Below, in pieces: positions 1 through 53,538 of a stretch of 53,538 nucleotides of DNA. The position numbers were made by a program, and so were the translations under genes. Positions within the stretch are counted from its first letter, which is position 1. Every line of letters starts with the position of its first letter. The stretch lies in contig JAIKWN010000234.1 in assembly GCA_024684665.1 (NCBI GenBank), positions 1-53,538 on the forward strand. Direction: 5' to 3'. Below the pieces are notes generated by a model that worked only from the letters and a program-made list of their open reading frames with translations, made no database searches and was not told the origin of the DNA. This DNA comes from Clostridiales bacterium. Its GTDB lineage: Bacteria; Bacillota_A; Clostridia; Christensenellales; Aristaeellaceae.

Positions 1-66
1 AGGCATACGGACAAACGTGAAATCGGCCTTTTGATGACGCGGGTCGGAGGCGAACAGAATGGTTAA
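1..66 (+). CDS. ABC transporter ATP-binding protein, C-terminal tail (partial)
   Basis: Only the last 21 codons are in the window, in frame from base 1 to a TAA at 64-66. The tail contains REIGLLMT, which resembles the C-terminus of the double-ATPase subunit of BMP-type nucleoside/sugar importers (YufO/NupO, RbsA-like). The stop overlaps the next start (ATG at 59) by 8 nt, so the two genes are translationally coupled, and the two following permeases fit the same system. The ATPase identity is inferred mainly from context, because no nucleotide-binding motif lies within the window. Confidence 0.7.
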   Translation, partial: RHTDKREIGLLMTRVGGEQNG

Positions 67-1165
67 AAACACTGCGCGGGAGCCGCTCCTGCATCTCACC
101 AAGCGCGGACAGCTTCGTTGGTATCAGGTCTGGGCTGTACGGGCCGCGGCCATCTTGCTGTCTCTGCTTCTCTGCGCCCTCATCACCATGGTCATGACAG
201 GCGAAAACCCGCTTTCAATCTACGCTACCGTCTTCAAGGGTTCATTCGGCTCCCCTAGAAAAATCTGGGTGCTCTTGCAGAACATCGCTATGCTCCTTTG
301 CATTTCCCTCGCTGTTACCCCGGCATTCCGCATGCGCTTCTGGAATGTAGGCGGCGAAGGACAGGCTCTCATGGGCTGCCTTGCGGCAGCTGCCTGCATG
401 ATCCTTTTGCGTGACGTGCTCCCCAATTCCGCGATTATCCTCTGTATGGTGATTGCGAGCATTCTGGCTGGCGCCATCTGGGGCGCAATTCCCGCCTTTT
501 TCAAGGCAAAGTGGAACACAAACGAAACTCTCTTCACCCTTATGATGAACTACGTGGCAACACAGCTGGTCGCCTATTACTGCGTCGTTTGGGAATCTCC
601 CAAAGGATCCGGGCAGATCGGCGTCATCAATTCCCGGACGGAGATCGGCTGGCTCCCCGTGGTCGGCGGGCAGAAATATCTGCTCAATGTGATCATCGTC
701 GTGGTTCTCTGCGTGCTCATGTACATCTATCTCGGCTATTCAAAGCACGGCTATGAGATTTCCGTTGTGGGCGAAAGTGAGAAAACCGCCCGCTACGTGG
801 GTATCAAGGTGGATCGCATCATCGTGCGTACCATGCTGCTTTCCGGCGGCCTCTGCGGTGTTGCCGGCCTTCTTCTGGTCGGAAGCACGAATCACACGCT
901 GACCACAACCCTTGTGGGCGGGCGCGGGTTTACCGCGGTCATGGTTTCCTGGCTCGCGAAATTCAACCCCATCTGGATGATCCTGACCAGTTTCCTCATC
1001 GTCTTCCTGGAGCGGGGGGCAGGTGAAATTTCCACCAACTTCGGTCTCAACCAGTCCTTCTCAGATATCCTGACGGGTATCATCCTCTTCTTCATCATCG
1101 GCAGTGAATTCTTCATCAATTACCGCGTACACATCCGCCGCGGCGCGCCAACGGAGGTCAAGTAA
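59..1165 (+). CDS. ABC transporter permease, BPD_transp_2 family (YufP/NupP-like)
   Basis: A 368-residue integral membrane protein with an N-terminal helix at about 28-48 and many further hydrophobic segments. It resembles the first permease of BMP-family importers for nucleosides or simple sugars, which pairs with a second permease and a double ATPase. The stretch VGESEKTARYVGIKV near residue 240 matches the cytoplasmic coupling loop seen in this family (typically GENxxAARYAGI). The start is supported by a GGAGG-like site at about 46-50. The gene overlaps the upstream ATPase tail by 8 nt and the downstream permease at TAATG. The substrate cannot be read from the sequence, and the binding protein (BmpA-like) would lie upstream, outside the window. 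Confidence 0.88.
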   Translation: MVKNTAREPLLHLTKRGQLRWYQVWAVRAAAILLSLLLCALITMVMTGENPLSIYATVFKGSFGSPRKIWVLLQNIAMLLCISLAVTPAFRMRFWNVGGEGQALMGCLAAAACMILLRDVLPNSAIILCMVIASILAGAIWGAIPAFFKAKWNTNETLFTLMMNYVATQLVAYYCVVWESPKGSGQIGVINSRTEIGWLPVVGGQKYLLNVIIVVVLCVLMYIYLGYSKHGYEISVVGESEKTARYVGIKVDRIIVRTMLLSGGLCGVAGLLLVGSTNHTLTTTLVGGRGFTAVMVSWLAKFNPIWMILTSFLIVFLERGAGEISTNFGLNQSFSDILTGIILFFIIGSEFFINYRVHIRRGAPTEVK

Positions 1166-2160
1166 TGTTCGATTTCATTTCCTTTTTCCCGCGCGCCGTG
1201 GTACAGGGCATTCCCCTGCTCTTCGGAAGCACGGGCGAAACACTGACGGAGAAATCCGGCAACCTGAACCTCGGCATCCCCGGCGTCATGTACGTCGGCG
1301 GCATATGCGGCGTCATTGGCGCGTTTCTTCACGAGCAGTCCGTCCCTGCAGGAGCCTCCGTAAACGGCTTCCTTGCGATAGCCATCCCGCTGTGCTCCTG
1401 TCTTTTGGGCAGCCTTCTGATGGGGCTCATTTACTGCTTCCTCACAGTCTCTCTCCGGGCCAACCAGAACGTTACCGGTCTCGCGCTCACGACCTTCGGT
1501 GTAGGAATCGGCAACTTCTTTGGCGGCTCCCTCATTAAGCTTTCCGGGAGTGCTGTTCCCTCCATCGCTCTGTCCGCCACTTCTCAGTACTTCCACCGTC
1601 CGCTTCCCTTCGCGGACCGGCTCGGCTGGTTTGGAAAGCTCTTCCTGTCCTACGGCTTTCTCGCCTATACCGCAATCGTAATCGCCCTTGTGGCCGCATA
1701 TGTTCTTCGGCATACACGGGTTGGGCTGCATTTGCGCGCTGTCGGCGAAAACCCGTATACGGCTGATGCAGCAGGCATCAACGTAGGCCGTTACAAGTAT
1801 GCCGCCACCTGCATCGGAAGCATGATCGCCGGCCTCGGCGGACTTTACTACGTAATGGATTACGCCAGCGGCGTCTGGTCCAACAACGCTTTCGGCGATC
1901 GGGGCTGGCTTGCCATCGCCCTCGTCATCTTCACCATCTGGCGGCCGAACGTTGGCGTATTGTCTTCCATTCTGTTCGGCGGACTTTATATCCTGCATAT
2001 GTACATTCCTTCCGGCATGAATCTCGCCGTCAAGGAGCTGTACAAGATGATCCCCTACGTCGTCACCATCGTCGTGCTTATCATCACCAGCATGCGCAAG
2101 AAGCATGAGAGCCAGCCACCTGCCAGCCTAGGTCTTCCTTATTTCCGGGAGGAGCGGTAA
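1165..2160 (+). CDS. ABC transporter permease, second BPD_transp_2 subunit (YufQ/NupQ-like)
   Basis: A 331-residue polytopic protein. The N-terminal region TGETLTEKSGNLNLG and the later loop VGENPYTADAAGINVGRYK are characteristic of the second permease of BMP-type nucleoside/sugar importers. The loop is the expected site of contact with the ATPase. The start codon overlaps the previous stop (TAATG), and a GGAGG site lies at about 1150-1154. With the preceding two genes it forms one transporter operon that also runs into the YnbB-like gene, 33 nt downstream. Confidence 0.88.
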   Translation: MFDFISFFPRAVVQGIPLLFGSTGETLTEKSGNLNLGIPGVMYVGGICGVIGAFLHEQSVPAGASVNGFLAIAIPLCSCLLGSLLMGLIYCFLTVSLRANQNVTGLALTTFGVGIGNFFGGSLIKLSGSAVPSIALSATSQYFHRPLPFADRLGWFGKLFLSYGFLAYTAIVIALVAAYVLRHTRVGLHLRAVGENPYTADAAGINVGRYKYAATCIGSMIAGLGGLYYVMDYASGVWSNNAFGDRGWLAIALVIFTIWRPNVGVLSSILFGGLYILHMYIPSGMNLAVKELYKMIPYVVTIVVLIITSMRKKHESQPPASLGLPYFREER

Positions 2161-2193
2161 GTGCTGTTTTCAGTCTTTTCTGGAGAATACAAT

Positions 2194-3471
2194 ATGCAGC
2201 AAAACCCATTTTCAACCCTTGGGATCAATGACAGAATCTATATGCTGGGGGCAGCAGCGGAAGAACGCCTGCACGAGAGGTTTGAGGCGATCGACCGGAT
2301 GGCGGAGCGCAATCAAGCAAAAGTTCTCGCTGCCATGCAGAAAAACCGCGTAAGCGCCGCCTGCTTCGCCGCGACCAGCGGTTACGGATACAACGATCTC
2401 GGCAGGGATACATTGGAACGTGTTTATGCCGATACCTTCCATACGGAAGCCGCACTCGTGCGGCCGCAGATCACCTGTGGCACTCATGCGCTTGCCGTTG
2501 GACTCTCCGCCAACCTGAGGCCTGGAGACGAGTTGCTCTCCCCGGTTGGAAGGCCCTACGACACGCTGGAGGAAGTGATCGGAATCCGGGAGAGTCCCTG
2601 TTCCCTCCGGGAATATGGAGTTTCCTATGCGGAGGTTCCGCTTCTTTCGGATGGTTCCCCCGATTATGCAGGAATCCGTGCGGCGATCCGGGAGAATACA
2701 CGACTCGTCACCATTCAGCGCTCCCGAGGCTACGCCACCCGTCCAACGCTCTCCGTTGCGGAAATCGGAAAAATCATCGCCTGCGTCAAATCCGTGCGAC
2801 CGGACATCGTCTGTATGGTGGACAACTGCTATGGCGAGTTCACAGAGGATCAGGAACCCAGCGACGTTGGCGCAGACATGACCATTGGCTCCCTCATCAA
2901 GAATCCAGGTGGCGGCCTCGCTCCCGCCGGCGGCTACATCTGTGGAACGAAGGCCTGTGTGGACCGATGCGCCTACCGCCTCTCCGCGCCCGGTCTGGGG
3001 CAGGAAGTCGGTGCAAATCTGGGTCTTATGACGCAACTGTATCAGGGCTTCTTCCTCTCCCCGACCGTAACATCTGGAGCTCTCAAGGGCGCTATTTTCG
3101 CCGCCTCAATTTACGAAACCCTCGGGTTCCCCGTCTATCCCCCCGCCGCAGAAAAGCGACATGATATCATACAAGCTGTAGCGCTCGGCTCTCCGGAAGC
3201 TATGAGGGCCTTCTGCCTTGGCATTCAAGCTGCGGCACCCGTTGACAGCTATGTGACGCCCGTTCCCTGGGATATGCCGGGATATGACGCACAGGTCATC
3301 ATGGCCGCAGGTGCTTTTATTCAGGGCTCTTCCATTGAACTTTCCGCTGACGGGCCAATCCGGGAACCTTACGCCGTGTATTTCCAGGGCGGCCTCACAT
3401 ACACGCACGCGAAAATCGGCATTCTCATGAGCGTCCAGAAACTTTGGGAGCAAGATCTTATCCGCATCTGA
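2194..3471 (+). CDS. ynbB: PLP-dependent methionine gamma-lyase / aluminum-resistance family protein (YnbB-like)
   Basis: A 425-residue fold-type I PLP enzyme of the family annotated as aluminium resistance protein or methionine gamma-lyase family (B. subtilis YnbB). Visible features are the substrate-side SGYGYNDLGRDTLE region, a glycine-rich turn QITCGTHALAVGL, the cofactor Asp in MVDNCYGEF (about residue 210), and the probable Schiff-base lysine in GSLIKNPGGG (about residue 236). I chose ATG 2194 because TGGAG at 2181-2185 sits 8 nt upstream; an in-frame GTG at 2161 has no such site. The exact reaction is unproven for this family. In Bacillus it neighbours hflX, whereas here hflX is about 50 kb away at the other end of the window. 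Confidence 0.85.
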   Translation: MQQNPFSTLGINDRIYMLGAAAEERLHERFEAIDRMAERNQAKVLAAMQKNRVSAACFAATSGYGYNDLGRDTLERVYADTFHTEAALVRPQITCGTHALAVGLSANLRPGDELLSPVGRPYDTLEEVIGIRESPCSLREYGVSYAEVPLLSDGSPDYAGIRAAIRENTRLVTIQRSRGYATRPTLSVAEIGKIIACVKSVRPDIVCMVDNCYGEFTEDQEPSDVGADMTIGSLIKNPGGGLAPAGGYICGTKACVDRCAYRLSAPGLGQEVGANLGLMTQLYQGFFLSPTVTSGALKGAIFAASIYETLGFPVYPPAAEKRHDIIQAVALGSPEAMRAFCLGIQAAAPVDSYVTPVPWDMPGYDAQVIMAAGAFIQGSSIELSADGPIREPYAVYFQGGLTYTHAKIGILMSVQKLWEQDLIRI

Positions 3472-3504
3472 ACCCAACCGGAAACTCACAGGAACATCTT
3501 GAAG

Positions 3505-3536
3505 CCGCAAGGGCAGCAAGCGCCTTTGCGGTTTTT
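3505..3536 (+). terminator. Rho-independent terminator after the ynbB-like gene
   Basis: The arms 3505-3514 and 3522-3531 pair over 10 bp with one G-U, around a 7-nt loop, and are followed by five T (3532-3536). It lies 34 nt after the stop of the ynbB-like gene and before the polA promoter. Confidence 0.85.
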
Positions 3537-3571
3537 CATGGGCTACGGCGGCTTTCACAAACCCGCTGGCA

Positions 3572-3600
3572 TTGTGATTCCGGCTGAATTGTGATATGAT
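3572..3600 (+). promoter_or_regulatory. Sigma-A-type promoter for polA
   Basis: A -35 box TTGTGA (3572-3577), a 17-nt spacer and a -10 box TATGAT (3595-3600). Transcription would begin near 3607. This places the upstream in-frame ATG codons at 3596 and 3599 inside the -10 box and argues for the GTG at 3635 as the polA start. Confidence 0.65.
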
Positions 3601-3634
3601 GGGCAAAACCGTGACAGAAAGGGAGGCTACATCC

Positions 3635-6196
3635 GTGGAAAAAGCGCGACCTTATATCGTAATCGACGGAAACAGCCTGATGCACCGCGCCTTTTACGCG
3701 CTCCCACTGCTGACAGGCCCGGACGGTGTGTACACAAACGCCGTCTACGGGTTTCTGAATATGCTTCTCAGGGTTGCCGAGGAAGAGAAACCTGAGCGAC
3801 TCTTTGCCGCATTCGATCTCCACGGTCCCACCTTCCGCCATCAGGAATATACGGATTACAAAGCCGGCCGCCGGCCTACACCGCCAGAGCTCCGGCCGCA
3901 ATTTGAGCTGGTTCAGAAATGCCTCTCAGCCATGCGGATCCCAATCCTGACCTGTCCAACCTTCGAGGCGGACGACATTCTGGGAACAGTCTCCGCAGAG
4001 TGCGAACAGAAAGGAATCCCCTGTCTGCTCGTCACGGGCGACCGGGATTCCCTGCAACTGGTATCCGAATCCACAAACGTCCTGTTTACTAAAAAAGGGG
4101 TTACAGAGGTTGCACGCTATACGCCGGATCTCGTTCTTACCGATTTTGGCGTCACGCCGGAGCAGATCCCCGATCTCAAGGGACTGATGGGCGACAGCAG
4201 CGACCACATTCCCGGCGTTCCGGGTATCGGGGAGAAGACGGCTGTAAAGCTCCTCTCCCAATACGGAACGCTGGAAGGAGTCCTCGACCACACAGATGAA
4301 ATAAAGGGAAAGCTGAAAGAGCGTTTGACGGAAGGTGCCGCTTCCGGCATCATGAGCAAGAAGCTTGCAACCATCATCCGGACAGTTCCAATCGATTCCT
4401 CCTTGCTGTTTGAATGCCCTCCGTACGTGTTCTCCGGGGCCGCCCCCATTCTCAAAACCCTCCATATGCAGTCGGTTTTGTCCCGGATTGAAAAAATTGA
4501 GGGAAAGCCAGCTCCGAAATCCGAAGCGGATCCGCAAGGCATCGTCTGGCAGGAATTAAAAACGCTTGTGGAACCGGACGACGTCCGCCAATGGATCCTA
4601 TCCGGGGCGGAAGAAGAAAGCACTGCGTTGACAATCCTTTTGACAGAATACGGATTTTCTCTCGCATTCCCTGACGGTCGGCGGGCGCGCGTTCCCTTCC
4701 GCGAAGGGTTCCTGGGAGAGGGATTCGATCCACCGGATGCGGCAGCACTTCTGCTCTCCTCTCTCAGAGACCGGCAGCGTCTTCTGCTCTGCGATGCAAA
4801 GCGTTTTCTCACAACCCTTGCAGGATGGGGCCTGTTCCCCTCTCTGCTCTATGATGACAGCCGAATCGTTCAGTATCTGCTGCAGCCGCAGCTCGGGAAA
4901 TACGAAACTCCCGTGACAGCGGAAGAACTGACGGAACGGTTCCTTACGGACAAAGTTCATCTTTATGCGCAGGATATGCGCTCGCTGTATGAGGACATCG
5001 AGCTGCCCCTCGTCGAAACCCTGTTTTCCATGGAGCGTGAGGGCTTTCTTGTGGACAGGGAGGAACTTCTCGGGCTCGGAAGACAGTACCGTGAAAAAAT
5101 CGAGGAACTGCGCCAGGATGTTTTTACACTCTGTGGCACAGACTCCTTCAATCTGAACAGCACCCAGCAACTTGGCGAGGTACTGTATCAAAAGCTGGGA
5201 CTTCCGCCCAAAAAGAAAACCTCTCGAGGCTATTCCACCGACGCAGAAGCACTTCAGGCCATCCGGGAGCTTCATCCTGTCATCGACCGCATTCTGCTCT
5301 ACCGCCAGTATACGAAGCTGAACAGCACCTATATAGAAGGCCTGCTCCCTTTGATAGGAAAAGATGGGCGCATCCACACTTGGTTCGATCAGACAATCAC
5401 CGCCACGGGCCGTATCTCCTCCAGCGAGCCAAATCTGCAGAACATACCCGTCCGCACGGGTGTCGGGAAAGAGATCCGGCGCGCGTTTATTGCGAAGGAA
5501 GGATGCGTTCTAGTGGACGCGGATTACTCGCAGATCGAACTTCGCCTCCTCGCGCACCTCTCTGGCGACGCCGCCATGTGCGACGCCTTCAGGCGAGGCC
5601 AGGACATTCACGCCAGAACCGCTTCGGAAGTCTATAATATTCCCATTGAAGAAGTGACGCCGGAGATGCGTTCCCGCTCTAAGGCTGTAAATTTCGGCAT
5701 TGTGTACGGGATCAGCGACTTCGGTCTTGCCGCAAACCTGCACATTTCCCGCAGGGAAGCGGCGGAATTCATTGAGCGCTATTTTGAGCGCTATCCCTCT
5801 GTGCGTGCCTTTATGAATGAGTGCGTCGCCCAAGGAAAGTCGCAGGGATATTCAGTCACGATGTTCGGGCGCAGGCGTCCTCTTCCTGAGCTCTCCTCTT
5901 CCAATTACAACCAAAGGCAGTTCGGAGAGCGGGCAGCGATGAACACACCTGTCCAGGGGGCAGCTGCGGACATCATCAAGATCGCCATGAACAAAGTAAC
6001 CCAGCGCCTTCAGAAAGAAAAACTCCGCGCCAGACTTATCCTTCAAGTGCATGACGAGCTGATCGTTGAGACCCCGCTAGATGAAGAATCAAGAGTCCGT
6101 GAGATTCTCCGCGAGTCCATGGAACAGGCGGCGGACCTTTCCGTCCCTCTGATTGCTGAAATCCACAGCGGCCATTCCTGGGCAGACGTCAAATGA
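3635..6196 (+). CDS. polA: DNA polymerase I
   Basis: An 853-residue family A polymerase. The N-terminal 5' nuclease domain begins with VIDGNSLMHRAFYALP and contains the H3TH region GVPGIGEKTAVKLL. The C-terminal polymerase domain has motif A (DYSQIELRLLAH), motif B (RSKAVNFGIVYG) and motif C (VHDEL). The central 3'-5' exonuclease fold has lost the DxE and other acidic residues, as in Bacillus-type enzymes, so proofreading is probably absent. GTG 3635 is preceded by GGGAGG at 3621-3626 and lies downstream of the predicted transcription start; in-frame ATGs at 3596/3599 do not. It acts in Okazaki-fragment maturation and repair. coaE-SLT follows after 23 nt. Confidence 0.96.
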   Translation: MEKARPYIVIDGNSLMHRAFYALPLLTGPDGVYTNAVYGFLNMLLRVAEEEKPERLFAAFDLHGPTFRHQEYTDYKAGRRPTPPELRPQFELVQKCLSAMRIPILTCPTFEADDILGTVSAECEQKGIPCLLVTGDRDSLQLVSESTNVLFTKKGVTEVARYTPDLVLTDFGVTPEQIPDLKGLMGDSSDHIPGVPGIGEKTAVKLLSQYGTLEGVLDHTDEIKGKLKERLTEGAASGIMSKKLATIIRTVPIDSSLLFECPPYVFSGAAPILKTLHMQSVLSRIEKIEGKPAPKSEADPQGIVWQELKTLVEPDDVRQWILSGAEEESTALTILLTEYGFSLAFPDGRRARVPFREGFLGEGFDPPDAAALLLSSLRDRQRLLLCDAKRFLTTLAGWGLFPSLLYDDSRIVQYLLQPQLGKYETPVTAEELTERFLTDKVHLYAQDMRSLYEDIELPLVETLFSMEREGFLVDREELLGLGRQYREKIEELRQDVFTLCGTDSFNLNSTQQLGEVLYQKLGLPPKKKTSRGYSTDAEALQAIRELHPVIDRILLYRQYTKLNSTYIEGLLPLIGKDGRIHTWFDQTITATGRISSSEPNLQNIPVRTGVGKEIRRAFIAKEGCVLVDADYSQIELRLLAHLSGDAAMCDAFRRGQDIHARTASEVYNIPIEEVTPEMRSRSKAVNFGIVYGISDFGLAANLHISRREAAEFIERYFERYPSVRAFMNECVAQGKSQGYSVTMFGRRRPLPELSSSNYNQRQFGERAAMNTPVQGAAADIIKIAMNKVTQRLQKEKLRARLILQVHDELIVETPLDEESRVREILRESMEQAADLSVPLIAEIHSGHSWADVK

Positions 6197-6219
6197 TGAT
6201 CAAATTACGGAGATGAAGC

Positions 6220-7521
6220 ATGCGAATTGCCATCACCGGATCCATTGCCTGCGGAAAAAGTACGGTGCTTCACCTGCTCCGCGGGCGTGGATATCCGGTC
6301 ATTGATGCAGATGAAGTCTCCCGTGCGCTTACTGCGCCGGGTGGGGAAGCGTTACCCGCTATCCGGGCAGCGTTTGGAGTGGATGTTTTTTCGGGAGAAG
6401 AACTGAACCGGAAAGCGCTAGCTGCCATCGTTTTTTCTAATCCTGCCGAAAGAGAAAGACTGGAGTCCATTCTCCACCCTATGATTCGGGAAAAGATCCG
6501 GGACTTTCTTGCAGAATTTGACGGGGATCGGCCTGTGTTCGCAGAGGTCCCTCTTCTGTACGAGTGCGGCTGGGAAAACGATTACGACGCAGTTTGGGTC
6601 ACAAGCGCGCCGGAAGAAGTCCGGATCGAACGCCTATCCACAAGGGACGGTCTTTCCCGTGAAGATGCCCTTAAGCGAATCCGCGCCCAGATGCCTCTCG
6701 AGGAAAAAGAGCGTCAGGCGGACGTCGTCATTTCTACTGGCTGTCCGCTATCAGAGACTGAAAATCAGCTGGACGAAATGCTTTCTTCTCTGTCCGAGCG
6801 CAACAAACACTCCCCAGAAAAGCAGAAATCCGGCAGATCTCATCTCGCCGCATTTTCTTCCCTGCCCGTACCCATTCGCATCCTCCTCGCTGCCGCGCTA
6901 TCCACTCTTCTCCTCACCGCTATGGTTCTTCTTCTCAGGGATTACAGCGCCCGCCTGGAAATCCGTCGACAAATGGAACTGGAAGCGGCAGAACGCGCTT
7001 CTCATCCACTGTACTATGAAGAGTTCATCCGGCGCGCTTCGGAAGAAAACGGGCTCGATCCTGCGCTGGTTTCTGCGGTCATTCTCTGCGAATCAAGCTT
7101 TCACCCTGATGCAGTTAGCCGTCTGGGCGCAAGGGGCCTCATGCAAATCATGGAGGATACCGCGGGCTGGATCGCTCATCGCCTGAACGAAGACACCAGC
7201 TATACCTTCGACAGGATGTTCGATCCGGAAACTAGCATTCGCTATGGCACCTGGTATCTGGGGTATCTTTCCCGGCGCTTCGGCGCGGATCCCAAAAAAA
7301 TCATCTGCGCTTATCACGCGGGGCAGGGAAACGTGGACAGCTGGCTTCAAAACGCACAGAACAGCAGCGACGGAGTCACGCTCGACAAAATCCCAACCAA
7401 AGATACGGAGCAGTATTATAACCGCGTCATCGATGCTGCCGAGGTCTACAGACGATACTACTTCCCAGTCGAATCTGCATCTGGCGATCCCATGCCTGAA
7501 TCCGCGACAGCAGGAGTCTGA
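6220..7521 (+). CDS. coaE: Fusion: dephospho-CoA kinase - transmembrane helix - SLT lytic transglycosylase
   Basis: A 433-residue protein with two unrelated enzymes in one frame. Residues 1-about 190 are CoaE, which phosphorylates dephospho-CoA in the last step of CoA synthesis: P-loop GSIACGKST (7-15), IDADEVSR (28-35), LHPMIR (85-90), EVPLLYECGW (109-118). A polar linker (about 193-218, with K/R) leads to a hydrophobic helix (219-239), and then an SLT domain with ES at 291-292, GLMQI (306-310) and AYHAGQGNV (364-372), the family's catalytic Glu and signature motifs. The charge pattern predicts CoaE inside and SLT outside the membrane. Separate adjacent coaE and SLT genes after polA are common in Clostridia. 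The start is ATG 6220 with CGGAG upstream. I see no strong internal start for the SLT half. Confidence 0.9.
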   Translation: MRIAITGSIACGKSTVLHLLRGRGYPVIDADEVSRALTAPGGEALPAIRAAFGVDVFSGEELNRKALAAIVFSNPAERERLESILHPMIREKIRDFLAEFDGDRPVFAEVPLLYECGWENDYDAVWVTSAPEEVRIERLSTRDGLSREDALKRIRAQMPLEEKERQADVVISTGCPLSETENQLDEMLSSLSERNKHSPEKQKSGRSHLAAFSSLPVPIRILLAAALSTLLLTAMVLLLRDYSARLEIRRQMELEAAERASHPLYYEEFIRRASEENGLDPALVSAVILCESSFHPDAVSRLGARGLMQIMEDTAGWIAHRLNEDTSYTFDRMFDPETSIRYGTWYLGYLSRRFGADPKKIICAYHAGQGNVDSWLQNAQNSSDGVTLDKIPTKDTEQYYNRVIDAAEVYRRYYFPVESASGDPMPESATAGV

Positions 7522-7523
7522 AT

Positions 7524-9089
7524 ATGCTGAAACGATCCTTTTTTCTCTTTCTTAGTCTTTGTATGATGATCTGCGCCTCATCCGTAGCGCAGACTTCCTC
7601 CTTGCAGCTCGGCATCGTCGCCACAAGCGACGTTACGCTCAGGCCGCTTCAGCTGAACCAGCGCGACGTAGTTTCCGTTCTGAATCTCGTTTATGAGGGG
7701 CTTTTTACGGTCGATGACAACTATCTGCCACAGCCATGCCTCGCTTCCTCCTATGAGTTTACGAACGAGGGGCGTCGGCTGATCGTTACCCTTCGTGACG
7801 ACATCTCCTTTCACAGCGGGAAAAGGCTCACAGCCGCAGACGTCGTTGCAACGCTGGATGCCATGTACGAGCTCTCGGGATTTGACAGGGATCTTAATTC
7901 CACCGTTCCTCTTTCCGAGCGTGGCCTCTATTACTCGACGTTTTATTCGATCCGCAGCTGGTCCTCTCAGGACGACAATCATATCCTGTTTAATCTGCGC
8001 CGGACCAGCTATGGCTCGCTGTACGCACTGACCTTCCCGATCCTCCCGTACAACGAGATAGACAGTGAGATGCCTTCCGGAACCGGGCCCTACCGGTATG
8101 ACGGCTACGAGCAGGGGAGCAGCATCTGGCTAACGGTCAACCCGAACTGGTGGAAGCGTACCCCTCAGATCCGCAACATCCGTGCAAGCATCTACAAGGA
8201 TTCCGAGAAGGTTCTCGCCGCTTTCGATCAGCGGGAAGTGGACGTCGCAACAACCCGATCCATCAACGCATCCCGCTATTCCGGCTCGCTGAATTCTTTT
8301 TCCATGATTGCGCGTTCGCGTCAGCTGGAAGTCCTCCTGGTGAACCGGGCCAACGGTCTTTTCCAAAGCGACGACAATGGCACAAACCTAGTGCGTGAAG
8401 CGGTCTATTACGCCATCGACCGTTCAACCCTTATCAATTCCATTTATCAGGGAATGGCAACCGTCGCTTATTCTCCGATTCCCTCCGGAACATGGCTCTC
8501 CGACGAAACGATCGCAAGGGACGTATATGATCCGCTGATGGCTGCCTCCCTACTGGATCGGGCCGGATGGAAGCTCGCGGACAATGGGAAGCGTTATAAA
8601 AACGGGCAGTCAATGCCCTATCTGTACCTTCTTGTGTACGACGAGCCGGGCTCCATGGTTCGCACCAACGCCGCCAACAAAATTCGGGAACAGCTAGAAG
8701 CCGTAGGATTCAGTGTCACGGTCAACACGCGAACGTTGGATTTTGTTACGACCAAATTGCGCAGCGGTGACTTTTCGATCGCCCTGTGCGCATTCAATTT
8801 CGACATCGGTCCGGATCCCGGCTTTACGATCACCTCAACCGGTTCCTGCAATTATACGCGCTACCGTTCCAAAGAGATGAACGATCTCCACAGCGTACTG
8901 CGCACTTCATGGACTCAGGATGGATACCGGAACGCGATGCTGACCATCCAGAAGAAATTCTCGGACGATATACCCTACATTCCCCTCTACTGGCGCAGCA
9001 GCGCTCTCCTGTCCCGTTCTGCTTTCACCAACGTGCGGGACATCCGTGAGCTAGAGCTGTTCAGGGGCGTCGAATCCTTCACGGACTGA
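7524..9089 (+). CDS. Extracellular solute-binding protein, family 5 (oligopeptide type), orphan
   Basis: A 521-residue SBP_bac_5-type protein. After a signal peptide (about residues 1-22, likely cut near SSVA/QT) come the family features DVVSVLNLVYEGL, the DDISFHSGKRLTAADVV segment, and GTGPYRYDGYEQG. Such proteins bind peptides, nickel or opine-like ligands for ABC import. No cysteine fits a lipobox: C13 and C17 lack the required small residue before them. No permease or ATPase gene is nearby. It starts 2 nt after coaE-SLT, with AGGAG at about 7511-7515, so it is co-transcribed with a membrane-bound cell-wall lyase. Sensing or capture of muropeptides is conceivable but unproven. Confidence 0.85.
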   Translation: MLKRSFFLFLSLCMMICASSVAQTSSLQLGIVATSDVTLRPLQLNQRDVVSVLNLVYEGLFTVDDNYLPQPCLASSYEFTNEGRRLIVTLRDDISFHSGKRLTAADVVATLDAMYELSGFDRDLNSTVPLSERGLYYSTFYSIRSWSSQDDNHILFNLRRTSYGSLYALTFPILPYNEIDSEMPSGTGPYRYDGYEQGSSIWLTVNPNWWKRTPQIRNIRASIYKDSEKVLAAFDQREVDVATTRSINASRYSGSLNSFSMIARSRQLEVLLVNRANGLFQSDDNGTNLVREAVYYAIDRSTLINSIYQGMATVAYSPIPSGTWLSDETIARDVYDPLMAASLLDRAGWKLADNGKRYKNGQSMPYLYLLVYDEPGSMVRTNAANKIREQLEAVGFSVTVNTRTLDFVTTKLRSGDFSIALCAFNFDIGPDPGFTITSTGSCNYTRYRSKEMNDLHSVLRTSWTQDGYRNAMLTIQKKFSDDIPYIPLYWRSSALLSRSAFTNVRDIRELELFRGVESFTD

Positions 9090-9144
9090 AAAGCGACGTA
9101 CTTCAAGGCAAAACAAACCTTCCGGCATATGTCATGCTTTTCAG
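9086..9144 (+). repeat. Inverted repeat overlapping the SBP stop codon
   Basis: CTGAAAAGC at 9086-9094 and GCTTTTCAG at 9136-9144 are perfect 9-bp arms, with a further AAGG/CCTT pair inside. The left arm covers the stop codon of the binding protein. No T-run follows, so it is a poor terminator but may form a stable 3' RNA structure. In the rest of the 9090-9314 gap I see no gene or recognised regulatory RNA. Confidence 0.45.
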
Positions 9145-9314
9145 GCCAGCGGAGTAGCAGTTTCCATTTCTCCTGAACAGGATTCCTCGGCACTAATTTC
9201 AATAGGAGTGATCCAGGTAAAAAGACTTTCCGCGTCTCAGTCCTTTATCTTTCTCCTTCCTGTATCCACTTCACTCTGTTCATTTGCAAAAATCACAGCC
9301 ATGAGGAGGCTTAT

Positions 9315-10466
9315 ATGCTGTCAAGACCCATGCTCGACCGCACCGTTCTACCCGGTATCAGCTGGTATGCCGTTCTAATCGTCGCCGCGCTGATCATCGG
9401 TTATTTATTGTCCTCCCGGGAAGCGGAAAGACAATCCCTTCCCAGAGATCTGATCCTGGATTTCATGATCCTCGCCATCCCCCTCGGCATCCTCTTCGCC
9501 AGGCTGTATTATGTCTTCTTTCAGTTTGAGGATTACAGCGAGGATCTTCTGTCCATCCTGTATATTCACGAGGGAGGTCTCGCCATCTATGGCGGCATTC
9601 TGGGAGGTCTTCTTGCCGCCAGAATCACCGCGCGCCGCCGGGGTGTTTCTACCCTGCGCCTGCTGGATCTGATCGCGCCTTCCCTCGCACTCGGCCAGGC
9701 AATCGGTCGCTGGGGCAACTACATCAATATGGAGGCCTACGGCCTTCGCGTATCCGAAGAAGCGCTGAAGTTTTTTCCCTTTGCCGTCGAAATTCCGGTT
9801 GGCCAAGTCTGGTACTGGCAGATGGCAACTTTTTTCTATGAGTTCTGCGCTGACCTTCTGATCTTCTTCATCCTGCTCCTTTGCCGCAGGAGAATCAAAA
9901 AAGAAGGGGACGTCTTCCTCTGGTACCTGCTCCTCTATTCTTCCGCGCGCGTCGTCATCGAAGGGCTGAGGGACGACAGTCTGACCTTTCTCAGCGACTT
10001 CGTCCGCATCTCCCAGGTAATATCCGGCGTCCTTGCAATCCTAATCGTCATCTGTTTCTTCCTCAGAATCCGGGACAGGATCAGTTTCGTCACGGTTCTC
10101 CCCGTCCTGATCACCTCTGCAGCATTCGCGCTTGCGATGCTAGGCGAATTTGAGCGAAACGCGTACAGTTTTCTTTTCCGGTTTTCCCAGATCATGGCCT
10201 TCGTTCTGCTGATCCTACAGATCCTGTTTGCAGCCATCTTTACGATAGACGCCGGCTCCTTCAAGTGGAACGCCTGCCTTCCCTGCTTTCTTTGCGCGCT
10301 GCTCGATCTTGGCATCGTGCTTTTTGGAATCGGCCGCAGCAATCTGGACAATACGTATTTTGTCAGCTGGCGTCAGATCGCCGCCATGCTGCAGATTATC
10401 GAGGCAGCGTATCTCCTATACAGCCCGCTGGGCGCGCGGCACCCGGGAAAAGAGGCGGACAGATGA
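9315..10466 (+). CDS. lgt: Prolipoprotein diacylglyceryl transferase with C-terminal membrane extension
   Basis: A 383-residue membrane protein. The Lgt signature GQAIGRWGNYINMEAYG (127-143) contains the essential Arg, and VIEGLRDDSL (214-223) matches the second conserved Arg region. The HGG motif of E. coli Lgt reads IYGG here (91-94), a Tyr-for-His change I believe other clostridial Lgts share. Lgt transfers diacylglycerol from phosphatidylglycerol to the lipobox cysteine of prolipoproteins. The normal length is about 260-290 residues; here about 130 extra residues after about 250 carry some four more hydrophobic segments (about 257-277, 292-312, 320-340, 354-372). GAGGAGG lies just upstream of ATG 9315. 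The stop overlaps recX (ATGA). Confidence 0.9.
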   Translation: MLSRPMLDRTVLPGISWYAVLIVAALIIGYLLSSREAERQSLPRDLILDFMILAIPLGILFARLYYVFFQFEDYSEDLLSILYIHEGGLAIYGGILGGLLAARITARRRGVSTLRLLDLIAPSLALGQAIGRWGNYINMEAYGLRVSEEALKFFPFAVEIPVGQVWYWQMATFFYEFCADLLIFFILLLCRRRIKKEGDVFLWYLLLYSSARVVIEGLRDDSLTFLSDFVRISQVISGVLAILIVICFFLRIRDRISFVTVLPVLITSAAFALAMLGEFERNAYSFLFRFSQIMAFVLLILQILFAAIFTIDAGSFKWNACLPCFLCALLDLGIVLFGIGRSNLDNTYFVSWRQIAAMLQIIEAAYLLYSPLGARHPGKEADR

Positions 10467-11122
10467 TTGAACGGGATCACCCCGCTTCTAAGGAGGATCA
10501 GAAAACCATCATCCGGATTTCGCAATCGCGCGGTACGATCCGCCTGGTTTTCGATGATGAAAGCGTCTTATCCCTGCCTGTCTCAGTATTCTCACTTTTG
10601 AAGTTGAAGGAGGGTAGTGTTTTTCTGCCTTCCTCGCTTGCGGGCCTGCAGAAACATGCAGTCGCGCTTTGTTTTTCAAAATGCTGCCGCTCGCTGGAAG
10701 CCCGTTTCCGAACGACAGCGGAGCTTTCCAAATGGCTGAGGGAATCCGCCTGGCCGGATGCGGTCATCCAGGAAACCATAAAACTGCTTCTCGACGCAGG
10801 TTACCTGGACGATGCACGGTATTGTGAGGCATATGTCGCGCGAAGGCAGGCACAGGGTTATGGTGGCAGGCGGATACGTGCCGAACTGCTGCAAAAAGGG
10901 ATCCCCAGAGAGCTTCTGGATGAGACCAGCACCGCTTCAGAAGACGATGGATTCCCCGATGACGGTTTGCAGAAGGCTCTCCGGAAAGCGGTCAGTGGGA
11001 AGAATCTTTCTAATCCGCGCGATTTTGAAAAAGCGATGGCTTCCCTCGTCCGCAGAGGCTATTCGTACCGCGAGGCACGAAATGCCGTCGAGCGCGTCCG
11101 TTCAGAAACAGAAGATGATTAA
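10463..11122 (+). CDS. recX: Recombination regulator RecX
   Basis: A 219-residue protein with the RecX helical repeats: RTTAELSKWLRESAWP, then the hallmark LLDAGYLDDARYCEAYVARR (about 113-132), YGGRRIRAELLQKGI, and a final RRGYSYREARNAVE. RecX binds RecA and restrains filament growth. ATG 10463 overlaps the lgt stop by 4 nt (ATGA), which gives the normal RecX N-terminus; a longer frame runs back into lgt but is not needed. recA is not in the window. A strong terminator follows immediately. Confidence 0.92.
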   Translation: MIERDHPASKEDQKTIIRISQSRGTIRLVFDDESVLSLPVSVFSLLKLKEGSVFLPSSLAGLQKHAVALCFSKCCRSLEARFRTTAELSKWLRESAWPDAVIQETIKLLLDAGYLDDARYCEAYVARRQAQGYGGRRIRAELLQKGIPRELLDETSTASEDDGFPDDGLQKALRKAVSGKNLSNPRDFEKAMASLVRRGYSYREARNAVERVRSETEDD

Positions 11123-11160
11123 GGGGTCACCAGCAAAGAGGCAGGTGACCCCGTTTTTTT
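11123..11160 (+). terminator. Rho-independent terminator after recX
   Basis: A perfect 9-bp stem, GGGGTCACC (11123-11131) with GGTGACCCC (11144-11152), a 12-nt loop, and seven T at 11154-11160. It lies between convergent recX and mutS2, ends the + transcript, and has no good T-run in the opposite direction. Confidence 0.92.
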
Positions 11161-11175
11161 AGATTCTCGGTCTTC

Positions 11176-13551
11176 TTACCGCAGCGTTACAACGGTAACG
11201 CCTGTCTCCCCCTCGCCATAGCGTCCGGCCCGATATGAGGATACCGATGGATGCCTCCGCAGGCATTCCGCAATCCCCTGCCGCAGGACGCCGGTTCCAT
11301 TACCATGTATGATGCTGACTTCTTTCAGAGAGGAAAGGACCGCATCGTCGATGAATTTTTCCACTTCCGGAATCGCCTCGTTCAGTGCAAGCCCCCGGAG
11401 ATCCAGTTCCCTGCGCACATCCCGGTTCATGATATCCACGCGTGTATTCGCGCTTTCCCGGCGAATGAACCGTTCTTTTTGCTTTTTCTCTTCTTTCTGC
11501 GCCTTCGTCGGTTTTCTAAGGTCCGAGAGTGGTGTCCTCAGCTTCATCCGTCCTGCCATCAGCTGCACGTTACCTTTGGCATCCGGTAGAGCCGTCACTG
11601 TAGCATCGATGTCCATGGAAGCAACATGTACGAGATCGCCGACCTTCACCTCTGAAAGCGGCTCGCCACCGCCCTGCGGTCCGTCTTGTTCTGCCAGTTC
11701 ATCTGCCGCCTGCTCAGCCTTGCGGCGGATCGCCTGTATCTCATGTTCCTGAGCTCCGCCCGCTTTCTTAAGCGCCCGAAGCTGTTCGATCAGATTCTCC
11801 TGCTCCCGCCTTGCATTTTCGACGATACGCTTTGCTTCTGCTTTCGCCTTTTCAAGGGAGCGCTGCCGCTGCTCTTCAAGCTTCGTACGCTCCCGTTCTG
11901 CCTGTCTGCGGATCTCCAGCATTTCAGTATGCGCCTGCTCTGCCAGTTCTCGCTCCTTAGCGGCAACCTGACGGTGGTATTCTGCATTGGCAAGAACGTC
12001 CTCAAAGCGAATCTGTTCCTTGGACAGCAGTTCCTTAGCGGATTCAATCAGGTCATCCGAAAGGCCGAGCTTCTTGGAAATCTCAAACGCATTTGATTTT
12101 CCCGGAATTCCAACGAGGAGACGATAGGTTGGGCGAAGCGTAGCCACGTCAAACTCCACGGAGGCATTCTCTACACCTGGGGTCGTCATGGCAAAAGCCT
12201 TCAGTTCGCTGTAATGGGTGGTCGCAGCTGTTCGCGTCCCCATCTGCAGAAGATACCGGAGGATCGCCTGGGCCAGAGCTGCGCCCTCGGTCGGATCTGT
12301 GCCCGCACCCAGCTCGTCGAACAGGACAAGCGATTTTTCCGTTACCTGGGAGAGAATCTCGACGATGTTCTTCATATGTCCGGAGAATGTCGAGAGGGAC
12401 TGCTCGATCGACTGCTCGTCGCCGATGTCCGCAAAGACGTCTTCAAAAACAGACGTCTCACTGCCCTCTTCCGCGGGAATCTGCAGGCCAGCCTGGGCCA
12501 TCAGACAGAATAGACCAATCGTTTTCAGCGTCACCGTTTTCCCGCCCGTATTTGGGCCGGTGATGACAAGGGTCGTAAAGGTATCCCCAAGGCGAACGTC
12601 CAACGGAACAACACGGTCCCGGTCAATGAGGGGATGCCGTCCGCGTTGGATGGAAATGGATCCCTTTTCATTCACCCGCGGTGTCACCGCTTCCATCTGG
12701 ATACCCAGGGACGCCTTTGCAAAAATGAAATCCAGTTGGGACAGAATATCCTGATCCCTTTGAATATCATCCGTATATGGCGCTATCTCAGCCGACAGCT
12801 TACGCAGGATGCGGTCGATCTCCGCCTTCTCCGCTGCCATAAGCTGCTTTCTCTCATTTCCGATTTCAACAACGGACATGGGCTCGATGAATAGCGTTGC
12901 TCCGCTCGTCGACTGATCATGCACGATACCCGGAACCATTGCGCGGTATTCCTGACGCACTGGCAGAACATACCGATCCTGCCGCATCGTGATGATCGCA
13001 TCCTGCAGGTATTTCGAATACGCTGCGCTGTGAATCATGCTATTCAGTCGGTCACGGACGCGGTCCGTACAGGCGCGCATCTTCCTGCGGATCGAAAACA
13101 GCTCCGAGCTGGCCCGGTCCGCGATCTCGTCCTCGCTCACGATGACGTCCGCAATGTCCTGTCTGACATCGCGAAGATCTGCCAGCTGCTCCCCCAGCGT
13201 GCGGAGCATGGGCGTATCCTCTCGATCGGTCAGAAGCGCATCTCTCGCAGCCTTCGCGGCCCGCAGGACCGCAGCGACGTCCATCAGCATCCGGGGCGAA
13301 AGCGCACCCCCGATGGAAGAAAGGTGCAGCGCTTCCGTCACGTCCGAAAAGGCTTGCACCGGCGTGCCCCCGCTCACTCCGGATATCTCGCGCGCCTCCG
13401 CAGTCTCCTGCTGCGCCGCTTCGATCTCCGGCAGGGTCGTATAAGGAACAAGCGCGCGGGACGCCGCCTGGCCGCCTTCCGTGACGCATCGTTCGGCGAG
13501 CATTTCTTTGATTTTCTGGAATTCAAGGACGTGCATCGAACGTTGGTTCAT
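11176..13551 (-). CDS. mutS2: Endonuclease MutS2 (MutS-like ATPase with Smr domain)
   Basis: A 791-residue protein. It has a MutS-type clamp/lever region, then Walker A GPNTGGKTV (332-340), Walker B and signature LVLFDELGAGTDPTEGAAL, a long charged coiled coil (about 515-620), the KOW-like region VGDLVHV, and a C-terminal Smr domain starting LDLRGLALNEA with HGNGTGVLRQG. In Firmicutes MutS2 limits recombination or rescues collided ribosomes rather than performing mismatch repair. GGGAGA precedes ATG 13551. It follows the U32 gene by 38 nt and appears to be the last gene of the long minus-strand operon. Confidence 0.95.
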   Translation of the reverse strand: MNQRSMHVLEFQKIKEMLAERCVTEGGQAASRALVPYTTLPEIEAAQQETAEAREISGVSGGTPVQAFSDVTEALHLSSIGGALSPRMLMDVAAVLRAAKAARDALLTDREDTPMLRTLGEQLADLRDVRQDIADVIVSEDEIADRASSELFSIRRKMRACTDRVRDRLNSMIHSAAYSKYLQDAIITMRQDRYVLPVRQEYRAMVPGIVHDQSTSGATLFIEPMSVVEIGNERKQLMAAEKAEIDRILRKLSAEIAPYTDDIQRDQDILSQLDFIFAKASLGIQMEAVTPRVNEKGSISIQRGRHPLIDRDRVVPLDVRLGDTFTTLVITGPNTGGKTVTLKTIGLFCLMAQAGLQIPAEEGSETSVFEDVFADIGDEQSIEQSLSTFSGHMKNIVEILSQVTEKSLVLFDELGAGTDPTEGAALAQAILRYLLQMGTRTAATTHYSELKAFAMTTPGVENASVEFDVATLRPTYRLLVGIPGKSNAFEISKKLGLSDDLIESAKELLSKEQIRFEDVLANAEYHRQVAAKERELAEQAHTEMLEIRRQAERERTKLEEQRQRSLEKAKAEAKRIVENARREQENLIEQLRALKKAGGAQEHEIQAIRRKAEQAADELAEQDGPQGGGEPLSEVKVGDLVHVASMDIDATVTALPDAKGNVQLMAGRMKLRTPLSDLRKPTKAQKEEKKQKERFIRRESANTRVDIMNRDVRRELDLRGLALNEAIPEVEKFIDDAVLSSLKEVSIIHGNGTGVLRQGIAECLRRHPSVSSYRAGRYGEGETGVTVVTLR

Positions 13552-13589
13552 TATGTTCTCCCGCTTTCCCTTTTGTTCTCTGATCGCTC

Positions 13590-15959
13590 TTATTCTACGC
13601 CGCGCAGCAGATGCCCGGATGTCGTCTGTGCTTCCGGAATATGCGTTGCCTTCCCCATTTTTATCAGCTGGCGGAAAGAAACCGTGATTTCCTTCTGTCG
13701 CTCCGGTGTTTCATTCCAGAAATCAAGACGGATGCCCACTGGCAGATCTGCGATCGCCCCCCAGTGCGACGACATATCCGTCGGGACAGAATTGTACAGC
13801 CTGAGGAGACAGCCCTCCGGTCTTCGGATTCGCTGCAACGGGAAACGAAATCCCTTTCTGTCAGTGTAAACCGCCGGCCGTCCTGCCCTACTGTCGCAGC
13901 GGCGACAGCAATCGTCGCTTTCTCCGTCCCCTGCCGCCGTGCGCACGGGGCAATGAGACAGGAGCATCAGCTGCTGCCTTCCATATACCTGCAAGAAAAA
14001 GTTCCCTCCTCCCGCGATCAGTTCCCGCAGTTCTTTCGCGTTCAGTTCGCAGGAAGCGGTCATTGCAGTAACGCCAATTGATTCACAGAACCTGGCGCTT
14101 TCGGAATTCATTACATTCAGCCCCTGTCCGCCTAGGACCACGCAGGGCCAGTTCAGGCCCATCTGCCCCACGCTGTTTACGAGCACAGCGGAAATACGGT
14201 CAGTATGACGGCAGACAAACGCTCTTAACTCGTCAAGGGAACGGCTGAATGTCAGGGCCGGAAGCTCCAACGCGAAAGTTCGTGCAGTACACTTACGGAG
14301 GGTGTCTTCCAATTCCTCCGGAATCAGGGTGTCGGCTTTCAGCACAAAAAGATCCGCGCCGGCGGAGAGCAGTTCAGCCCCCATTTCAGGCGAGCCGGAA
14401 GAAACGACTAGCTTTTCCGCAAGCTTTGGAGTCGCTTCCCTCCGCATAATAACCGGTTTGCGCAAAACGATGGGCAGCGCCTGAATGCGCTTCCTGCGCA
14501 GGGCTTCCAGAGCATTCCGTCGCAAGGAATTCAGTTCCGCAATCGGGAGGTACGCTCCCTCACCTGTCAGGATCAATTCCTGAAGCTCGTACGGTGTACC
14601 GCCCAGCTTTCCAATCTTATCCCGCGCGGTTTGCGTAGTAAGAGGATGCTGTTCCGCCTTTTCCGCCGGAAGATTGCTTACCGCCTCACCCATCCGTCCA
14701 TCCGGATCGATCAGCTTGAGCGAAACCCTCTCCCCAGGAACAGCCCGCAATTCGGCAAATAGCGGAATCCTCTGCTGACAGCCGGCGGCAATCCTTTCCC
14801 GCAGCGTCCGGATCTGCGCCGAGTCCGTCAATCGAAATACTTCCGTTCCCGCCGCAGGCCGGCATCCTTCCGGCAGGTGCAGACGAACCTGACTGCCCGT
14901 AGCAGCTTCCTTTCCGTTATAAGAAAAGTCCCAGTCTTTTCGGAGCCGGATCTGAAGGCTGTCCTGAGGATGAAGCGGCCGCGTCGCAGCAAGCACAGTG
15001 GTGTTCCCTTCCATGCGCACGACGGTTCCCACCGGAACTCCATGATGTCCTGCATGATCGGTTCCCATGAGAGCGGCATGGTTTTCCCCCAGAATATACC
15101 CGTGGGTGAAGCCACCCCGGTTGAAGATCTGCAGGATCTCTTCCCTCAGGCTTTCATCAATACGGAATCTGCTGCCTGCTTCCGCCGCATCAATCGCCCG
15201 CCGATAGGCAAGTGTCACGGCTGCCACATATTCCGGTCGTTTCATTCGTCCTTCCAGCTTCAGCGATGAAATCCCTGCATCCAGAAGCAGCGGAATCGAA
15301 TCCAGCAGCATGAGATCCCGAGGGGAAAGATAAAACCCCTCCCGGCCGCCGTTCACGCGATAGGCCATACGGCATGGCTGCGCGCATTTCCCCCGATTGC
15401 CGCTCCTGCCTCCCACCATACTGGAAAAGAGGCACTGCCCGGATACGCATACGCAAAGCGCGCCGTGGCCAAAAACCTCTGTCTCGATACCGGTCGAGAC
15501 GATTTCTTTCAGTTCCGCGAGACTGCATTCCCGCGCCGGGACAACCCGGGAAAAACCAAGATCCCTCAGCAGCAGCGCGCCTTGCCGATTGTGCACCGTC
15601 ATTTGTGTGCTTGCGTGCAGATTAAGCTCCGGGAATTCTTCCAGGATCAGCCTAGTAACCCCGAAATCCTGAACAAGTACAGCGTCCGCATGCGCGTCCT
15701 GCAAGACGGAAAGCACGCGGCGCAGTTCCGAAAGCTCTTTCTCCTTCACCAGCGTATTGACAGTCACATACACCCGTCGGCCCAGTTCGTGCGCAGTATC
15801 AACCGCATCGCGCAGACCAGCCTCATCGAAGTTCCCCGCGTAGCTCCTCGCTCCGAAAGCGGTATAGCCAAGATAAACCGCATCCGCACCGCAGGCCATA
15901 GCCGCATCAAATGCTTCCCGGTTCCCAGCGGGCGACAGCAGTTCCATTTGTTTTTTCAT
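13590..15959 (-). CDS. U32 family peptidase / tRNA-rRNA modification-type protein (DUF3656-containing)
   Basis: A 789-residue protein beginning MELLSPAGNREAFDAAMACG, the standard N-terminus of U32 TIM-barrel proteins. The core signature GHGALCVCVSGQCLFSS followed by RGKCAQPCR supplies cysteines likely to bind an Fe-S cluster. The long C-terminal part fits the DUF3656-bearing double-length clostridial form. Members were named collagenases, but homologues (RlhA, TrhP) hydroxylate RNA, so protease activity should not be assumed. It lies between zapA and mutS2, a common clostridial order. The start could be either Met 1 or Met 5, as neither has a strong ribosome site. Confidence 0.88.
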   Translation of the reverse strand: MKKQMELLSPAGNREAFDAAMACGADAVYLGYTAFGARSYAGNFDEAGLRDAVDTAHELGRRVYVTVNTLVKEKELSELRRVLSVLQDAHADAVLVQDFGVTRLILEEFPELNLHASTQMTVHNRQGALLLRDLGFSRVVPARECSLAELKEIVSTGIETEVFGHGALCVCVSGQCLFSSMVGGRSGNRGKCAQPCRMAYRVNGGREGFYLSPRDLMLLDSIPLLLDAGISSLKLEGRMKRPEYVAAVTLAYRRAIDAAEAGSRFRIDESLREEILQIFNRGGFTHGYILGENHAALMGTDHAGHHGVPVGTVVRMEGNTTVLAATRPLHPQDSLQIRLRKDWDFSYNGKEAATGSQVRLHLPEGCRPAAGTEVFRLTDSAQIRTLRERIAAGCQQRIPLFAELRAVPGERVSLKLIDPDGRMGEAVSNLPAEKAEQHPLTTQTARDKIGKLGGTPYELQELILTGEGAYLPIAELNSLRRNALEALRRKRIQALPIVLRKPVIMRREATPKLAEKLVVSSGSPEMGAELLSAGADLFVLKADTLIPEELEDTLRKCTARTFALELPALTFSRSLDELRAFVCRHTDRISAVLVNSVGQMGLNWPCVVLGGQGLNVMNSESARFCESIGVTAMTASCELNAKELRELIAGGGNFFLQVYGRQQLMLLSHCPVRTAAGDGESDDCCRRCDSRAGRPAVYTDRKGFRFPLQRIRRPEGCLLRLYNSVPTDMSSHWGAIADLPVGIRLDFWNETPERQKEITVSFRQLIKMGKATHIPEAQTTSGHLLRGVE

Positions 15960-15986
15960 TTCAGGTTCTTCGTTTTTTCGCTTACA

Positions 15987-16280
15987 TCACAGTTCGGCAG
16001 TTGTCTGTTGCACGGTGCTTTCGGGAGCTGTTCGTTCACGAAGCGTTTCGATTTCCCTTCGCAACCGCACATTCTCATCCCGAGCCGCGAAAAGCTCTTC
16101 CGAGAGCGTCACGCAGGCGAGGATCGGCACCACGCTGTCCTGCGCTCGCGTTGAAATGGCAAGATCCCGCAGAACCCTGTCCGCGTAACGCGCAATGCGC
16201 TGCACCTGTTCCTCTGGCTGGTCAGATACCAAAGTATAATCTCGGCCGAGCAGACGAACGTTAACTTTCCGTTTTTCCAA
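15987..16280 (-). CDS. zapA: Cell division protein ZapA
   Basis: A 97-residue protein with the ZapA N-terminal segment VNVRLLGRDYTLVSDQPEEQ, followed by helix VQRIARYADRVLRDL and a C-terminal coiled coil (about 60-85). ZapA binds and bundles FtsZ at the division ring. The start is TTG (16278-16280) with GGGAGG about 6 nt upstream. It sits 12 nt after the cyclophilin gene and 27 nt before the U32 gene. Confidence 0.9.
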   Translation of the reverse strand: MEKRKVNVRLLGRDYTLVSDQPEEQVQRIARYADRVLRDLAISTRAQDSVVPILACVTLSEELFAARDENVRLRREIETLRERTAPESTVQQTTAEL

Positions 16281-16292
16281 GAGAACCTCCCG

Positions 16293-16814
16293 TCAGCGTC
16301 CGGCAAGCTTCCGGAAGGGGTACTCCCCTTCCGCTTCTACGCGGATGCTCTTGATCTTCTGATCTTCATACGGCCGATCCATATACCGGTCCCTAGGTAC
16401 GGAAACAATCGCGTCCGCGCATTCCATTCCCTCGGTTACCTTTCCGAAGGCAGCGTACTGGCCGTCCAGATGCGGTGCATCTTCCACCATGATGAAGAAC
16501 TGTGATCCCGCTGAGTCCGGCATCCGGCTTCTTGCCATGGAAAGAATGCCTCGCGTGTGCCTCAGTGTGTTCGGAACACCATTCGCCGCGAATTCCCCGC
16601 GGATACTGTATCCGGGACCGCCCATACCAGTACCCATGGGATCTCCGCCCTGAATCATAAATCCCGGAATAACCCGGTGAAAAATCAGTCCGTCGTAAAA
16701 ACCGCTGTTAGCAAGTGCGATGAAGTTGCCGACTGATTCGGGAGCAATTTCGGGATACAATTCGCCTTTTATAACCCCACCGTCCTGCATTTCAATGGTA
16801 AAAACAGGATTCAT
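16293..16814 (-). CDS. Peptidyl-prolyl cis-trans isomerase, cyclophilin type
   Basis: A 173-residue single-domain cyclophilin without a signal peptide, so cytosolic. Family motifs are NFIALANSGFYDGLIFHRVIP, GFMIQGGDP, the GSQFFI segment and the HLDGQYAAFGKV segment. It catalyses proline isomerisation in folding. I place the start at MNPVFT (ATG 16812-16814) because AGGAGG lies 9 nt upstream; the ATG three codons earlier directly abuts that site. Gene spacing of 24 and 12 nt places it in the long operon. Confidence 0.93.
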   Translation of the reverse strand: MNPVFTIEMQDGGVIKGELYPEIAPESVGNFIALANSGFYDGLIFHRVIPGFMIQGGDPMGTGMGGPGYSIRGEFAANGVPNTLRHTRGILSMARSRMPDSAGSQFFIMVEDAPHLDGQYAAFGKVTEGMECADAIVSVPRDRYMDRPYEDQKIKSIRVEAEGEYPFRKLAGR

Positions 16815-16838
16815 AAGTCTCATCCTCCTTCGATTTCG

Positions 16839-17807
16839 TTATTCCCATTCCAAAAGGGTTCCGCCCAAAAAACCGATCAAATCTTCTTCCAACTTTTCAG
16901 CCGTCAGCGGGTATCCGGTTCTTGCGGTCGGCAGATACGCTTCCAGCAGCGCGGGCCAGAGCTGCTCCCGTGCAACCGCCCATTTCCCGATCATCATCTC
17001 CGGAGAGTCCGCCTGGCTTTCATAGGGGATAAAATGCAATCGGAGAACGGACAGCGCCAGCGGAAGATCCTGAAACCCGTTGAGCGACAGCAGAAAACGA
17101 TCTCTTCCAGCCAATCTGCGGATGAGGTCGGGCTGCAGGCGCTGTTCCGTCCGGAGGATGACATGCAGGTAACCAGCGTCTGCAGCAAGAGCGAAGAATG
17201 CCTCCGTCTCCTCATCTGTCCGGAGAGTAAGCCTCAGAGCCGTGCCTTCCTCCTCACAGACCGGAAGGAGGCAGTACTTCAGGATCTCTTCGTCAAACTC
17301 ATCGAGGCAGAGGAATCTGCATCCCACCGTCCGCATCGTTGCGCGGATTTCCTCAGCCTTCGACCGGTAGTCGATTCCGAACCGGCCGGGTATAAAGTCC
17401 GTCTTGTCCACAAAGAGAATCGGGCGAAGGCACTCGTCGTCCGGAACATTTCCGTCCGGATCCGCGAGTCGAATCGGGACGTATGCCCGGCGGACCATTC
17501 CCGCTTCCAGTACTTCCCGCAGCCAGGCTTCTTTCGAATACAAGCCAAGAGATTTTGTCAGTTCATCTTTCGTTTCCCCCGAGAAGCCGAGCTTTTTTAA
17601 GGCGCTCAGACACGCGCAGTCCTCGCCGGACAAAAGCGAGACTGCGGATGTTCGGGGAGAGAGGACCTGCGCAACCCTCTGGAGGAAAATCGAAGAGGGA
17701 TCGTCCCCCATCCGGTTCCATCGGAGGAAAGGCTCCACTACGGGGATATTGCGCAGATACTGCTTCAGGCAGCGACGCAGCGCCTGCTTATCCGATATGA
17801 CCGACAT
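16839..17807 (-). CDS. Uncharacterised protein, possible degenerate TIM-barrel amidohydrolase-like
   Basis: A 322-residue soluble protein of unknown role. Its layout (N-terminal VVEPFLRW, then LGLYSKEAWLREVLEAGMVRRAYVPI, then a charged region ending RPILFVD, alternating strands and helices, and a C-terminal helix) reminds me of uronate-isomerase or amidohydrolase-like barrels. The N-terminal HxH metal site of those enzymes is absent. The similarity is weak and from memory. The start overlaps the hemZ 3' end by 20 nt, and the gene sits 24 nt before the cyclophilin gene, so it is expressed with the long operon. Many Clostridia have hisS and aspS after hemZ instead. Confidence 0.75.
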   Translation of the reverse strand: MSVISDKQALRRCLKQYLRNIPVVEPFLRWNRMGDDPSSIFLQRVAQVLSPRTSAVSLLSGEDCACLSALKKLGFSGETKDELTKSLGLYSKEAWLREVLEAGMVRRAYVPIRLADPDGNVPDDECLRPILFVDKTDFIPGRFGIDYRSKAEEIRATMRTVGCRFLCLDEFDEEILKYCLLPVCEEEGTALRLTLRTDEETEAFFALAADAGYLHVILRTEQRLQPDLIRRLAGRDRFLLSLNGFQDLPLALSVLRLHFIPYESQADSPEMMIGKWAVAREQLWPALLEAYLPTARTGYPLTAEKLEEDLIGFLGGTLLEWE

Positions 17808-19260
17808 CGTTTTCCCCTCCCTCTCCGAATGCGATCCGCTTCCGGCGGATCATTTCCTCCACTCTTGCAATGTACTGCTCGATGTTTGAAAGATTCGGTA
17901 CGCGAACGATTTTCTCCCCCTCGCCCGGAACCAGTTTGGATATGGCGCCTGCACCGCAGGCCAGGATGCTCGTCGTCTCTTCCATGTTGTCAATATTATA
18001 CCGGCAGACATGCCCGTCCAAGCAATATCCGGCGTTTTCCAGATTATCAGCCATGTACTTCTGCCGGTACATATAATAGGCACGCATTCCCATAGCGTGC
18101 GCGGTTTCCCGTGCACTTTCCACCATTGCTGCAGCCTCTTCTCCTCCCTGCTGATAGCGTTGTTCATGCAGACGGGAAGAACGCTTGACCGCAAGAGTAT
18201 GCACGGTAAGACTCTCCGGGCGAAGCAGCCATGCGCCAGCCAGTGTCTTTTCAAACAGTGGAAGGTCTTCTCCTGGAAGTGCGGCGATGATGTCCATATT
18301 GATGTCGGAAAAACCGAGCGCCCTCGCCCGCTCATAGGCACGAACCGTATCCGCCGCTGTGTGCGCGCGTCCGATGCGTCGCAGGGTTTCGTCGTTCATG
18401 GTCTGGGGGTTGATGCTGATCCGGGTGACCGGATACGAGCGCAGAACTCGCAGCTTTTCCTCATCCAGCGTATCCGGCCTTCCCGCTTCCACCGTCCATT
18501 CCGTAAGCCCCGGAAACAGCCGACAGACCTCATCGAGCAGCCTGTCCAGTTGTTTGGCCGAAAGGCTGGTCGGAGTGCCACCTCCGATGTATCCTGTGTG
18601 AATCTTGAAGCCGTATTTTCCCGAAAGTTCCCGCGCCGCACGAAGTTCGGCAATAAGCGAATTAAGATACGGTTCCACAAGTCTGCCGTTCCCGATTTCA
18701 CCAGAGGAGAATGAGCAGTAGGAGCATCTCGTCGTGCAGAACGGGATCCCGATATACAGATCGCAGCGCCCCGGATCGCGGTCAAGAAAGCCCTTTTGCG
18801 CCTCCGTAATCTCCCGCAGCAGTTTCACCTTTTCTTCCGAAATGTCAAAAAGATCAATCAGCCGTTTTTCCGCTTCCTCCGGCGTACATCCGGCGGCAAG
18901 CTGCTGATAGAAAAGCCGCGTCGGACGGATACCCGTAAGGCTCCCCCACGCAGGCTTCCTTCCGGTAAAATCCTTAAGGAGCGCATAGGCTGTGTTTTTG
19001 ACAAGGCGCTTCAGCTGCCGTTTTTCTTCCAGCCCGCCCCGGACAGCTGGCGCGCTCTTTTCAATCCGCCTTTCCATTTCTCCGGTACGGAGCAGAAAGC
19101 ATTCCCGCCAGCATTCGCCGACGTCCACATGCTCATGAAACAGCTGCGCATCTGCGTCCGATTCGGGGAATACGGCAGCGCCTTCCCCGTAAAACAGGCG
19201 AATTACGTCGCCTATATCGTTCAAAAATGCCGGCAGCTGCGTGAATACGGCAATTTTCAT
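17788..19260 (-). CDS. hemZ: Radical SAM protein HemZ (coproporphyrinogen dehydrogenase-like)
   Basis: A 490-residue protein. An N-terminal domain specific to HemZ includes GSLTGIRPTRL (107-117). The radical SAM core has PFCTTRCSYC (C175, C179, C182 for the 4Fe-4S cluster), then HTGYIGGGTPTSL, and GFSDINMDIIAALPGE. The family is annotated as oxygen-independent coproporphyrinogen III dehydrogenase, but other haem genes are not seen here and related proteins have different roles. ATG at 19258-19260 overlaps the stop of the MBL gene (ATGA) and gives the standard MKIAVFT start; the frame extends seven codons upstream without support. Confidence 0.9.
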   Translation of the reverse strand: MKIAVFTQLPAFLNDIGDVIRLFYGEGAAVFPESDADAQLFHEHVDVGECWRECFLLRTGEMERRIEKSAPAVRGGLEEKRQLKRLVKNTAYALLKDFTGRKPAWGSLTGIRPTRLFYQQLAAGCTPEEAEKRLIDLFDISEEKVKLLREITEAQKGFLDRDPGRCDLYIGIPFCTTRCSYCSFSSGEIGNGRLVEPYLNSLIAELRAARELSGKYGFKIHTGYIGGGTPTSLSAKQLDRLLDEVCRLFPGLTEWTVEAGRPDTLDEEKLRVLRSYPVTRISINPQTMNDETLRRIGRAHTAADTVRAYERARALGFSDINMDIIAALPGEDLPLFEKTLAGAWLLRPESLTVHTLAVKRSSRLHEQRYQQGGEEAAAMVESARETAHAMGMRAYYMYRQKYMADNLENAGYCLDGHVCRYNIDNMEETTSILACGAGAISKLVPGEGEKIVRVPNLSNIEQYIARVEEMIRRKRIAFGEGGENDVGHIG

Positions 19261-19865
19261 ACCCGGCGTTCGCGCTCCCACGCAATCCGCGTCGCCGGGC
19301 CATGTCCTGGATATACCGAAATGTCGCCGTCCAGAAGGAAGAGTCGGCGGAGCGACTTTTCCATTTCCTCCTCGTCGCCGCCCGGCAGATCCGTCCGCCC
19401 ATAACTAGCATAAAACAGCGTATCTCCGCTGAACAGATCCTTACCGGAGAGCAGACAGACGCTGCCCTTCGTGTGCCCAGGCGTATGCAGAACGAGAAAA
19501 GAGATTCCCGCCGCTTCCACCGTCTCTCCGTCCCGCAGAAGGACGTCCGGCTTCGGCAGACGGATCTTCCTCCCGATCATGCCAGAGAGATTCAGCATGG
19601 AGCTCGAAAGCATGGGGACGTCTTCTTCATTTGCGTAAAGCCTTGCACCCTGATCCAGAAAATGCGCCGCATATAGGATATGGTCGAAATGCCCGTGCGT
19701 CAGAATAACCGCAGCAACGCGCTTTCCCCCAATGGCGGATTCAATGTCGGAAATCTCCGCGCCAGGATCGATCAGAACACAGTCGTCGCGCTCCGGTTGG
19801 GATACCACATAGGTATTGACGTCGATAGGGCCGCCCGTGACGATATGGATGGAAAGCTCTGCCAA
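19257..19865 (-). CDS. MBL-fold metallo-hydrolase (glyoxalase II-like, YqgX type)
   Basis: A 202-residue zinc hydrolase. The metal motif HGHFDH (57-62) is followed by HTPGHTKGS, FSGDTLF and YPGHGPAT, supplying the remaining ligands. Related proteins hydrolyse thioesters such as S-lactoylglutathione, but in organisms without glutathione the substrate is unknown. The gene begins directly after dtd (stop at 19866) and overlaps hemZ by 4 nt. The dtd-MBL-hemZ order is conserved in Clostridia. Confidence 0.9.
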   Translation of the reverse strand: MAELSIHIVTGGPIDVNTYVVSQPERDDCVLIDPGAEISDIESAIGGKRVAAVILTHGHFDHILYAAHFLDQGARLYANEEDVPMLSSSMLNLSGMIGRKIRLPKPDVLLRDGETVEAAGISFLVLHTPGHTKGSVCLLSGKDLFSGDTLFYASYGRTDLPGGDEEEMEKSLRRLFLLDGDISVYPGHGPATRIAWERERRV

Positions 19866-20315
19866 TTAGAACCGCCTCCTAGAATCGAGAAGAATGGTAA
19901 CCGGGCCATCGTTGACTAGGGACACCCGCATGTCAGCCCCAAAGATCCCCGTCTCTGTCGCGATACCCGCCTCCCGGAGAAGTTGGCAGTACATTTCGTA
20001 TAGCGGAACAGATACTTCCGGACGGGCAGCATCCGAAAAACTCGGTCTTCTCCCATGGCGCGCATCGCCAAGGAGCGTGAACTGTGAAATTGCAAGGATA
20101 CTGCCACCGACGTCCTGAATCGAACGGTTCATTTTCCCTGCGTCGTCCTCAAACACGCGAAGACCGATCGTCTTTTCTGCCGCGTAGCGCACGTCACTTT
20201 CTCCGTCGCCTGCTTCCACGCCGACCAGGACAAGAAACCCTTCTCCGCACCTACCGACGGTTTTACCATCTACAGATACGGAAGCTTCTGAAACACGCTG
20301 AATCACAAGGCGCAA
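19866..20315 (-). CDS. dtd: D-aminoacyl-tRNA deacylase
   Basis: A 149-residue protein with the two DTD hallmark motifs SQFTLLGD and the NDGPVT segment, and the usual N-terminus LRLVIQRVSEASVSVDG. It removes D-amino acids (and glycine from tRNA-Ala) in the cytosol. The start is taken as TTG 20313-20315, which yields the standard length and has GAAAGGG upstream; the open frame extends 15 more codons toward relA without matching the family. It follows relA by 37 nt. Confidence 0.92.
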   Translation of the reverse strand: MRLVIQRVSEASVSVDGKTVGRCGEGFLVLVGVEAGDGESDVRYAAEKTIGLRVFEDDAGKMNRSIQDVGGSILAISQFTLLGDARHGRRPSFSDAARPEVSVPLYEMYCQLLREAGIATETGIFGADMRVSLVNDGPVTILLDSRRRF

Positions 20316-20352
20316 TGCATACACCCTTTCTTTTCTTTGGGAGGGTACCGCA

Positions 20353-22533
20353 TCAGACACGGAAAATGTCGATGGTATCCTGCCGCTTCGCGATCTGCCG
20401 GATCACCCAATCGAGCTCCTGCCGGTTCGCCACCTGCAAAGTCATCTCGATGGTGCAGGTCTGATTGCTGTTGACTCGGGCATTGACCGCCATCACCGTA
20501 ACCTTGAGGGCAGCGATATAGCTCATGAGGTCTGCCAGCAGATTGTGCCTGTCCTGGCAGAGGATCTGGATAGACCCGTTGTAAGAGGAGTTCGTCGTAT
20601 CCGCCCATTCCGCCGCAACCCAGCGCTCCGGATCCTTTGACGTTCGGACGTTGATGCATTCCCTTGAATGAATGGTCACGCCCCGCCCACGCGTAATGTA
20701 TCCGACGATCTCGTCTCCGGGGAGCGGCGCGCAGCATTTTGCGAAATGCACCTGGCACCCCGGAAGTCCGGCGACATTGATCCCTTCGTCGCTGCGGGGC
20801 CGGTCGGTCCGGGTTTCATGAGGTTCCGTTACGAATCTCGGCTGAACGGGTATAAGCGGTTTTTCGTGGTTCTTCTGTTCTTCCACGAGGCGGGAGATTA
20901 CCTGTACGGAAGTCAGTCCGCCGCTTCCCACTGCAGCGTACAGATCCTCCGGATCCGAGAAGGAAAACCTGCGCAGGATCGGATCCAGATATTCGTTTTT
21001 CATGAGTGCGGAAAGCGTCGAACCCTGCCGCTTCGCCTCGTATTCCAGCATCTGCTTACCGCTGGCGATGTTTTCTTCTTTCAGTTCCTTTTTGTAGAAC
21101 TGGCGGATTTTCGCCCTCGCCTGAGAAGTCTTGACGATCTTCAGCCAGTCCCGGCTGGGTCCCTTGCTGTTCTGCTGGGTAATGATCTCGACGAAATCCC
21201 CGGTATTTAATGCCGTATCCAGCGTCACAATCCTGCCGTTGACCTTCGCGCCAACGCATTTGTTGCCGACCGCGCTGTGAATGCGGTAGGCGAAGTCGAT
21301 TGGTGTGGCACCTTTCGGAAGGTCGATGATCTCTCCGGTCGGGGTGAAGACAAAGATTTCGTCGCTGAAAAGATCCACCTTGAGAGAATTGATGAATTCC
21401 TCAGAATCGCGCGTATCGTTCTGCCAGTCCAGAATCTGTCGGAGCCAGTACAGCTTATTGTCCAGCGCGTCTGCGACCTGTTTTCCTTCTTTATAGCGCC
21501 AATGCGCGGCGATGCCGTATTCCGCAATCCGGTGCATCTCGTATGTGCGGATCTGAACCTCAAAAGGCATGCCGTTCTCGCCGACCACAGTCGTATGCAA
21601 CGATTGATACATGTTCGGCTTCGGCATGGAAATATAGTCCTTGAAGCGGTTCGGCACCTGCCGCCACAGGGTATGGACGACGCCAAGTACGGCATAACAG
21701 TCCTGCACGCTGTCCACAAGCACGCGAATCGCGATCAGGTCAAAGATCTGTTCGAAAGGCTTGTGCTGAAGCACCATCTTCCGGTAAATGCTGTAAAAGT
21801 GCTTTGGCCTACCGTCGATATCAAAGTGGATGTTCATTTCCTGGAGCTTCGCGCTCAGCGTCTCCATCACTGTCTCGATGCTCTTTTCGCGCTCCGCGCG
21901 CTTCATTCCGACCTTGATGATGAGATTCTGGTATCCTTCCGGATCCAGATAGCGAAGGCAAAGGTCTTCCAGTTCCTGCTTGATTTTGTAAACGCCCAGC
22001 CGGTGTGCAAGAGGCGCGTAGATGTCGAGTGTCTCCTGCGCAATCCGCTTCTGCGCCTCCGGAGGCTGCGACTTCAATGTACGCATATTGTGCGTCCGGT
22101 CCGCCAGCTTGATGAGGACGACCCGGATATCCTTGCTCATCGCGAGGATCATTTTACGGATGGACTCCGCCTGCTGATCAGCCTTGGAGGTGAAATCCAA
22201 TCTCTTCAGTTTGGTCACGCCTTCAACCAGGAGGCTGACCTCCTGGCCGAATTCCTTCTCGATGAGTTCAGACGTGACCCCTTCGCAGTCTTCCACGGTA
22301 TCGTGAAGAAGGCCCGCCGCAATCGTCGGCGCGTCCAGCATCAGTCGTGCCAGAATGGCAGCGACTGTCAGAGGGTGAACAAAATAAGGTTCACCCGATT
22401 TCCGGAATTGCCCCTTGTGCGCCTCTTCGGCAAAGTGATACGCTTTTTCGACGAGTTCGACATTGGCCTCCGGATGATAGCGCAGGAGAATCGCAATGAG
22501 ATCCTCCAGGCTTTTACACTCCTCCTGCATCAT
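20353..22533 (-). CDS. relA: Bifunctional (p)ppGpp synthetase/hydrolase Rel
   Basis: A 726-residue RSH protein. The HD hydrolase region includes RKSGEPYFVHPLTVAAIL and GLLHDTVED (about 94-102). The synthetase region includes KPNMYQSLHTTVVGENG and the QIRT segment, followed by a TGS domain (VFTPTGEIIDLPKGATPIDFAY), a zinc-finger-like HFAKCCAPLPGD, and a C-terminal ACT domain. Intact HD and synthetase motifs indicate both activities, so this is the main stringent-response enzyme. Its start overlaps the recJ stop by 4 nt. In many Clostridia apt lies between recJ and relA; it is absent here. Confidence 0.96.
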   Translation of the reverse strand: MMQEECKSLEDLIAILLRYHPEANVELVEKAYHFAEEAHKGQFRKSGEPYFVHPLTVAAILARLMLDAPTIAAGLLHDTVEDCEGVTSELIEKEFGQEVSLLVEGVTKLKRLDFTSKADQQAESIRKMILAMSKDIRVVLIKLADRTHNMRTLKSQPPEAQKRIAQETLDIYAPLAHRLGVYKIKQELEDLCLRYLDPEGYQNLIIKVGMKRAEREKSIETVMETLSAKLQEMNIHFDIDGRPKHFYSIYRKMVLQHKPFEQIFDLIAIRVLVDSVQDCYAVLGVVHTLWRQVPNRFKDYISMPKPNMYQSLHTTVVGENGMPFEVQIRTYEMHRIAEYGIAAHWRYKEGKQVADALDNKLYWLRQILDWQNDTRDSEEFINSLKVDLFSDEIFVFTPTGEIIDLPKGATPIDFAYRIHSAVGNKCVGAKVNGRIVTLDTALNTGDFVEIITQQNSKGPSRDWLKIVKTSQARAKIRQFYKKELKEENIASGKQMLEYEAKRQGSTLSALMKNEYLDPILRRFSFSDPEDLYAAVGSGGLTSVQVISRLVEEQKNHEKPLIPVQPRFVTEPHETRTDRPRSDEGINVAGLPGCQVHFAKCCAPLPGDEIVGYITRGRGVTIHSRECINVRTSKDPERWVAAEWADTTNSSYNGSIQILCQDRHNLLADLMSYIAALKVTVMAVNARVNSNQTCTIEMTLQVANRQELDWVIRQIAKRQDTIDIFRV

Positions 22534-24986
22534 AGGATCGCCTCGCTGTTTCTGAGACCAATCAGCGTACCGCGCAATGCGCTGTCCGAAAGCGATGTTC
22601 GGACGCCGTGGATAAGTCTGTAGCGCAGGGGATGCAGTTCAAAGTCCTGCACAAGACCGAGTTCCCGGAAAATCTGCAGGCCGCTCATCACTCGGCCGAC
22701 GCTGCATCCCGCCTCCGCAGCGAGTTGGGTGAGCCCAGCTCCATTCCCCTCTCTCGATTTGAACAGCCGCCAGAGCTTTCTGAGCTCTTCGTCGTCCGGT
22801 AAAAGCCGCCCCGCCAGCCGCCCCGTAGCGGTCTCCGTTGAGGAGCGGACCAACAGAAGCTTCTCCGGTCCAAAGCGTCCCCGCAGGTACTGCTCCTCTC
22901 CCTTTGAAAGCAGCCCATCCAGTAGGACGATCCTTTCCACATTCGGATTGATCTTCCACCAGTATGGTGCGAGAACCAACGTATGGAATCCTCTGGGATC
23001 CCGTGGTATATGTAGTGCGTAATCGATCCGACCCTGGATTCCATGAACCGCAAGGCGGGGAATCAGCGTTTGCAGCGCGTCCGTGCTATGCGCTGTAAAA
23101 ATCACGCCCTGAACCCGATCCGACAGAAGCGGTCCGAGCCGTGCGGGCAGCTCCTCCATCCGGCAGCATGCAAGATCGGTTTCTTCAACCGAATTCTCAC
23201 GCACTGGAAGCGCCATAAGACGTAGCGCGTTCAAATCGATTTCATCCCAGCGTCTGCCACACAGCGTATAAAACGATTTGGCTGGGAAAAACGGAACGAT
23301 CTCCTTCAGTTCGCACTGGACCGAGCGATTTCCCATCCATTCGTTGACCGACAGCGTCACGATCGCGTCGATCTGTTCCGGCATTTCTTCCGCCTTTTCT
23401 CCCATCCGGAAGCCAATCGCCTGACAGGACGCATCCCCTTCCACGAGTCTCATCCTGAGATGGCTGCTGTCCTTGCCAATCCGCCGGAGTTCCGTTGTCC
23501 GCACACCGCAAAGGTAGAACACGGCCTGCTGGTTGCCAAAGCCAGTCGGTTGCATCCCGGAAAAGGAATTTACGAGATCATCACTGATCTCGGAGAGTTT
23601 CAGTTCCAGATCGTATTCCTCGCTGGGAATAAACACTTCCGGCGGGCAGGTTTTCCAAATGTTCTCGTTGAGACGGTGGCGGAACTCTTCCACCTTTTCT
23701 CTGCGGATCGTAAGACCCGCTGCCTGCGAGTGACCGCCGAACCGATCGAACAAATCGCTGCAGGAGGAAAGCGCAGCATAAATATCGACGCCAGTAATCG
23801 AACGGGCTGAACCGACGCATACCCCGTCCGTATCACTAAGCAGTATGGTTGGCCACCGATACTTCTCCACGAGGCGCGCTGCGGCAAGACCGATTACTCC
23901 CGTATTCCAACCTTCTCCAAGGATGACTATAGCGTGGTCCCGAAGAAAATCGATCTCCTCGTGGACTTTCCGGTCCGCCTCCATGAAGATTTCCTGTTCA
24001 AGTTTCCGACGTTCCTCGTTGTCGCGGTCCAATTCACCAGCGATTTCCCGAGCCGTATTCAGATCCTCAGTCAGGAGAAGTTCGACGCTGCGCGAGGCCT
24101 TTGCGAGGCGTCCGCCCGCGTTAATCCGGGGCGCGATCCGGAACGCGATGTCCGCAGATGTAACGGTTTTTCCTCGGAGTGTACTGTTTCCCGATTCATC
24201 CGCAACCATCATTCCGGCGGTTTCCATCAGCGCCTGTATGCCGGGCCGGAGATTGGAAAGCATGTCCTCCAGCCCGTATTTTACGATGACCCGATTCTCG
24301 TCGATCAGGGGAACGATATCCGCGATGGTCGCCAGCGCAGCAAGGTCCCAGTAAGGCGCGATCGCCTCCGCGCCTCCCAACGCCTGAACGATCTTAAAAG
24401 CAACCCCTGCCCCGCAGAGCCGCCTGAAAGGATATGCCCCGAGAAGCGGATTGATGACCGCCTCGCAATCTGGAAGTTCCTCGCCGATCTGGTGGTGATC
24501 GGTCACGATCACGCGCATCCCAAGCTTCCTCGCCAGGGCGACTTCCCTGGTGCATGTGATCCCGCAGTCCACAGTGATAAGAAGTCTGCTCGTTTTCGCG
24601 ATTTTTTCCACCGCATCCGCATTCAGGCCGTATCCTTCTCCGTGGCGATCCGGGATATAATAATCGACGTTTCCGCCAAGATGGCGGAGATACGACAGAA
24701 GAATCGCAGTCGCGGTCACGCCGTCGACATCGTAATCGCCGAAAACCGTGATCGCTTCGCCCGCCCGGATTGCGTCGCGGATGACCTCCGTCGCCCTGTC
24801 CATTTCCTGAAGCAAGAACGGATCATACAGATCGCTTCTTTGCGGGTGCAGATAACGGTCGAGCGCTTCTTTCGTGCGGAAACCGCGGCGACAGAGCAGC
24901 GTTAGAAGCTGTGGCTGGATCGGATAATCCAAAAGCTCCGGCGGAACGGCAAGCGACTGCGCTGCCCTGGGAACAAAACGAAGCAC
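22530..24986 (-). CDS. recJ: Single-stranded-DNA-specific exonuclease RecJ
   Basis: An 818-residue DHH-family 5'-3' ssDNA exonuclease. With GTG 24984-24986 as start, FGDYDVDGVT lies at 82-91, TVDCG near 139 and TDHH at 162-165. The DHHA1 part has GFGNQQAVF-like and GGHSQAAGL motifs. A C-terminal region beyond the core ends in a winged-helix-like segment (LAAEAGCSVGRVMSGLQIFRELG), as in longer Firmicute RecJ. AGGAGG lies 6 nt before this GTG, so the 29 extra in-frame codons upstream, which run over a strong hairpin, are unlikely to be translated. Confidence 0.94.
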   Translation of the reverse strand: MLRFVPRAAQSLAVPPELLDYPIQPQLLTLLCRRGFRTKEALDRYLHPQRSDLYDPFLLQEMDRATEVIRDAIRAGEAITVFGDYDVDGVTATAILLSYLRHLGGNVDYYIPDRHGEGYGLNADAVEKIAKTSRLLITVDCGITCTREVALARKLGMRVIVTDHHQIGEELPDCEAVINPLLGAYPFRRLCGAGVAFKIVQALGGAEAIAPYWDLAALATIADIVPLIDENRVIVKYGLEDMLSNLRPGIQALMETAGMMVADESGNSTLRGKTVTSADIAFRIAPRINAGGRLAKASRSVELLLTEDLNTAREIAGELDRDNEERRKLEQEIFMEADRKVHEEIDFLRDHAIVILGEGWNTGVIGLAAARLVEKYRWPTILLSDTDGVCVGSARSITGVDIYAALSSCSDLFDRFGGHSQAAGLTIRREKVEEFRHRLNENIWKTCPPEVFIPSEEYDLELKLSEISDDLVNSFSGMQPTGFGNQQAVFYLCGVRTTELRRIGKDSSHLRMRLVEGDASCQAIGFRMGEKAEEMPEQIDAIVTLSVNEWMGNRSVQCELKEIVPFFPAKSFYTLCGRRWDEIDLNALRLMALPVRENSVEETDLACCRMEELPARLGPLLSDRVQGVIFTAHSTDALQTLIPRLAVHGIQGRIDYALHIPRDPRGFHTLVLAPYWWKINPNVERIVLLDGLLSKGEEQYLRGRFGPEKLLLVRSSTETATGRLAGRLLPDDEELRKLWRLFKSREGNGAGLTQLAAEAGCSVGRVMSGLQIFRELGLVQDFELHPLRYRLIHGVRTSLSDSALRGTLIGLRNSEAIL

Positions 24987-25036
24987 AGGCTGCCTCCTTT
25001 CCGGTTCCTGTGACAATAAACCCGAAACAACAGTTT

Positions 25037-25062
25037 GCGGGGGCAGGACATCCTGCCCCCGC
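25037..25062 (-). repeat. Strong hairpin between secF and recJ
   Basis: A perfect inverted repeat of 12-bp arms (25037-25048 and 25051-25062), folding as about 11 bp with a 4-nt loop and very GC-rich. There is no T-run on either side, so it is not a classical terminator. It lies 11 nt after the secF stop and about 50 nt before the recJ GTG, where an RNA stem could protect the upstream mRNA or lower recJ expression. Confidence 0.75.
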
Positions 25063-25072
25063 CAGAATCTCA

Positions 25073-25978
25073 TTAAGCCTTTTTACGCACCTTCACGGCA
25101 TTCTTGCGATGATCCATCAGCCAGGCCCATACGTAGCCGTTCAGCAGATTGGACGAATAGATGCCGGAGAGGATTCCGATGATGAGCGGAAGCGCGAACT
25201 GGCGGATGGAATCGACACCCAGGATATACAGCGTTACGATGGTAAGAAGGGTCGTGATCGAAGTGTTCAACGTTCTTGCGAGGGATTCCTGGACAGAACG
25301 GTCGACGATCTCGCCACGCGTAAGCTGCCTGAGATCCGCCTTATGCGAATTCTCACGGACGCGGTCGAAGATGATGATGGTGTTGTTGATGGAATAGCCG
25401 ACGATCGTTAAAAGCGCCGCGATATACGTGGTTTCCACGCGAATAATCCCGCGAAGGATAATCGTGAAAGACAGCATGATCGCGATGTCATGCGCAAGGC
25501 CAATCACGGCCGCAAGGCCCATGTAGAAGTCGAACCGGATCGCGATGTAAATCAGCATCAGGACAGCTGCCCAAATCATGCTCTGCACGGCGTTGCGGAC
25601 GAGCTCGCTGCCTGCTGTCGGGCCGACGCGCGTGATATCCACATACTCTAGGCCGGCATATTTCTCACGGAGCGTGTTCTCGATGGAATCACGCAGCTCG
25701 TCCGTATTGTCGCTGTCCGCAATGCGGATCTGAGCCTGCTGCCCGTCCGAGCCGATTTTGGCGATCTGGGCATTGGAAACACCACTCTGTGCAAGGGCGT
25801 TTTCAATGTCATTTACGTCGAAGTCCGTCCCCATGTTATAGGTCATGATTGTGCCGCCCGTGAAATCAACACCGAGGTTCAGGCCGCGGCCAATAATAGT
25901 CAGAACCAGAGCGATTGCAATAATGATGAGGGAAACCAGGGCGAATTTTGTCCAGCGGTTTCTGTTCTCGATTTTCAT
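25073..25978 (-). CDS. secF: Protein translocase subunit SecF
   Basis: A 301-residue protein with one N-terminal transmembrane helix, the SecF signature GLNLGVDFTGGTIM, a periplasmic domain, and a five-helix bundle including AAVIGLAHDIAI and the FDRVREN segment with GYSINNTIIIFDRVREN. It pairs with SecD to drive late steps of Sec-dependent export using the proton gradient. GGAGG lies just upstream of ATG 25978, and only 14 nt separate it from secD. Confidence 0.95.
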   Translation of the reverse strand: MKIENRNRWTKFALVSLIIIAIALVLTIIGRGLNLGVDFTGGTIMTYNMGTDFDVNDIENALAQSGVSNAQIAKIGSDGQQAQIRIADSDNTDELRDSIENTLREKYAGLEYVDITRVGPTAGSELVRNAVQSMIWAAVLMLIYIAIRFDFYMGLAAVIGLAHDIAIMLSFTIILRGIIRVETTYIAALLTIVGYSINNTIIIFDRVRENSHKADLRQLTRGEIVDRSVQESLARTLNTSITTLLTIVTLYILGVDSIRQFALPLIIGILSGIYSSNLLNGYVWAWLMDHRKNAVKVRKKA

Positions 25979-25992
25979 ATTCTGCCTCCGTT

Positions 25993-27255
25993 TCAGCGCA
26001 CGTACAGCTTCTGATTCTGGAAGCCCAGCGCAACAAAGATATCAAGAAGCTTATGCGTTACGAAGATCGCGGTAAACATGGAGGTCGCCACGCCGATGCC
26101 CAGCGTAAGGGCGAAGCCGCGCACGGTACCAGTACCGAAAGCGTACAGCACGATGGCTGCGATGATCGTGGTCACGTTAGAGTCGATGATAGCGGACATG
26201 GCGTTCGAGAATCCCTTGCGGACGGAGGAATCGAGCGGCCTTCCCGCCTTCGACTCGTCCCGGATTCTTTCGAAGATAACAACGTTCGCGTCGACGGCCA
26301 TGCCGATGCCGAGAATAATACCCGCGACGCCAGGCAAGGTCAACTGCGCGCCGGTGAGTGCGAGGAGAAGAACAACGATGAGGATGTAGATCGTAAGCGC
26401 GATGTCAGCCACGACGCCGCAGAGCTTGTACCGGAACAGCATGAACAGCATAACCAGTACAACGCCAATGATGCCGGCGCGGAAGGCCTTTTCAAGCGCC
26501 TCTACGCCCAGAGTCGCGGAGATCGCGCTGACTTCGAGCTGCTCCAGCTCCAGCGGGAGAGCACCGGACATGATGAGGCTGGCCAGGGTCTGCGCTTCCT
26601 CTGCAGTAAAGTTGCCGGTGATTTCGCCGCGGCCGCCCGCAATGACGGAATTGACCGTAGGCGCAGAGATCGTTTCCCCGTCCAACAGGATGGAGATCGG
26701 CTTTCCAATGTTCGCCGCGGTCGCGTCAGCGAAGAGACGCGCACCTTCATCGTTCAGTTCAAACGCAACGACGATCTGGTTGTTTTCGCCCTGCGCAGCC
26801 TGGGCATTCTTTACCATGGAGCCGTCGATAATCACAGCGCCGTTCGGATCCGTGAACTCCAGCTTCGCCGGGGTGCCGATGATGCTAAGGATCTCGTTCG
26901 GATCGGAAACGTTCGGGATTTCCACACGGATACGGTTCGTACCCTGCCGGGTCACGGTCGCCTCCGTAAAGCCCTGACGGGTCAGACGGCTCACAAGGAT
27001 GCTGACCGTAGAGTCCATCTTGGAATCCAGGTCCTCTTCCTCAGGATTCTTCGCCTCATACACCGTATAGACGCCGCCCCGCAGATCCAGACCAAGGCTG
27101 ATGGCCTCTCCCCAGGGCTTCAGATAATTGATCATCTTGCCCTTACCGAAGCCGAAAAGTGCCAGGCAACCGGCAACAACGATGACCACAAGAATCACGG
27201 CGAGCTGGATGATTGCCCGGCTGCGGGAGCCCGCCTTTGTTTTATTACCGCTCAT
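25993..27255 (-). CDS. secD: Protein translocase subunit SecD
   Basis: A 420-residue protein with an N-terminal helix (about 14-34), the SecD motif SLGLDLRGGVYTVYE, a P1 domain containing RQGTNRIRVEIP, and a C-terminal bundle with GIGMAVDANVVIFERIRDE. It is the partner of SecF in the SecDF export motor. GAGGAG lies 6 nt upstream of ATG 27255. It is preceded by a 114-codon gene of unknown function; no yajC is seen. Confidence 0.95.
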   Translation of the reverse strand: MSGNKTKAGSRSRAIIQLAVILVVIVVAGCLALFGFGKGKMINYLKPWGEAISLGLDLRGGVYTVYEAKNPEEEDLDSKMDSTVSILVSRLTRQGFTEATVTRQGTNRIRVEIPNVSDPNEILSIIGTPAKLEFTDPNGAVIIDGSMVKNAQAAQGENNQIVVAFELNDEGARLFADATAANIGKPISILLDGETISAPTVNSVIAGGRGEITGNFTAEEAQTLASLIMSGALPLELEQLEVSAISATLGVEALEKAFRAGIIGVVLVMLFMLFRYKLCGVVADIALTIYILIVVLLLALTGAQLTLPGVAGIILGIGMAVDANVVIFERIRDESKAGRPLDSSVRKGFSNAMSAIIDSNVTTIIAAIVLYAFGTGTVRGFALTLGIGVATSMFTAIFVTHKLLDIFVALGFQNQKLYVR

Positions 27256-27306
27256 AACAAACTCCTCTTTTCTGATTTCCTGAACTGTAAAATCGTGCGG
27301 CCTCCC

Positions 27307-27651
27307 TTATGAGAAACCATCCTCCGGCGCAAATGCCGCATAAACGCAGGACGTGTAACACATCCCGCGAAGAATGTTTCCGTTCGCATCTCGTTCGAAG
27401 GAGACAGGGCGGACGATGCCAGCCGTCCTCTGAGGGACATTCCGTTCGATATGCGTCCTGCGCGCTTCCGTGCGTTTTACAGCCCCGGCAGGTTCTGCCG
27501 GAGCACAAGCGCAAAGGGAAGTCTCGGCAGCCGTATCCCAGACCGCCGGCTCCGTCTGATGCGAGAATAGACGCCGGCCTCCACCGAGAAGAAGGAGAAA
27601 AAACGCCGAAAGAACCAGGGAAAGCAGAATCCGCTCTCTCCTCTCGTTCAT
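27307..27651 (-). CDS. Small membrane-anchored protein of unknown function
   Basis: A 114-residue protein with a charged N-terminus (MNERRER), one hydrophobic helix (about 8-24), then a soluble tail with four cysteines (CAC near 47-49 and CYTSC near 98-102). I recognise no family. It is supported by an excellent AAGGAGGTGA site 5 nt before ATG 27651 and by a near-perfect promoter about 65 nt upstream. It ends 51 nt before secD and heads the long operon. It occupies the position where a Sec accessory might be expected, but it does not look like YajC. Confidence 0.75.
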   Translation of the reverse strand: MNERRERILLSLVLSAFFLLLLGGGRRLFSHQTEPAVWDTAAETSLCACAPAEPAGAVKRTEARRTHIERNVPQRTAGIVRPVSFERDANGNILRGMCYTSCVYAAFAPEDGFS

Positions 27652-27715
27652 CGCACGTCACCTCCTTCACAGAATCATCCGGCGCGACAGGCCCCGGCCC
27701 AAAAACAATGCGAAC

Positions 27716-27744
27716 ATTATAATGGGAAAAGGCGAAAACGTCAA
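27716..27744 (-). promoter_or_regulatory. Near-consensus sigma-A promoter for the secDF-relA-mutS2 operon
   Basis: On the minus strand, TTGACG (27739-27744), a 17-nt spacer and TATAAT (27716-27721). Only one of twelve bases departs from consensus. It begins just after the priA stop and would start transcription near 27709, giving a 5' leader of about 58 nt before the small membrane protein gene. Confidence 0.88.
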
Positions 27745-27745
27745 G

Positions 27746-29992
27746 CTATGCCATGTTTGCCGGCCGCACCTGACAGATGCATCTGCACCCCTCCATCGTG
27801 AGCCCGGAAAGCTCACTCATTCTGGCGAGGATTTCCCGGCAGACCGGCTTATCTACCGCCTTCAGAACGACCTCCCACCGGAATTTGTCCCGAATTTTCG
27901 CGATGGGGCACGGCATCAGCCGCAGTGCCACCACATATTTCGCAAGGTACGTGCGACCAGAGATAAAATCCTCGAGCGCGCGATGCGCCAGGGATGCGTT
28001 TTCCCGAGCTGCATCTTCGCTGTCCGCTTCAAACAGAAGCCTTGCTATGACCGTATAGGGCGGATACAGGCTGACCCTGCGCCGCTTCATCTCACGCTCG
28101 TAAAAGCCGCGGTAATCTTGTCTCGCTGCCAGCTGAACGGTCGCGTTTTCCGGATCGTAGCACTGCAGGAAAACCTCTCCTTCCGCCGCCGCCCGCCCGG
28201 CGCGCCCCGCCACCTGAGTCAGCAGCTGAAACGCCCGTTCATCCGCCCGGTAATCCGGCAGATGCAGCATGGCGTCCGCGGAGATGATCCCCACCAGCGT
28301 GACATCCGGGAAGTCGAGCCCCTTTGCAATCATCTGCGTCCCGATGAGGATACGGGTTTCCCCCCGACGGAACCGCCCGAGGATCGCGGAATGCGCGTCC
28401 TTTGTCTGGGTTGTGTCGTTGTCCATTCGCTCACAGGGAATTCCTGGGAACAGCCGACGTGTTTCATCCTCCACCCTTTGCGTCCCCGTACCGAAATAGC
28501 GAATATAGGGACTTCCGCACTCCGGGCAGACCTTGGGTGGTTCCTCTTCCTTACCACAGTAATGGCAGTGCAGCTTCCGATCGCTCATATGATAGGTCAT
28601 GGAGACGTCGCAGTGATCACAGGAAACCACATACCCGCAATTCCGGCAGGAGACGAAGGTCGAATACCCGCGTCGGTTGATAAAAAGGATCGCCTGCTTG
28701 CCCCGCTTCAGACAGTTTTCGATTCCCGAGGCGAGCTCATTCGAAAAAACCGACCGGTTTCCGCTGCGCATCTCTTCCCGCATGTCGACGATATGCACCG
28801 TCGGAAGCGGGCGGTTCGCGATGCGCTTCGGCATTTCAAGCAGGGTCATATCCCCCCGAAGTGCAAGCGCATAGGAACGCAGACTCGGCGTCGCGGAGGC
28901 GAGGAGAAGACAGGCCTTTTCTTCCCCGCACCGGAACTTCGCGATTTCCCTCGCGTCATATTGAGGAACATTTTCGGACTGGTAGCTCTGTTCATGCTCC
29001 TCGTCGATGATGATCAGTCCAAGGTTTGAAACGGGAGCGAAGATCGCGGAGCGGGCTCCGATCACGACCTGCACTTCCCCCCGGCGGATCCGCTGCCATT
29101 CGTCGAACCGCTCTCCGGCGGAGAGGCGGGAATGTAAGACCGCCGCCTTCTCCCCGAAGCGAGAGCGGAACCACGCCACCATCTGCGGCGTCAGCGCAAT
29201 CTCTGGTACCAGAACGATCGACGTCTTTCCCGCGGCGGCAGCCGCGCGGACCGCACGGATAAACACCTCCGTTTTCCCGCTTCCGGTGACGCCATAAAGC
29301 AGATACTCCCCCTGTCCCGCTTCGAGCGAGGGAATGAGCTCCGCCAGCACCCGTTTCTGCTGCTCCGTCAGTTCCGGATCCGGGAGCAAGCTTTCACCGA
29401 GGCTCCTGTACGGTTTGCGCGCGGTTTCCCGCTTTTCCAGGCGGATAAAACCTCTGTTGCAAAGATTAAGAATAGAAGGCCGGCATTCCCCCAGTTCCGC
29501 GCGCAACCTGGAAACCTGTTTTTCCCCTGCTTCCGCGCTCATCAGGCTCCGGAGGATCATCATGCGCTTCGGCGCGCGGCTTTCTCCTTCCAGCACATGC
29601 TCCCATTCATTTTCAGGGACGAGAAGTACAGCTGTTTCCTGAGTTTTCTCGCGCACTTGAGACCTCCGCATTCCGGACGGATACAGGAGACGGAGTGCCT
29701 GCGTAAGGGTACAGAACGATTCCTCATGGATATGCTCCGCTAGCGTAAGCAGGTGGGGCAGAATAACCGGATAGTCCTCGATCGGCGAAAGGATGTTTTT
29801 CATCCGCTCCGGCGGGAGGTCGCATTCCTCTTCCAGGCGGATGACGATCCCCTCCACGCGCTGAATCCTTCCGAAAGGGACATAGACCCGCATCCCGGGC
29901 TGCAGTAGCATGGCGTCGGGAATCCGATAGGTAAATACGTGGTCCACATCCTCGCTTGCTATATCGACGATCACCTGACAGTATTTCGGCAT
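27746..29992 (-). CDS. priA: Primosomal protein N' (PriA helicase)
   Basis: A 748-residue DEAH-box helicase for replication restart. The N-terminal domain begins YCQVIVDIASEDVDHVFTYRIP. Walker A GVTGSGKTE, DEEH and SATPS mark the helicase. A zinc-binding cysteine array (CRNCGYVVSCDHC through CHYC and CPEC) lies in the middle, followed by the second RecA-like domain with GTQMIAKGLDFP and QVAGRAGR. I chose ATG 29990-29992 because it gives the family N-terminus; an ATG at 30020-30022 that overlaps the mutY stop is an alternative and would add ten residues. It is co-transcribed with mutY. Confidence 0.94.
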   Translation of the reverse strand: MPKYCQVIVDIASEDVDHVFTYRIPDAMLLQPGMRVYVPFGRIQRVEGIVIRLEEECDLPPERMKNILSPIEDYPVILPHLLTLAEHIHEESFCTLTQALRLLYPSGMRRSQVREKTQETAVLLVPENEWEHVLEGESRAPKRMMILRSLMSAEAGEKQVSRLRAELGECRPSILNLCNRGFIRLEKRETARKPYRSLGESLLPDPELTEQQKRVLAELIPSLEAGQGEYLLYGVTGSGKTEVFIRAVRAAAAAGKTSIVLVPEIALTPQMVAWFRSRFGEKAAVLHSRLSAGERFDEWQRIRRGEVQVVIGARSAIFAPVSNLGLIIIDEEHEQSYQSENVPQYDAREIAKFRCGEEKACLLLASATPSLRSYALALRGDMTLLEMPKRIANRPLPTVHIVDMREEMRSGNRSVFSNELASGIENCLKRGKQAILFINRRGYSTFVSCRNCGYVVSCDHCDVSMTYHMSDRKLHCHYCGKEEEPPKVCPECGSPYIRYFGTGTQRVEDETRRLFPGIPCERMDNDTTQTKDAHSAILGRFRRGETRILIGTQMIAKGLDFPDVTLVGIISADAMLHLPDYRADERAFQLLTQVAGRAGRAAAEGEVFLQCYDPENATVQLAARQDYRGFYEREMKRRRVSLYPPYTVIARLLFEADSEDAARENASLAHRALEDFISGRTYLAKYVVALRLMPCPIAKIRDKFRWEVVLKAVDKPVCREILARMSELSGLTMEGCRCICQVRPANMA

Positions 29993-30014
29993 GGAGTTCA
30001 CCGTTCCCGCATTC

Positions 30015-31100
30015 TCATTCATTCTTGGTGCTGCGGCTTTTCGGTCCGTCTGCACGGTGCAGGAGCCGCATGGCCAGTTCTCTCGCGCAGCGGAAGGCTG
30101 CAGGCATTGGAAGCTGTGCAAGTCCCTTTTCGTCCGTCATCTGCCAGGGTGCGTTTACCGGTTCCAGAAGCCGGAACGCATGAATGCGCATTTCCCAGGC
30201 GATGTGCGTAAAGATGTGCTCCGCCTCGCCTAGAGTTTTCTCATAGGCGGCGTGAATCCCCATTTTCTCAAGTTCCAGGCACATACATTCAGGATTCCCT
30301 TCCCCTTCCGCATTCGGAAAGCCGTACATTCCCGCGAGCAAAGTTTCTTCCCTCCGCGCGACAGCGACCCGCTGTCCATCCGACACGAGAAATACGTCCC
30401 TTTTTTCCGTTCGTCTCTCCCGTTTGGGCAGGCGGATGGGATATCGTCCCCATGTCCCATCGCAGGAAGCCCGGCAATTTTTCGAAAGAGGGCACTGCGT
30501 ACAGACCGGAGTTTTGGGCAGGCAGACCATAGCACCCAGCTCCATCATGGCATTCGCAAATGCGCCCGGGTCGCTGAGTCGCATGCAGAGTGCATTCGCT
30601 TCTTCCGTGATCCTCTTCTTAACATCCGGCCGGTCGACCGGTTCTTCGAGAGAAAACAGCCTCGCCCATACCCGAAGAAAATTCCCGTCCACCGCAGCGC
30701 AGGGATAGCCAAAGGCAATTGCTGCAATGGCGCCCGCCGTATATGCCCCGATACCAGGCAGCTTCCGCAGTTCCTCCGGCTTCCCAGGAAGCATCCCGCC
30801 TAAGCTGCTGACCAGGATTCTCGCCGTCTTCTGCAGATTGCGTGCCCGGCTGTAATAGCCGAGTCCCTCCCAGGCTTTCAGCAGGTCCTGCTCCCTGCAT
30901 TCCGCAAGGTCGTACACCGTCGGGAACAGAAGCAGAAAGCGCTTATAATACGGAATCACCGCGGCGGCCCTCGTCTGCTGCAGCATAATTTCCGATATCC
31001 AGATCCGGTATGGATCCTTCGTAGCCCGCCAGGGCAAATCCCTGTGCCCCGACCGGTACCAGCCGATCAGCGTTTCAGGCCATGCGGTCTTGCTTTCCAT
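30015..31100 (-). CDS. mutY: A/G-specific adenine glycosylase MutY
   Basis: A 361-residue base-excision glycosylase that removes A opposite 8-oxoG. Seen are LPWRATKDPYRIWISEIMLQQT, the helix-hairpin-helix LPGIGAYTAGAIAA with the catalytic Asp in AVDGNFLRV, the 4Fe-4S ligands C-x6-C-x2-C-x5-C (CLPKTPVCTQCPLSKNC), and a C-terminal NUDIX-like 8-oxoG-recognition domain. ATG 31098-31100 follows GGGAGG and lies just downstream of a good promoter. The longer open frame upstream would start before that promoter. Confidence 0.94.
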   Translation of the reverse strand: MESKTAWPETLIGWYRSGHRDLPWRATKDPYRIWISEIMLQQTRAAAVIPYYKRFLLLFPTVYDLAECREQDLLKAWEGLGYYSRARNLQKTARILVSSLGGMLPGKPEELRKLPGIGAYTAGAIAAIAFGYPCAAVDGNFLRVWARLFSLEEPVDRPDVKKRITEEANALCMRLSDPGAFANAMMELGAMVCLPKTPVCTQCPLSKNCRASCDGTWGRYPIRLPKRERRTEKRDVFLVSDGQRVAVARREETLLAGMYGFPNAEGEGNPECMCLELEKMGIHAAYEKTLGEAEHIFTHIAWEMRIHAFRLLEPVNAPWQMTDEKGLAQLPMPAAFRCARELAMRLLHRADGPKSRSTKNE

Positions 31101-31128
31101 TCGTACCTCCCATCTCAGAACAGACGGG

Positions 31129-31157
31129 ATTGTAGCATGAAAATGCTCCGCTGACAA
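31129..31157 (-). promoter_or_regulatory. Sigma-A promoter for mutY-priA
   Basis: On the minus strand, TTGTCA (31152-31157), a 17-nt spacer and TACAAT (31129-31134), which leaves about 20-25 nt of leader before the mutY ATG. Confidence 0.8.
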
Positions 31158-31196
31158 TCCAGACTTTCCGCCCACTCCAACCTGGAACAGAAGCGA

Positions 31197-31227
31197 TAAA
31201 AGCCGCCCCGCGTTCTGCGGGACGGCT
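31197..31227 (-). terminator. Rho-independent terminator after potD
   Basis: In the minus direction the arms 31227-31217 and 31211-31201 form an 11-bp stem with one G-U and a 5-nt loop, followed by TTTTAT. It ends the pot operon, 18 nt after the potD stop. Confidence 0.85.
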
Positions 31228-31244
31228 GCTATTTTCATAAGCGA

Positions 31245-32273
31245 TCAGAAATCGGAGATGATTTCAGTCCAGGCCCGGTCGTAAAGCTCCTGCTCCTCCT
31301 GCGGGAGATAGCGGAAGACTTCACAGCGGTCGAGCGCTTCCTGCGGGGGATTATTTACCGGGGAAGAATTGTATTCCTCCGCGCCAAGCTCTTCGATGGC
31401 CGCCGTGTTCGGAATGGCATAACCAACGTATTCGTAATTCTTCGCAGCAATATCGGCCCGGCAGAGGAAATCGATGAACTTTTCCGCTCCGGAGACGTTC
31501 TTTGCGTCCGAGGGGATGCAGATCGCATCAAAGAAGATGTTGCTGCCCTCCTTCGGGACGACATAATCCAGTTCGTCGTTCTCGTCCATGCAATAAGTCG
31601 CATCACCGCTCCAGACCAGGGCGACCGCCGCCTCGCCCGCGATCATCTTATCCTTCACCTCATCCACCACGTAAGCCAGCACCATGGGCTTTTGTTCGAT
31701 GAGGAGCTGCTTCGCGTCCTCGATGTCAGCGGGATCGGTGGAATTGAGATCATGCCCGGTCATGATAAGGGCAATGCCAAGGGTATCCCGTGGAGAATTG
31801 AGCATCAGCATATCCATGGTATAGGCAGGATCCATGAGGGTCTGCCAGCTTGTCGGCTCTTCTTCCACCATGGAGGTGTTGAAGAGGATGCCCATCGTGC
31901 CCCAGGTGTAAGGAACAGAATATTTGGAACCAGGATCGTAGGAACGGTCCAGGAAACGCGGATCGATGTTTTTGATGTTCGGGATGTTGTCCCAGTTGAT
32001 TTCCTGCACGCGCTTCTCGCGAATCAGGCGCTCCACCATATAATCAGAAGGGAAAATGACGTCGAAGGAAGAGCTCTTCATCTTCGCGTACATGTCCTCG
32101 TTGGTCTCATAAAGCTGGTAGACGACGTCGATGCCTGTCTCCTCCTCAAACTGGCGGAGGGTGTCCGTGTCGATGTAATCGCCCCAGTTGAAGACGTTCA
32201 AGGTTTCCGCAAGGCTGGCCGCGGTAAGAAGAATGAGGGAAAGCGCAAGGATGAAGGTCAGGATCTTTTTCAT
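31245..32273 (-). CDS. potD: Spermidine/putrescine ABC transporter substrate-binding protein
   Basis: A 342-residue polyamine-binding protein of the PotD/PotF family, with LNVFNWGDYID at the mature N-terminus and the SSFDVIFPSDYMVERL, YTWGTMGILFN and SPRDTLGIAL segments. The signal peptide (about 1-22) ends in SLA/ET and has no lipobox cysteine, unusual for a Gram-positive binding protein. ATG 32271-32273 follows AAGGAG; the frame continues 47 codons upstream without a site. It is the last gene of the pot operon, 44 nt after potC. Confidence 0.93.
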   Translation of the reverse strand: MKKILTFILALSLILLTAASLAETLNVFNWGDYIDTDTLRQFEEETGIDVVYQLYETNEDMYAKMKSSSFDVIFPSDYMVERLIREKRVQEINWDNIPNIKNIDPRFLDRSYDPGSKYSVPYTWGTMGILFNTSMVEEEPTSWQTLMDPAYTMDMLMLNSPRDTLGIALIMTGHDLNSTDPADIEDAKQLLIEQKPMVLAYVVDEVKDKMIAGEAAVALVWSGDATYCMDENDELDYVVPKEGSNIFFDAICIPSDAKNVSGAEKFIDFLCRADIAAKNYEYVGYAIPNTAAIEELGAEEYNSSPVNNPPQEALDRCEVFRYLPQEEQELYDRAWTEIISDF

Positions 32274-32317
32274 TTTTGTTTCTCCTTTCTGTTTGTAGCG
32301 GAATAGAAGAGGCATCA

Positions 32318-33130
32318 TCAATACGGAATCTTCACTGCCTCGACCTTCTTCTGGGCGTTCCCCTCCCCGCGGAGATCCCGCAGATTGAGGCCGATGAGAA
32401 GGAGGAAGACGCAAGCGAAAATGAGCGTCGAGAGAGCGTTGATTTTCGGCGAAATGCCGCGCTTGGCCATCGTGTAAATGGTGATGGACAGATTGTTCAC
32501 TCCTGAGCCCGTGGTGAAGAAGCTGACGACGAAGTCGTCTATGGACATCGTGAGCGCCATCACAAACCCGGAAAAGATGCCCGGGGAGATGTCTGGCAGA
32601 ATGACCTTAAAAAAGCCCGTGAGCGGCGTCGCACCGAGGTCCTGCGCCGCTTCGGCCAGGTTCGGGTCAAGCTGACGGAGCTTCGGCATCACAGAGAGCA
32701 CAACGTAGGGAACGCAGAAGCCCACATGTGAGAGCAGGAGCGTCAAATATCCGAGCTGGAGGTGCACCATGGCGTACAGCAGCATCAGACTGACGCCAGT
32801 CACGACCTCTGAGTTCAGCATAGGGAGGTTAACGACGGAAAGAATCGTCTGCCGGAGGCCCTTGTTCTTCGTCTGGAAGAGGGCTACTGCGCCGACCGTG
32901 CCAATGATCGTGGAGATGAATGCGGCCAGGAAACCGATGGACAGCGTTGTTCCGAGTGCCGAGAGAATCTCCCGGTCTGAAAAGAGCTCCCGGTACCAGC
33001 GAAGCGTGAACCCACCCCAGTTCGCGCGGGACTTGCTGTCGTTGAAGGAATAGAGAATGAGCAGCAGTATGGGTGCATACAGGAAGGCCATGATGAGTCC
33101 GACGTACACGCGGCGGAGGTTCTTTTTCAC
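32318..33130 (-). CDS. potC: Spermidine/putrescine ABC transporter permease PotC
   Basis: A 270-residue permease with about six membrane helices. The EAA coupling loop reads EAAQDLGATPLTGFFKVILPDI. The motif FNDSKSRANWGGFTLRWYREL near the N-terminus is typical of PotC/PotI. The start is GTG and overlaps the potB stop (GTGA), with AAGGAGG upstream. It forms the translocation pore with PotB. Confidence 0.93.
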   Translation of the reverse strand: MKKNLRRVYVGLIMAFLYAPILLLILYSFNDSKSRANWGGFTLRWYRELFSDREILSALGTTLSIGFLAAFISTIIGTVGAVALFQTKNKGLRQTILSVVNLPMLNSEVVTGVSLMLLYAMVHLQLGYLTLLLSHVGFCVPYVVLSVMPKLRQLDPNLAEAAQDLGATPLTGFFKVILPDISPGIFSGFVMALTMSIDDFVVSFFTTGSGVNNLSITIYTMAKRGISPKINALSTLIFACVFLLLIGLNLRDLRGEGNAQKKVEAVKIPY

Positions 33131-34092
33131 AGAATTCGCACCTCCTTCACTGGTTCCTCATCCTTGTCAATCCTTGACAGCGCCCGCATGAAGGCCAGAA
33201 CGACGACCATGACGAGCAGGGACAGCGTGGAGCCAAAGTGCCAGTCAGAGGATTTGCCAAACTGATTCTGGATGATATCGCCGATGAGAGGCACCTTGCC
33301 GCCACCCATCAATTGGCTGATGACGAAAGTCGTTACCGCAGGAACAAAGACCATCGTGATCCCTTCCATGACTCCGGGCAGGGAGTACGGGAGCGTCACC
33401 CGCAAAAAGGTTTTTGCCGGACTCGCCCCGAGATCCGCTGCCGCTTCCAGGAGGCTTTTATCCGTCTTCTCGATGACGGTGTAGATGGGCATGATCATGA
33501 AGGAGAGATAGTTGTAAACCATGCCCAGGATGACAGCGTTCTCGTTATAAAGGAAGATAATCCTCTTGCCGACGCCCATACCGGTCAGCCAGGCATCAAA
33601 CGCCGGGATCTTTTCCCTGAGTGATGCGATCCAGCTGTTCAGAATCCCGGAATTCTCGAGGATGGAGAGCCAAGAATACGTACGCAGCAGGAAGTTCATC
33701 CACATGGGCAGGATGATCAGCATGAGCCAGAGCGCCGGATGCCGGAAATCCTTTCCCGTCAGGATAAGCGCGACAGGATAGCCGAGAAAGAGGCAGATGA
33801 GCGTCGTGATCAGCGCCACCTTCAGCGAGCGCAGGAGCAGTTTCAGATACGTCGGCTCCACCATGCGGTGAAAGTTTCGGAAGGAAAAGACGAATCGCGT
33901 CTGCCAGGGTTCCTCCTCCTGTACGGTTCCGTCCTCCAAGCGGTACATCGTTCCGCTTTCCGTTTCGATCACTTCATAGGGCACAGGCTCTTCCACCGTG
34001 ACGCCGTACCAGAAGACCAGTACAAGGGGCACGACGATGAAGATGGCAGCCCAAAGCGTAAAGGGCACGAGAAGCGCCCGGTTCCGTTTCAT
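33127..34092 (-). CDS. potB: Spermidine/putrescine ABC transporter permease PotB
   Basis: A 321-residue permease with the EAA loop EAAADLGASPAKTFLRVTLP and the TYSWLSIL segment typical of PotB/PotH. A hydrophilic stretch of about 40 residues (about 32-72) follows the first helix and probably lies outside the membrane. AAGGAGGT precedes ATG 34092. It overlaps potC by 4 nt and follows potA by 12 nt. Confidence 0.93.
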   Translation of the reverse strand: MKRNRALLVPFTLWAAIFIVVPLVLVFWYGVTVEEPVPYEVIETESGTMYRLEDGTVQEEEPWQTRFVFSFRNFHRMVEPTYLKLLLRSLKVALITTLICLFLGYPVALILTGKDFRHPALWLMLIILPMWMNFLLRTYSWLSILENSGILNSWIASLREKIPAFDAWLTGMGVGKRIIFLYNENAVILGMVYNYLSFMIMPIYTVIEKTDKSLLEAAADLGASPAKTFLRVTLPYSLPGVMEGITMVFVPAVTTFVISQLMGGGKVPLIGDIIQNQFGKSSDWHFGSTLSLLVMVVVLAFMRALSRIDKDEEPVKEVRIL

Positions 34093-34104
34093 GGCGACAC
34101 CTCC

Positions 34105-35202
34105 TTACGCGCGGCCTCGCGCCTGCCGGTCGATGATCTCCCGGCTTTCGGGGCTCTTCTCCATGACCTGGATATCCCCCGCCGCGACCGTCAGCCGCAC
34201 CTCGGTTCCGACCTGCCGTGCGTGGGTGGAATGCACCAGGATCACGCTCTCTCCTGTGCGCACCCTCATTTCGTAATGCACGCCCTTGAAGAGCAGGGAT
34301 TCGACCGTGCCGACCGGGCCGTGCTCCCCTACATCGTGCACCGGCTTCAGCTTCACGTCCTCGGGGCGCAGCACCACGTCCACCGGGTTGTTCTCTCCGA
34401 AACCCTTATCCACGCAGGGGAAATCGCATCCAAGGAAATTTACCTTGTAATCGCAGATCATTGTGGCGTCCAGGATGTTGGAGGCGCCGATAAAATCCGC
34501 CACAAATGCGGAACGCGGCTCGTTGTAGATGTCCTCCGGCGTTCCGAGCTGCAGGATCTTTCCTGCGTTCATGACGGCTACCCGGTCACTCATGGTCAGG
34601 GCTTCCTCCTGGTCGTGAGTCACGAACACGAAGGTGATGGCGCTTTCCCTCTGTATGCGTTTCAGTTCCAGCTGCATCTCGCGCCTGAGCTTCAGGTCCA
34701 GCGCACCCAGGGGCTCGTCGAGAAGCAGCACGTCTGGCTGGTTGATCAGCGCCCGCGCGATTGCAACGCGCTGCTGCTGTCCACCGGAGAGGCTGGAGAT
34801 ACGGCGCTTCCCGAATCCATGCAGGCCCACCAGATCCAACATTTCCTCCACCGCCACCGCTGTCTTCTTTTTATCCTCGTGTCGGAGATCCGGCCCGAAG
34901 GATACGTTTTGAGCTACATTCAGGTGTGGGAAGAGAGCATAGCGCTGGAACACCGTATTGATATTGCGCTTATAGGGCGGAAGAGGTGCGATGTCCTCGC
35001 CCTTATAGAGGATGCTGCCACTGGTTGGAATCTGGAAGCCGCCGATACAGCGCAAGAGTGTAGTCTTCCCACAGCCGGAAGGGCCAAGAAGGGTCACGAA
35101 CTCGTTGTGCCCGATATCAATGGAAACGCCGCCCAAGGCAGTAAATCCGTCTTCGAATTCCACCCTGAGATCCCGGATGGAGAGAATCGCCTGATCATTC
35201 AT
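34105..35202 (-). CDS. potA: Spermidine/putrescine ABC transporter ATP-binding protein PotA
   Basis: A 365-residue ATPase with Walker A GPSGCGKTT (40-48), signature LSGGQQQRVAIARAL, Walker B LLLDEPLGALD, a switch His in FVTHDQEEA, and a C-terminal TOBE domain including VVLRPEDVKL. It energises polyamine import with PotBCD. GAGGAGG precedes ATG 35202, and it begins 12 nt after the regulator gene. Confidence 0.95.
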   Translation of the reverse strand: MNDQAILSIRDLRVEFEDGFTALGGVSIDIGHNEFVTLLGPSGCGKTTLLRCIGGFQIPTSGSILYKGEDIAPLPPYKRNINTVFQRYALFPHLNVAQNVSFGPDLRHEDKKKTAVAVEEMLDLVGLHGFGKRRISSLSGGQQQRVAIARALINQPDVLLLDEPLGALDLKLRREMQLELKRIQRESAITFVFVTHDQEEALTMSDRVAVMNAGKILQLGTPEDIYNEPRSAFVADFIGASNILDATMICDYKVNFLGCDFPCVDKGFGENNPVDVVLRPEDVKLKPVHDVGEHGPVGTVESLLFKGVHYEMRVRTGESVILVHSTHARQVGTEVRLTVAAGDIQVMEKSPESREIIDRQARGRA

Positions 35203-35214
35203 GTGCGTACCTCC

Positions 35215-35754
35215 TCAGAAATTCGGCGGGGTGACGACCCAGAGGGTTTCACAGGGAAGCTTGCCCGCATTTATGAGATAGTGAGGGCTCTGTGGTTTAA
35301 AGGAAAAGCTGTCCCCACGGCGAACTCGGTATTGCTTTTCGCCGAGCACCAGGGTCGCTGTTCCAGAGAGGACGTAACCAAACTCCTCTCCCTCATGCGG
35401 TAGGACCGTCTCCGTCCTGGCGCCTGCGGAAAGCCGGACGAGGATTGGCTCCAGCGCCTTTTTCTGCGCATCCGGGATGAGCCAGCGGATCATCTTTCCG
35501 TCGCTCTCTTTTTCAAAAACATCCTCGCGCCGGCAAATGGGGTTTTCCTCATTCTCCTCTCGGAAGAATTCCGAGAAAGAAGACCCGAGGGCCGTCAGTA
35601 TATCCTCCAGCGTGGAGAGGGAAGGAGAAGTCTGATCGCTTTCCAGCAGGCTGATAAAGCCTTTTGAAAGCTCACACCGGTCCGCCAGTTCCTGCTGGGT
35701 CAGCCCATTCTTCTGGCGCAGGCTGCGGATCTTCTTTCCGATATTCAGCGCCAT
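35215..35754 (-). CDS. XRE-type regulator with cupin domain, pot operon regulator
   Basis: A 179-residue protein with an N-terminal helix-turn-helix (about 7-62, IRSLRQKNGLTQQELADRC ... GFISLLES) and a C-terminal cupin (about 105-177, HEGEEFGYVLSGTATL, GDSFSF, PHYLINAG). This PuuR-like layout often senses a small molecule such as a polyamine or its breakdown product. As first gene of the potABCD operon it probably controls it, perhaps from the dyad at 35786-35803. AGGAGG precedes ATG 35752-35754. Confidence 0.9.
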   Translation of the reverse strand: MALNIGKKIRSLRQKNGLTQQELADRCELSKGFISLLESDQTSPSLSTLEDILTALGSSFSEFFREENEENPICRREDVFEKESDGKMIRWLIPDAQKKALEPILVRLSAGARTETVLPHEGEEFGYVLSGTATLVLGEKQYRVRRGDSFSFKPQSPHYLINAGKLPCETLWVVTPPNF

Positions 35755-35785
35755 GCTGGCACCTCCTCTCCGGTTTTGCATCGTT

Positions 35786-35803
35786 AAACTTTCGGTTCAG
35801 TTT
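35786..35803 (-). promoter_or_regulatory. Possible operator dyad near the pot transcription start
   Basis: On the minus strand AAACT and AGTTT are separated by 8 nt, an imperfect dyad covering roughly +3 to +20 of the predicted transcript. It is a reasonable autoregulatory site for the XRE/cupin protein, but the arms are short and it is only a suggestion. Confidence 0.35.
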
Positions 35804-35812
35804 GCGACGCAT

Positions 35813-35841
35813 ATAAAAGCATAAAACATCCCTCTTGTCAA
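35813..35841 (-). promoter_or_regulatory. Promoter of the regulator-potABCD operon
   Basis: On the minus strand, a perfect TTGACA (35836-35841), a 17-nt spacer and TTTTAT (35813-35818). It lies between the pheT terminator and the regulator gene. Confidence 0.75.
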
Positions 35842-35861
35842 GCATTATTTTCCGTAAGAGC

Positions 35862-35900
35862 AAAAAAAGTTTTCCGTCCCTGATTTCAGGGACGGAAAAC
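35862..35900 (-). terminator. Rho-independent terminator after pheT
   Basis: In the minus direction, a perfect 15-bp inverted repeat (35886-35900 with 35869-35883, 2 nt between, so effectively a 14-bp stem) followed by seven T. It separates pheST from the pot operon on the same strand. Confidence 0.95.
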
Positions 35901-35923
35901 AAGCTGTTTAGTTCGGATTTACC

Positions 35924-38311
35924 TTACACCCTGAGTGCAGCACCGTATTCCATTCTGCAGACATCCAGGATCTTATCCATGACAGGCGCCACATCGTCAT
36001 CTGAGAGGGTGCGCTCCGCACTGCGGAAAACGAGTGAATATGCCACGCTCTTCATGCCCGAGGGCACGGGAACGCCCCGATAGATATCGAATACCTTCAC
36101 GCTCTCAAGAAGCATTCCGCCCGCTTCACCGATCGTTTTCTCCACCTGGCCTACAAGCGCCTCCTCAGGCATCACAAGCGCGATGTCGCGCGTCACTGCC
36201 GGGAAACCGGACAGAGGCTTCATATGGCCCATGGGCTTGGAAAGGTTCAGGAGAAGATCTGCGTCGATTTCCGCCACTGTACAGCGCTTCGAAAGGTCGA
36301 AAGCAGCCATTACGTCCGGATGAACCTCACCTATGAAGGCGACGCGTGCGCCGTCAGCAATCAGCTCCGCGCTGCGCCCGGGATGAGCGTAAGACTCTGT
36401 CGCTCTCTGGATTTCCGGGCATACGCCGAACTGGCGCAGCAGGTCCAGCACCGCGTCCCGCATCGTGTAGAAATCCGCATCCTCTCCATACATGCCAATG
36501 CAGACCGTCATGCGTTCCTCTGGAAGACCGTCTTCCTGCACCGCACCAAAGACCGGCGCGATCTCGTAGAGCATCGCCCGCTCGCTTCCACGGTTCTGAT
36601 TGAGGGCCAGGGTGTTCAGCATGCTGGGTACGAGGGTACTGCGCATAACGCTCGTGTCCTCGCCAAGGGGATTACGGATGCGCAGGAGATTGCGGCGGGG
36701 ATCGTCGCTCGGCAGGCGGAGCTGGTCGATCCAGGCCGGACTAATGAAGGAGAAGCAGCGAATCTCGTACATGCCCTTGCCAACGAGGATGCGACCAATC
36801 CTGTCCGTGATACGCATTCTCGGGTTGCGCGTCCCGGGCGCAGTCTCTCCGCGCAGATTCGTGGAAGGAATGTGTTCGTATCCGTAAATGCGCAGCACTT
36901 CTTCAGAGATGTCCGCCTCGTTCTCAATGTCTTCCCGATCGTTCGGAGCCAGCACGGTCAAAGTATCGCCGTCAAGCTCTGTCTTCATGCGCAGGGAAGA
37001 GAGCACGTGCACCATTTGCTCTCCGGAAAGTGTGACGCCAGTCCGCGCGTTGATGCGCGCGACCGAAGCGGTCACAGGCCGATTCTCTTTCGGATGCGGA
37101 TAGAAATCATAGACATCGTCCACCACGTCGCCCGCATTCAGCAGATTAATCAGCTGGCAGGCACGGTCCGCAGCTTCCCGGCAGGTCATCATGTTCACGC
37201 CCCGCTCAAAGCGTCCGGAAGCCTCCGTGCGAAGACCGAGGGCGCGCGTTGTCAGGCGGATGCTTGTGCGATCGAAAGCAGCAATCTCGAGGAGCACGTC
37301 CTTCGTCTCTTCCGTGATTTCGGATTCCTCACCACCCATGACGCCGGCGATGCCTGTTGCGTTCGTCTCGTCCGCAATCATGAGCATGTCCGGCGTGAGA
37401 TCGCGCTCCTTACCATCCAGCGTCACGATTTTCTCGCCCTCATACGCGCGGCGCACGATGATGTGCCGATTCTTGACCTTCGCAAGGTCGAAAGCATGCA
37501 TGGGGTGCCCTGTTTCCAGCATCACATAGTTCGTGATATCGACGATATTGTTAATCGCCCGGACGCCCGCGGCATGCAGGGCTCTGCGCATCCACATGGG
37601 AGATGGCCCGACGCGCAGGTTGTGCACCACACGCGCGCAATAACGCGGGCAGAGCGTCTCATCCATGACCTCGATGGTCACGTCGTCCGAAACCTTGCCC
37701 GGAACCGCCTCCACATGGATCTCCGGCTTTTTGAATTCCGTTCCCATGGTGGCCGCCGCCTCTCCGGCGACGCCCCAGACTGAAAGGCAGTCCGGCCGGT
37801 TCGCGAGGATCTCGAAATCGATCACCGTCTGGTCGATCCCCAGGATGGGCCTCACGTCCGTACCTGGCGCGTAGTCCTCATGGAAAATCAGGAGGCCCTT
37901 CTCCCCTACGGAGGGATACAGGTATTCCGGTACTCCGAGCTCCGGCCCAGAGCAGCACATACCACAGGATTCTACGCCGCGCAGGACTCCCTTTTTAATT
38001 GTTTTCCCACCAGGGAGAACGGCGCCATCCAGTGCCACGGGAACGAGAGCGCCCTCAAAAACGTTCGGCGCGCCAGTCACGACCTGCACCGGTTCTTCCT
38101 TCCCCACATCGATCATACAGACGACCATGTGATCGGAGTTTTCATGCGGGCGCACGGAAAGGATCTTCCCGACGACGACGCCCTGCACCTCGTCCTTCTG
38201 ATCCTCCACGCCCTCGACGCCCGTGCCATGCCGCACCATGGCCTCCGCGAATTCCTGTGCGTTTACCGGAATTTCCGTATATTCCCGGATCCATTGCATC
38301 GGTATCTTCAT
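35924..38311 (-). CDS. pheT: Phenylalanine--tRNA ligase beta subunit
   Basis: A 795-residue subunit. It has an N-terminal core (WIREYTEIPVNAQEFAEAMV), a tRNA-binding OB domain (VGKILSVRPHENSDHM), B3/B4 editing region (PRYCARVVHNLRVGPSP, HPMHAFDLAKV), B5, and a C-terminal anticodon-binding ferredoxin-like domain (GFPAVTRDIALVMPE). ATG 38309-38311 lies 9 nt after GAGGAGG, better placed than the TTG two codons upstream. It follows pheS by 14 nt and ends at a strong terminator. Confidence 0.96.
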   Translation of the reverse strand: MKIPMQWIREYTEIPVNAQEFAEAMVRHGTGVEGVEDQKDEVQGVVVGKILSVRPHENSDHMVVCMIDVGKEEPVQVVTGAPNVFEGALVPVALDGAVLPGGKTIKKGVLRGVESCGMCCSGPELGVPEYLYPSVGEKGLLIFHEDYAPGTDVRPILGIDQTVIDFEILANRPDCLSVWGVAGEAAATMGTEFKKPEIHVEAVPGKVSDDVTIEVMDETLCPRYCARVVHNLRVGPSPMWMRRALHAAGVRAINNIVDITNYVMLETGHPMHAFDLAKVKNRHIIVRRAYEGEKIVTLDGKERDLTPDMLMIADETNATGIAGVMGGEESEITEETKDVLLEIAAFDRTSIRLTTRALGLRTEASGRFERGVNMMTCREAADRACQLINLLNAGDVVDDVYDFYPHPKENRPVTASVARINARTGVTLSGEQMVHVLSSLRMKTELDGDTLTVLAPNDREDIENEADISEEVLRIYGYEHIPSTNLRGETAPGTRNPRMRITDRIGRILVGKGMYEIRCFSFISPAWIDQLRLPSDDPRRNLLRIRNPLGEDTSVMRSTLVPSMLNTLALNQNRGSERAMLYEIAPVFGAVQEDGLPEERMTVCIGMYGEDADFYTMRDAVLDLLRQFGVCPEIQRATESYAHPGRSAELIADGARVAFIGEVHPDVMAAFDLSKRCTVAEIDADLLLNLSKPMGHMKPLSGFPAVTRDIALVMPEEALVGQVEKTIGEAGGMLLESVKVFDIYRGVPVPSGMKSVAYSLVFRSAERTLSDDDVAPVMDKILDVCRMEYGAALRV

Positions 38312-38325
38312 CGTCAATTTCCTCC

Positions 38326-39360
38326 TCAGTCTTCGCGGAATTGGGAGAGGAAGCGTGCGTCGCCCTCATAGAGCAGACGCATATCCGTGATCCCATAGCG
38401 CAGCATGGCGATGCGCTCCAGACCTACGCCGAAAGCAAATCCGCTGTATTCGCGGCTATCGATCCCGCACATTTCAAGGACCTTCGGATTCACCATCCCG
38501 GCGCCCAGCACCTCGATCCAACCTGTGCCCTTACATATGCGACAGCCCTTCCCATGGCAGTTCACGCAGGTCAAATCCACTTCAGCGGATGGTTCCGTGA
38601 AGGGGAAGAAGGACGGGCGGAAGCGGGTAGTAACGTCCGCTCCGTACAGCGCCTTTGCGAAGGCATCCAGCGTGCCCTTCAGGTCGCCCATGGTCACGTC
38701 CCGGTCGATGACGAGGCCTTCCATCTGATGGAAGACCGGAGAATGTGTCGCGTCCACCTCGTCCGCGCGGAACACGCGCCCCGGACATACGATGCGGATC
38801 GGCGGCTTCCGGGAGAGCATCGTCCTCGCCTGTACTGGCGAGGTCTGCGTGCGCAGGACTACGTTGTCGTTCACGTAAAAGGTATCCTGCGCATCCCGCG
38901 CCGGATGGTTTTTCGGGATGTTCAGCAGTTCGAAGTTATAGAGGTCCAATTCAACCTCCGGCCCCTCCACAACATCGAAGCCCATGCCGGTGAAGACCCG
39001 AAGGATTTCCTCCTGCACGAGGGAGATCGGATGCATACTCCCGATTTCCGTGTGTTTCCGCGGTTCGGTGACGTCAATGGTCTCCTTTGCGAGGCGCGCA
39101 TCCTGTTCCGCCTGGCGAACACGGCGCTCGATCTCCTCCATTCGCTCGGTCACCTGTGCGCGGACGGCGTTGATCATCTGTCCTGCCTTTGGCCGCTCTT
39201 CCGGTGAGAGTTGCCCCATCTGCTTGAGCAGTGCGGTCAGCTCACCCTTCTTGCCGAGGACGCGCAGGCGGAACTCCTCCAACGCACCCTTATCGCGGAT
39301 TTTTTCCATCTGGCCCGCGGCCTCCGCCTGAATTCTTTCCAGCTGTTCCCGAATGTCCAT
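38326..39360 (-). CDS. pheS: Phenylalanine--tRNA ligase alpha subunit
   Basis: A 344-residue catalytic subunit of class II PheRS. The N-terminal coiled-coil that contacts tRNA (about 1-90) contains LRVLGKKGELTALLKQMG. Motif 2 and 3 regions include VFRADEVDATHSPVFHQMEG, FRPSFFPFTEPSAEVD and GFAFGVGLERIAMLRYGI. A CxxC...CxxC pair (CVNCHGKGCRIC) resembles the zinc-like knuckle of clostridial forms. ATG 39358-39360 follows AGGAGG, downstream of the T-box terminator; the longer in-frame reading lies within the leader RNA. Confidence 0.96.
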   Translation of the reverse strand: MDIREQLERIQAEAAGQMEKIRDKGALEEFRLRVLGKKGELTALLKQMGQLSPEERPKAGQMINAVRAQVTERMEEIERRVRQAEQDARLAKETIDVTEPRKHTEIGSMHPISLVQEEILRVFTGMGFDVVEGPEVELDLYNFELLNIPKNHPARDAQDTFYVNDNVVLRTQTSPVQARTMLSRKPPIRIVCPGRVFRADEVDATHSPVFHQMEGLVIDRDVTMGDLKGTLDAFAKALYGADVTTRFRPSFFPFTEPSAEVDLTCVNCHGKGCRICKGTGWIEVLGAGMVNPKVLEMCGIDSREYSGFAFGVGLERIAMLRYGITDMRLLYEGDARFLSQFRED

Positions 39361-39370
39361 GCTTTCCTCC

Positions 39371-39603
39371 TGTAAAACAAAAGCCCGCCCCCATCGGGAC
39401 GAGCTGTTCTCGTGATACCACCCGGATTCGCCGTCCATTTTTCCGGACAGCCTCCTTATGCGGTAACGGCGCCACCGTCCCCGCCTACGTATCAGCGGAG
39501 AAGCTCCCGGGTGAATGTGCGCTTTCCTTCCCAAACGGACTTGCAGCCTGGATCCGTTCTCTCTTCGGGGGTGTCTGCGCATACGTCCCGTTCATCGCGT
39601 TTC
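39371..39603 (-). promoter_or_regulatory. T-box riboswitch (tRNA-Phe) upstream of pheST
   Basis: The leader of about 240 nt contains the T-box core GGGTGGTATCACG (39423-39411) and a terminator whose arms 39404-39396 and 39391-39383 make 9 bp, followed by TTTTGTTTT. In Stem I, TGCGC/GCGCA and CGGG/CCCG helices flank an internal loop that presents UUC (39515-39513) followed by A, a Phe specifier codon. Uncharged tRNA-Phe should stabilise the antiterminator and switch on pheST. Confidence 0.93.
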
Positions 39604-39609
39604 CGGGGC

Positions 39610-39638
39610 ATTATACATGATTCTCTCCCGGATGACAA
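39610..39638 (-). promoter_or_regulatory. Promoter of the pheST operon
   Basis: On the minus strand, TTGTCA (39633-39638), a 17-nt spacer and a perfect TATAAT (39610-39615). Transcription would begin near 39603, at the start of the T-box leader. Confidence 0.88.
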
Positions 39639-39710
39639 GCTTTTACGAAGATTTGTTTACGTACTGCGCCGCGGTTCAGACCAGGACAAGCCGCTTACCC
39701 CGGCGCACTG

Positions 39711-40346
39711 TCACGCCGCAGCCGTCGCCGTGCGACAGAAGAACGGACGCATTGCAAGGTGAATCAGCCCGCCGTTCGCCGCAGTGACCAGAATCCCGGA
39801 AATTGCGGTCCGCGGACCGTACACGGGCGCAGCAAACAGGCACGCAACGACGCCGACTATGGCAACACATAGGCCGGTAGACAGCGAAGTCCGGTGGCTC
39901 GCGATCTCAGCGACGATATCCAGACCGCCGGAAGCCGTACCGGAAAGGAAGAGGATGCACTGTCCCGCCGTAAGCCAAAGCAGGAAGAACAGAACATCCA
40001 GCATCAAATGCCCGGAAGATAGGGTTCTCACGTCGATCATCCGGGGAATGATCTCCATAAATATGGGTAGAAGAACCGACACACAGGCTGACTTGATCCC
40101 GAATCGCATCCCCAGAAAGCGCGCCCCAAGCAGAAGACAGAGGAGATTCAGGACAAGCGCCAACACGGAAACCGAAACCGGAAAAACCTCTGAAAGGATC
40201 AAAGACAGCCCGGCAACACTCCCCGTAACGATCCGATTCGGTTCCATATAAGCGACGACCGCCAGTGCAACACAAAACGAACCGAAAACAAGCGCCAGCG
40301 CCTCCGCCGTCCTCCGTGCTGTTTTTCCGTTTTTCTTTCTCTCCAT
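39711..40346 (-). CDS. YitT family membrane protein (short form)
   Basis: A 211-residue protein with about five or six membrane helices. The YitT-type motifs are MEPNRIVTGSVAGLSLIL, LNLLCLLLGARFLG and LFLSGTASGGLDIVAEI. Typical YitT proteins are about 280 residues with a C-terminal DUF2179 domain; here the protein ends after the membrane core. The function of the family is not established. AAGGAGG precedes ATG 40346. It is divergent from a lysR gene across 157 nt. Confidence 0.83.
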   Translation of the reverse strand: MERKKNGKTARRTAEALALVFGSFCVALAVVAYMEPNRIVTGSVAGLSLILSEVFPVSVSVLALVLNLLCLLLGARFLGMRFGIKSACVSVLLPIFMEIIPRMIDVRTLSSGHLMLDVLFFLLWLTAGQCILFLSGTASGGLDIVAEIASHRTSLSTGLCVAIVGVVACLFAAPVYGPRTAISGILVTAANGGLIHLAMRPFFCRTATAAA

Positions 40347-40415
40347 ACCGTTCCTCCTTCGCCAGCCGCCTATGTCGTAAGCCCGCTTTCGTTTCCTAAT
40401 ATTTGTTTTGCTTGC

Positions 40416-40444
40416 ATTAAAGCACGAAAAAAAGCCCTTTACAA
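40416..40444 (-). promoter_or_regulatory. Promoter for the yitT-like gene
   Basis: On the minus strand, TTGTAA (40439-40444), a 17-nt spacer and TTTAAT (40416-40421). Its -35 box overlaps the -35 box of the divergent lysR promoter and lies within the palindrome at 40434-40448. Confidence 0.6.
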
Positions 40445-40467
40445 GGGCATTTATCGCATATTATAAT
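40438..40467 (+). promoter_or_regulatory. Promoter for the lysR gene
   Basis: TTTACA (40438-40443), an 18-nt spacer and TATAAT (40462-40467). A second weaker -10-like TATACT lies at 40478-40483. The -35 sits in the palindrome GCCCTT-TAC-AAGGGC (40434-40448), which could bind a regulator that affects both divergent genes. Confidence 0.6.
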
Positions 40468-40503
40468 CAGTTTATCTTATACTATTGGCGAACGGAGGAT
40501 ATC

Positions 40504-41394
40504 ATGAACGTTAACCAGCTGAAATACTTCATTTCCGTTGCGGAGCTCCGCAGCTTTTCCGCCGCCGCTGCCGCGCATTACATCACGCAGACCGCCATGA
40601 CCCAGCAGATACGTACCCTGGAGGAGACCGTCGGTTGCCAGCTGATCGACCGCTCGTCCCGTCCTGTACGCCTAACTCCCTCCGGCGTCAGCTTTCTCGC
40701 TGACGCGCGGCGCATGTGCCTCCTGCTTTCCGGGGCGATCGAGCGGGCCAACGACGCCGCCGAGGGGCAAACTGGCACCCTGCGAATCGGCTATCTCAAG
40801 GGATACGAGCGCAGCGACCTGTCCAATCGTCTTCGGGCTTTCCACCGCCTTTATCCCGGAATCCGCCTGACCTGCTCGCGCGACACCACAGATCGTCTTG
40901 CTGCAGCGCTTAGGTCCGACGAATACGATCTTATCTATACATGGGACTCCACCCGCCTCCGGGCAAATCCGGACTTTGCTTCCGAGGAGGTTGAACGGGC
41001 GCGGCTCACCGCAGCGTTGTACGCCGCCCATCCCCTTGTGCAGCGGGAATTCCTGACGCGCCAGGATCTGTCTGGAGAGCCAATTATCTATATGTCTCCG
41101 TCTGAAGAAAATGAAAACGCCGGAGACAGCGTTTTCCTAGCTATGTACCGGAATGCCGGCTATGAGCCAAATATCATCCTGCGCTCCACGGATGTGGAAT
41201 CCATCCTCATCCTTGTGGCAGCGGAGGAGGGCGTTTCCATCCTACCGGATTACTGCGTCCGCAAGATCACAAATGCAGACGGCATAGTCTTCCTCCCAAT
41301 GCAGGGTGCAGAAGAGGTGGAAGAAATCCACATGCTTTGGAAAAAGAACAATCCGAACCCTGCGCTTGCAAGGTTTCTCTCCATGGCCCAGTGA
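40504..41394 (+). CDS. LysR family transcriptional regulator
   Basis: A 296-residue regulator with the LysR winged helix (MNVNQLKYFISVAELRSF ... MTQQIRTLEETVGCQLIDR, about 1-65) and a periplasmic-binding-like effector domain (from about 90). GGAGG lies just before ATG 40504; the frame extends 32 codons upstream through the promoter and is not needed. The divergent yitT-like gene is the likely target besides itself. The effector is not predictable. Its stop lies only 2 nt from the stop of the convergent hydrolase gene. Confidence 0.9.
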   Translation: MNVNQLKYFISVAELRSFSAAAAAHYITQTAMTQQIRTLEETVGCQLIDRSSRPVRLTPSGVSFLADARRMCLLLSGAIERANDAAEGQTGTLRIGYLKGYERSDLSNRLRAFHRLYPGIRLTCSRDTTDRLAAALRSDEYDLIYTWDSTRLRANPDFASEEVERARLTAALYAAHPLVQREFLTRQDLSGEPIIYMSPSEENENAGDSVFLAMYRNAGYEPNIILRSTDVESILILVAAEEGVSILPDYCVRKITNADGIVFLPMQGAEEVEEIHMLWKKNNPNPALARFLSMAQ

Positions 41395-41396
41395 CA

Positions 41397-42635
41397 TTAC
41401 TCCGCTTCCGCAAGCTCCAAGCCACACAACCGGCGAAACACAGGCTGATGCAAATACCCGTCCTTCAGATGAACGTACTCCGCGGAGCAGGGAACCTGCC
41501 GTCCATCCGGCCAGAGGACACAGCCCGACCCGTCTGCCTTAAGCCCCAGATCCTCCCAACGCTCCTCCTCACGCAAAATGACACGGGAGACACGGTTATG
41601 GCAACGGTTGCCGAGATACACGAGGAAAAGGCCACGCTCGGGATCGATGCACAGATGATTCCCGGTGAAGCCGGATAGACCGATCGCTCCTTCGCCCATC
41701 CAGGAAGGCAACTCAGAGAGCCGCTGCACGGGATGGCGCGTAAAACACATATACCCCATAAACTGGCGATACGTCCCATCCGGGTTCCTCCGCCCCGTCC
41801 GGTTCTTCCCCATCTCTCGCAGTGTATCCTTTCGAATGAATTCTCCGGCAAGCAGCCCCTGGCAGAGACGGGTCATATCCGCCGCAGTCGAAAAAAGCCC
41901 TGCATGCCCGCAGAGATCCTCGCCATGCGGAGAGAGGAGCCGTGCTTTCGGATCATTGACAATCCCCGGAAGCTGGTTTGCGCGCAGAATGTAGTTCCCC
42001 TTCACGATCTGGTGCTCCCGGTCGTAGGAAACGCAGCGTGCCCGGTCTTCTTCGCCGATTGTGGCATGCGTGTCCGTCATGCCGAGGGGGCGGAAGAGCA
42101 TGTGCTCCATCGCCTTAAATAGCGGCAGGCCTGTCCGTGCTTCCACAACGTATTTGCATACCATGGCGTTCATGTCCGAATAGATGCGGTTCTCCGGTGT
42201 CGGCCCGCGATGGATCGCAAAGAGCCGTTTTATCCCCTCCTCCGCTGTCCCCGCAGCGTCCACCCGCTCGTCCGTCTGCAGGGAAGCAAGGTAACAAAGG
42301 ACGTCGCCTAGCTTCGTGTCCTTAAGGTTAACAAAGCGTGGGTCAATGTCCCAGATCGTTTCCTCAAGAGAGACCCTGCCCTCTTCCCATAGGCGCATAA
42401 TGAGCAATCCTGTCACGAATTTTGTGAGGCTCGCAAGGTCGAAAAGCGCGTCCGCTGTAAGCGGGCGCGCGTCCTCTCTGCCTTCTGCGTCCGTTTCCCG
42501 CGCCCGGCCGTAGCGAACCGTCTCCGACACGTCTGCTGTGCCATAGGAAGCCGACAGGCAGGAGAGCATGCGCAGTTCGTCGCAGAGCAGGATGATGGAA
42601 TTCCGGATCGCCACAGGCTCATCACGTTCTTGCAT
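41397..42635 (-). CDS. Serine hydrolase, class C beta-lactamase / esterase family
   Basis: A 412-residue cytosolic-looking protein with no signal peptide. SLTK (69-72) is the catalytic SxxK, YSD (152-154) fits the YxN position, and GFTGN near 320 stands where the KTG-like motif belongs. GLFSTAADMTRLCQGL is typical of the EstB/AmpC-related group. Members are esterases, D-aminopeptidases or wall-modifying enzymes; without a signal peptide, an intracellular esterase or amidase is more likely. AAGGAG precedes ATG 42635. It is 66 nt downstream of preA and converges on lysR. Confidence 0.85.
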   Translation of the reverse strand: MQERDEPVAIRNSIILLCDELRMLSCLSASYGTADVSETVRYGRARETDAEGREDARPLTADALFDLASLTKFVTGLLIMRLWEEGRVSLEETIWDIDPRFVNLKDTKLGDVLCYLASLQTDERVDAAGTAEEGIKRLFAIHRGPTPENRIYSDMNAMVCKYVVEARTGLPLFKAMEHMLFRPLGMTDTHATIGEEDRARCVSYDREHQIVKGNYILRANQLPGIVNDPKARLLSPHGEDLCGHAGLFSTAADMTRLCQGLLAGEFIRKDTLREMGKNRTGRRNPDGTYRQFMGYMCFTRHPVQRLSELPSWMGEGAIGLSGFTGNHLCIDPERGLFLVYLGNRCHNRVSRVILREEERWEDLGLKADGSGCVLWPDGRQVPCSAEYVHLKDGYLHQPVFRRLCGLELAEAE

Positions 42636-42701
42636 GGCGTCTCCTTACAACAGTTTTAATATCAAACAGCATAAATAGCACATTTGGGTTGCAGCATGGA
42701 G

Positions 42702-44204
42702 TTACGGTATGGCATAGCGTTTCCCGCCGGGAGAAATCGCCCTCTGCGGGCAGACCAGCACGCAGAGATGGCAGCCGACGCAGTTCTTTCCCATCAAGAC
42801 AGGGCGCCGATTTTCATCCAGACGGATTGCCTGATGCCCACCGTCGGAGCAGGAGATCACACATCTGCCACAGCCGATGCAGCGCGCCCTTTTGAAACTC
42901 GGGTAGATGATGGTGTCGCGTTCCAGCGTGTCCGTCGTCGCGTTCAGGGAAGAAAGTCCCAACCCCACAATCTCTTTTACACTGGAAAAGCCCTTTTCCT
43001 TCAGATACAGGTTCAAGCCGCTCGTGAGGTCCTCGATGATCCGATAGCCGTACTGCATCACGGCAGTCGTTACCTGTATGCTTCCACCGCCGAGGAGGAG
43101 GAATTCCAGCGCATCCCGCCAGGTTTCAACCCCGCCCATGGCGGAGAGATGCATCCCAGAAAGCCTCGGGTTCGCCCCCATTTCCGCGATGAAACGCAGA
43201 GCGATTGGCCGCACGGCGCCCCCGCTGTATCCGCCAACTGCGCTCTTTCCGTGGACGGATGGAGAAGAAACGTAGGTGTGCGGATTGACGCCCACCACAG
43301 ACTTGATGGTGTTGATGGCGGCGATGCCATCCGCCCCACCCCTCCGGGCTGCCTCGGCCGCAGGGCTCATTATCGCTACATTTGGCGTAAGTTTCGCGAG
43401 GACAGGGATCCTGCAGGCTCGCTTTGCCGCAGCGGTGAAGCGTTCTACGAGAGACGGAACCTGGCCGATATCACTTCCCAGTCCGCCTTCTGCCATATTC
43501 GGGCAGGAGAAATTCAGCTCCACCGCGTCCGCGCCGTTGTCTTCGCAGCGCGCTGCAAGCTCGCCCCATTCCCTTTCGTTCTGCCCCATGATCGAAGCGA
43601 GAATCGCTTTCCCGGGATACTTTGCTTTCAGCCGGCAGAAGAAATTCATGATTTCCGTCACGCTGTGATCTGAAAGCTGCTCAATGTTCTTGAAACCGAT
43701 AATGCTGCCGTCGCCGCCTGTGACAGCGGAAAACCGGGGCGACGCCTCATGAATGTCCAGGGTCGAAATCGTCTTAAAACAGACTCCCGCCCATCCGGCG
43801 TCAAATGCTCGAGCGCACATATCGTATGTGCTTGCCACCACAGAGGAGGACAGCAGGAAAGGATTCTCAAGCGGAACACCGCAAATATCGCAGGCAAGGC
43901 GGCTGCTTTCTTCCGGCAGCGGTGTTTCGCACTGCGGGCGCACCTCCTCAGCGAGTTTCTCCATCACTGCGCGGATGGGCACTTCCCCAGAGCGAACACA
44001 GGCGCGCTCGCAGGGGGCGTCACATGCGCGGCAAGGATTATCCTCCGGAAGGCGAAGAGCCGCAGTCTGCTCGTTCTCAAACCAGATGCTGCGCAGCAAC
44101 GACGCGGGTTTCATAACGCCGCAGGCCGCGTCGCAGGGCGCATCCTTGCATAATGCGCATCGCGTTATTTCAGCGCGAGGGATAGTAGCGCGAATCGGAA
44201 TCAT
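42702..44204 (-). CDS. preA: PreA-like dihydropyrimidine/dihydroorotate dehydrogenase with N-terminal Fe-S module
   Basis: A 500-residue protein. The N-terminal cysteines C16-x2-C-x4-C-x3-C28 and C58-x2-C-x3-C-x3-C69 resemble the N-terminal Fe-S domain of PreT and of mammalian DPD. From about 104 follows the FMN barrel of DPD/PreA (LENPFLLSSSVVAS, AGWAGVCFKTI, ELNFSCPNMAEGGLGSDIGQ with the active-site Cys, INTIKSVVGVN). The C-terminus has two 4Fe-4S motifs (CIGCGRCVISC and CVGCHLCVLVC). Thus it carries the Fe-S parts and the FMN barrel of DPD but lacks the FAD and NADPH domains, and no preT is adjacent. It probably reduces uracil/thymine or a related ring with an external electron donor. Confidence 0.85.
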   Translation of the reverse strand: MIPIRATIPRAEITRCALCKDAPCDAACGVMKPASLLRSIWFENEQTAALRLPEDNPCRACDAPCERACVRSGEVPIRAVMEKLAEEVRPQCETPLPEESSRLACDICGVPLENPFLLSSSVVASTYDMCARAFDAGWAGVCFKTISTLDIHEASPRFSAVTGGDGSIIGFKNIEQLSDHSVTEIMNFFCRLKAKYPGKAILASIMGQNEREWGELAARCEDNGADAVELNFSCPNMAEGGLGSDIGQVPSLVERFTAAAKRACRIPVLAKLTPNVAIMSPAAEAARRGGADGIAAINTIKSVVGVNPHTYVSSPSVHGKSAVGGYSGGAVRPIALRFIAEMGANPRLSGMHLSAMGGVETWRDALEFLLLGGGSIQVTTAVMQYGYRIIEDLTSGLNLYLKEKGFSSVKEIVGLGLSSLNATTDTLERDTIIYPSFKRARCIGCGRCVISCSDGGHQAIRLDENRRPVLMGKNCVGCHLCVLVCPQRAISPGGKRYAIP

Positions 44205-44246
44205 CGAATTCCTCCTTTCGGCCCTAGATCTCCCCTTAAAAACAAC

Positions 44247-45218
44247 TTACAGGATGTCTACCAGAAGATTTCCGCTCTCGTCCGTTACTAGGCGCAGAAG
44301 TCCTTCTTTTTCCAGCGCCCGGAGCACATCAGAGAAGCGGCGCTGGCCGATCTGCCGCTCGGTGAAATCCGGAAACTCCGCCTGCACGGCGGATTTCAGA
44401 ATGGACGGATTAACTCGGTCGAATCCGTCTTTCTTGTATTCCCGGAGGATGCGTCCGAAGATGCGCAGGTAGTTGTCCTTTGTCATCTGCTCCCCAACTT
44501 GCCCGTGCGGCTGGTTCAGCTGCACGACCAGGTTATATCCCTCACTGACCGTCGTAAAGCCGATATATTGCGAAGAAAGCCGGGTCAGCAGTTTCCCGAA
44601 TGTGCTGCATCCGACGCTCTTTTCCGAGAAGTTAGGGCGCAGCCGTAGCAGAACGCTCTTGACTTCTGAAGCCAACATTTCCCCGCCATCGCTTTCCTGC
44701 AGAATGGTCACGATTAGATCGTTCACATCCCGAAGCGTCAGCGCTTCTCCGGTTACCGCGCTCTGCGGACGGTCCTTGCCCGCCGTGACACTCTCCAGAA
44801 ACTGGAATTCGGAACAGGCATTCATGAAGGTGTTCGATGCCACCTCGCTTCGCGAAATGCCCAGTACGAACTTGCCCATACTCTTGAGTTTTCCCACGAG
44901 GGGCACGTAGTCACTATCTCCGCTCACGATACAGAAACTGTCGATGAGCGGGTTTGTGTAGGCAACGTCCAGCGCGTCAATGACCAGCTGGATGTCCATG
45001 CTGTTCTTTTGGCTGCGGCCGTAGCGCAGGGAAGGCACCACCGCAAAGGTATTCGATAGCAGTGTCTCTTTCAGATCGGAATGAGCGTCCGTATATCCAT
45101 ACACCTTTCCGATCAGGATATCCCCGCGAATCTTCACCCGCTCGATCACGTCCATCAGCATGCTCTTCTTGCCGCCACAGTTCTCGAGGTCGGCAAAGAG
45201 CGCAAAATGACTTGCCAT
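44247..45218 (-). CDS. NYN-domain nuclease-like protein with two LOTUS/OST-HTH domains
   Basis: A 323-residue protein. Residues about 3-145 are a NYN (LabA/DUF88) PIN-like domain with acidic residues D10 (FADLEN), D75 and D81 (SMDIQLVID), and D101/D103 (SGDSDYVPL), consistent with metal-dependent RNA cleavage. Two LOTUS-like winged helices follow: about 160-235 (LRLRPNFSEKSVGCSTFGKLL) and about 247-320 (AEFPDFTERQIGQRRFSDVL). LOTUS domains bind RNA or helicases, so an RNA-processing role is likely, but the target is unknown. It lies 84 nt after the permease-kinase gene and 42 nt before preA. AGGAG precedes ATG 45218. Confidence 0.87.
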   Translation of the reverse strand: MASHFALFADLENCGGKKSMLMDVIERVKIRGDILIGKVYGYTDAHSDLKETLLSNTFAVVPSLRYGRSQKNSMDIQLVIDALDVAYTNPLIDSFCIVSGDSDYVPLVGKLKSMGKFVLGISRSEVASNTFMNACSEFQFLESVTAGKDRPQSAVTGEALTLRDVNDLIVTILQESDGGEMLASEVKSVLLRLRPNFSEKSVGCSTFGKLLTRLSSQYIGFTTVSEGYNLVVQLNQPHGQVGEQMTKDNYLRIFGRILREYKKDGFDRVNPSILKSAVQAEFPDFTERQIGQRRFSDVLRALEKEGLLRLVTDESGNLLVDIL

Positions 45219-45302
45219 ATTTCTCTCCTGTCAGCGTATCCCGGCGTGTGCCGCCCTGCGCGTCCGTTTTCCCCGGATCCCGACTGCATCCGCCGGCTAT
45301 GG

Positions 45303-48206
45303 TCACAATTCTCTTTCTTCTGTCTCTTTCTCCTTCGCGCGGTGTTCAAGGACCTGCGTTAGTGTGCCCAGCATCTTCTCCACGTCCAGTGGCTTTCCAA
45401 TGTGAGCGTCCATTCCCGCGTTCTTCGCTGCCTGCACGTCCTCCTGAAAGACGTTTGCCGTCATGGCAACAATGGGGATGCTCGAAATCCCGGGATCCGG
45501 CAGTGCCCGTATAGCCTTCGTTGCCTCATAGCCGTTCATGACCGGCATCTGAATGTCCATGAGGATCGCGTCGTAGAAGCCAGGCTTCGTCTCCCGCATG
45601 ATCTCCACCGCTGCGCGCCCGTCATCCGCTGTATCCACCAGGAAGCCCGCCTGTGTGAGGATCATATTGGCGATCTCCATATTGATCGCGTTGTCTTCCA
45701 CGAGGAGCAGCCGCATCTTCGTAAAGTCCAGTGTCGGCTTTCCTTCTTCCTCCCGTGCAGGGGCCGCAGGCGCCTCCGCCACAGGCAGGGACAGGGTTAC
45801 CATGAATTCCGTCCCTTTCCCCTGTTCCGACTGCACCTGGATTTTCCCGCCCATGCGCTCCACGATGCTTTTCGCAATGGAAAGCCCGAGTCCCGTACCC
45901 TGGATGCCGCTGACGGTCGCTGTCCGCTCCCGCTCGAAGGGTGTGAAAACGTTCTGCACGAATTCCGTGCTCATGCCGATGCCCGTATCGCGCACGATCA
46001 GCTCGTAGTATCCCTCGTCCTTTCCGCGCCCGGTCTGCCGGAGGAGGACGGACACCGTTCCGCCCTTTTCCGTAAACTTCATGGCGTTGCTGATAAGGTT
46101 TAGAAGCACCCGGTTCAGCCGGTTCCGGTCTGCGAGTACATACGGGTCAGAAAGCGCTTCGCATTCCGTCCGGAAGGTCACGCCCTTTTCCTCCATCTGT
46201 GTACGGAAAAGATCGGAAACCTCCGAAACGGCGTCCGGCAGGCTCATAGGCGCTGGGATGAGATCCATCTTTCCGTTCTCGATGCGGCTCATGTCAAGCA
46301 CATCGTTAATGATACCCAGCAGCTGCTCCCCGGAGGCCTCAATCTTTTCCAGGTACTCATCCTTCTTCTCCGGGGGCACGTCCGGCTGCCTTGCCAGATG
46401 GGTGAAGCCGACAATGGCGTTCATGGGGGTACGGATGTCGTGAGACATATTGAAGAGGAAACGGCTCTTGGCGCGGCTGCCCTCCTCAGCTCGCATTTTC
46501 TCCCTCTCCAGTGCCTCGTGCTTTCTCTGCAGCAGGATGTGAATCCCCAGGGAAACCGTGAAGAGCGTGATCACCACAAGCATGCTGCGCACGTTCGCCT
46601 TGCGCAGCTCCGTCATCTCCAGTTGCAGAAAGGCCTCGTCAGCCTGCGTCAGCTCTGCCGCCTCCCCGCCAAAGTGCCCCCGCACTGCCTCAATGGAGCG
46701 CATCGTGGAATCCATCGTCCTCTGGCTCATCCAAACGAGGGAGGTGAAGAGTACAAGCAGCAGCAGCGCAATCCACACGACGGTGGATTTGCCAAATTTC
46801 TTTGCGTAATCCCTGCGCAGCAGCGATATGAAGAAGAGGAAACCGAAGACCGCCCAAACTGTAAAGAGGAAGTAGGTTTCCGCCTGCAAGGCATCGGAAG
46901 ACAACAGGTTGAACAGCAGCAGGTACAGAGCAAAGCCCACCATGAGAATGAGCCCGGCGAGCCCGGCCGCCATTTCCCGCCGTTCCCCGCGGCTTCTTGC
47001 CATCTTGAAGGCTGAAGCGGAGACAAAGCCGAAGATAATCGTAGCGCCGATTGTGGTTACGTCGACAATCCAGCCGATTGCTGCCCGCCCCAGGAAGGGA
47101 ATGGGCAGGGAGCAGAGCGCCACGAACCAGATAGCCTGGTCTGGAATGTGGTGCGCATTCAGCTTCGCGAATCGGCTCGAAGCCACCTCATCCTTTCCCA
47201 TCGCGTAGAGCAGACGGGACAGTGCTGTCAGGTTACCGATCAGGCTCGTCAGGATGAGTGCGAAGAGCGCAACAACAAGCAGGACGATCCCAGCCCTCCC
47301 CATGTAACGCCCCGCTGCGTAAAACGCCGGGAGGGATTCGTCCCCTTCCAGAGCACCCAATTGTGAAATGTAATCCGCCCAGCTTTCAAACCGCTCCGGC
47401 CGTGCAGACACAGACAGGAGGATTAGGGTAGTATAGAGTAGCAAGGCTACCACCACCGCCGCGCAGAGGATGCCGAAGACCTTTTTACGGTTAAAGCGGA
47501 ATTCCTCCGCAGAATGGGAGATACTTTCAAAACCGATGAACGCCCAGGGCGAGATGCAGACGATCCGGAGGAACTGCGCAAATGGCGGAGAGTCCGGGGC
47601 AAAAGCCGGCAAAAAGAGCGGCGTGGAAGCTCCTCCCCGAGCCATGGAAACGCAGAACACGAAAAGAATACACGCTGTGAAAATTCCACACAGGATCACC
47701 ATGATCCGGGCAGTGCGCTTTCTGTAGTGGGAGCAGAACAGCGCGGAGAGCAGAATCGCCGCAACGGACAGCAGTGCCTCGCCGAAATACATTTCGTAGC
47801 CGAACGCCCGGTAATGGAGGCCGAAGTGAAACATCTCGCCCAGAAAGTTCTCCGCGAAGAGGGGCAGCGCCGTCGCATTGGCCCAAAACATGGCAACGTA
47901 GGTGAGTGCCAGGAACCAAGAGCTGATGAAGCCATGATCGTAGCCGTAGGTTTCCTTGGCGTAGGCGTAAACGCCGCCCGCGTCCGGGATGCTGTTCATC
48001 ATGTAGTGATAACTTCTGCTGATGATCAACATGATGAGCGCGCCCGCGACGAGACCCAGAAGGCTCCCTGCGGGACCAGCTTGGGCGAGATAGGTATTGC
48101 TGGTCACTACGAGGCTTCCCCAGCCTATGCTGGTCCCCAAAGCCAGGGAAAACGCCCCCGCCCCTGACAGATATGGGGTCAGTTTCCTTCCGTCCTCGTG
48201 CAGCAT
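45303..48206 (-). CDS. APC-family amino-acid permease fused to a hybrid histidine kinase (sensor transporter)
   Basis: A 967-residue single frame. Residues about 10-465 are an APC-superfamily transporter (GTSIGWGSLVVTSNTYLAQAG at the unwound TM1, then SIPDAGGVYAYAKETYG and GFESISHSAEEF in TM6). Two more helices (about 475-493 and 541-560) flank a 47-residue outside loop. A short coiled coil leads to HisKA (SHDIRTPMNAIVG, H589), HATPase (N-box NLISNAMKF, DTGIGM at 740-745, GTGLGLSIAKS), and a C-terminal receiver (VEDN at 836, phospho-acceptor D884 in LMDIQMP, K938). It probably senses substrate binding or flux and relays phosphate, like CbrA-type transporter kinases. There is no output domain or adjacent response regulator. 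GGGGGAG precedes ATG 48206. Confidence 0.93.
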   Translation of the reverse strand: MLHEDGRKLTPYLSGAGAFSLALGTSIGWGSLVVTSNTYLAQAGPAGSLLGLVAGALIMLIISRSYHYMMNSIPDAGGVYAYAKETYGYDHGFISSWFLALTYVAMFWANATALPLFAENFLGEMFHFGLHYRAFGYEMYFGEALLSVAAILLSALFCSHYRKRTARIMVILCGIFTACILFVFCVSMARGGASTPLFLPAFAPDSPPFAQFLRIVCISPWAFIGFESISHSAEEFRFNRKKVFGILCAAVVVALLLYTTLILLSVSARPERFESWADYISQLGALEGDESLPAFYAAGRYMGRAGIVLLVVALFALILTSLIGNLTALSRLLYAMGKDEVASSRFAKLNAHHIPDQAIWFVALCSLPIPFLGRAAIGWIVDVTTIGATIIFGFVSASAFKMARSRGERREMAAGLAGLILMVGFALYLLLFNLLSSDALQAETYFLFTVWAVFGFLFFISLLRRDYAKKFGKSTVVWIALLLLVLFTSLVWMSQRTMDSTMRSIEAVRGHFGGEAAELTQADEAFLQLEMTELRKANVRSMLVVITLFTVSLGIHILLQRKHEALEREKMRAEEGSRAKSRFLFNMSHDIRTPMNAIVGFTHLARQPDVPPEKKDEYLEKIEASGEQLLGIINDVLDMSRIENGKMDLIPAPMSLPDAVSEVSDLFRTQMEEKGVTFRTECEALSDPYVLADRNRLNRVLLNLISNAMKFTEKGGTVSVLLRQTGRGKDEGYYELIVRDTGIGMSTEFVQNVFTPFERERTATVSGIQGTGLGLSIAKSIVERMGGKIQVQSEQGKGTEFMVTLSLPVAEAPAAPAREEEGKPTLDFTKMRLLLVEDNAINMEIANMILTQAGFLVDTADDGRAAVEIMRETKPGFYDAILMDIQMPVMNGYEATKAIRALPDPGISSIPIVAMTANVFQEDVQAAKNAGMDAHIGKPLDVEKMLGTLTQVLEHRAKEKETEEREL

Positions 48207-48257
48207 TCTTCTCCCCCTTTTCCGAATCTTTGCTGTCCGACTATCAGATTACTATTC

Positions 48258-48286
48258 ATTATAAGCATTCTTCTGCCAGATGGCAA
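48258..48286 (-). promoter_or_regulatory. Promoter of the permease-kinase gene
   Basis: On the minus strand, TTGCCA (48281-48286), a 17-nt spacer and a perfect TATAAT (48258-48263). Transcription would start near 48251, about 45 nt before the ATG. Confidence 0.85.
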
Positions 48287-48305
48287 TCAGAAGATTGAGA
48301 ACCGG

Positions 48306-49469
48306 TCAGGGCACAGATACTAGTCTCCGGTACGCGATTTCCAGCATGCCAAGATTTAGAACCGCGAAAACCAGGAGGTACATTGGCATTACAGAGATGC
48401 CGATTGCCTGCTGAAGATGCCCGAAAACCATCGGCATGAGCGTGCTCCCCGCGTAGGCGGAAGCCATCTGCATCCCGATTACCGCCGCGCTATGCCGCCT
48501 CCCGAAATTCGCAGGAGCCATATGCTGGATGGAGGGATAGACGGGTCCCATGCCTGTACCGATCGCGACGAAGCCCGATGCTGCCAGCGCGGTATTCCGA
48601 CCCGAAAGGAAGACAAGCAGGATCCCACCAACTTCCACGGCAATTCCCATACGGATAAGGCACCGATCCCCAAGTCGGCTCGAAATCACACCGGAAATGA
48701 GACGGCCGAGCATCAGTCCGCCGAAGATCAAGGAGCCAAAAGCCGCGATAGTTTCGTCGTTGAGGCCCGCTTTTGTGCCCGCGAAATAGCTTGGTGTCCA
48801 GAGGAAGCAGGTAGCCTCACCCGCGCAGTAGGCGAAAAAGGCAACGAGAGTCAGAATCACGCCCGGTACCTTCAGGGTCTCGATGATACCGGCGCTGTCC
48901 CGGTCTTCCGCCTCCGCGCCCTTTTCGGTCTTTTTCCACAGGGGCAGGGACAGGACGCATATCGCCAGGAACCCGGTCTGGAGGAAAGCCGTCCACCGAT
49001 ATCCCTCGTTCCAGCGGGCGATCCGCAGCGCGTGGGCCATGATGACGGGGCTGATCACCGCCCCCACACCGTAGAAAAAATGCAGGAAGTTCATGACAGA
49101 GGAAGAATAATGGTTCGCCACATAGTGGTTTACCGCCGCGTCGATCGATCCAGCACCGAGTCCGTAGGGAACAGCAAAGAGGATCAGCATCCAGTACGCC
49201 GCAGATACCGAAAAGCCGAGAAGCCCCAGTACCGTGAGCCCGATGGAAATGACGACGATCCACTTCGTATGGAATCTGCGGATAAGGCGCGGGCTCATGA
49301 GTGCTGAGATCACTGTCATCAGGGAAATCGTCATAGCGACATAGCCTGCATACGAAGAAGGTACGGAAAAATCCAACTGCATCTTCGGCCAGCCGGAGCC
49401 GAGCAGGGAATCTGGCAGCCCCAGGCTAACGAAAATCAGGTATATCACTGTGAGCAGCAACGCACTCAT
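48306..49469 (-). CDS. Major facilitator superfamily transporter
   Basis: A 387-residue protein with about twelve hydrophobic segments. MFS features include the intracellular loop SPRLIRRFHTKW after TM2, GLGAGSIDAAVNHYVA in TM4 and SGVISSRLGDR between TM8 and TM9. The GAGSIDAAVN element resembles the FucP/YfkF-like sugar or drug group, but the substrate cannot be assigned. GAGGAG precedes ATG 49469. It lies downstream of galE across a 173-nt gap with hairpins, and its stop is 20 nt from the permease-kinase promoter. Confidence 0.88.
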   Translation of the reverse strand: MSALLLTVIYLIFVSLGLPDSLLGSGWPKMQLDFSVPSSYAGYVAMTISLMTVISALMSPRLIRRFHTKWIVVISIGLTVLGLLGFSVSAAYWMLILFAVPYGLGAGSIDAAVNHYVANHYSSSVMNFLHFFYGVGAVISPVIMAHALRIARWNEGYRWTAFLQTGFLAICVLSLPLWKKTEKGAEAEDRDSAGIIETLKVPGVILTLVAFFAYCAGEATCFLWTPSYFAGTKAGLNDETIAAFGSLIFGGLMLGRLISGVISSRLGDRCLIRMGIAVEVGGILLVFLSGRNTALAASGFVAIGTGMGPVYPSIQHMAPANFGRRHSAAVIGMQMASAYAGSTLMPMVFGHLQQAIGISVMPMYLLVFAVLNLGMLEIAYRRLVSVP

Positions 49470-49492
49470 TCTTTTTCTCCTCTGTTTTATGC

Positions 49493-49512
49493 AAAACCGC
49501 CTCCGATGGCGG
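49493..49512 (-). terminator. Possible weak terminator between galE and the MFS gene
   Basis: In the minus direction CCGCC (49512-49508) pairs with GGCGG (49501-49497) around a 6-nt loop and is followed by only four T. It is 24 nt upstream of the MFS start, so it may act as an attenuator or be incidental. Confidence 0.35.
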
Positions 49513-49541
49513 CAACCTTCTTAACGCGCAATGCGAAAGAT

Positions 49542-49596
49542 GAAGGGCAGTGCGATCCGGGGGATTCCGGACAGCGCTGCCCCCTTCTTTTTTCTG
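49542..49596 (+). terminator. GC-rich hairpin with T-run, plus-strand orientation, no upstream plus gene
   Basis: The arms around 49542-49550 and 49577-49587 pair with a small bulge, with a second stem TCCGG/CCGGA inside, followed by a T-rich run (49588-49593). The T-run is on the plus strand, although the neighbouring genes are on the minus strand. It may block antisense transcripts into galE or fold as a 3' structure after galE. Confidence 0.4.
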
Positions 49597-49642
49597 CCTC
49601 TTCTCCCACGCCCGGGGTTTGTTTCAGGCCTTTTCACGTCTT

Positions 49643-50656
49643 TCAGCCCACGTATCCGTTCGGATTTGCGGTCTGCCATCGCCAGCCGTCGCGACACATG
49701 TCCTCGAGATTCTTTTCGGCTGTCCAGCCGAGCAAGCGCTTTGCTTTCGTGGGATCCGCCCAGCATTCTGCGATGTCGCCCGCGCGCCGCGGCGCGATTT
49801 CGTAGGGAACCGGAACACCATTCACCTTCTCGAAGGTGCGGATGAGGTCCAGCACGCTGTAGCCCTGCCCTGTGCCAAGGTTCACAATCTCCACGCCGGT
49901 GTGGGTTTCCGCGTAATCCGCCGCCTTCACGTGCCCTTTCGCCAGATCCACTACATGGATATAATCCCGGACGCCCGTGCCATCTGGCGTCGGATAATCG
50001 TTGCCGAAGACGCGCAGCTTCGGCAGCTTCCCCGCCGCTACCTGTGCGATATAAGGGAAGAGGTTATTCGGGATGCCATTGGGCATCTCCCCAATGCGCC
50101 CGCTCTCGTGCGCGCCGATGGGGTTGAAATAGCGCAGAAGGACGACACTCCAGTCCGGGTTCGCGTGCGCAGTGTCCGTCAGGATGCGCTCGTTCATGTA
50201 CTTCGTCCAGCCATATGGATTGGTGCATCCGGTGGGCATGGTTTCATCCAGTGGCATATGGTCCGGGATGCCGTAGACCGTCGCAGAGGAGCTGAAGATG
50301 AACCGTCGGACACCGTGCCTCTTCATGGCTTCGCAGACGGAGAGGGTACAGTCAAGGTTGTTGCGGTAGTATGCCAGGGGCTTTTGGACAGACTCGCCCA
50401 CCGCCTTATAGGCCGCGAAGTGGATCACCGCGTCGATTTTGTTTTCCGTAAAGATGCGCTCCAGCGCGGCAGCGTCGCAGACATCCGCTTCATAGAAACG
50501 CACGGGCTTTCCGGTTAGTTCTTCCACGCGCCGGATAGATTCCCGACTGCTGTTGTAGAGATTGTCGACGACGACCGCCTCATGCCCCGCCCGGAGCAGT
50601 TCTAAGCAGGTATGCGAGCCAATGAAGCCCGCGCCGCCAGTCAGAAGAATTGTCAT
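49643..50656 (-). CDS. galE: UDP-glucose 4-epimerase
   Basis: A 337-residue short-chain dehydrogenase-type epimerase. The NAD site GGAGFIGS spans 7-14. Other markers are the VVVDNLYNSS motif, SSSATVYG with the catalytic Ser/Thr region, the YGWTK catalytic Tyr/Lys, and LRYFNPIGAHESGRIGE. It interconverts UDP-glucose and UDP-galactose, supplying surface polysaccharide synthesis or galactose use. AAGGAGG precedes ATG 50656. It follows two wall carboxypeptidases by 26 nt, which suggests an envelope role here. Confidence 0.96.
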   Translation of the reverse strand: MTILLTGGAGFIGSHTCLELLRAGHEAVVVDNLYNSSRESIRRVEELTGKPVRFYEADVCDAAALERIFTENKIDAVIHFAAYKAVGESVQKPLAYYRNNLDCTLSVCEAMKRHGVRRFIFSSSATVYGIPDHMPLDETMPTGCTNPYGWTKYMNERILTDTAHANPDWSVVLLRYFNPIGAHESGRIGEMPNGIPNNLFPYIAQVAAGKLPKLRVFGNDYPTPDGTGVRDYIHVVDLAKGHVKAADYAETHTGVEIVNLGTGQGYSVLDLIRTFEKVNGVPVPYEIAPRRAGDIAECWADPTKAKRLLGWTAEKNLEDMCRDGWRWQTANPNGYVG

Positions 50657-50682
50657 TCACGGTTCCTCCTTTTCAGGTTTCA

Positions 50683-51444
50683 TCAGCTTCCCAAGTTGCT
50701 CTCCAGATACGCCTTCTCCGCTGCCCGCCATTCCTCCGTAAATTCTTCCAGGCAGAGGAAACTATCCCGCATGTACTGCGCCACCTGAACGCCGACGTAG
50801 CGCAGATGCCAGGGTTCGTAGATAATCCCCGTCAGTTCTTCCTTTTCTTTCTGATACCGGATGATGAAGCCGAAATCCCAGCAGTGCTCCGCCAGCCACT
50901 GCCCCTCCTTCGTCTTTGCGAAAGCCGGAGTGAAGCGCTTGCCGATGCCCGCCTTGTTGATGACGTCGATGCCCAGACCCGTCTGGTGGTCCGAAGAACC
51001 CGGATAGGCCACCACGCCGTCGTCCTTCCCGCCGTTGCTCTTCAGGCGGTTGTAATACATGGTCTTCTGCGTCCGATAGCTGCGATAACCGGAATGAGCG
51101 TAGAGGGTGATCTTGTCCTCCTTCGCCGCGTCGAAGAGCTCCGAGAGTGCCTCCGCCGCCGCTTCACGCATCTCGATCGGTGTGGAGCTGATCTTTCGGC
51201 ACTTCAGCTTCACAAGATCCGACGGGATATAGTCTTCTTCCAGCAGGCTGTCCCGGTTCGCGAGGACGATGTAGGGATTATCGCGAAGGAGCTCATACGG
51301 AAGCGGATAGTCCCAAGTTGCGGGTTCTTCGACGGTTGCCGCCTCCGGAACCACCCCGAGCACCGAGAGATCCAGTGTTTCCGCCAGGACTGCCGGCAGG
51401 AAGAAAACGAGCGTGGCAAATAAGAGGAGCAGCCGCTTACTCAT
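50683..51444 (-). CDS. D-alanyl-D-alanine carboxypeptidase, VanY family (second copy)
   Basis: A 253-residue secreted zinc peptidase. The signal peptide ends near AVLA/ET. VanY motifs are SGYRSYRTQ (118-126), SDHQTGLGID with ligands H153 and D160, and YEPWHLRYVG with the catalytic Glu 210 and ligand H213. It trims the terminal D-Ala of peptidoglycan stems. ATG 51442-51444 overlaps the stop of the upstream paralogue by 8 nt with GGAGG in place; 20 further in-frame codons lie within that gene. An N-terminal domain of about 80 residues is unlike that of its paralogue. Confidence 0.9.
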   Translation of the reverse strand: MSKRLLLLFATLVFFLPAVLAETLDLSVLGVVPEAATVEEPATWDYPLPYELLRDNPYIVLANRDSLLEEDYIPSDLVKLKCRKISSTPIEMREAAAEALSELFDAAKEDKITLYAHSGYRSYRTQKTMYYNRLKSNGGKDDGVVAYPGSSDHQTGLGIDVINKAGIGKRFTPAFAKTKEGQWLAEHCWDFGFIIRYQKEKEELTGIIYEPWHLRYVGVQVAQYMRDSFLCLEEFTEEWRAAEKAYLESNLGS

Positions 51445-52132
51445 TCCCGTGCGCCTCCATCCATTCAATCCGCTCGCCCCGGAGCGTCTGCATATAGGTT
51501 TCATAAGGGATATCTCCCATCTCGTGTATGCGCCGGGATGCTTCTTTCCCGACGTAGCGAACGTGCCAGGGTTCGTATGCGTAGCCCGTGACCTTCGTCA
51601 TACCCCGCGCGTAGCGCAGGATGAAGCCGTACTCCCAGCAGTGTTCCGCTACCCAGATCCCCTCCGGGGATTCGCCAATCTCCTTGCGAAGCCCCTGTCC
51701 CAGCATGGATTCGCCCTCGAAATCCATCGCCAGCCCGGTCTGATGCTCCGAATAGCCGGCCTTGGCGGAAGTCTGATTTGCGACCTTTTCTCCTCTCTCA
51801 CGGCTCTTCCGGGAAAAGATGGCTTTCTGCGTCGCATAGCTGCGGTAGCCACTGACAGAGTAGAGATTGATTCCTTCTTCCGCCGCCGCCGCAAACATCT
51901 CCTCGAGCGCTGCGGCTGCTTCCGGGCGCATGTAGGTGTTTTTCGCCACGTCCCCGTTCATGGGATGTACTTCCGGCCGCGTGAGCGCAAGAGGAACGGT
52001 CGGCGCCCTGTACTGCTTGTTGACGAGCAGCAGCGTCCCTACAGGATCCTGATGGGGCATCATATAGCTCCAGGATCCGAAACCCAGGGAAATCCCCAGA
52101 AGAAGCGCCACTGCCGTACCAGATCCGATCAA
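51437..52132 (-). CDS. D-alanyl-D-alanine carboxypeptidase, VanY family (first copy)
   Basis: A 231-residue protein with an N-terminal hydrophobic helix (about 5-24, likely a signal anchor) and the VanY catalytic core: SGYRSYATQ (94-102), [12 protein letters not shown] with H130 and D137, and [10 protein letters not shown] with E187 and H190. The start overlaps the hflX stop (ATGA), and its end overlaps the next paralogue by 8 nt, so the three genes are translationally coupled. Both copies keep all metal and catalytic residues. Confidence 0.9.
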
Positions 52133-53538
52133 GCCTTTCCCTCCGTTTCTCCTGTATCCTTCATTCGAACCCGCTCCGGCCCCAGCAATCGCAGGAGACG
52201 CGCGTACGTCTCCTCGTCCGCAGAAACGACCAGCTCCGTCCCATCCTCTGTGTATCGGACAGCATCAACCTTCGAACTATCGTAGATTCTGGGAAGGAGG
52301 TCTCCCCGGCTGTATGGAACGGAAACAGTAAAATACTTAAGCCGGCCGGCGAGGGCGGTCTTGATTTCCGCGAGCAGGGAATCTAACCCTTCCCCCGTCT
52401 TCGCGCTAATCGGAATGGCGTCCGGCAACACCTGCGCGGCACCGGCGGCGTCGGTCTTGTTCAGCGCCTCGATAATGGGCTTGTCCTCCGCCCCCAATTC
52501 TTTCAGGACGGAGAGCACCACGTTTCTCTGCATTTCCGGATCTTCGGCGCAGCCGTCCGAGACCAGCACGAGAAGATCTGCTTCCAGCGTCTCCTCGAGA
52601 GTGGAGCGGAAGGCGTCCACTAGGTCATGCGGTAGTTTGTTCACGAAGCCCACAGTGTCCACGAGCAGAAAGCTTCCACCGTCCGGAAGCTGGACCTGCC
52701 GCGTCAGCGGATCCAGCGTCGCGAAGAGCTTGTCCTCCGCGTCCGCATTAGCCCCGGAAAGGCGGTTGAGCAGCGTGGTCTTACCCGCATTGGTATACCC
52801 CACCAAGGCGACCACAGGCTGCTCCGTCTTCTTTCGTCTCTGGCGGCGCAGAGCCCGCTGCCCCTTCAGGGCCTCGATTTCTTCCTTCAGGTCCGTCATC
52901 CTTCTGCGGATGCGCCGGCGATCCATCTCAAGACGCGTTTCGCCCGGCCCCCTGGTACCAATGCCACCGCCCAGCCGTGACATAGCGACACCCCGCCCCG
53001 TGAGCCGTGGAAGCTGGTACGCCATCTGCGCCAACTCCACCTGCAGCTTGCCCTCCCGGGATTTTGCCCGCAGGGCGAAGATATCGAGGATGAGAGCCGT
53101 CCGATCAAGAACTTTGACGTCCGGCAGCGCCGTTTCAAGGTTGCGCACCTGTACGGGCGTCAACTCGTCATCAAAGATCACGAGATCAGCATCTGCGGTC
53201 TGCAGCAGTAATGAAAGCTCCTCGACCTTTCCTTTTCCAAAATAGGTTGCAGCCTCTGGTTTTCCCCGCCGCTGCGCCATCCGCCCGACGACCACCGCCC
53301 CTGCGCTTTCCGTGAGGCGAGCGAGCTCTGTCAGTTCTTCCTCCTCACCGATACAGCAAAGGAAGGCGCGTTCCGGTTCGGCCCCGGTCGCCGAAGGCGC
53401 GGGAAGCGAAGCGATCTCCTGGTCCGCCTCCCGGATGCGTTCCATCCAGGCTTCCTGAGGAACGCGGGAGGGGCGAACAACACCCGTGCGCGAAATTCCG
53501 GGAGTTCCGTTATCCGCCGTCAGGAAGGCTGCCTCCAC
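52129..53538 (-). CDS. hflX: GTPase HflX, long form (5' end beyond the window)
   Basis: The 469 visible residues are in frame to the window edge. The HflX N-terminal domain contains [30 protein letters not shown] (in two parts) and [37 protein letters not shown] and a coiled coil precede the G domain, with [24 protein letters not shown] and ISAKTGEGL. HflX binds the ribosome and splits stalled or stressed 70S. The segment AFLTADNG before this domain resembles the middle of long clostridial HflX, so an N-terminal domain is probably missing at the edge. The GTG at 53538 need not be the start. Confidence 0.93.

Follow-up and report, generated by a model that had tools for sequence, protein, structure and literature searches.

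Whether one gene can join an amino-acid permease to a complete hybrid histidine kinase and, if it does, whether the permease part transports, senses or does both, and to which partner the phosphate passes, are the questions raised by this locus. Few transporter-kinase fusions have been studied so far, and transceptors, which transport and signal, are called rare in the relevant passages of two papers (PMC13022988, PMC11109136). The gene lies on a stretch of 53,538 nucleotides of a Clostridiales bacterium (assembly GCA_024684665.1, contig JAIKWN010000234.1), which was analysed over its whole length and is referred to here as the window.

The gene is a single uninterrupted frame of 967 aa on the minus strand (48206-45303) with an ATG start and zero internal stops, along which an APC permease core, a two-helix hairpin, HisKA, HATPase and a receiver follow each other (frame, Pfam and AlphaFold2). 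Four Pfam domains were found above their curated cut-offs, namely AA_permease_2 at residues 16-432 (8e-30), HisKA, the dimerisation/phosphoacceptor domain, at residues 579-645 (1e-19; 46272..46472, minus strand), HATPase_c at residues 693-807 (3e-29; 45786..46130, minus strand) and Response_reg at residues 834-947 (5e-23; 45366..45707, minus strand). The permease part matched PF13520 with 104.5 bits (cut-off 27) and PF00324 with 75.3 bits (cut-off 24.6); at an E-value of 1e-3 Pfam gave no match to SSF, the family of an SLC5/SSS core, or to ammonium transporters, and none of any kind between residues 455 and 578. The phosphoacceptor H589 (codon 46440..46442, minus strand), the receiver phosphoacceptor D884 (codon 45555..45557, minus strand) and N703, N707, D740, G742, G744, G770, G772, G774, D838 and K938 were invariant across a 53-row alignment. 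The fusion and the intact kinase and receiver residues described in the initial annotation are therefore upheld, and with a phosphoacceptor histidine, N and G boxes and a receiver aspartate the protein has the sequence features of a hybrid histidine kinase. Its best NCBIfam match was TorS, at 320 bits well under the cut-off of 676. The gene had also been credited with its own promoter: a sigma-70-like candidate (TTGCCA-17 nt-TATAAT, 48258..48286, minus strand) with 11/12 matches is present and, closer to the ATG, the sequence reads as a strong Shine-Dalgarno-like AAAGGGGGAG (48211..48220, minus strand), but the promoter call is a consensus match and, at the threshold of the scan, the two sites found in 4.7 kb are about as many as the 1.8 expected in shuffles.

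An AlphaFold2 model of the whole protein, built from an 85-row alignment (pLDDT 88.3, pTM 0.67), contains all 12 helices of the core (residues 1-471; 46794..48206, minus strand; delimited by Pfam, module search, AlphaFold2 and structure comparison) and predicts a 12-helix LeuT-type fold with TM1 and TM6 broken. The model core matches APC structures over a range that stops at residue 474, ahead of the segment formed by TM13, a short outside helical hairpin and TM14 (residues 476-560; 46527..46781, minus strand; AlphaFold2 and alignment). The extra helix pair of the earlier description was thus recovered, but AlphaFold2 predicts most of its "47-residue outside loop" to be helical, with one helix at residues 476-513 followed by a continuous one, at residues 521-606, that enters the kinase.

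This plan resembles that of CbrA, CrbS (MxtR) and RpuS, in which a LeuT-fold core stands N-terminal to a histidine kinase, in some of them a hybrid one with a receiver. However, the core of these proteins is of the SLC5/SSS type with 13 helices and is accompanied by a soluble STAC and, in those described, a PAS domain, whereas the window protein has an APC-type core and the TM13/TM14 hairpin. In the model no STAC four-helix bundle is seen between core and kinase, where the membrane hairpin runs into the kinase, and since the hairpin stops at residue 560 and HisKA starts at residue 579, there is no room for STAC or PAS. Ammonium transporter-kinases, known as the Ks-Amt5 type, differ in that their core is an unrelated membrane domain, while that of the window protein is an AA_permease. 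AdiC, GkApcT/CAT and LAT are APC transporters without an output domain and are 14-20% identical to the window core in structural alignments. The TorS, LuxQ, BarA and ArcB types share the HisKA-HATPase-receiver order and its motifs but have another input domain, and in contrast to them the APC-kinase relatives with linked partners have a separate small Hpt, with a receiver-EAL protein as the likely end acceptor. For CbrA, both transport and sensing of histidine have been reported (PMC13022988, PMC7918813), RpuS is described as an SLC5-STAC sensor kinase (PMC9100948), and a histidine kinase that carries an ammonium-transporter domain gives a further case of a transporter core as kinase sensor (PMC5764959). 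The window protein would work like the CbrA-type transceptor kinases and is an APC-core hybrid kinase, neither SLC5-STAC nor Amt-kinase. In open-licence papers, among the matches listed, no APC-kinase or APC-GGDEF fusion was found described, and the many characterised proteins of the same architecture that would have made the fusion familiar were not encountered there.

For the permease part, pocket residues of GkApcT were mapped by profile, with an unsure register in TM3, onto 120 sensor rows left after thinning and 14 closely related stand-alone permeases, including the separate permease of the L022 operon. The helix-break motifs, G28-W29-G30 in TM1 (48117..48125, minus strand; invariant in the alignment) and W221-A-F-I-G225-F-E227 in TM6 (47526..47546, minus strand; placed by profile mapping onto GkApcT/AdiC), are kept as initially annotated, their glycines being present in 120/120 sensor modules. 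W221, at the gate position of GkApcT Phe231 and AdiC Trp202, is kept in 119/120 sensors, and at the position of GkApcT Thr43 Trp stands in 118/120 sensors and 13/14 stand-alones. The position of GkApcT Asp237 (E227) is Glu in 114/120 sensors but Asp in 12/14 stand-alones, and that of GkApcT Met321 is Asn in 79/120 sensors but Phe in 13/14 stand-alones. The pocket thus seems to have kept its ability to bind the backbone of an amino acid and to have altered its inner gate, and the permease part would be a receptor in which transport may be poor or absent. That it is instead a full transceptor, moving an amino acid and signalling together as CbrA does with histidine, we regard as a tentative reading of clearly lower probability: the 12 modelled core helices, the kept TM1/TM6 breaks, W221 and the acidic residue at the Asp237 position agree with it, as does the precedent of CbrA as a LeuT-fold kinase fusion that takes up its ligand, but the two sensor-specific substitutions argue against it, and one of them, to Glu, falls on the position at which a change of Asp237 to Ala abolishes transport by GkApcT (PMC5803215).

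Two other approaches to transport and ligand were given up. Equivalents of the proton-coupling residues Lys191 and Glu115 of GkApcT are missing in the sensors, but this loss does not discriminate, because the stand-alones are without them too. A guess at the ligand from genes beside stand-alone permeases gave no consistent substrate: alanine dehydrogenase was found at L119, adenylosuccinate synthetase and lyase at L118, and a class-V aminotransferase and a nucleotidyl transferase at L265, with no common theme at L189, L190, L233 and L234.

The permease part recurs on other outputs. With residues 1-471 as query, the 120 matches listed were 117 permease-GGDEF proteins (52-59% identity), one permease-HD-GYP protein (P0227) and two without an output domain, so that among the sequences listed permease-GGDEF fusions are the nearest relatives of this part outside the APC-kinases. 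GG[DE]EF was kept in 117/117 of the permease-GGDEF proteins, and one HD-GYP fusion (L125) was confirmed by Pfam. In the alignment the common part extends through the TM13/14 hairpin, which was also detected by profile in the GGDEF and HD-GYP fusions, and the outputs diverge immediately after it. A permease-LuxR fusion (P0258), a single sequence and possible chimera, was set aside. Stand-alone relatives exist, yet they are more distant than the fused ones; a short-query search for them gave 154 matches, of which the best 120 were listed and several of the C-terminal ends read stop inside GGDEF, and stand-alones with complete frames were taken from whole-genome searches. The loci examined yielded 86 kinase, 16 GGDEF, 3 HD-GYP and 31 stand-alone permease rows, after removal of identical permease segments and matches < 380 residues, the stand-alone rows including ordinary distant APC permeases.

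A FastTree phylogeny of 144 rows thinned from 181 needed seven output-label changes, with the stand-alones on one side of a branch (support 79), and a 57-row tree likewise needed seven. In the latter, the 12-row kinase clade of the window lies inside a 36-row set (support 99) with 21 GGDEF and 3 HD-GYP rows, within which the 12 kinase rows (support 89) and 19 GGDEF plus two HD-GYP rows (support 81) form separate groups. AU tests on this tree rejected monophyly of the kinase rows (p 3.6e-53) and of the GGDEF rows (p 1.7e-10, the latter a result that leans on the single outlying row L182), and outputs have therefore been swapped. In its kinase half, the window protein is 59-60% identical to APC-kinases outside its own clade and 55% to the best non-APC kinase in a limited sample, so that an ancestral kinase with later capture of GGDEF is as possible as repeated capture of kinases. 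These comparisons suggest that the permease part is a sensory module exchanged among several signalling outputs, many of which, as their domains suggest, make or break c-di-GMP. The fusion that had seemed so unfamiliar is thus real but no lone oddity: it is one of the output variants of a module found with GGDEF and HD-GYP as well.

Some further arrangements of the module were observed. Two permease-GGDEF frames of 1,069 and 895 aa (L254:5342-8551 and L255:6432-9119) have an extra N-terminus, their permease match starting at residues 349 and 170, respectively. At L172-L181, permease-kinases of ~820 aa without a receiver occur as tandem pairs (e.g., L176:7347-9800 and 9810-12329). Four kinase motif patterns were applied to the permease-kinase rows without a receiver: 13/21 match none of them and 20/21 miss at least one, the patterns being so strict that just 42/64 permease-kinase-receiver rows match all four; the tandem pairs look like permease-pseudokinase pairs. 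In five of these loci (L176:6108-7223, L177, L178, L180, L181) the pair is adjoined by a gene resembling a CheB methylesterase, in the N-terminal part of which the receiver aspartate seems to be missing; this points to a possible chemotaxis link.

As for the output of the kinase, the statement that the window holds no response regulator is borne out, as local profiles found no further kinase, receiver, GGDEF, EAL, Hpt or HD-GYP domain across its 53.5 kb. The gene downstream (44247-45218, minus strand) combines an NYN with an OST-HTH/LOTUS domain, and two adjoining genes (50683-51504 and 51437-52132, minus strand) resemble VanY-type D-alanyl-D-alanine carboxypeptidases (all Pfam). The evidence on partner genes is drawn from relatives outside the 12-row clade of the window. 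Free Hpt and receiver-GGDEF-EAL genes accompany the permease-kinase at L012, L013, L123, L220, L235, L236, L238 and L262, an EAL gene alone is near it at L010 and L016/L230, and at L229 a receiver-EAL gene lies 5.6 kb from the kinase gene. Pfam recognised 8/8 tested partners (Hpt and EAL at L012, L238 and L262, Hpt at L123 and L220). At L022 an Hpt lies between separate permease and kinase-receiver genes (a split version with the three in a row, 7920-11409); this Hpt was not recognised by Pfam, and its call rests on the local profile and an HxxKG motif. Permease-GGDEF genes keep similar company, with receiver-EAL, Hpt and GGDEF at L122, receiver-EAL at L126 and L221, and GGDEF-EAL at L225. HxxKG was kept in 13/13 Hpts, and in 16/16 receiver-EAL proteins, some of them encoded next to permease-GGDEF genes or at loci of free Hpts, ExLxRW and DDFGxG were kept and GG[DE]EF was absent. 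Both Hpt genes of G114 adjoin module genes, and the one Hpt of G798 adjoins its kinase fusion. Upstream of the L001 permease-kinase gene, at a distance of 24 bases, a gene (4693-7863) encodes a large protein of the kinase-receiver type, which has an Hpt match close to its end. Two-receiver hybrid kinases occur in a cluster with the Hpt and receiver-EAL genes at L013, L231, L232, L235 and L238, and several kinases may thus feed one relay.

An Hpt was found within 6 kb of 6/17 permease-kinase genes from 16 genomes (0.44 expected, P 2.4e-6) and, with G001, G568 and G605 added, near 7/22 genes (0.65 expected, P 1.9e-6), under a test that assumes random placement and ignores kinship. The 17-gene count excludes genomes picked for linkage (those of L010, L012, L013, L016 and L022), the G001-family genomes and the cut G402 pieces, and includes a G675 gene truncated by the end of its contig and one G923 gene that lies 0.6 kb from such an end. 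A first estimate (11/30, P 1e-10) was rejected, as genomes had partly been chosen after the linkage was visible, and also because the G342 Hpt is 7.5 kb off, L022 is split and the G402 gene is cut. No Hpt lay within 6 kb of the other 11/17 genes; a profile search gave no Hpt match in the L010 genome despite the EAL gene by its permease-kinase, and the only Hpt of the L016 genome is on a different contig. Two Clostridia proteins went into the local Hpt profile, which fails to find others, among them the Hpt-bearing kinase by the L001 gene. The initial annotation had sent the phosphate to a distant Hpt, which is plausible for the window, but in several relatives the Hpt adjoins the gene and comes with a phosphodiesterase-type regulator. 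A relay that ends at a transcriptional regulator, reached by way of a general Hpt, with the c-di-GMP link confined to the lineages with linked operons, is the other alternative to which we give a minor share of probability. By local profiles, the 26 permease-kinase-receiver loci of the G001 family (L183-L188, L192-L211) have no neighbouring Hpt and one EAL, so that 25/26 of them, like several Treponema-family loci, are without an EAL or Hpt neighbour, and the window itself shows no partner gene; against this, the small Hpts found by fused permease-kinases come with a receiver-EAL, in Bacillota as well as in the family of Treponema JC4, and elsewhere this input module is attached to GGDEF or HD-GYP.

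The weakest alternative, named by the initial annotation as something that would refute the fusion, is an assembly or frame error by which genes for a permease and a kinase became one, and it is most improbable although the relatives are mostly from metagenome assemblies, because all of the full-length relatives listed (120/120, P0002-P0121, best 120 of 7,731) combine the permease family with HisKA, HATPase_c and Response_reg at 45-100% identity (top identical, next eleven 68-58%, rest 51-45%) and an isolate genome bears the architecture too, with members such as L011 in Treponema sp. JC4 and L235 on a contig that makes up 3.55 Mb of a 3.6-Mb genome, and one continuous helix joins both parts in the model. 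Three relatives of ~1,115 aa (P0016, P0026, P0058) were read as bearing a second receiver. Judged by these matches, the APC-kinase architecture is common in metagenomes. Many of the permease-kinase loci examined are in rumen or ruminant-gut MAGs of Bacillota, and others are in Treponema, a Spirochaetales MAG and an Aeromonadales MAG. In a survey with residues 1-559 (E <= 1e-40, centre genomes counted in), matches were found in 69/151 genomes of the family of G001, 7/70 of that of G114, 9/197 of that of G002 (four with only stand-alone-length frames), 12/145 of that of G005, which is the Treponema JC4 genome's family (again four), and 1/274 of the class of G010, the one being G010 itself. For the class of G002, 10/391 genomes matched at < 1e-50, three of them solely with 453-460-aa frames, and 50/391 at E <= 1e-3, mostly through weak matches to other permeases. 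P0004, a permease-kinase of the window's clade, and P0177, a permease-GGDEF protein, are both on 40,664-base contigs, perhaps one and the same.

Taken together, we consider it rather probable that the window protein is a sensor kinase in which an APC-fold permease core has been recruited as receptor, acting through an Hpt phosphorelay on an output that is likely c-di-GMP breakdown. An amino acid or related small molecule would bind in the TM1/TM6 pocket, and the change between outward- and inward-facing states would shift TM12-TM14 and twist the continuous TM14-DHp helix of the dimer. H589 would then autophosphorylate and transfer the phosphate to D884, from which it would pass to an Hpt protein. 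In relatives with adjoining partners the likely final acceptor is the receiver-(degenerate GGDEF)-EAL protein, so that the output would most likely be a change, in either direction, in c-di-GMP breakdown, and the window organism may use the same relay. Fused directly to GGDEF or HD-GYP, the module would set c-di-GMP without a relay. The swapping of the module and its linkage to Hpt and receiver-EAL genes are the strongest new points.

More broadly, we lean towards a sensory-domain family made of an APC core and a TM13/14 hairpin, an exchangeable amino-acid receptor used by anaerobes, many of them known from rumen and gut MAGs, in which all outputs, whether hybrid kinases, diguanylate cyclases or HD-GYP phosphodiesterases, would converge on c-di-GMP, the kinase version feeding an Hpt and a receiver-EAL enzyme. 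In this large family, a transporter fold would serve as a modular receptor wired to three kinds of output, and natural variants of one module would allow a comparison of how a transport cycle becomes a signal. In the main text of a review on c-di-GMP inputs, the word "permease" occurs zero times and "transporter" once (PMC8846402); through the module described here, amino acids could plausibly feed into c-di-GMP in anaerobes of the gut and rumen.
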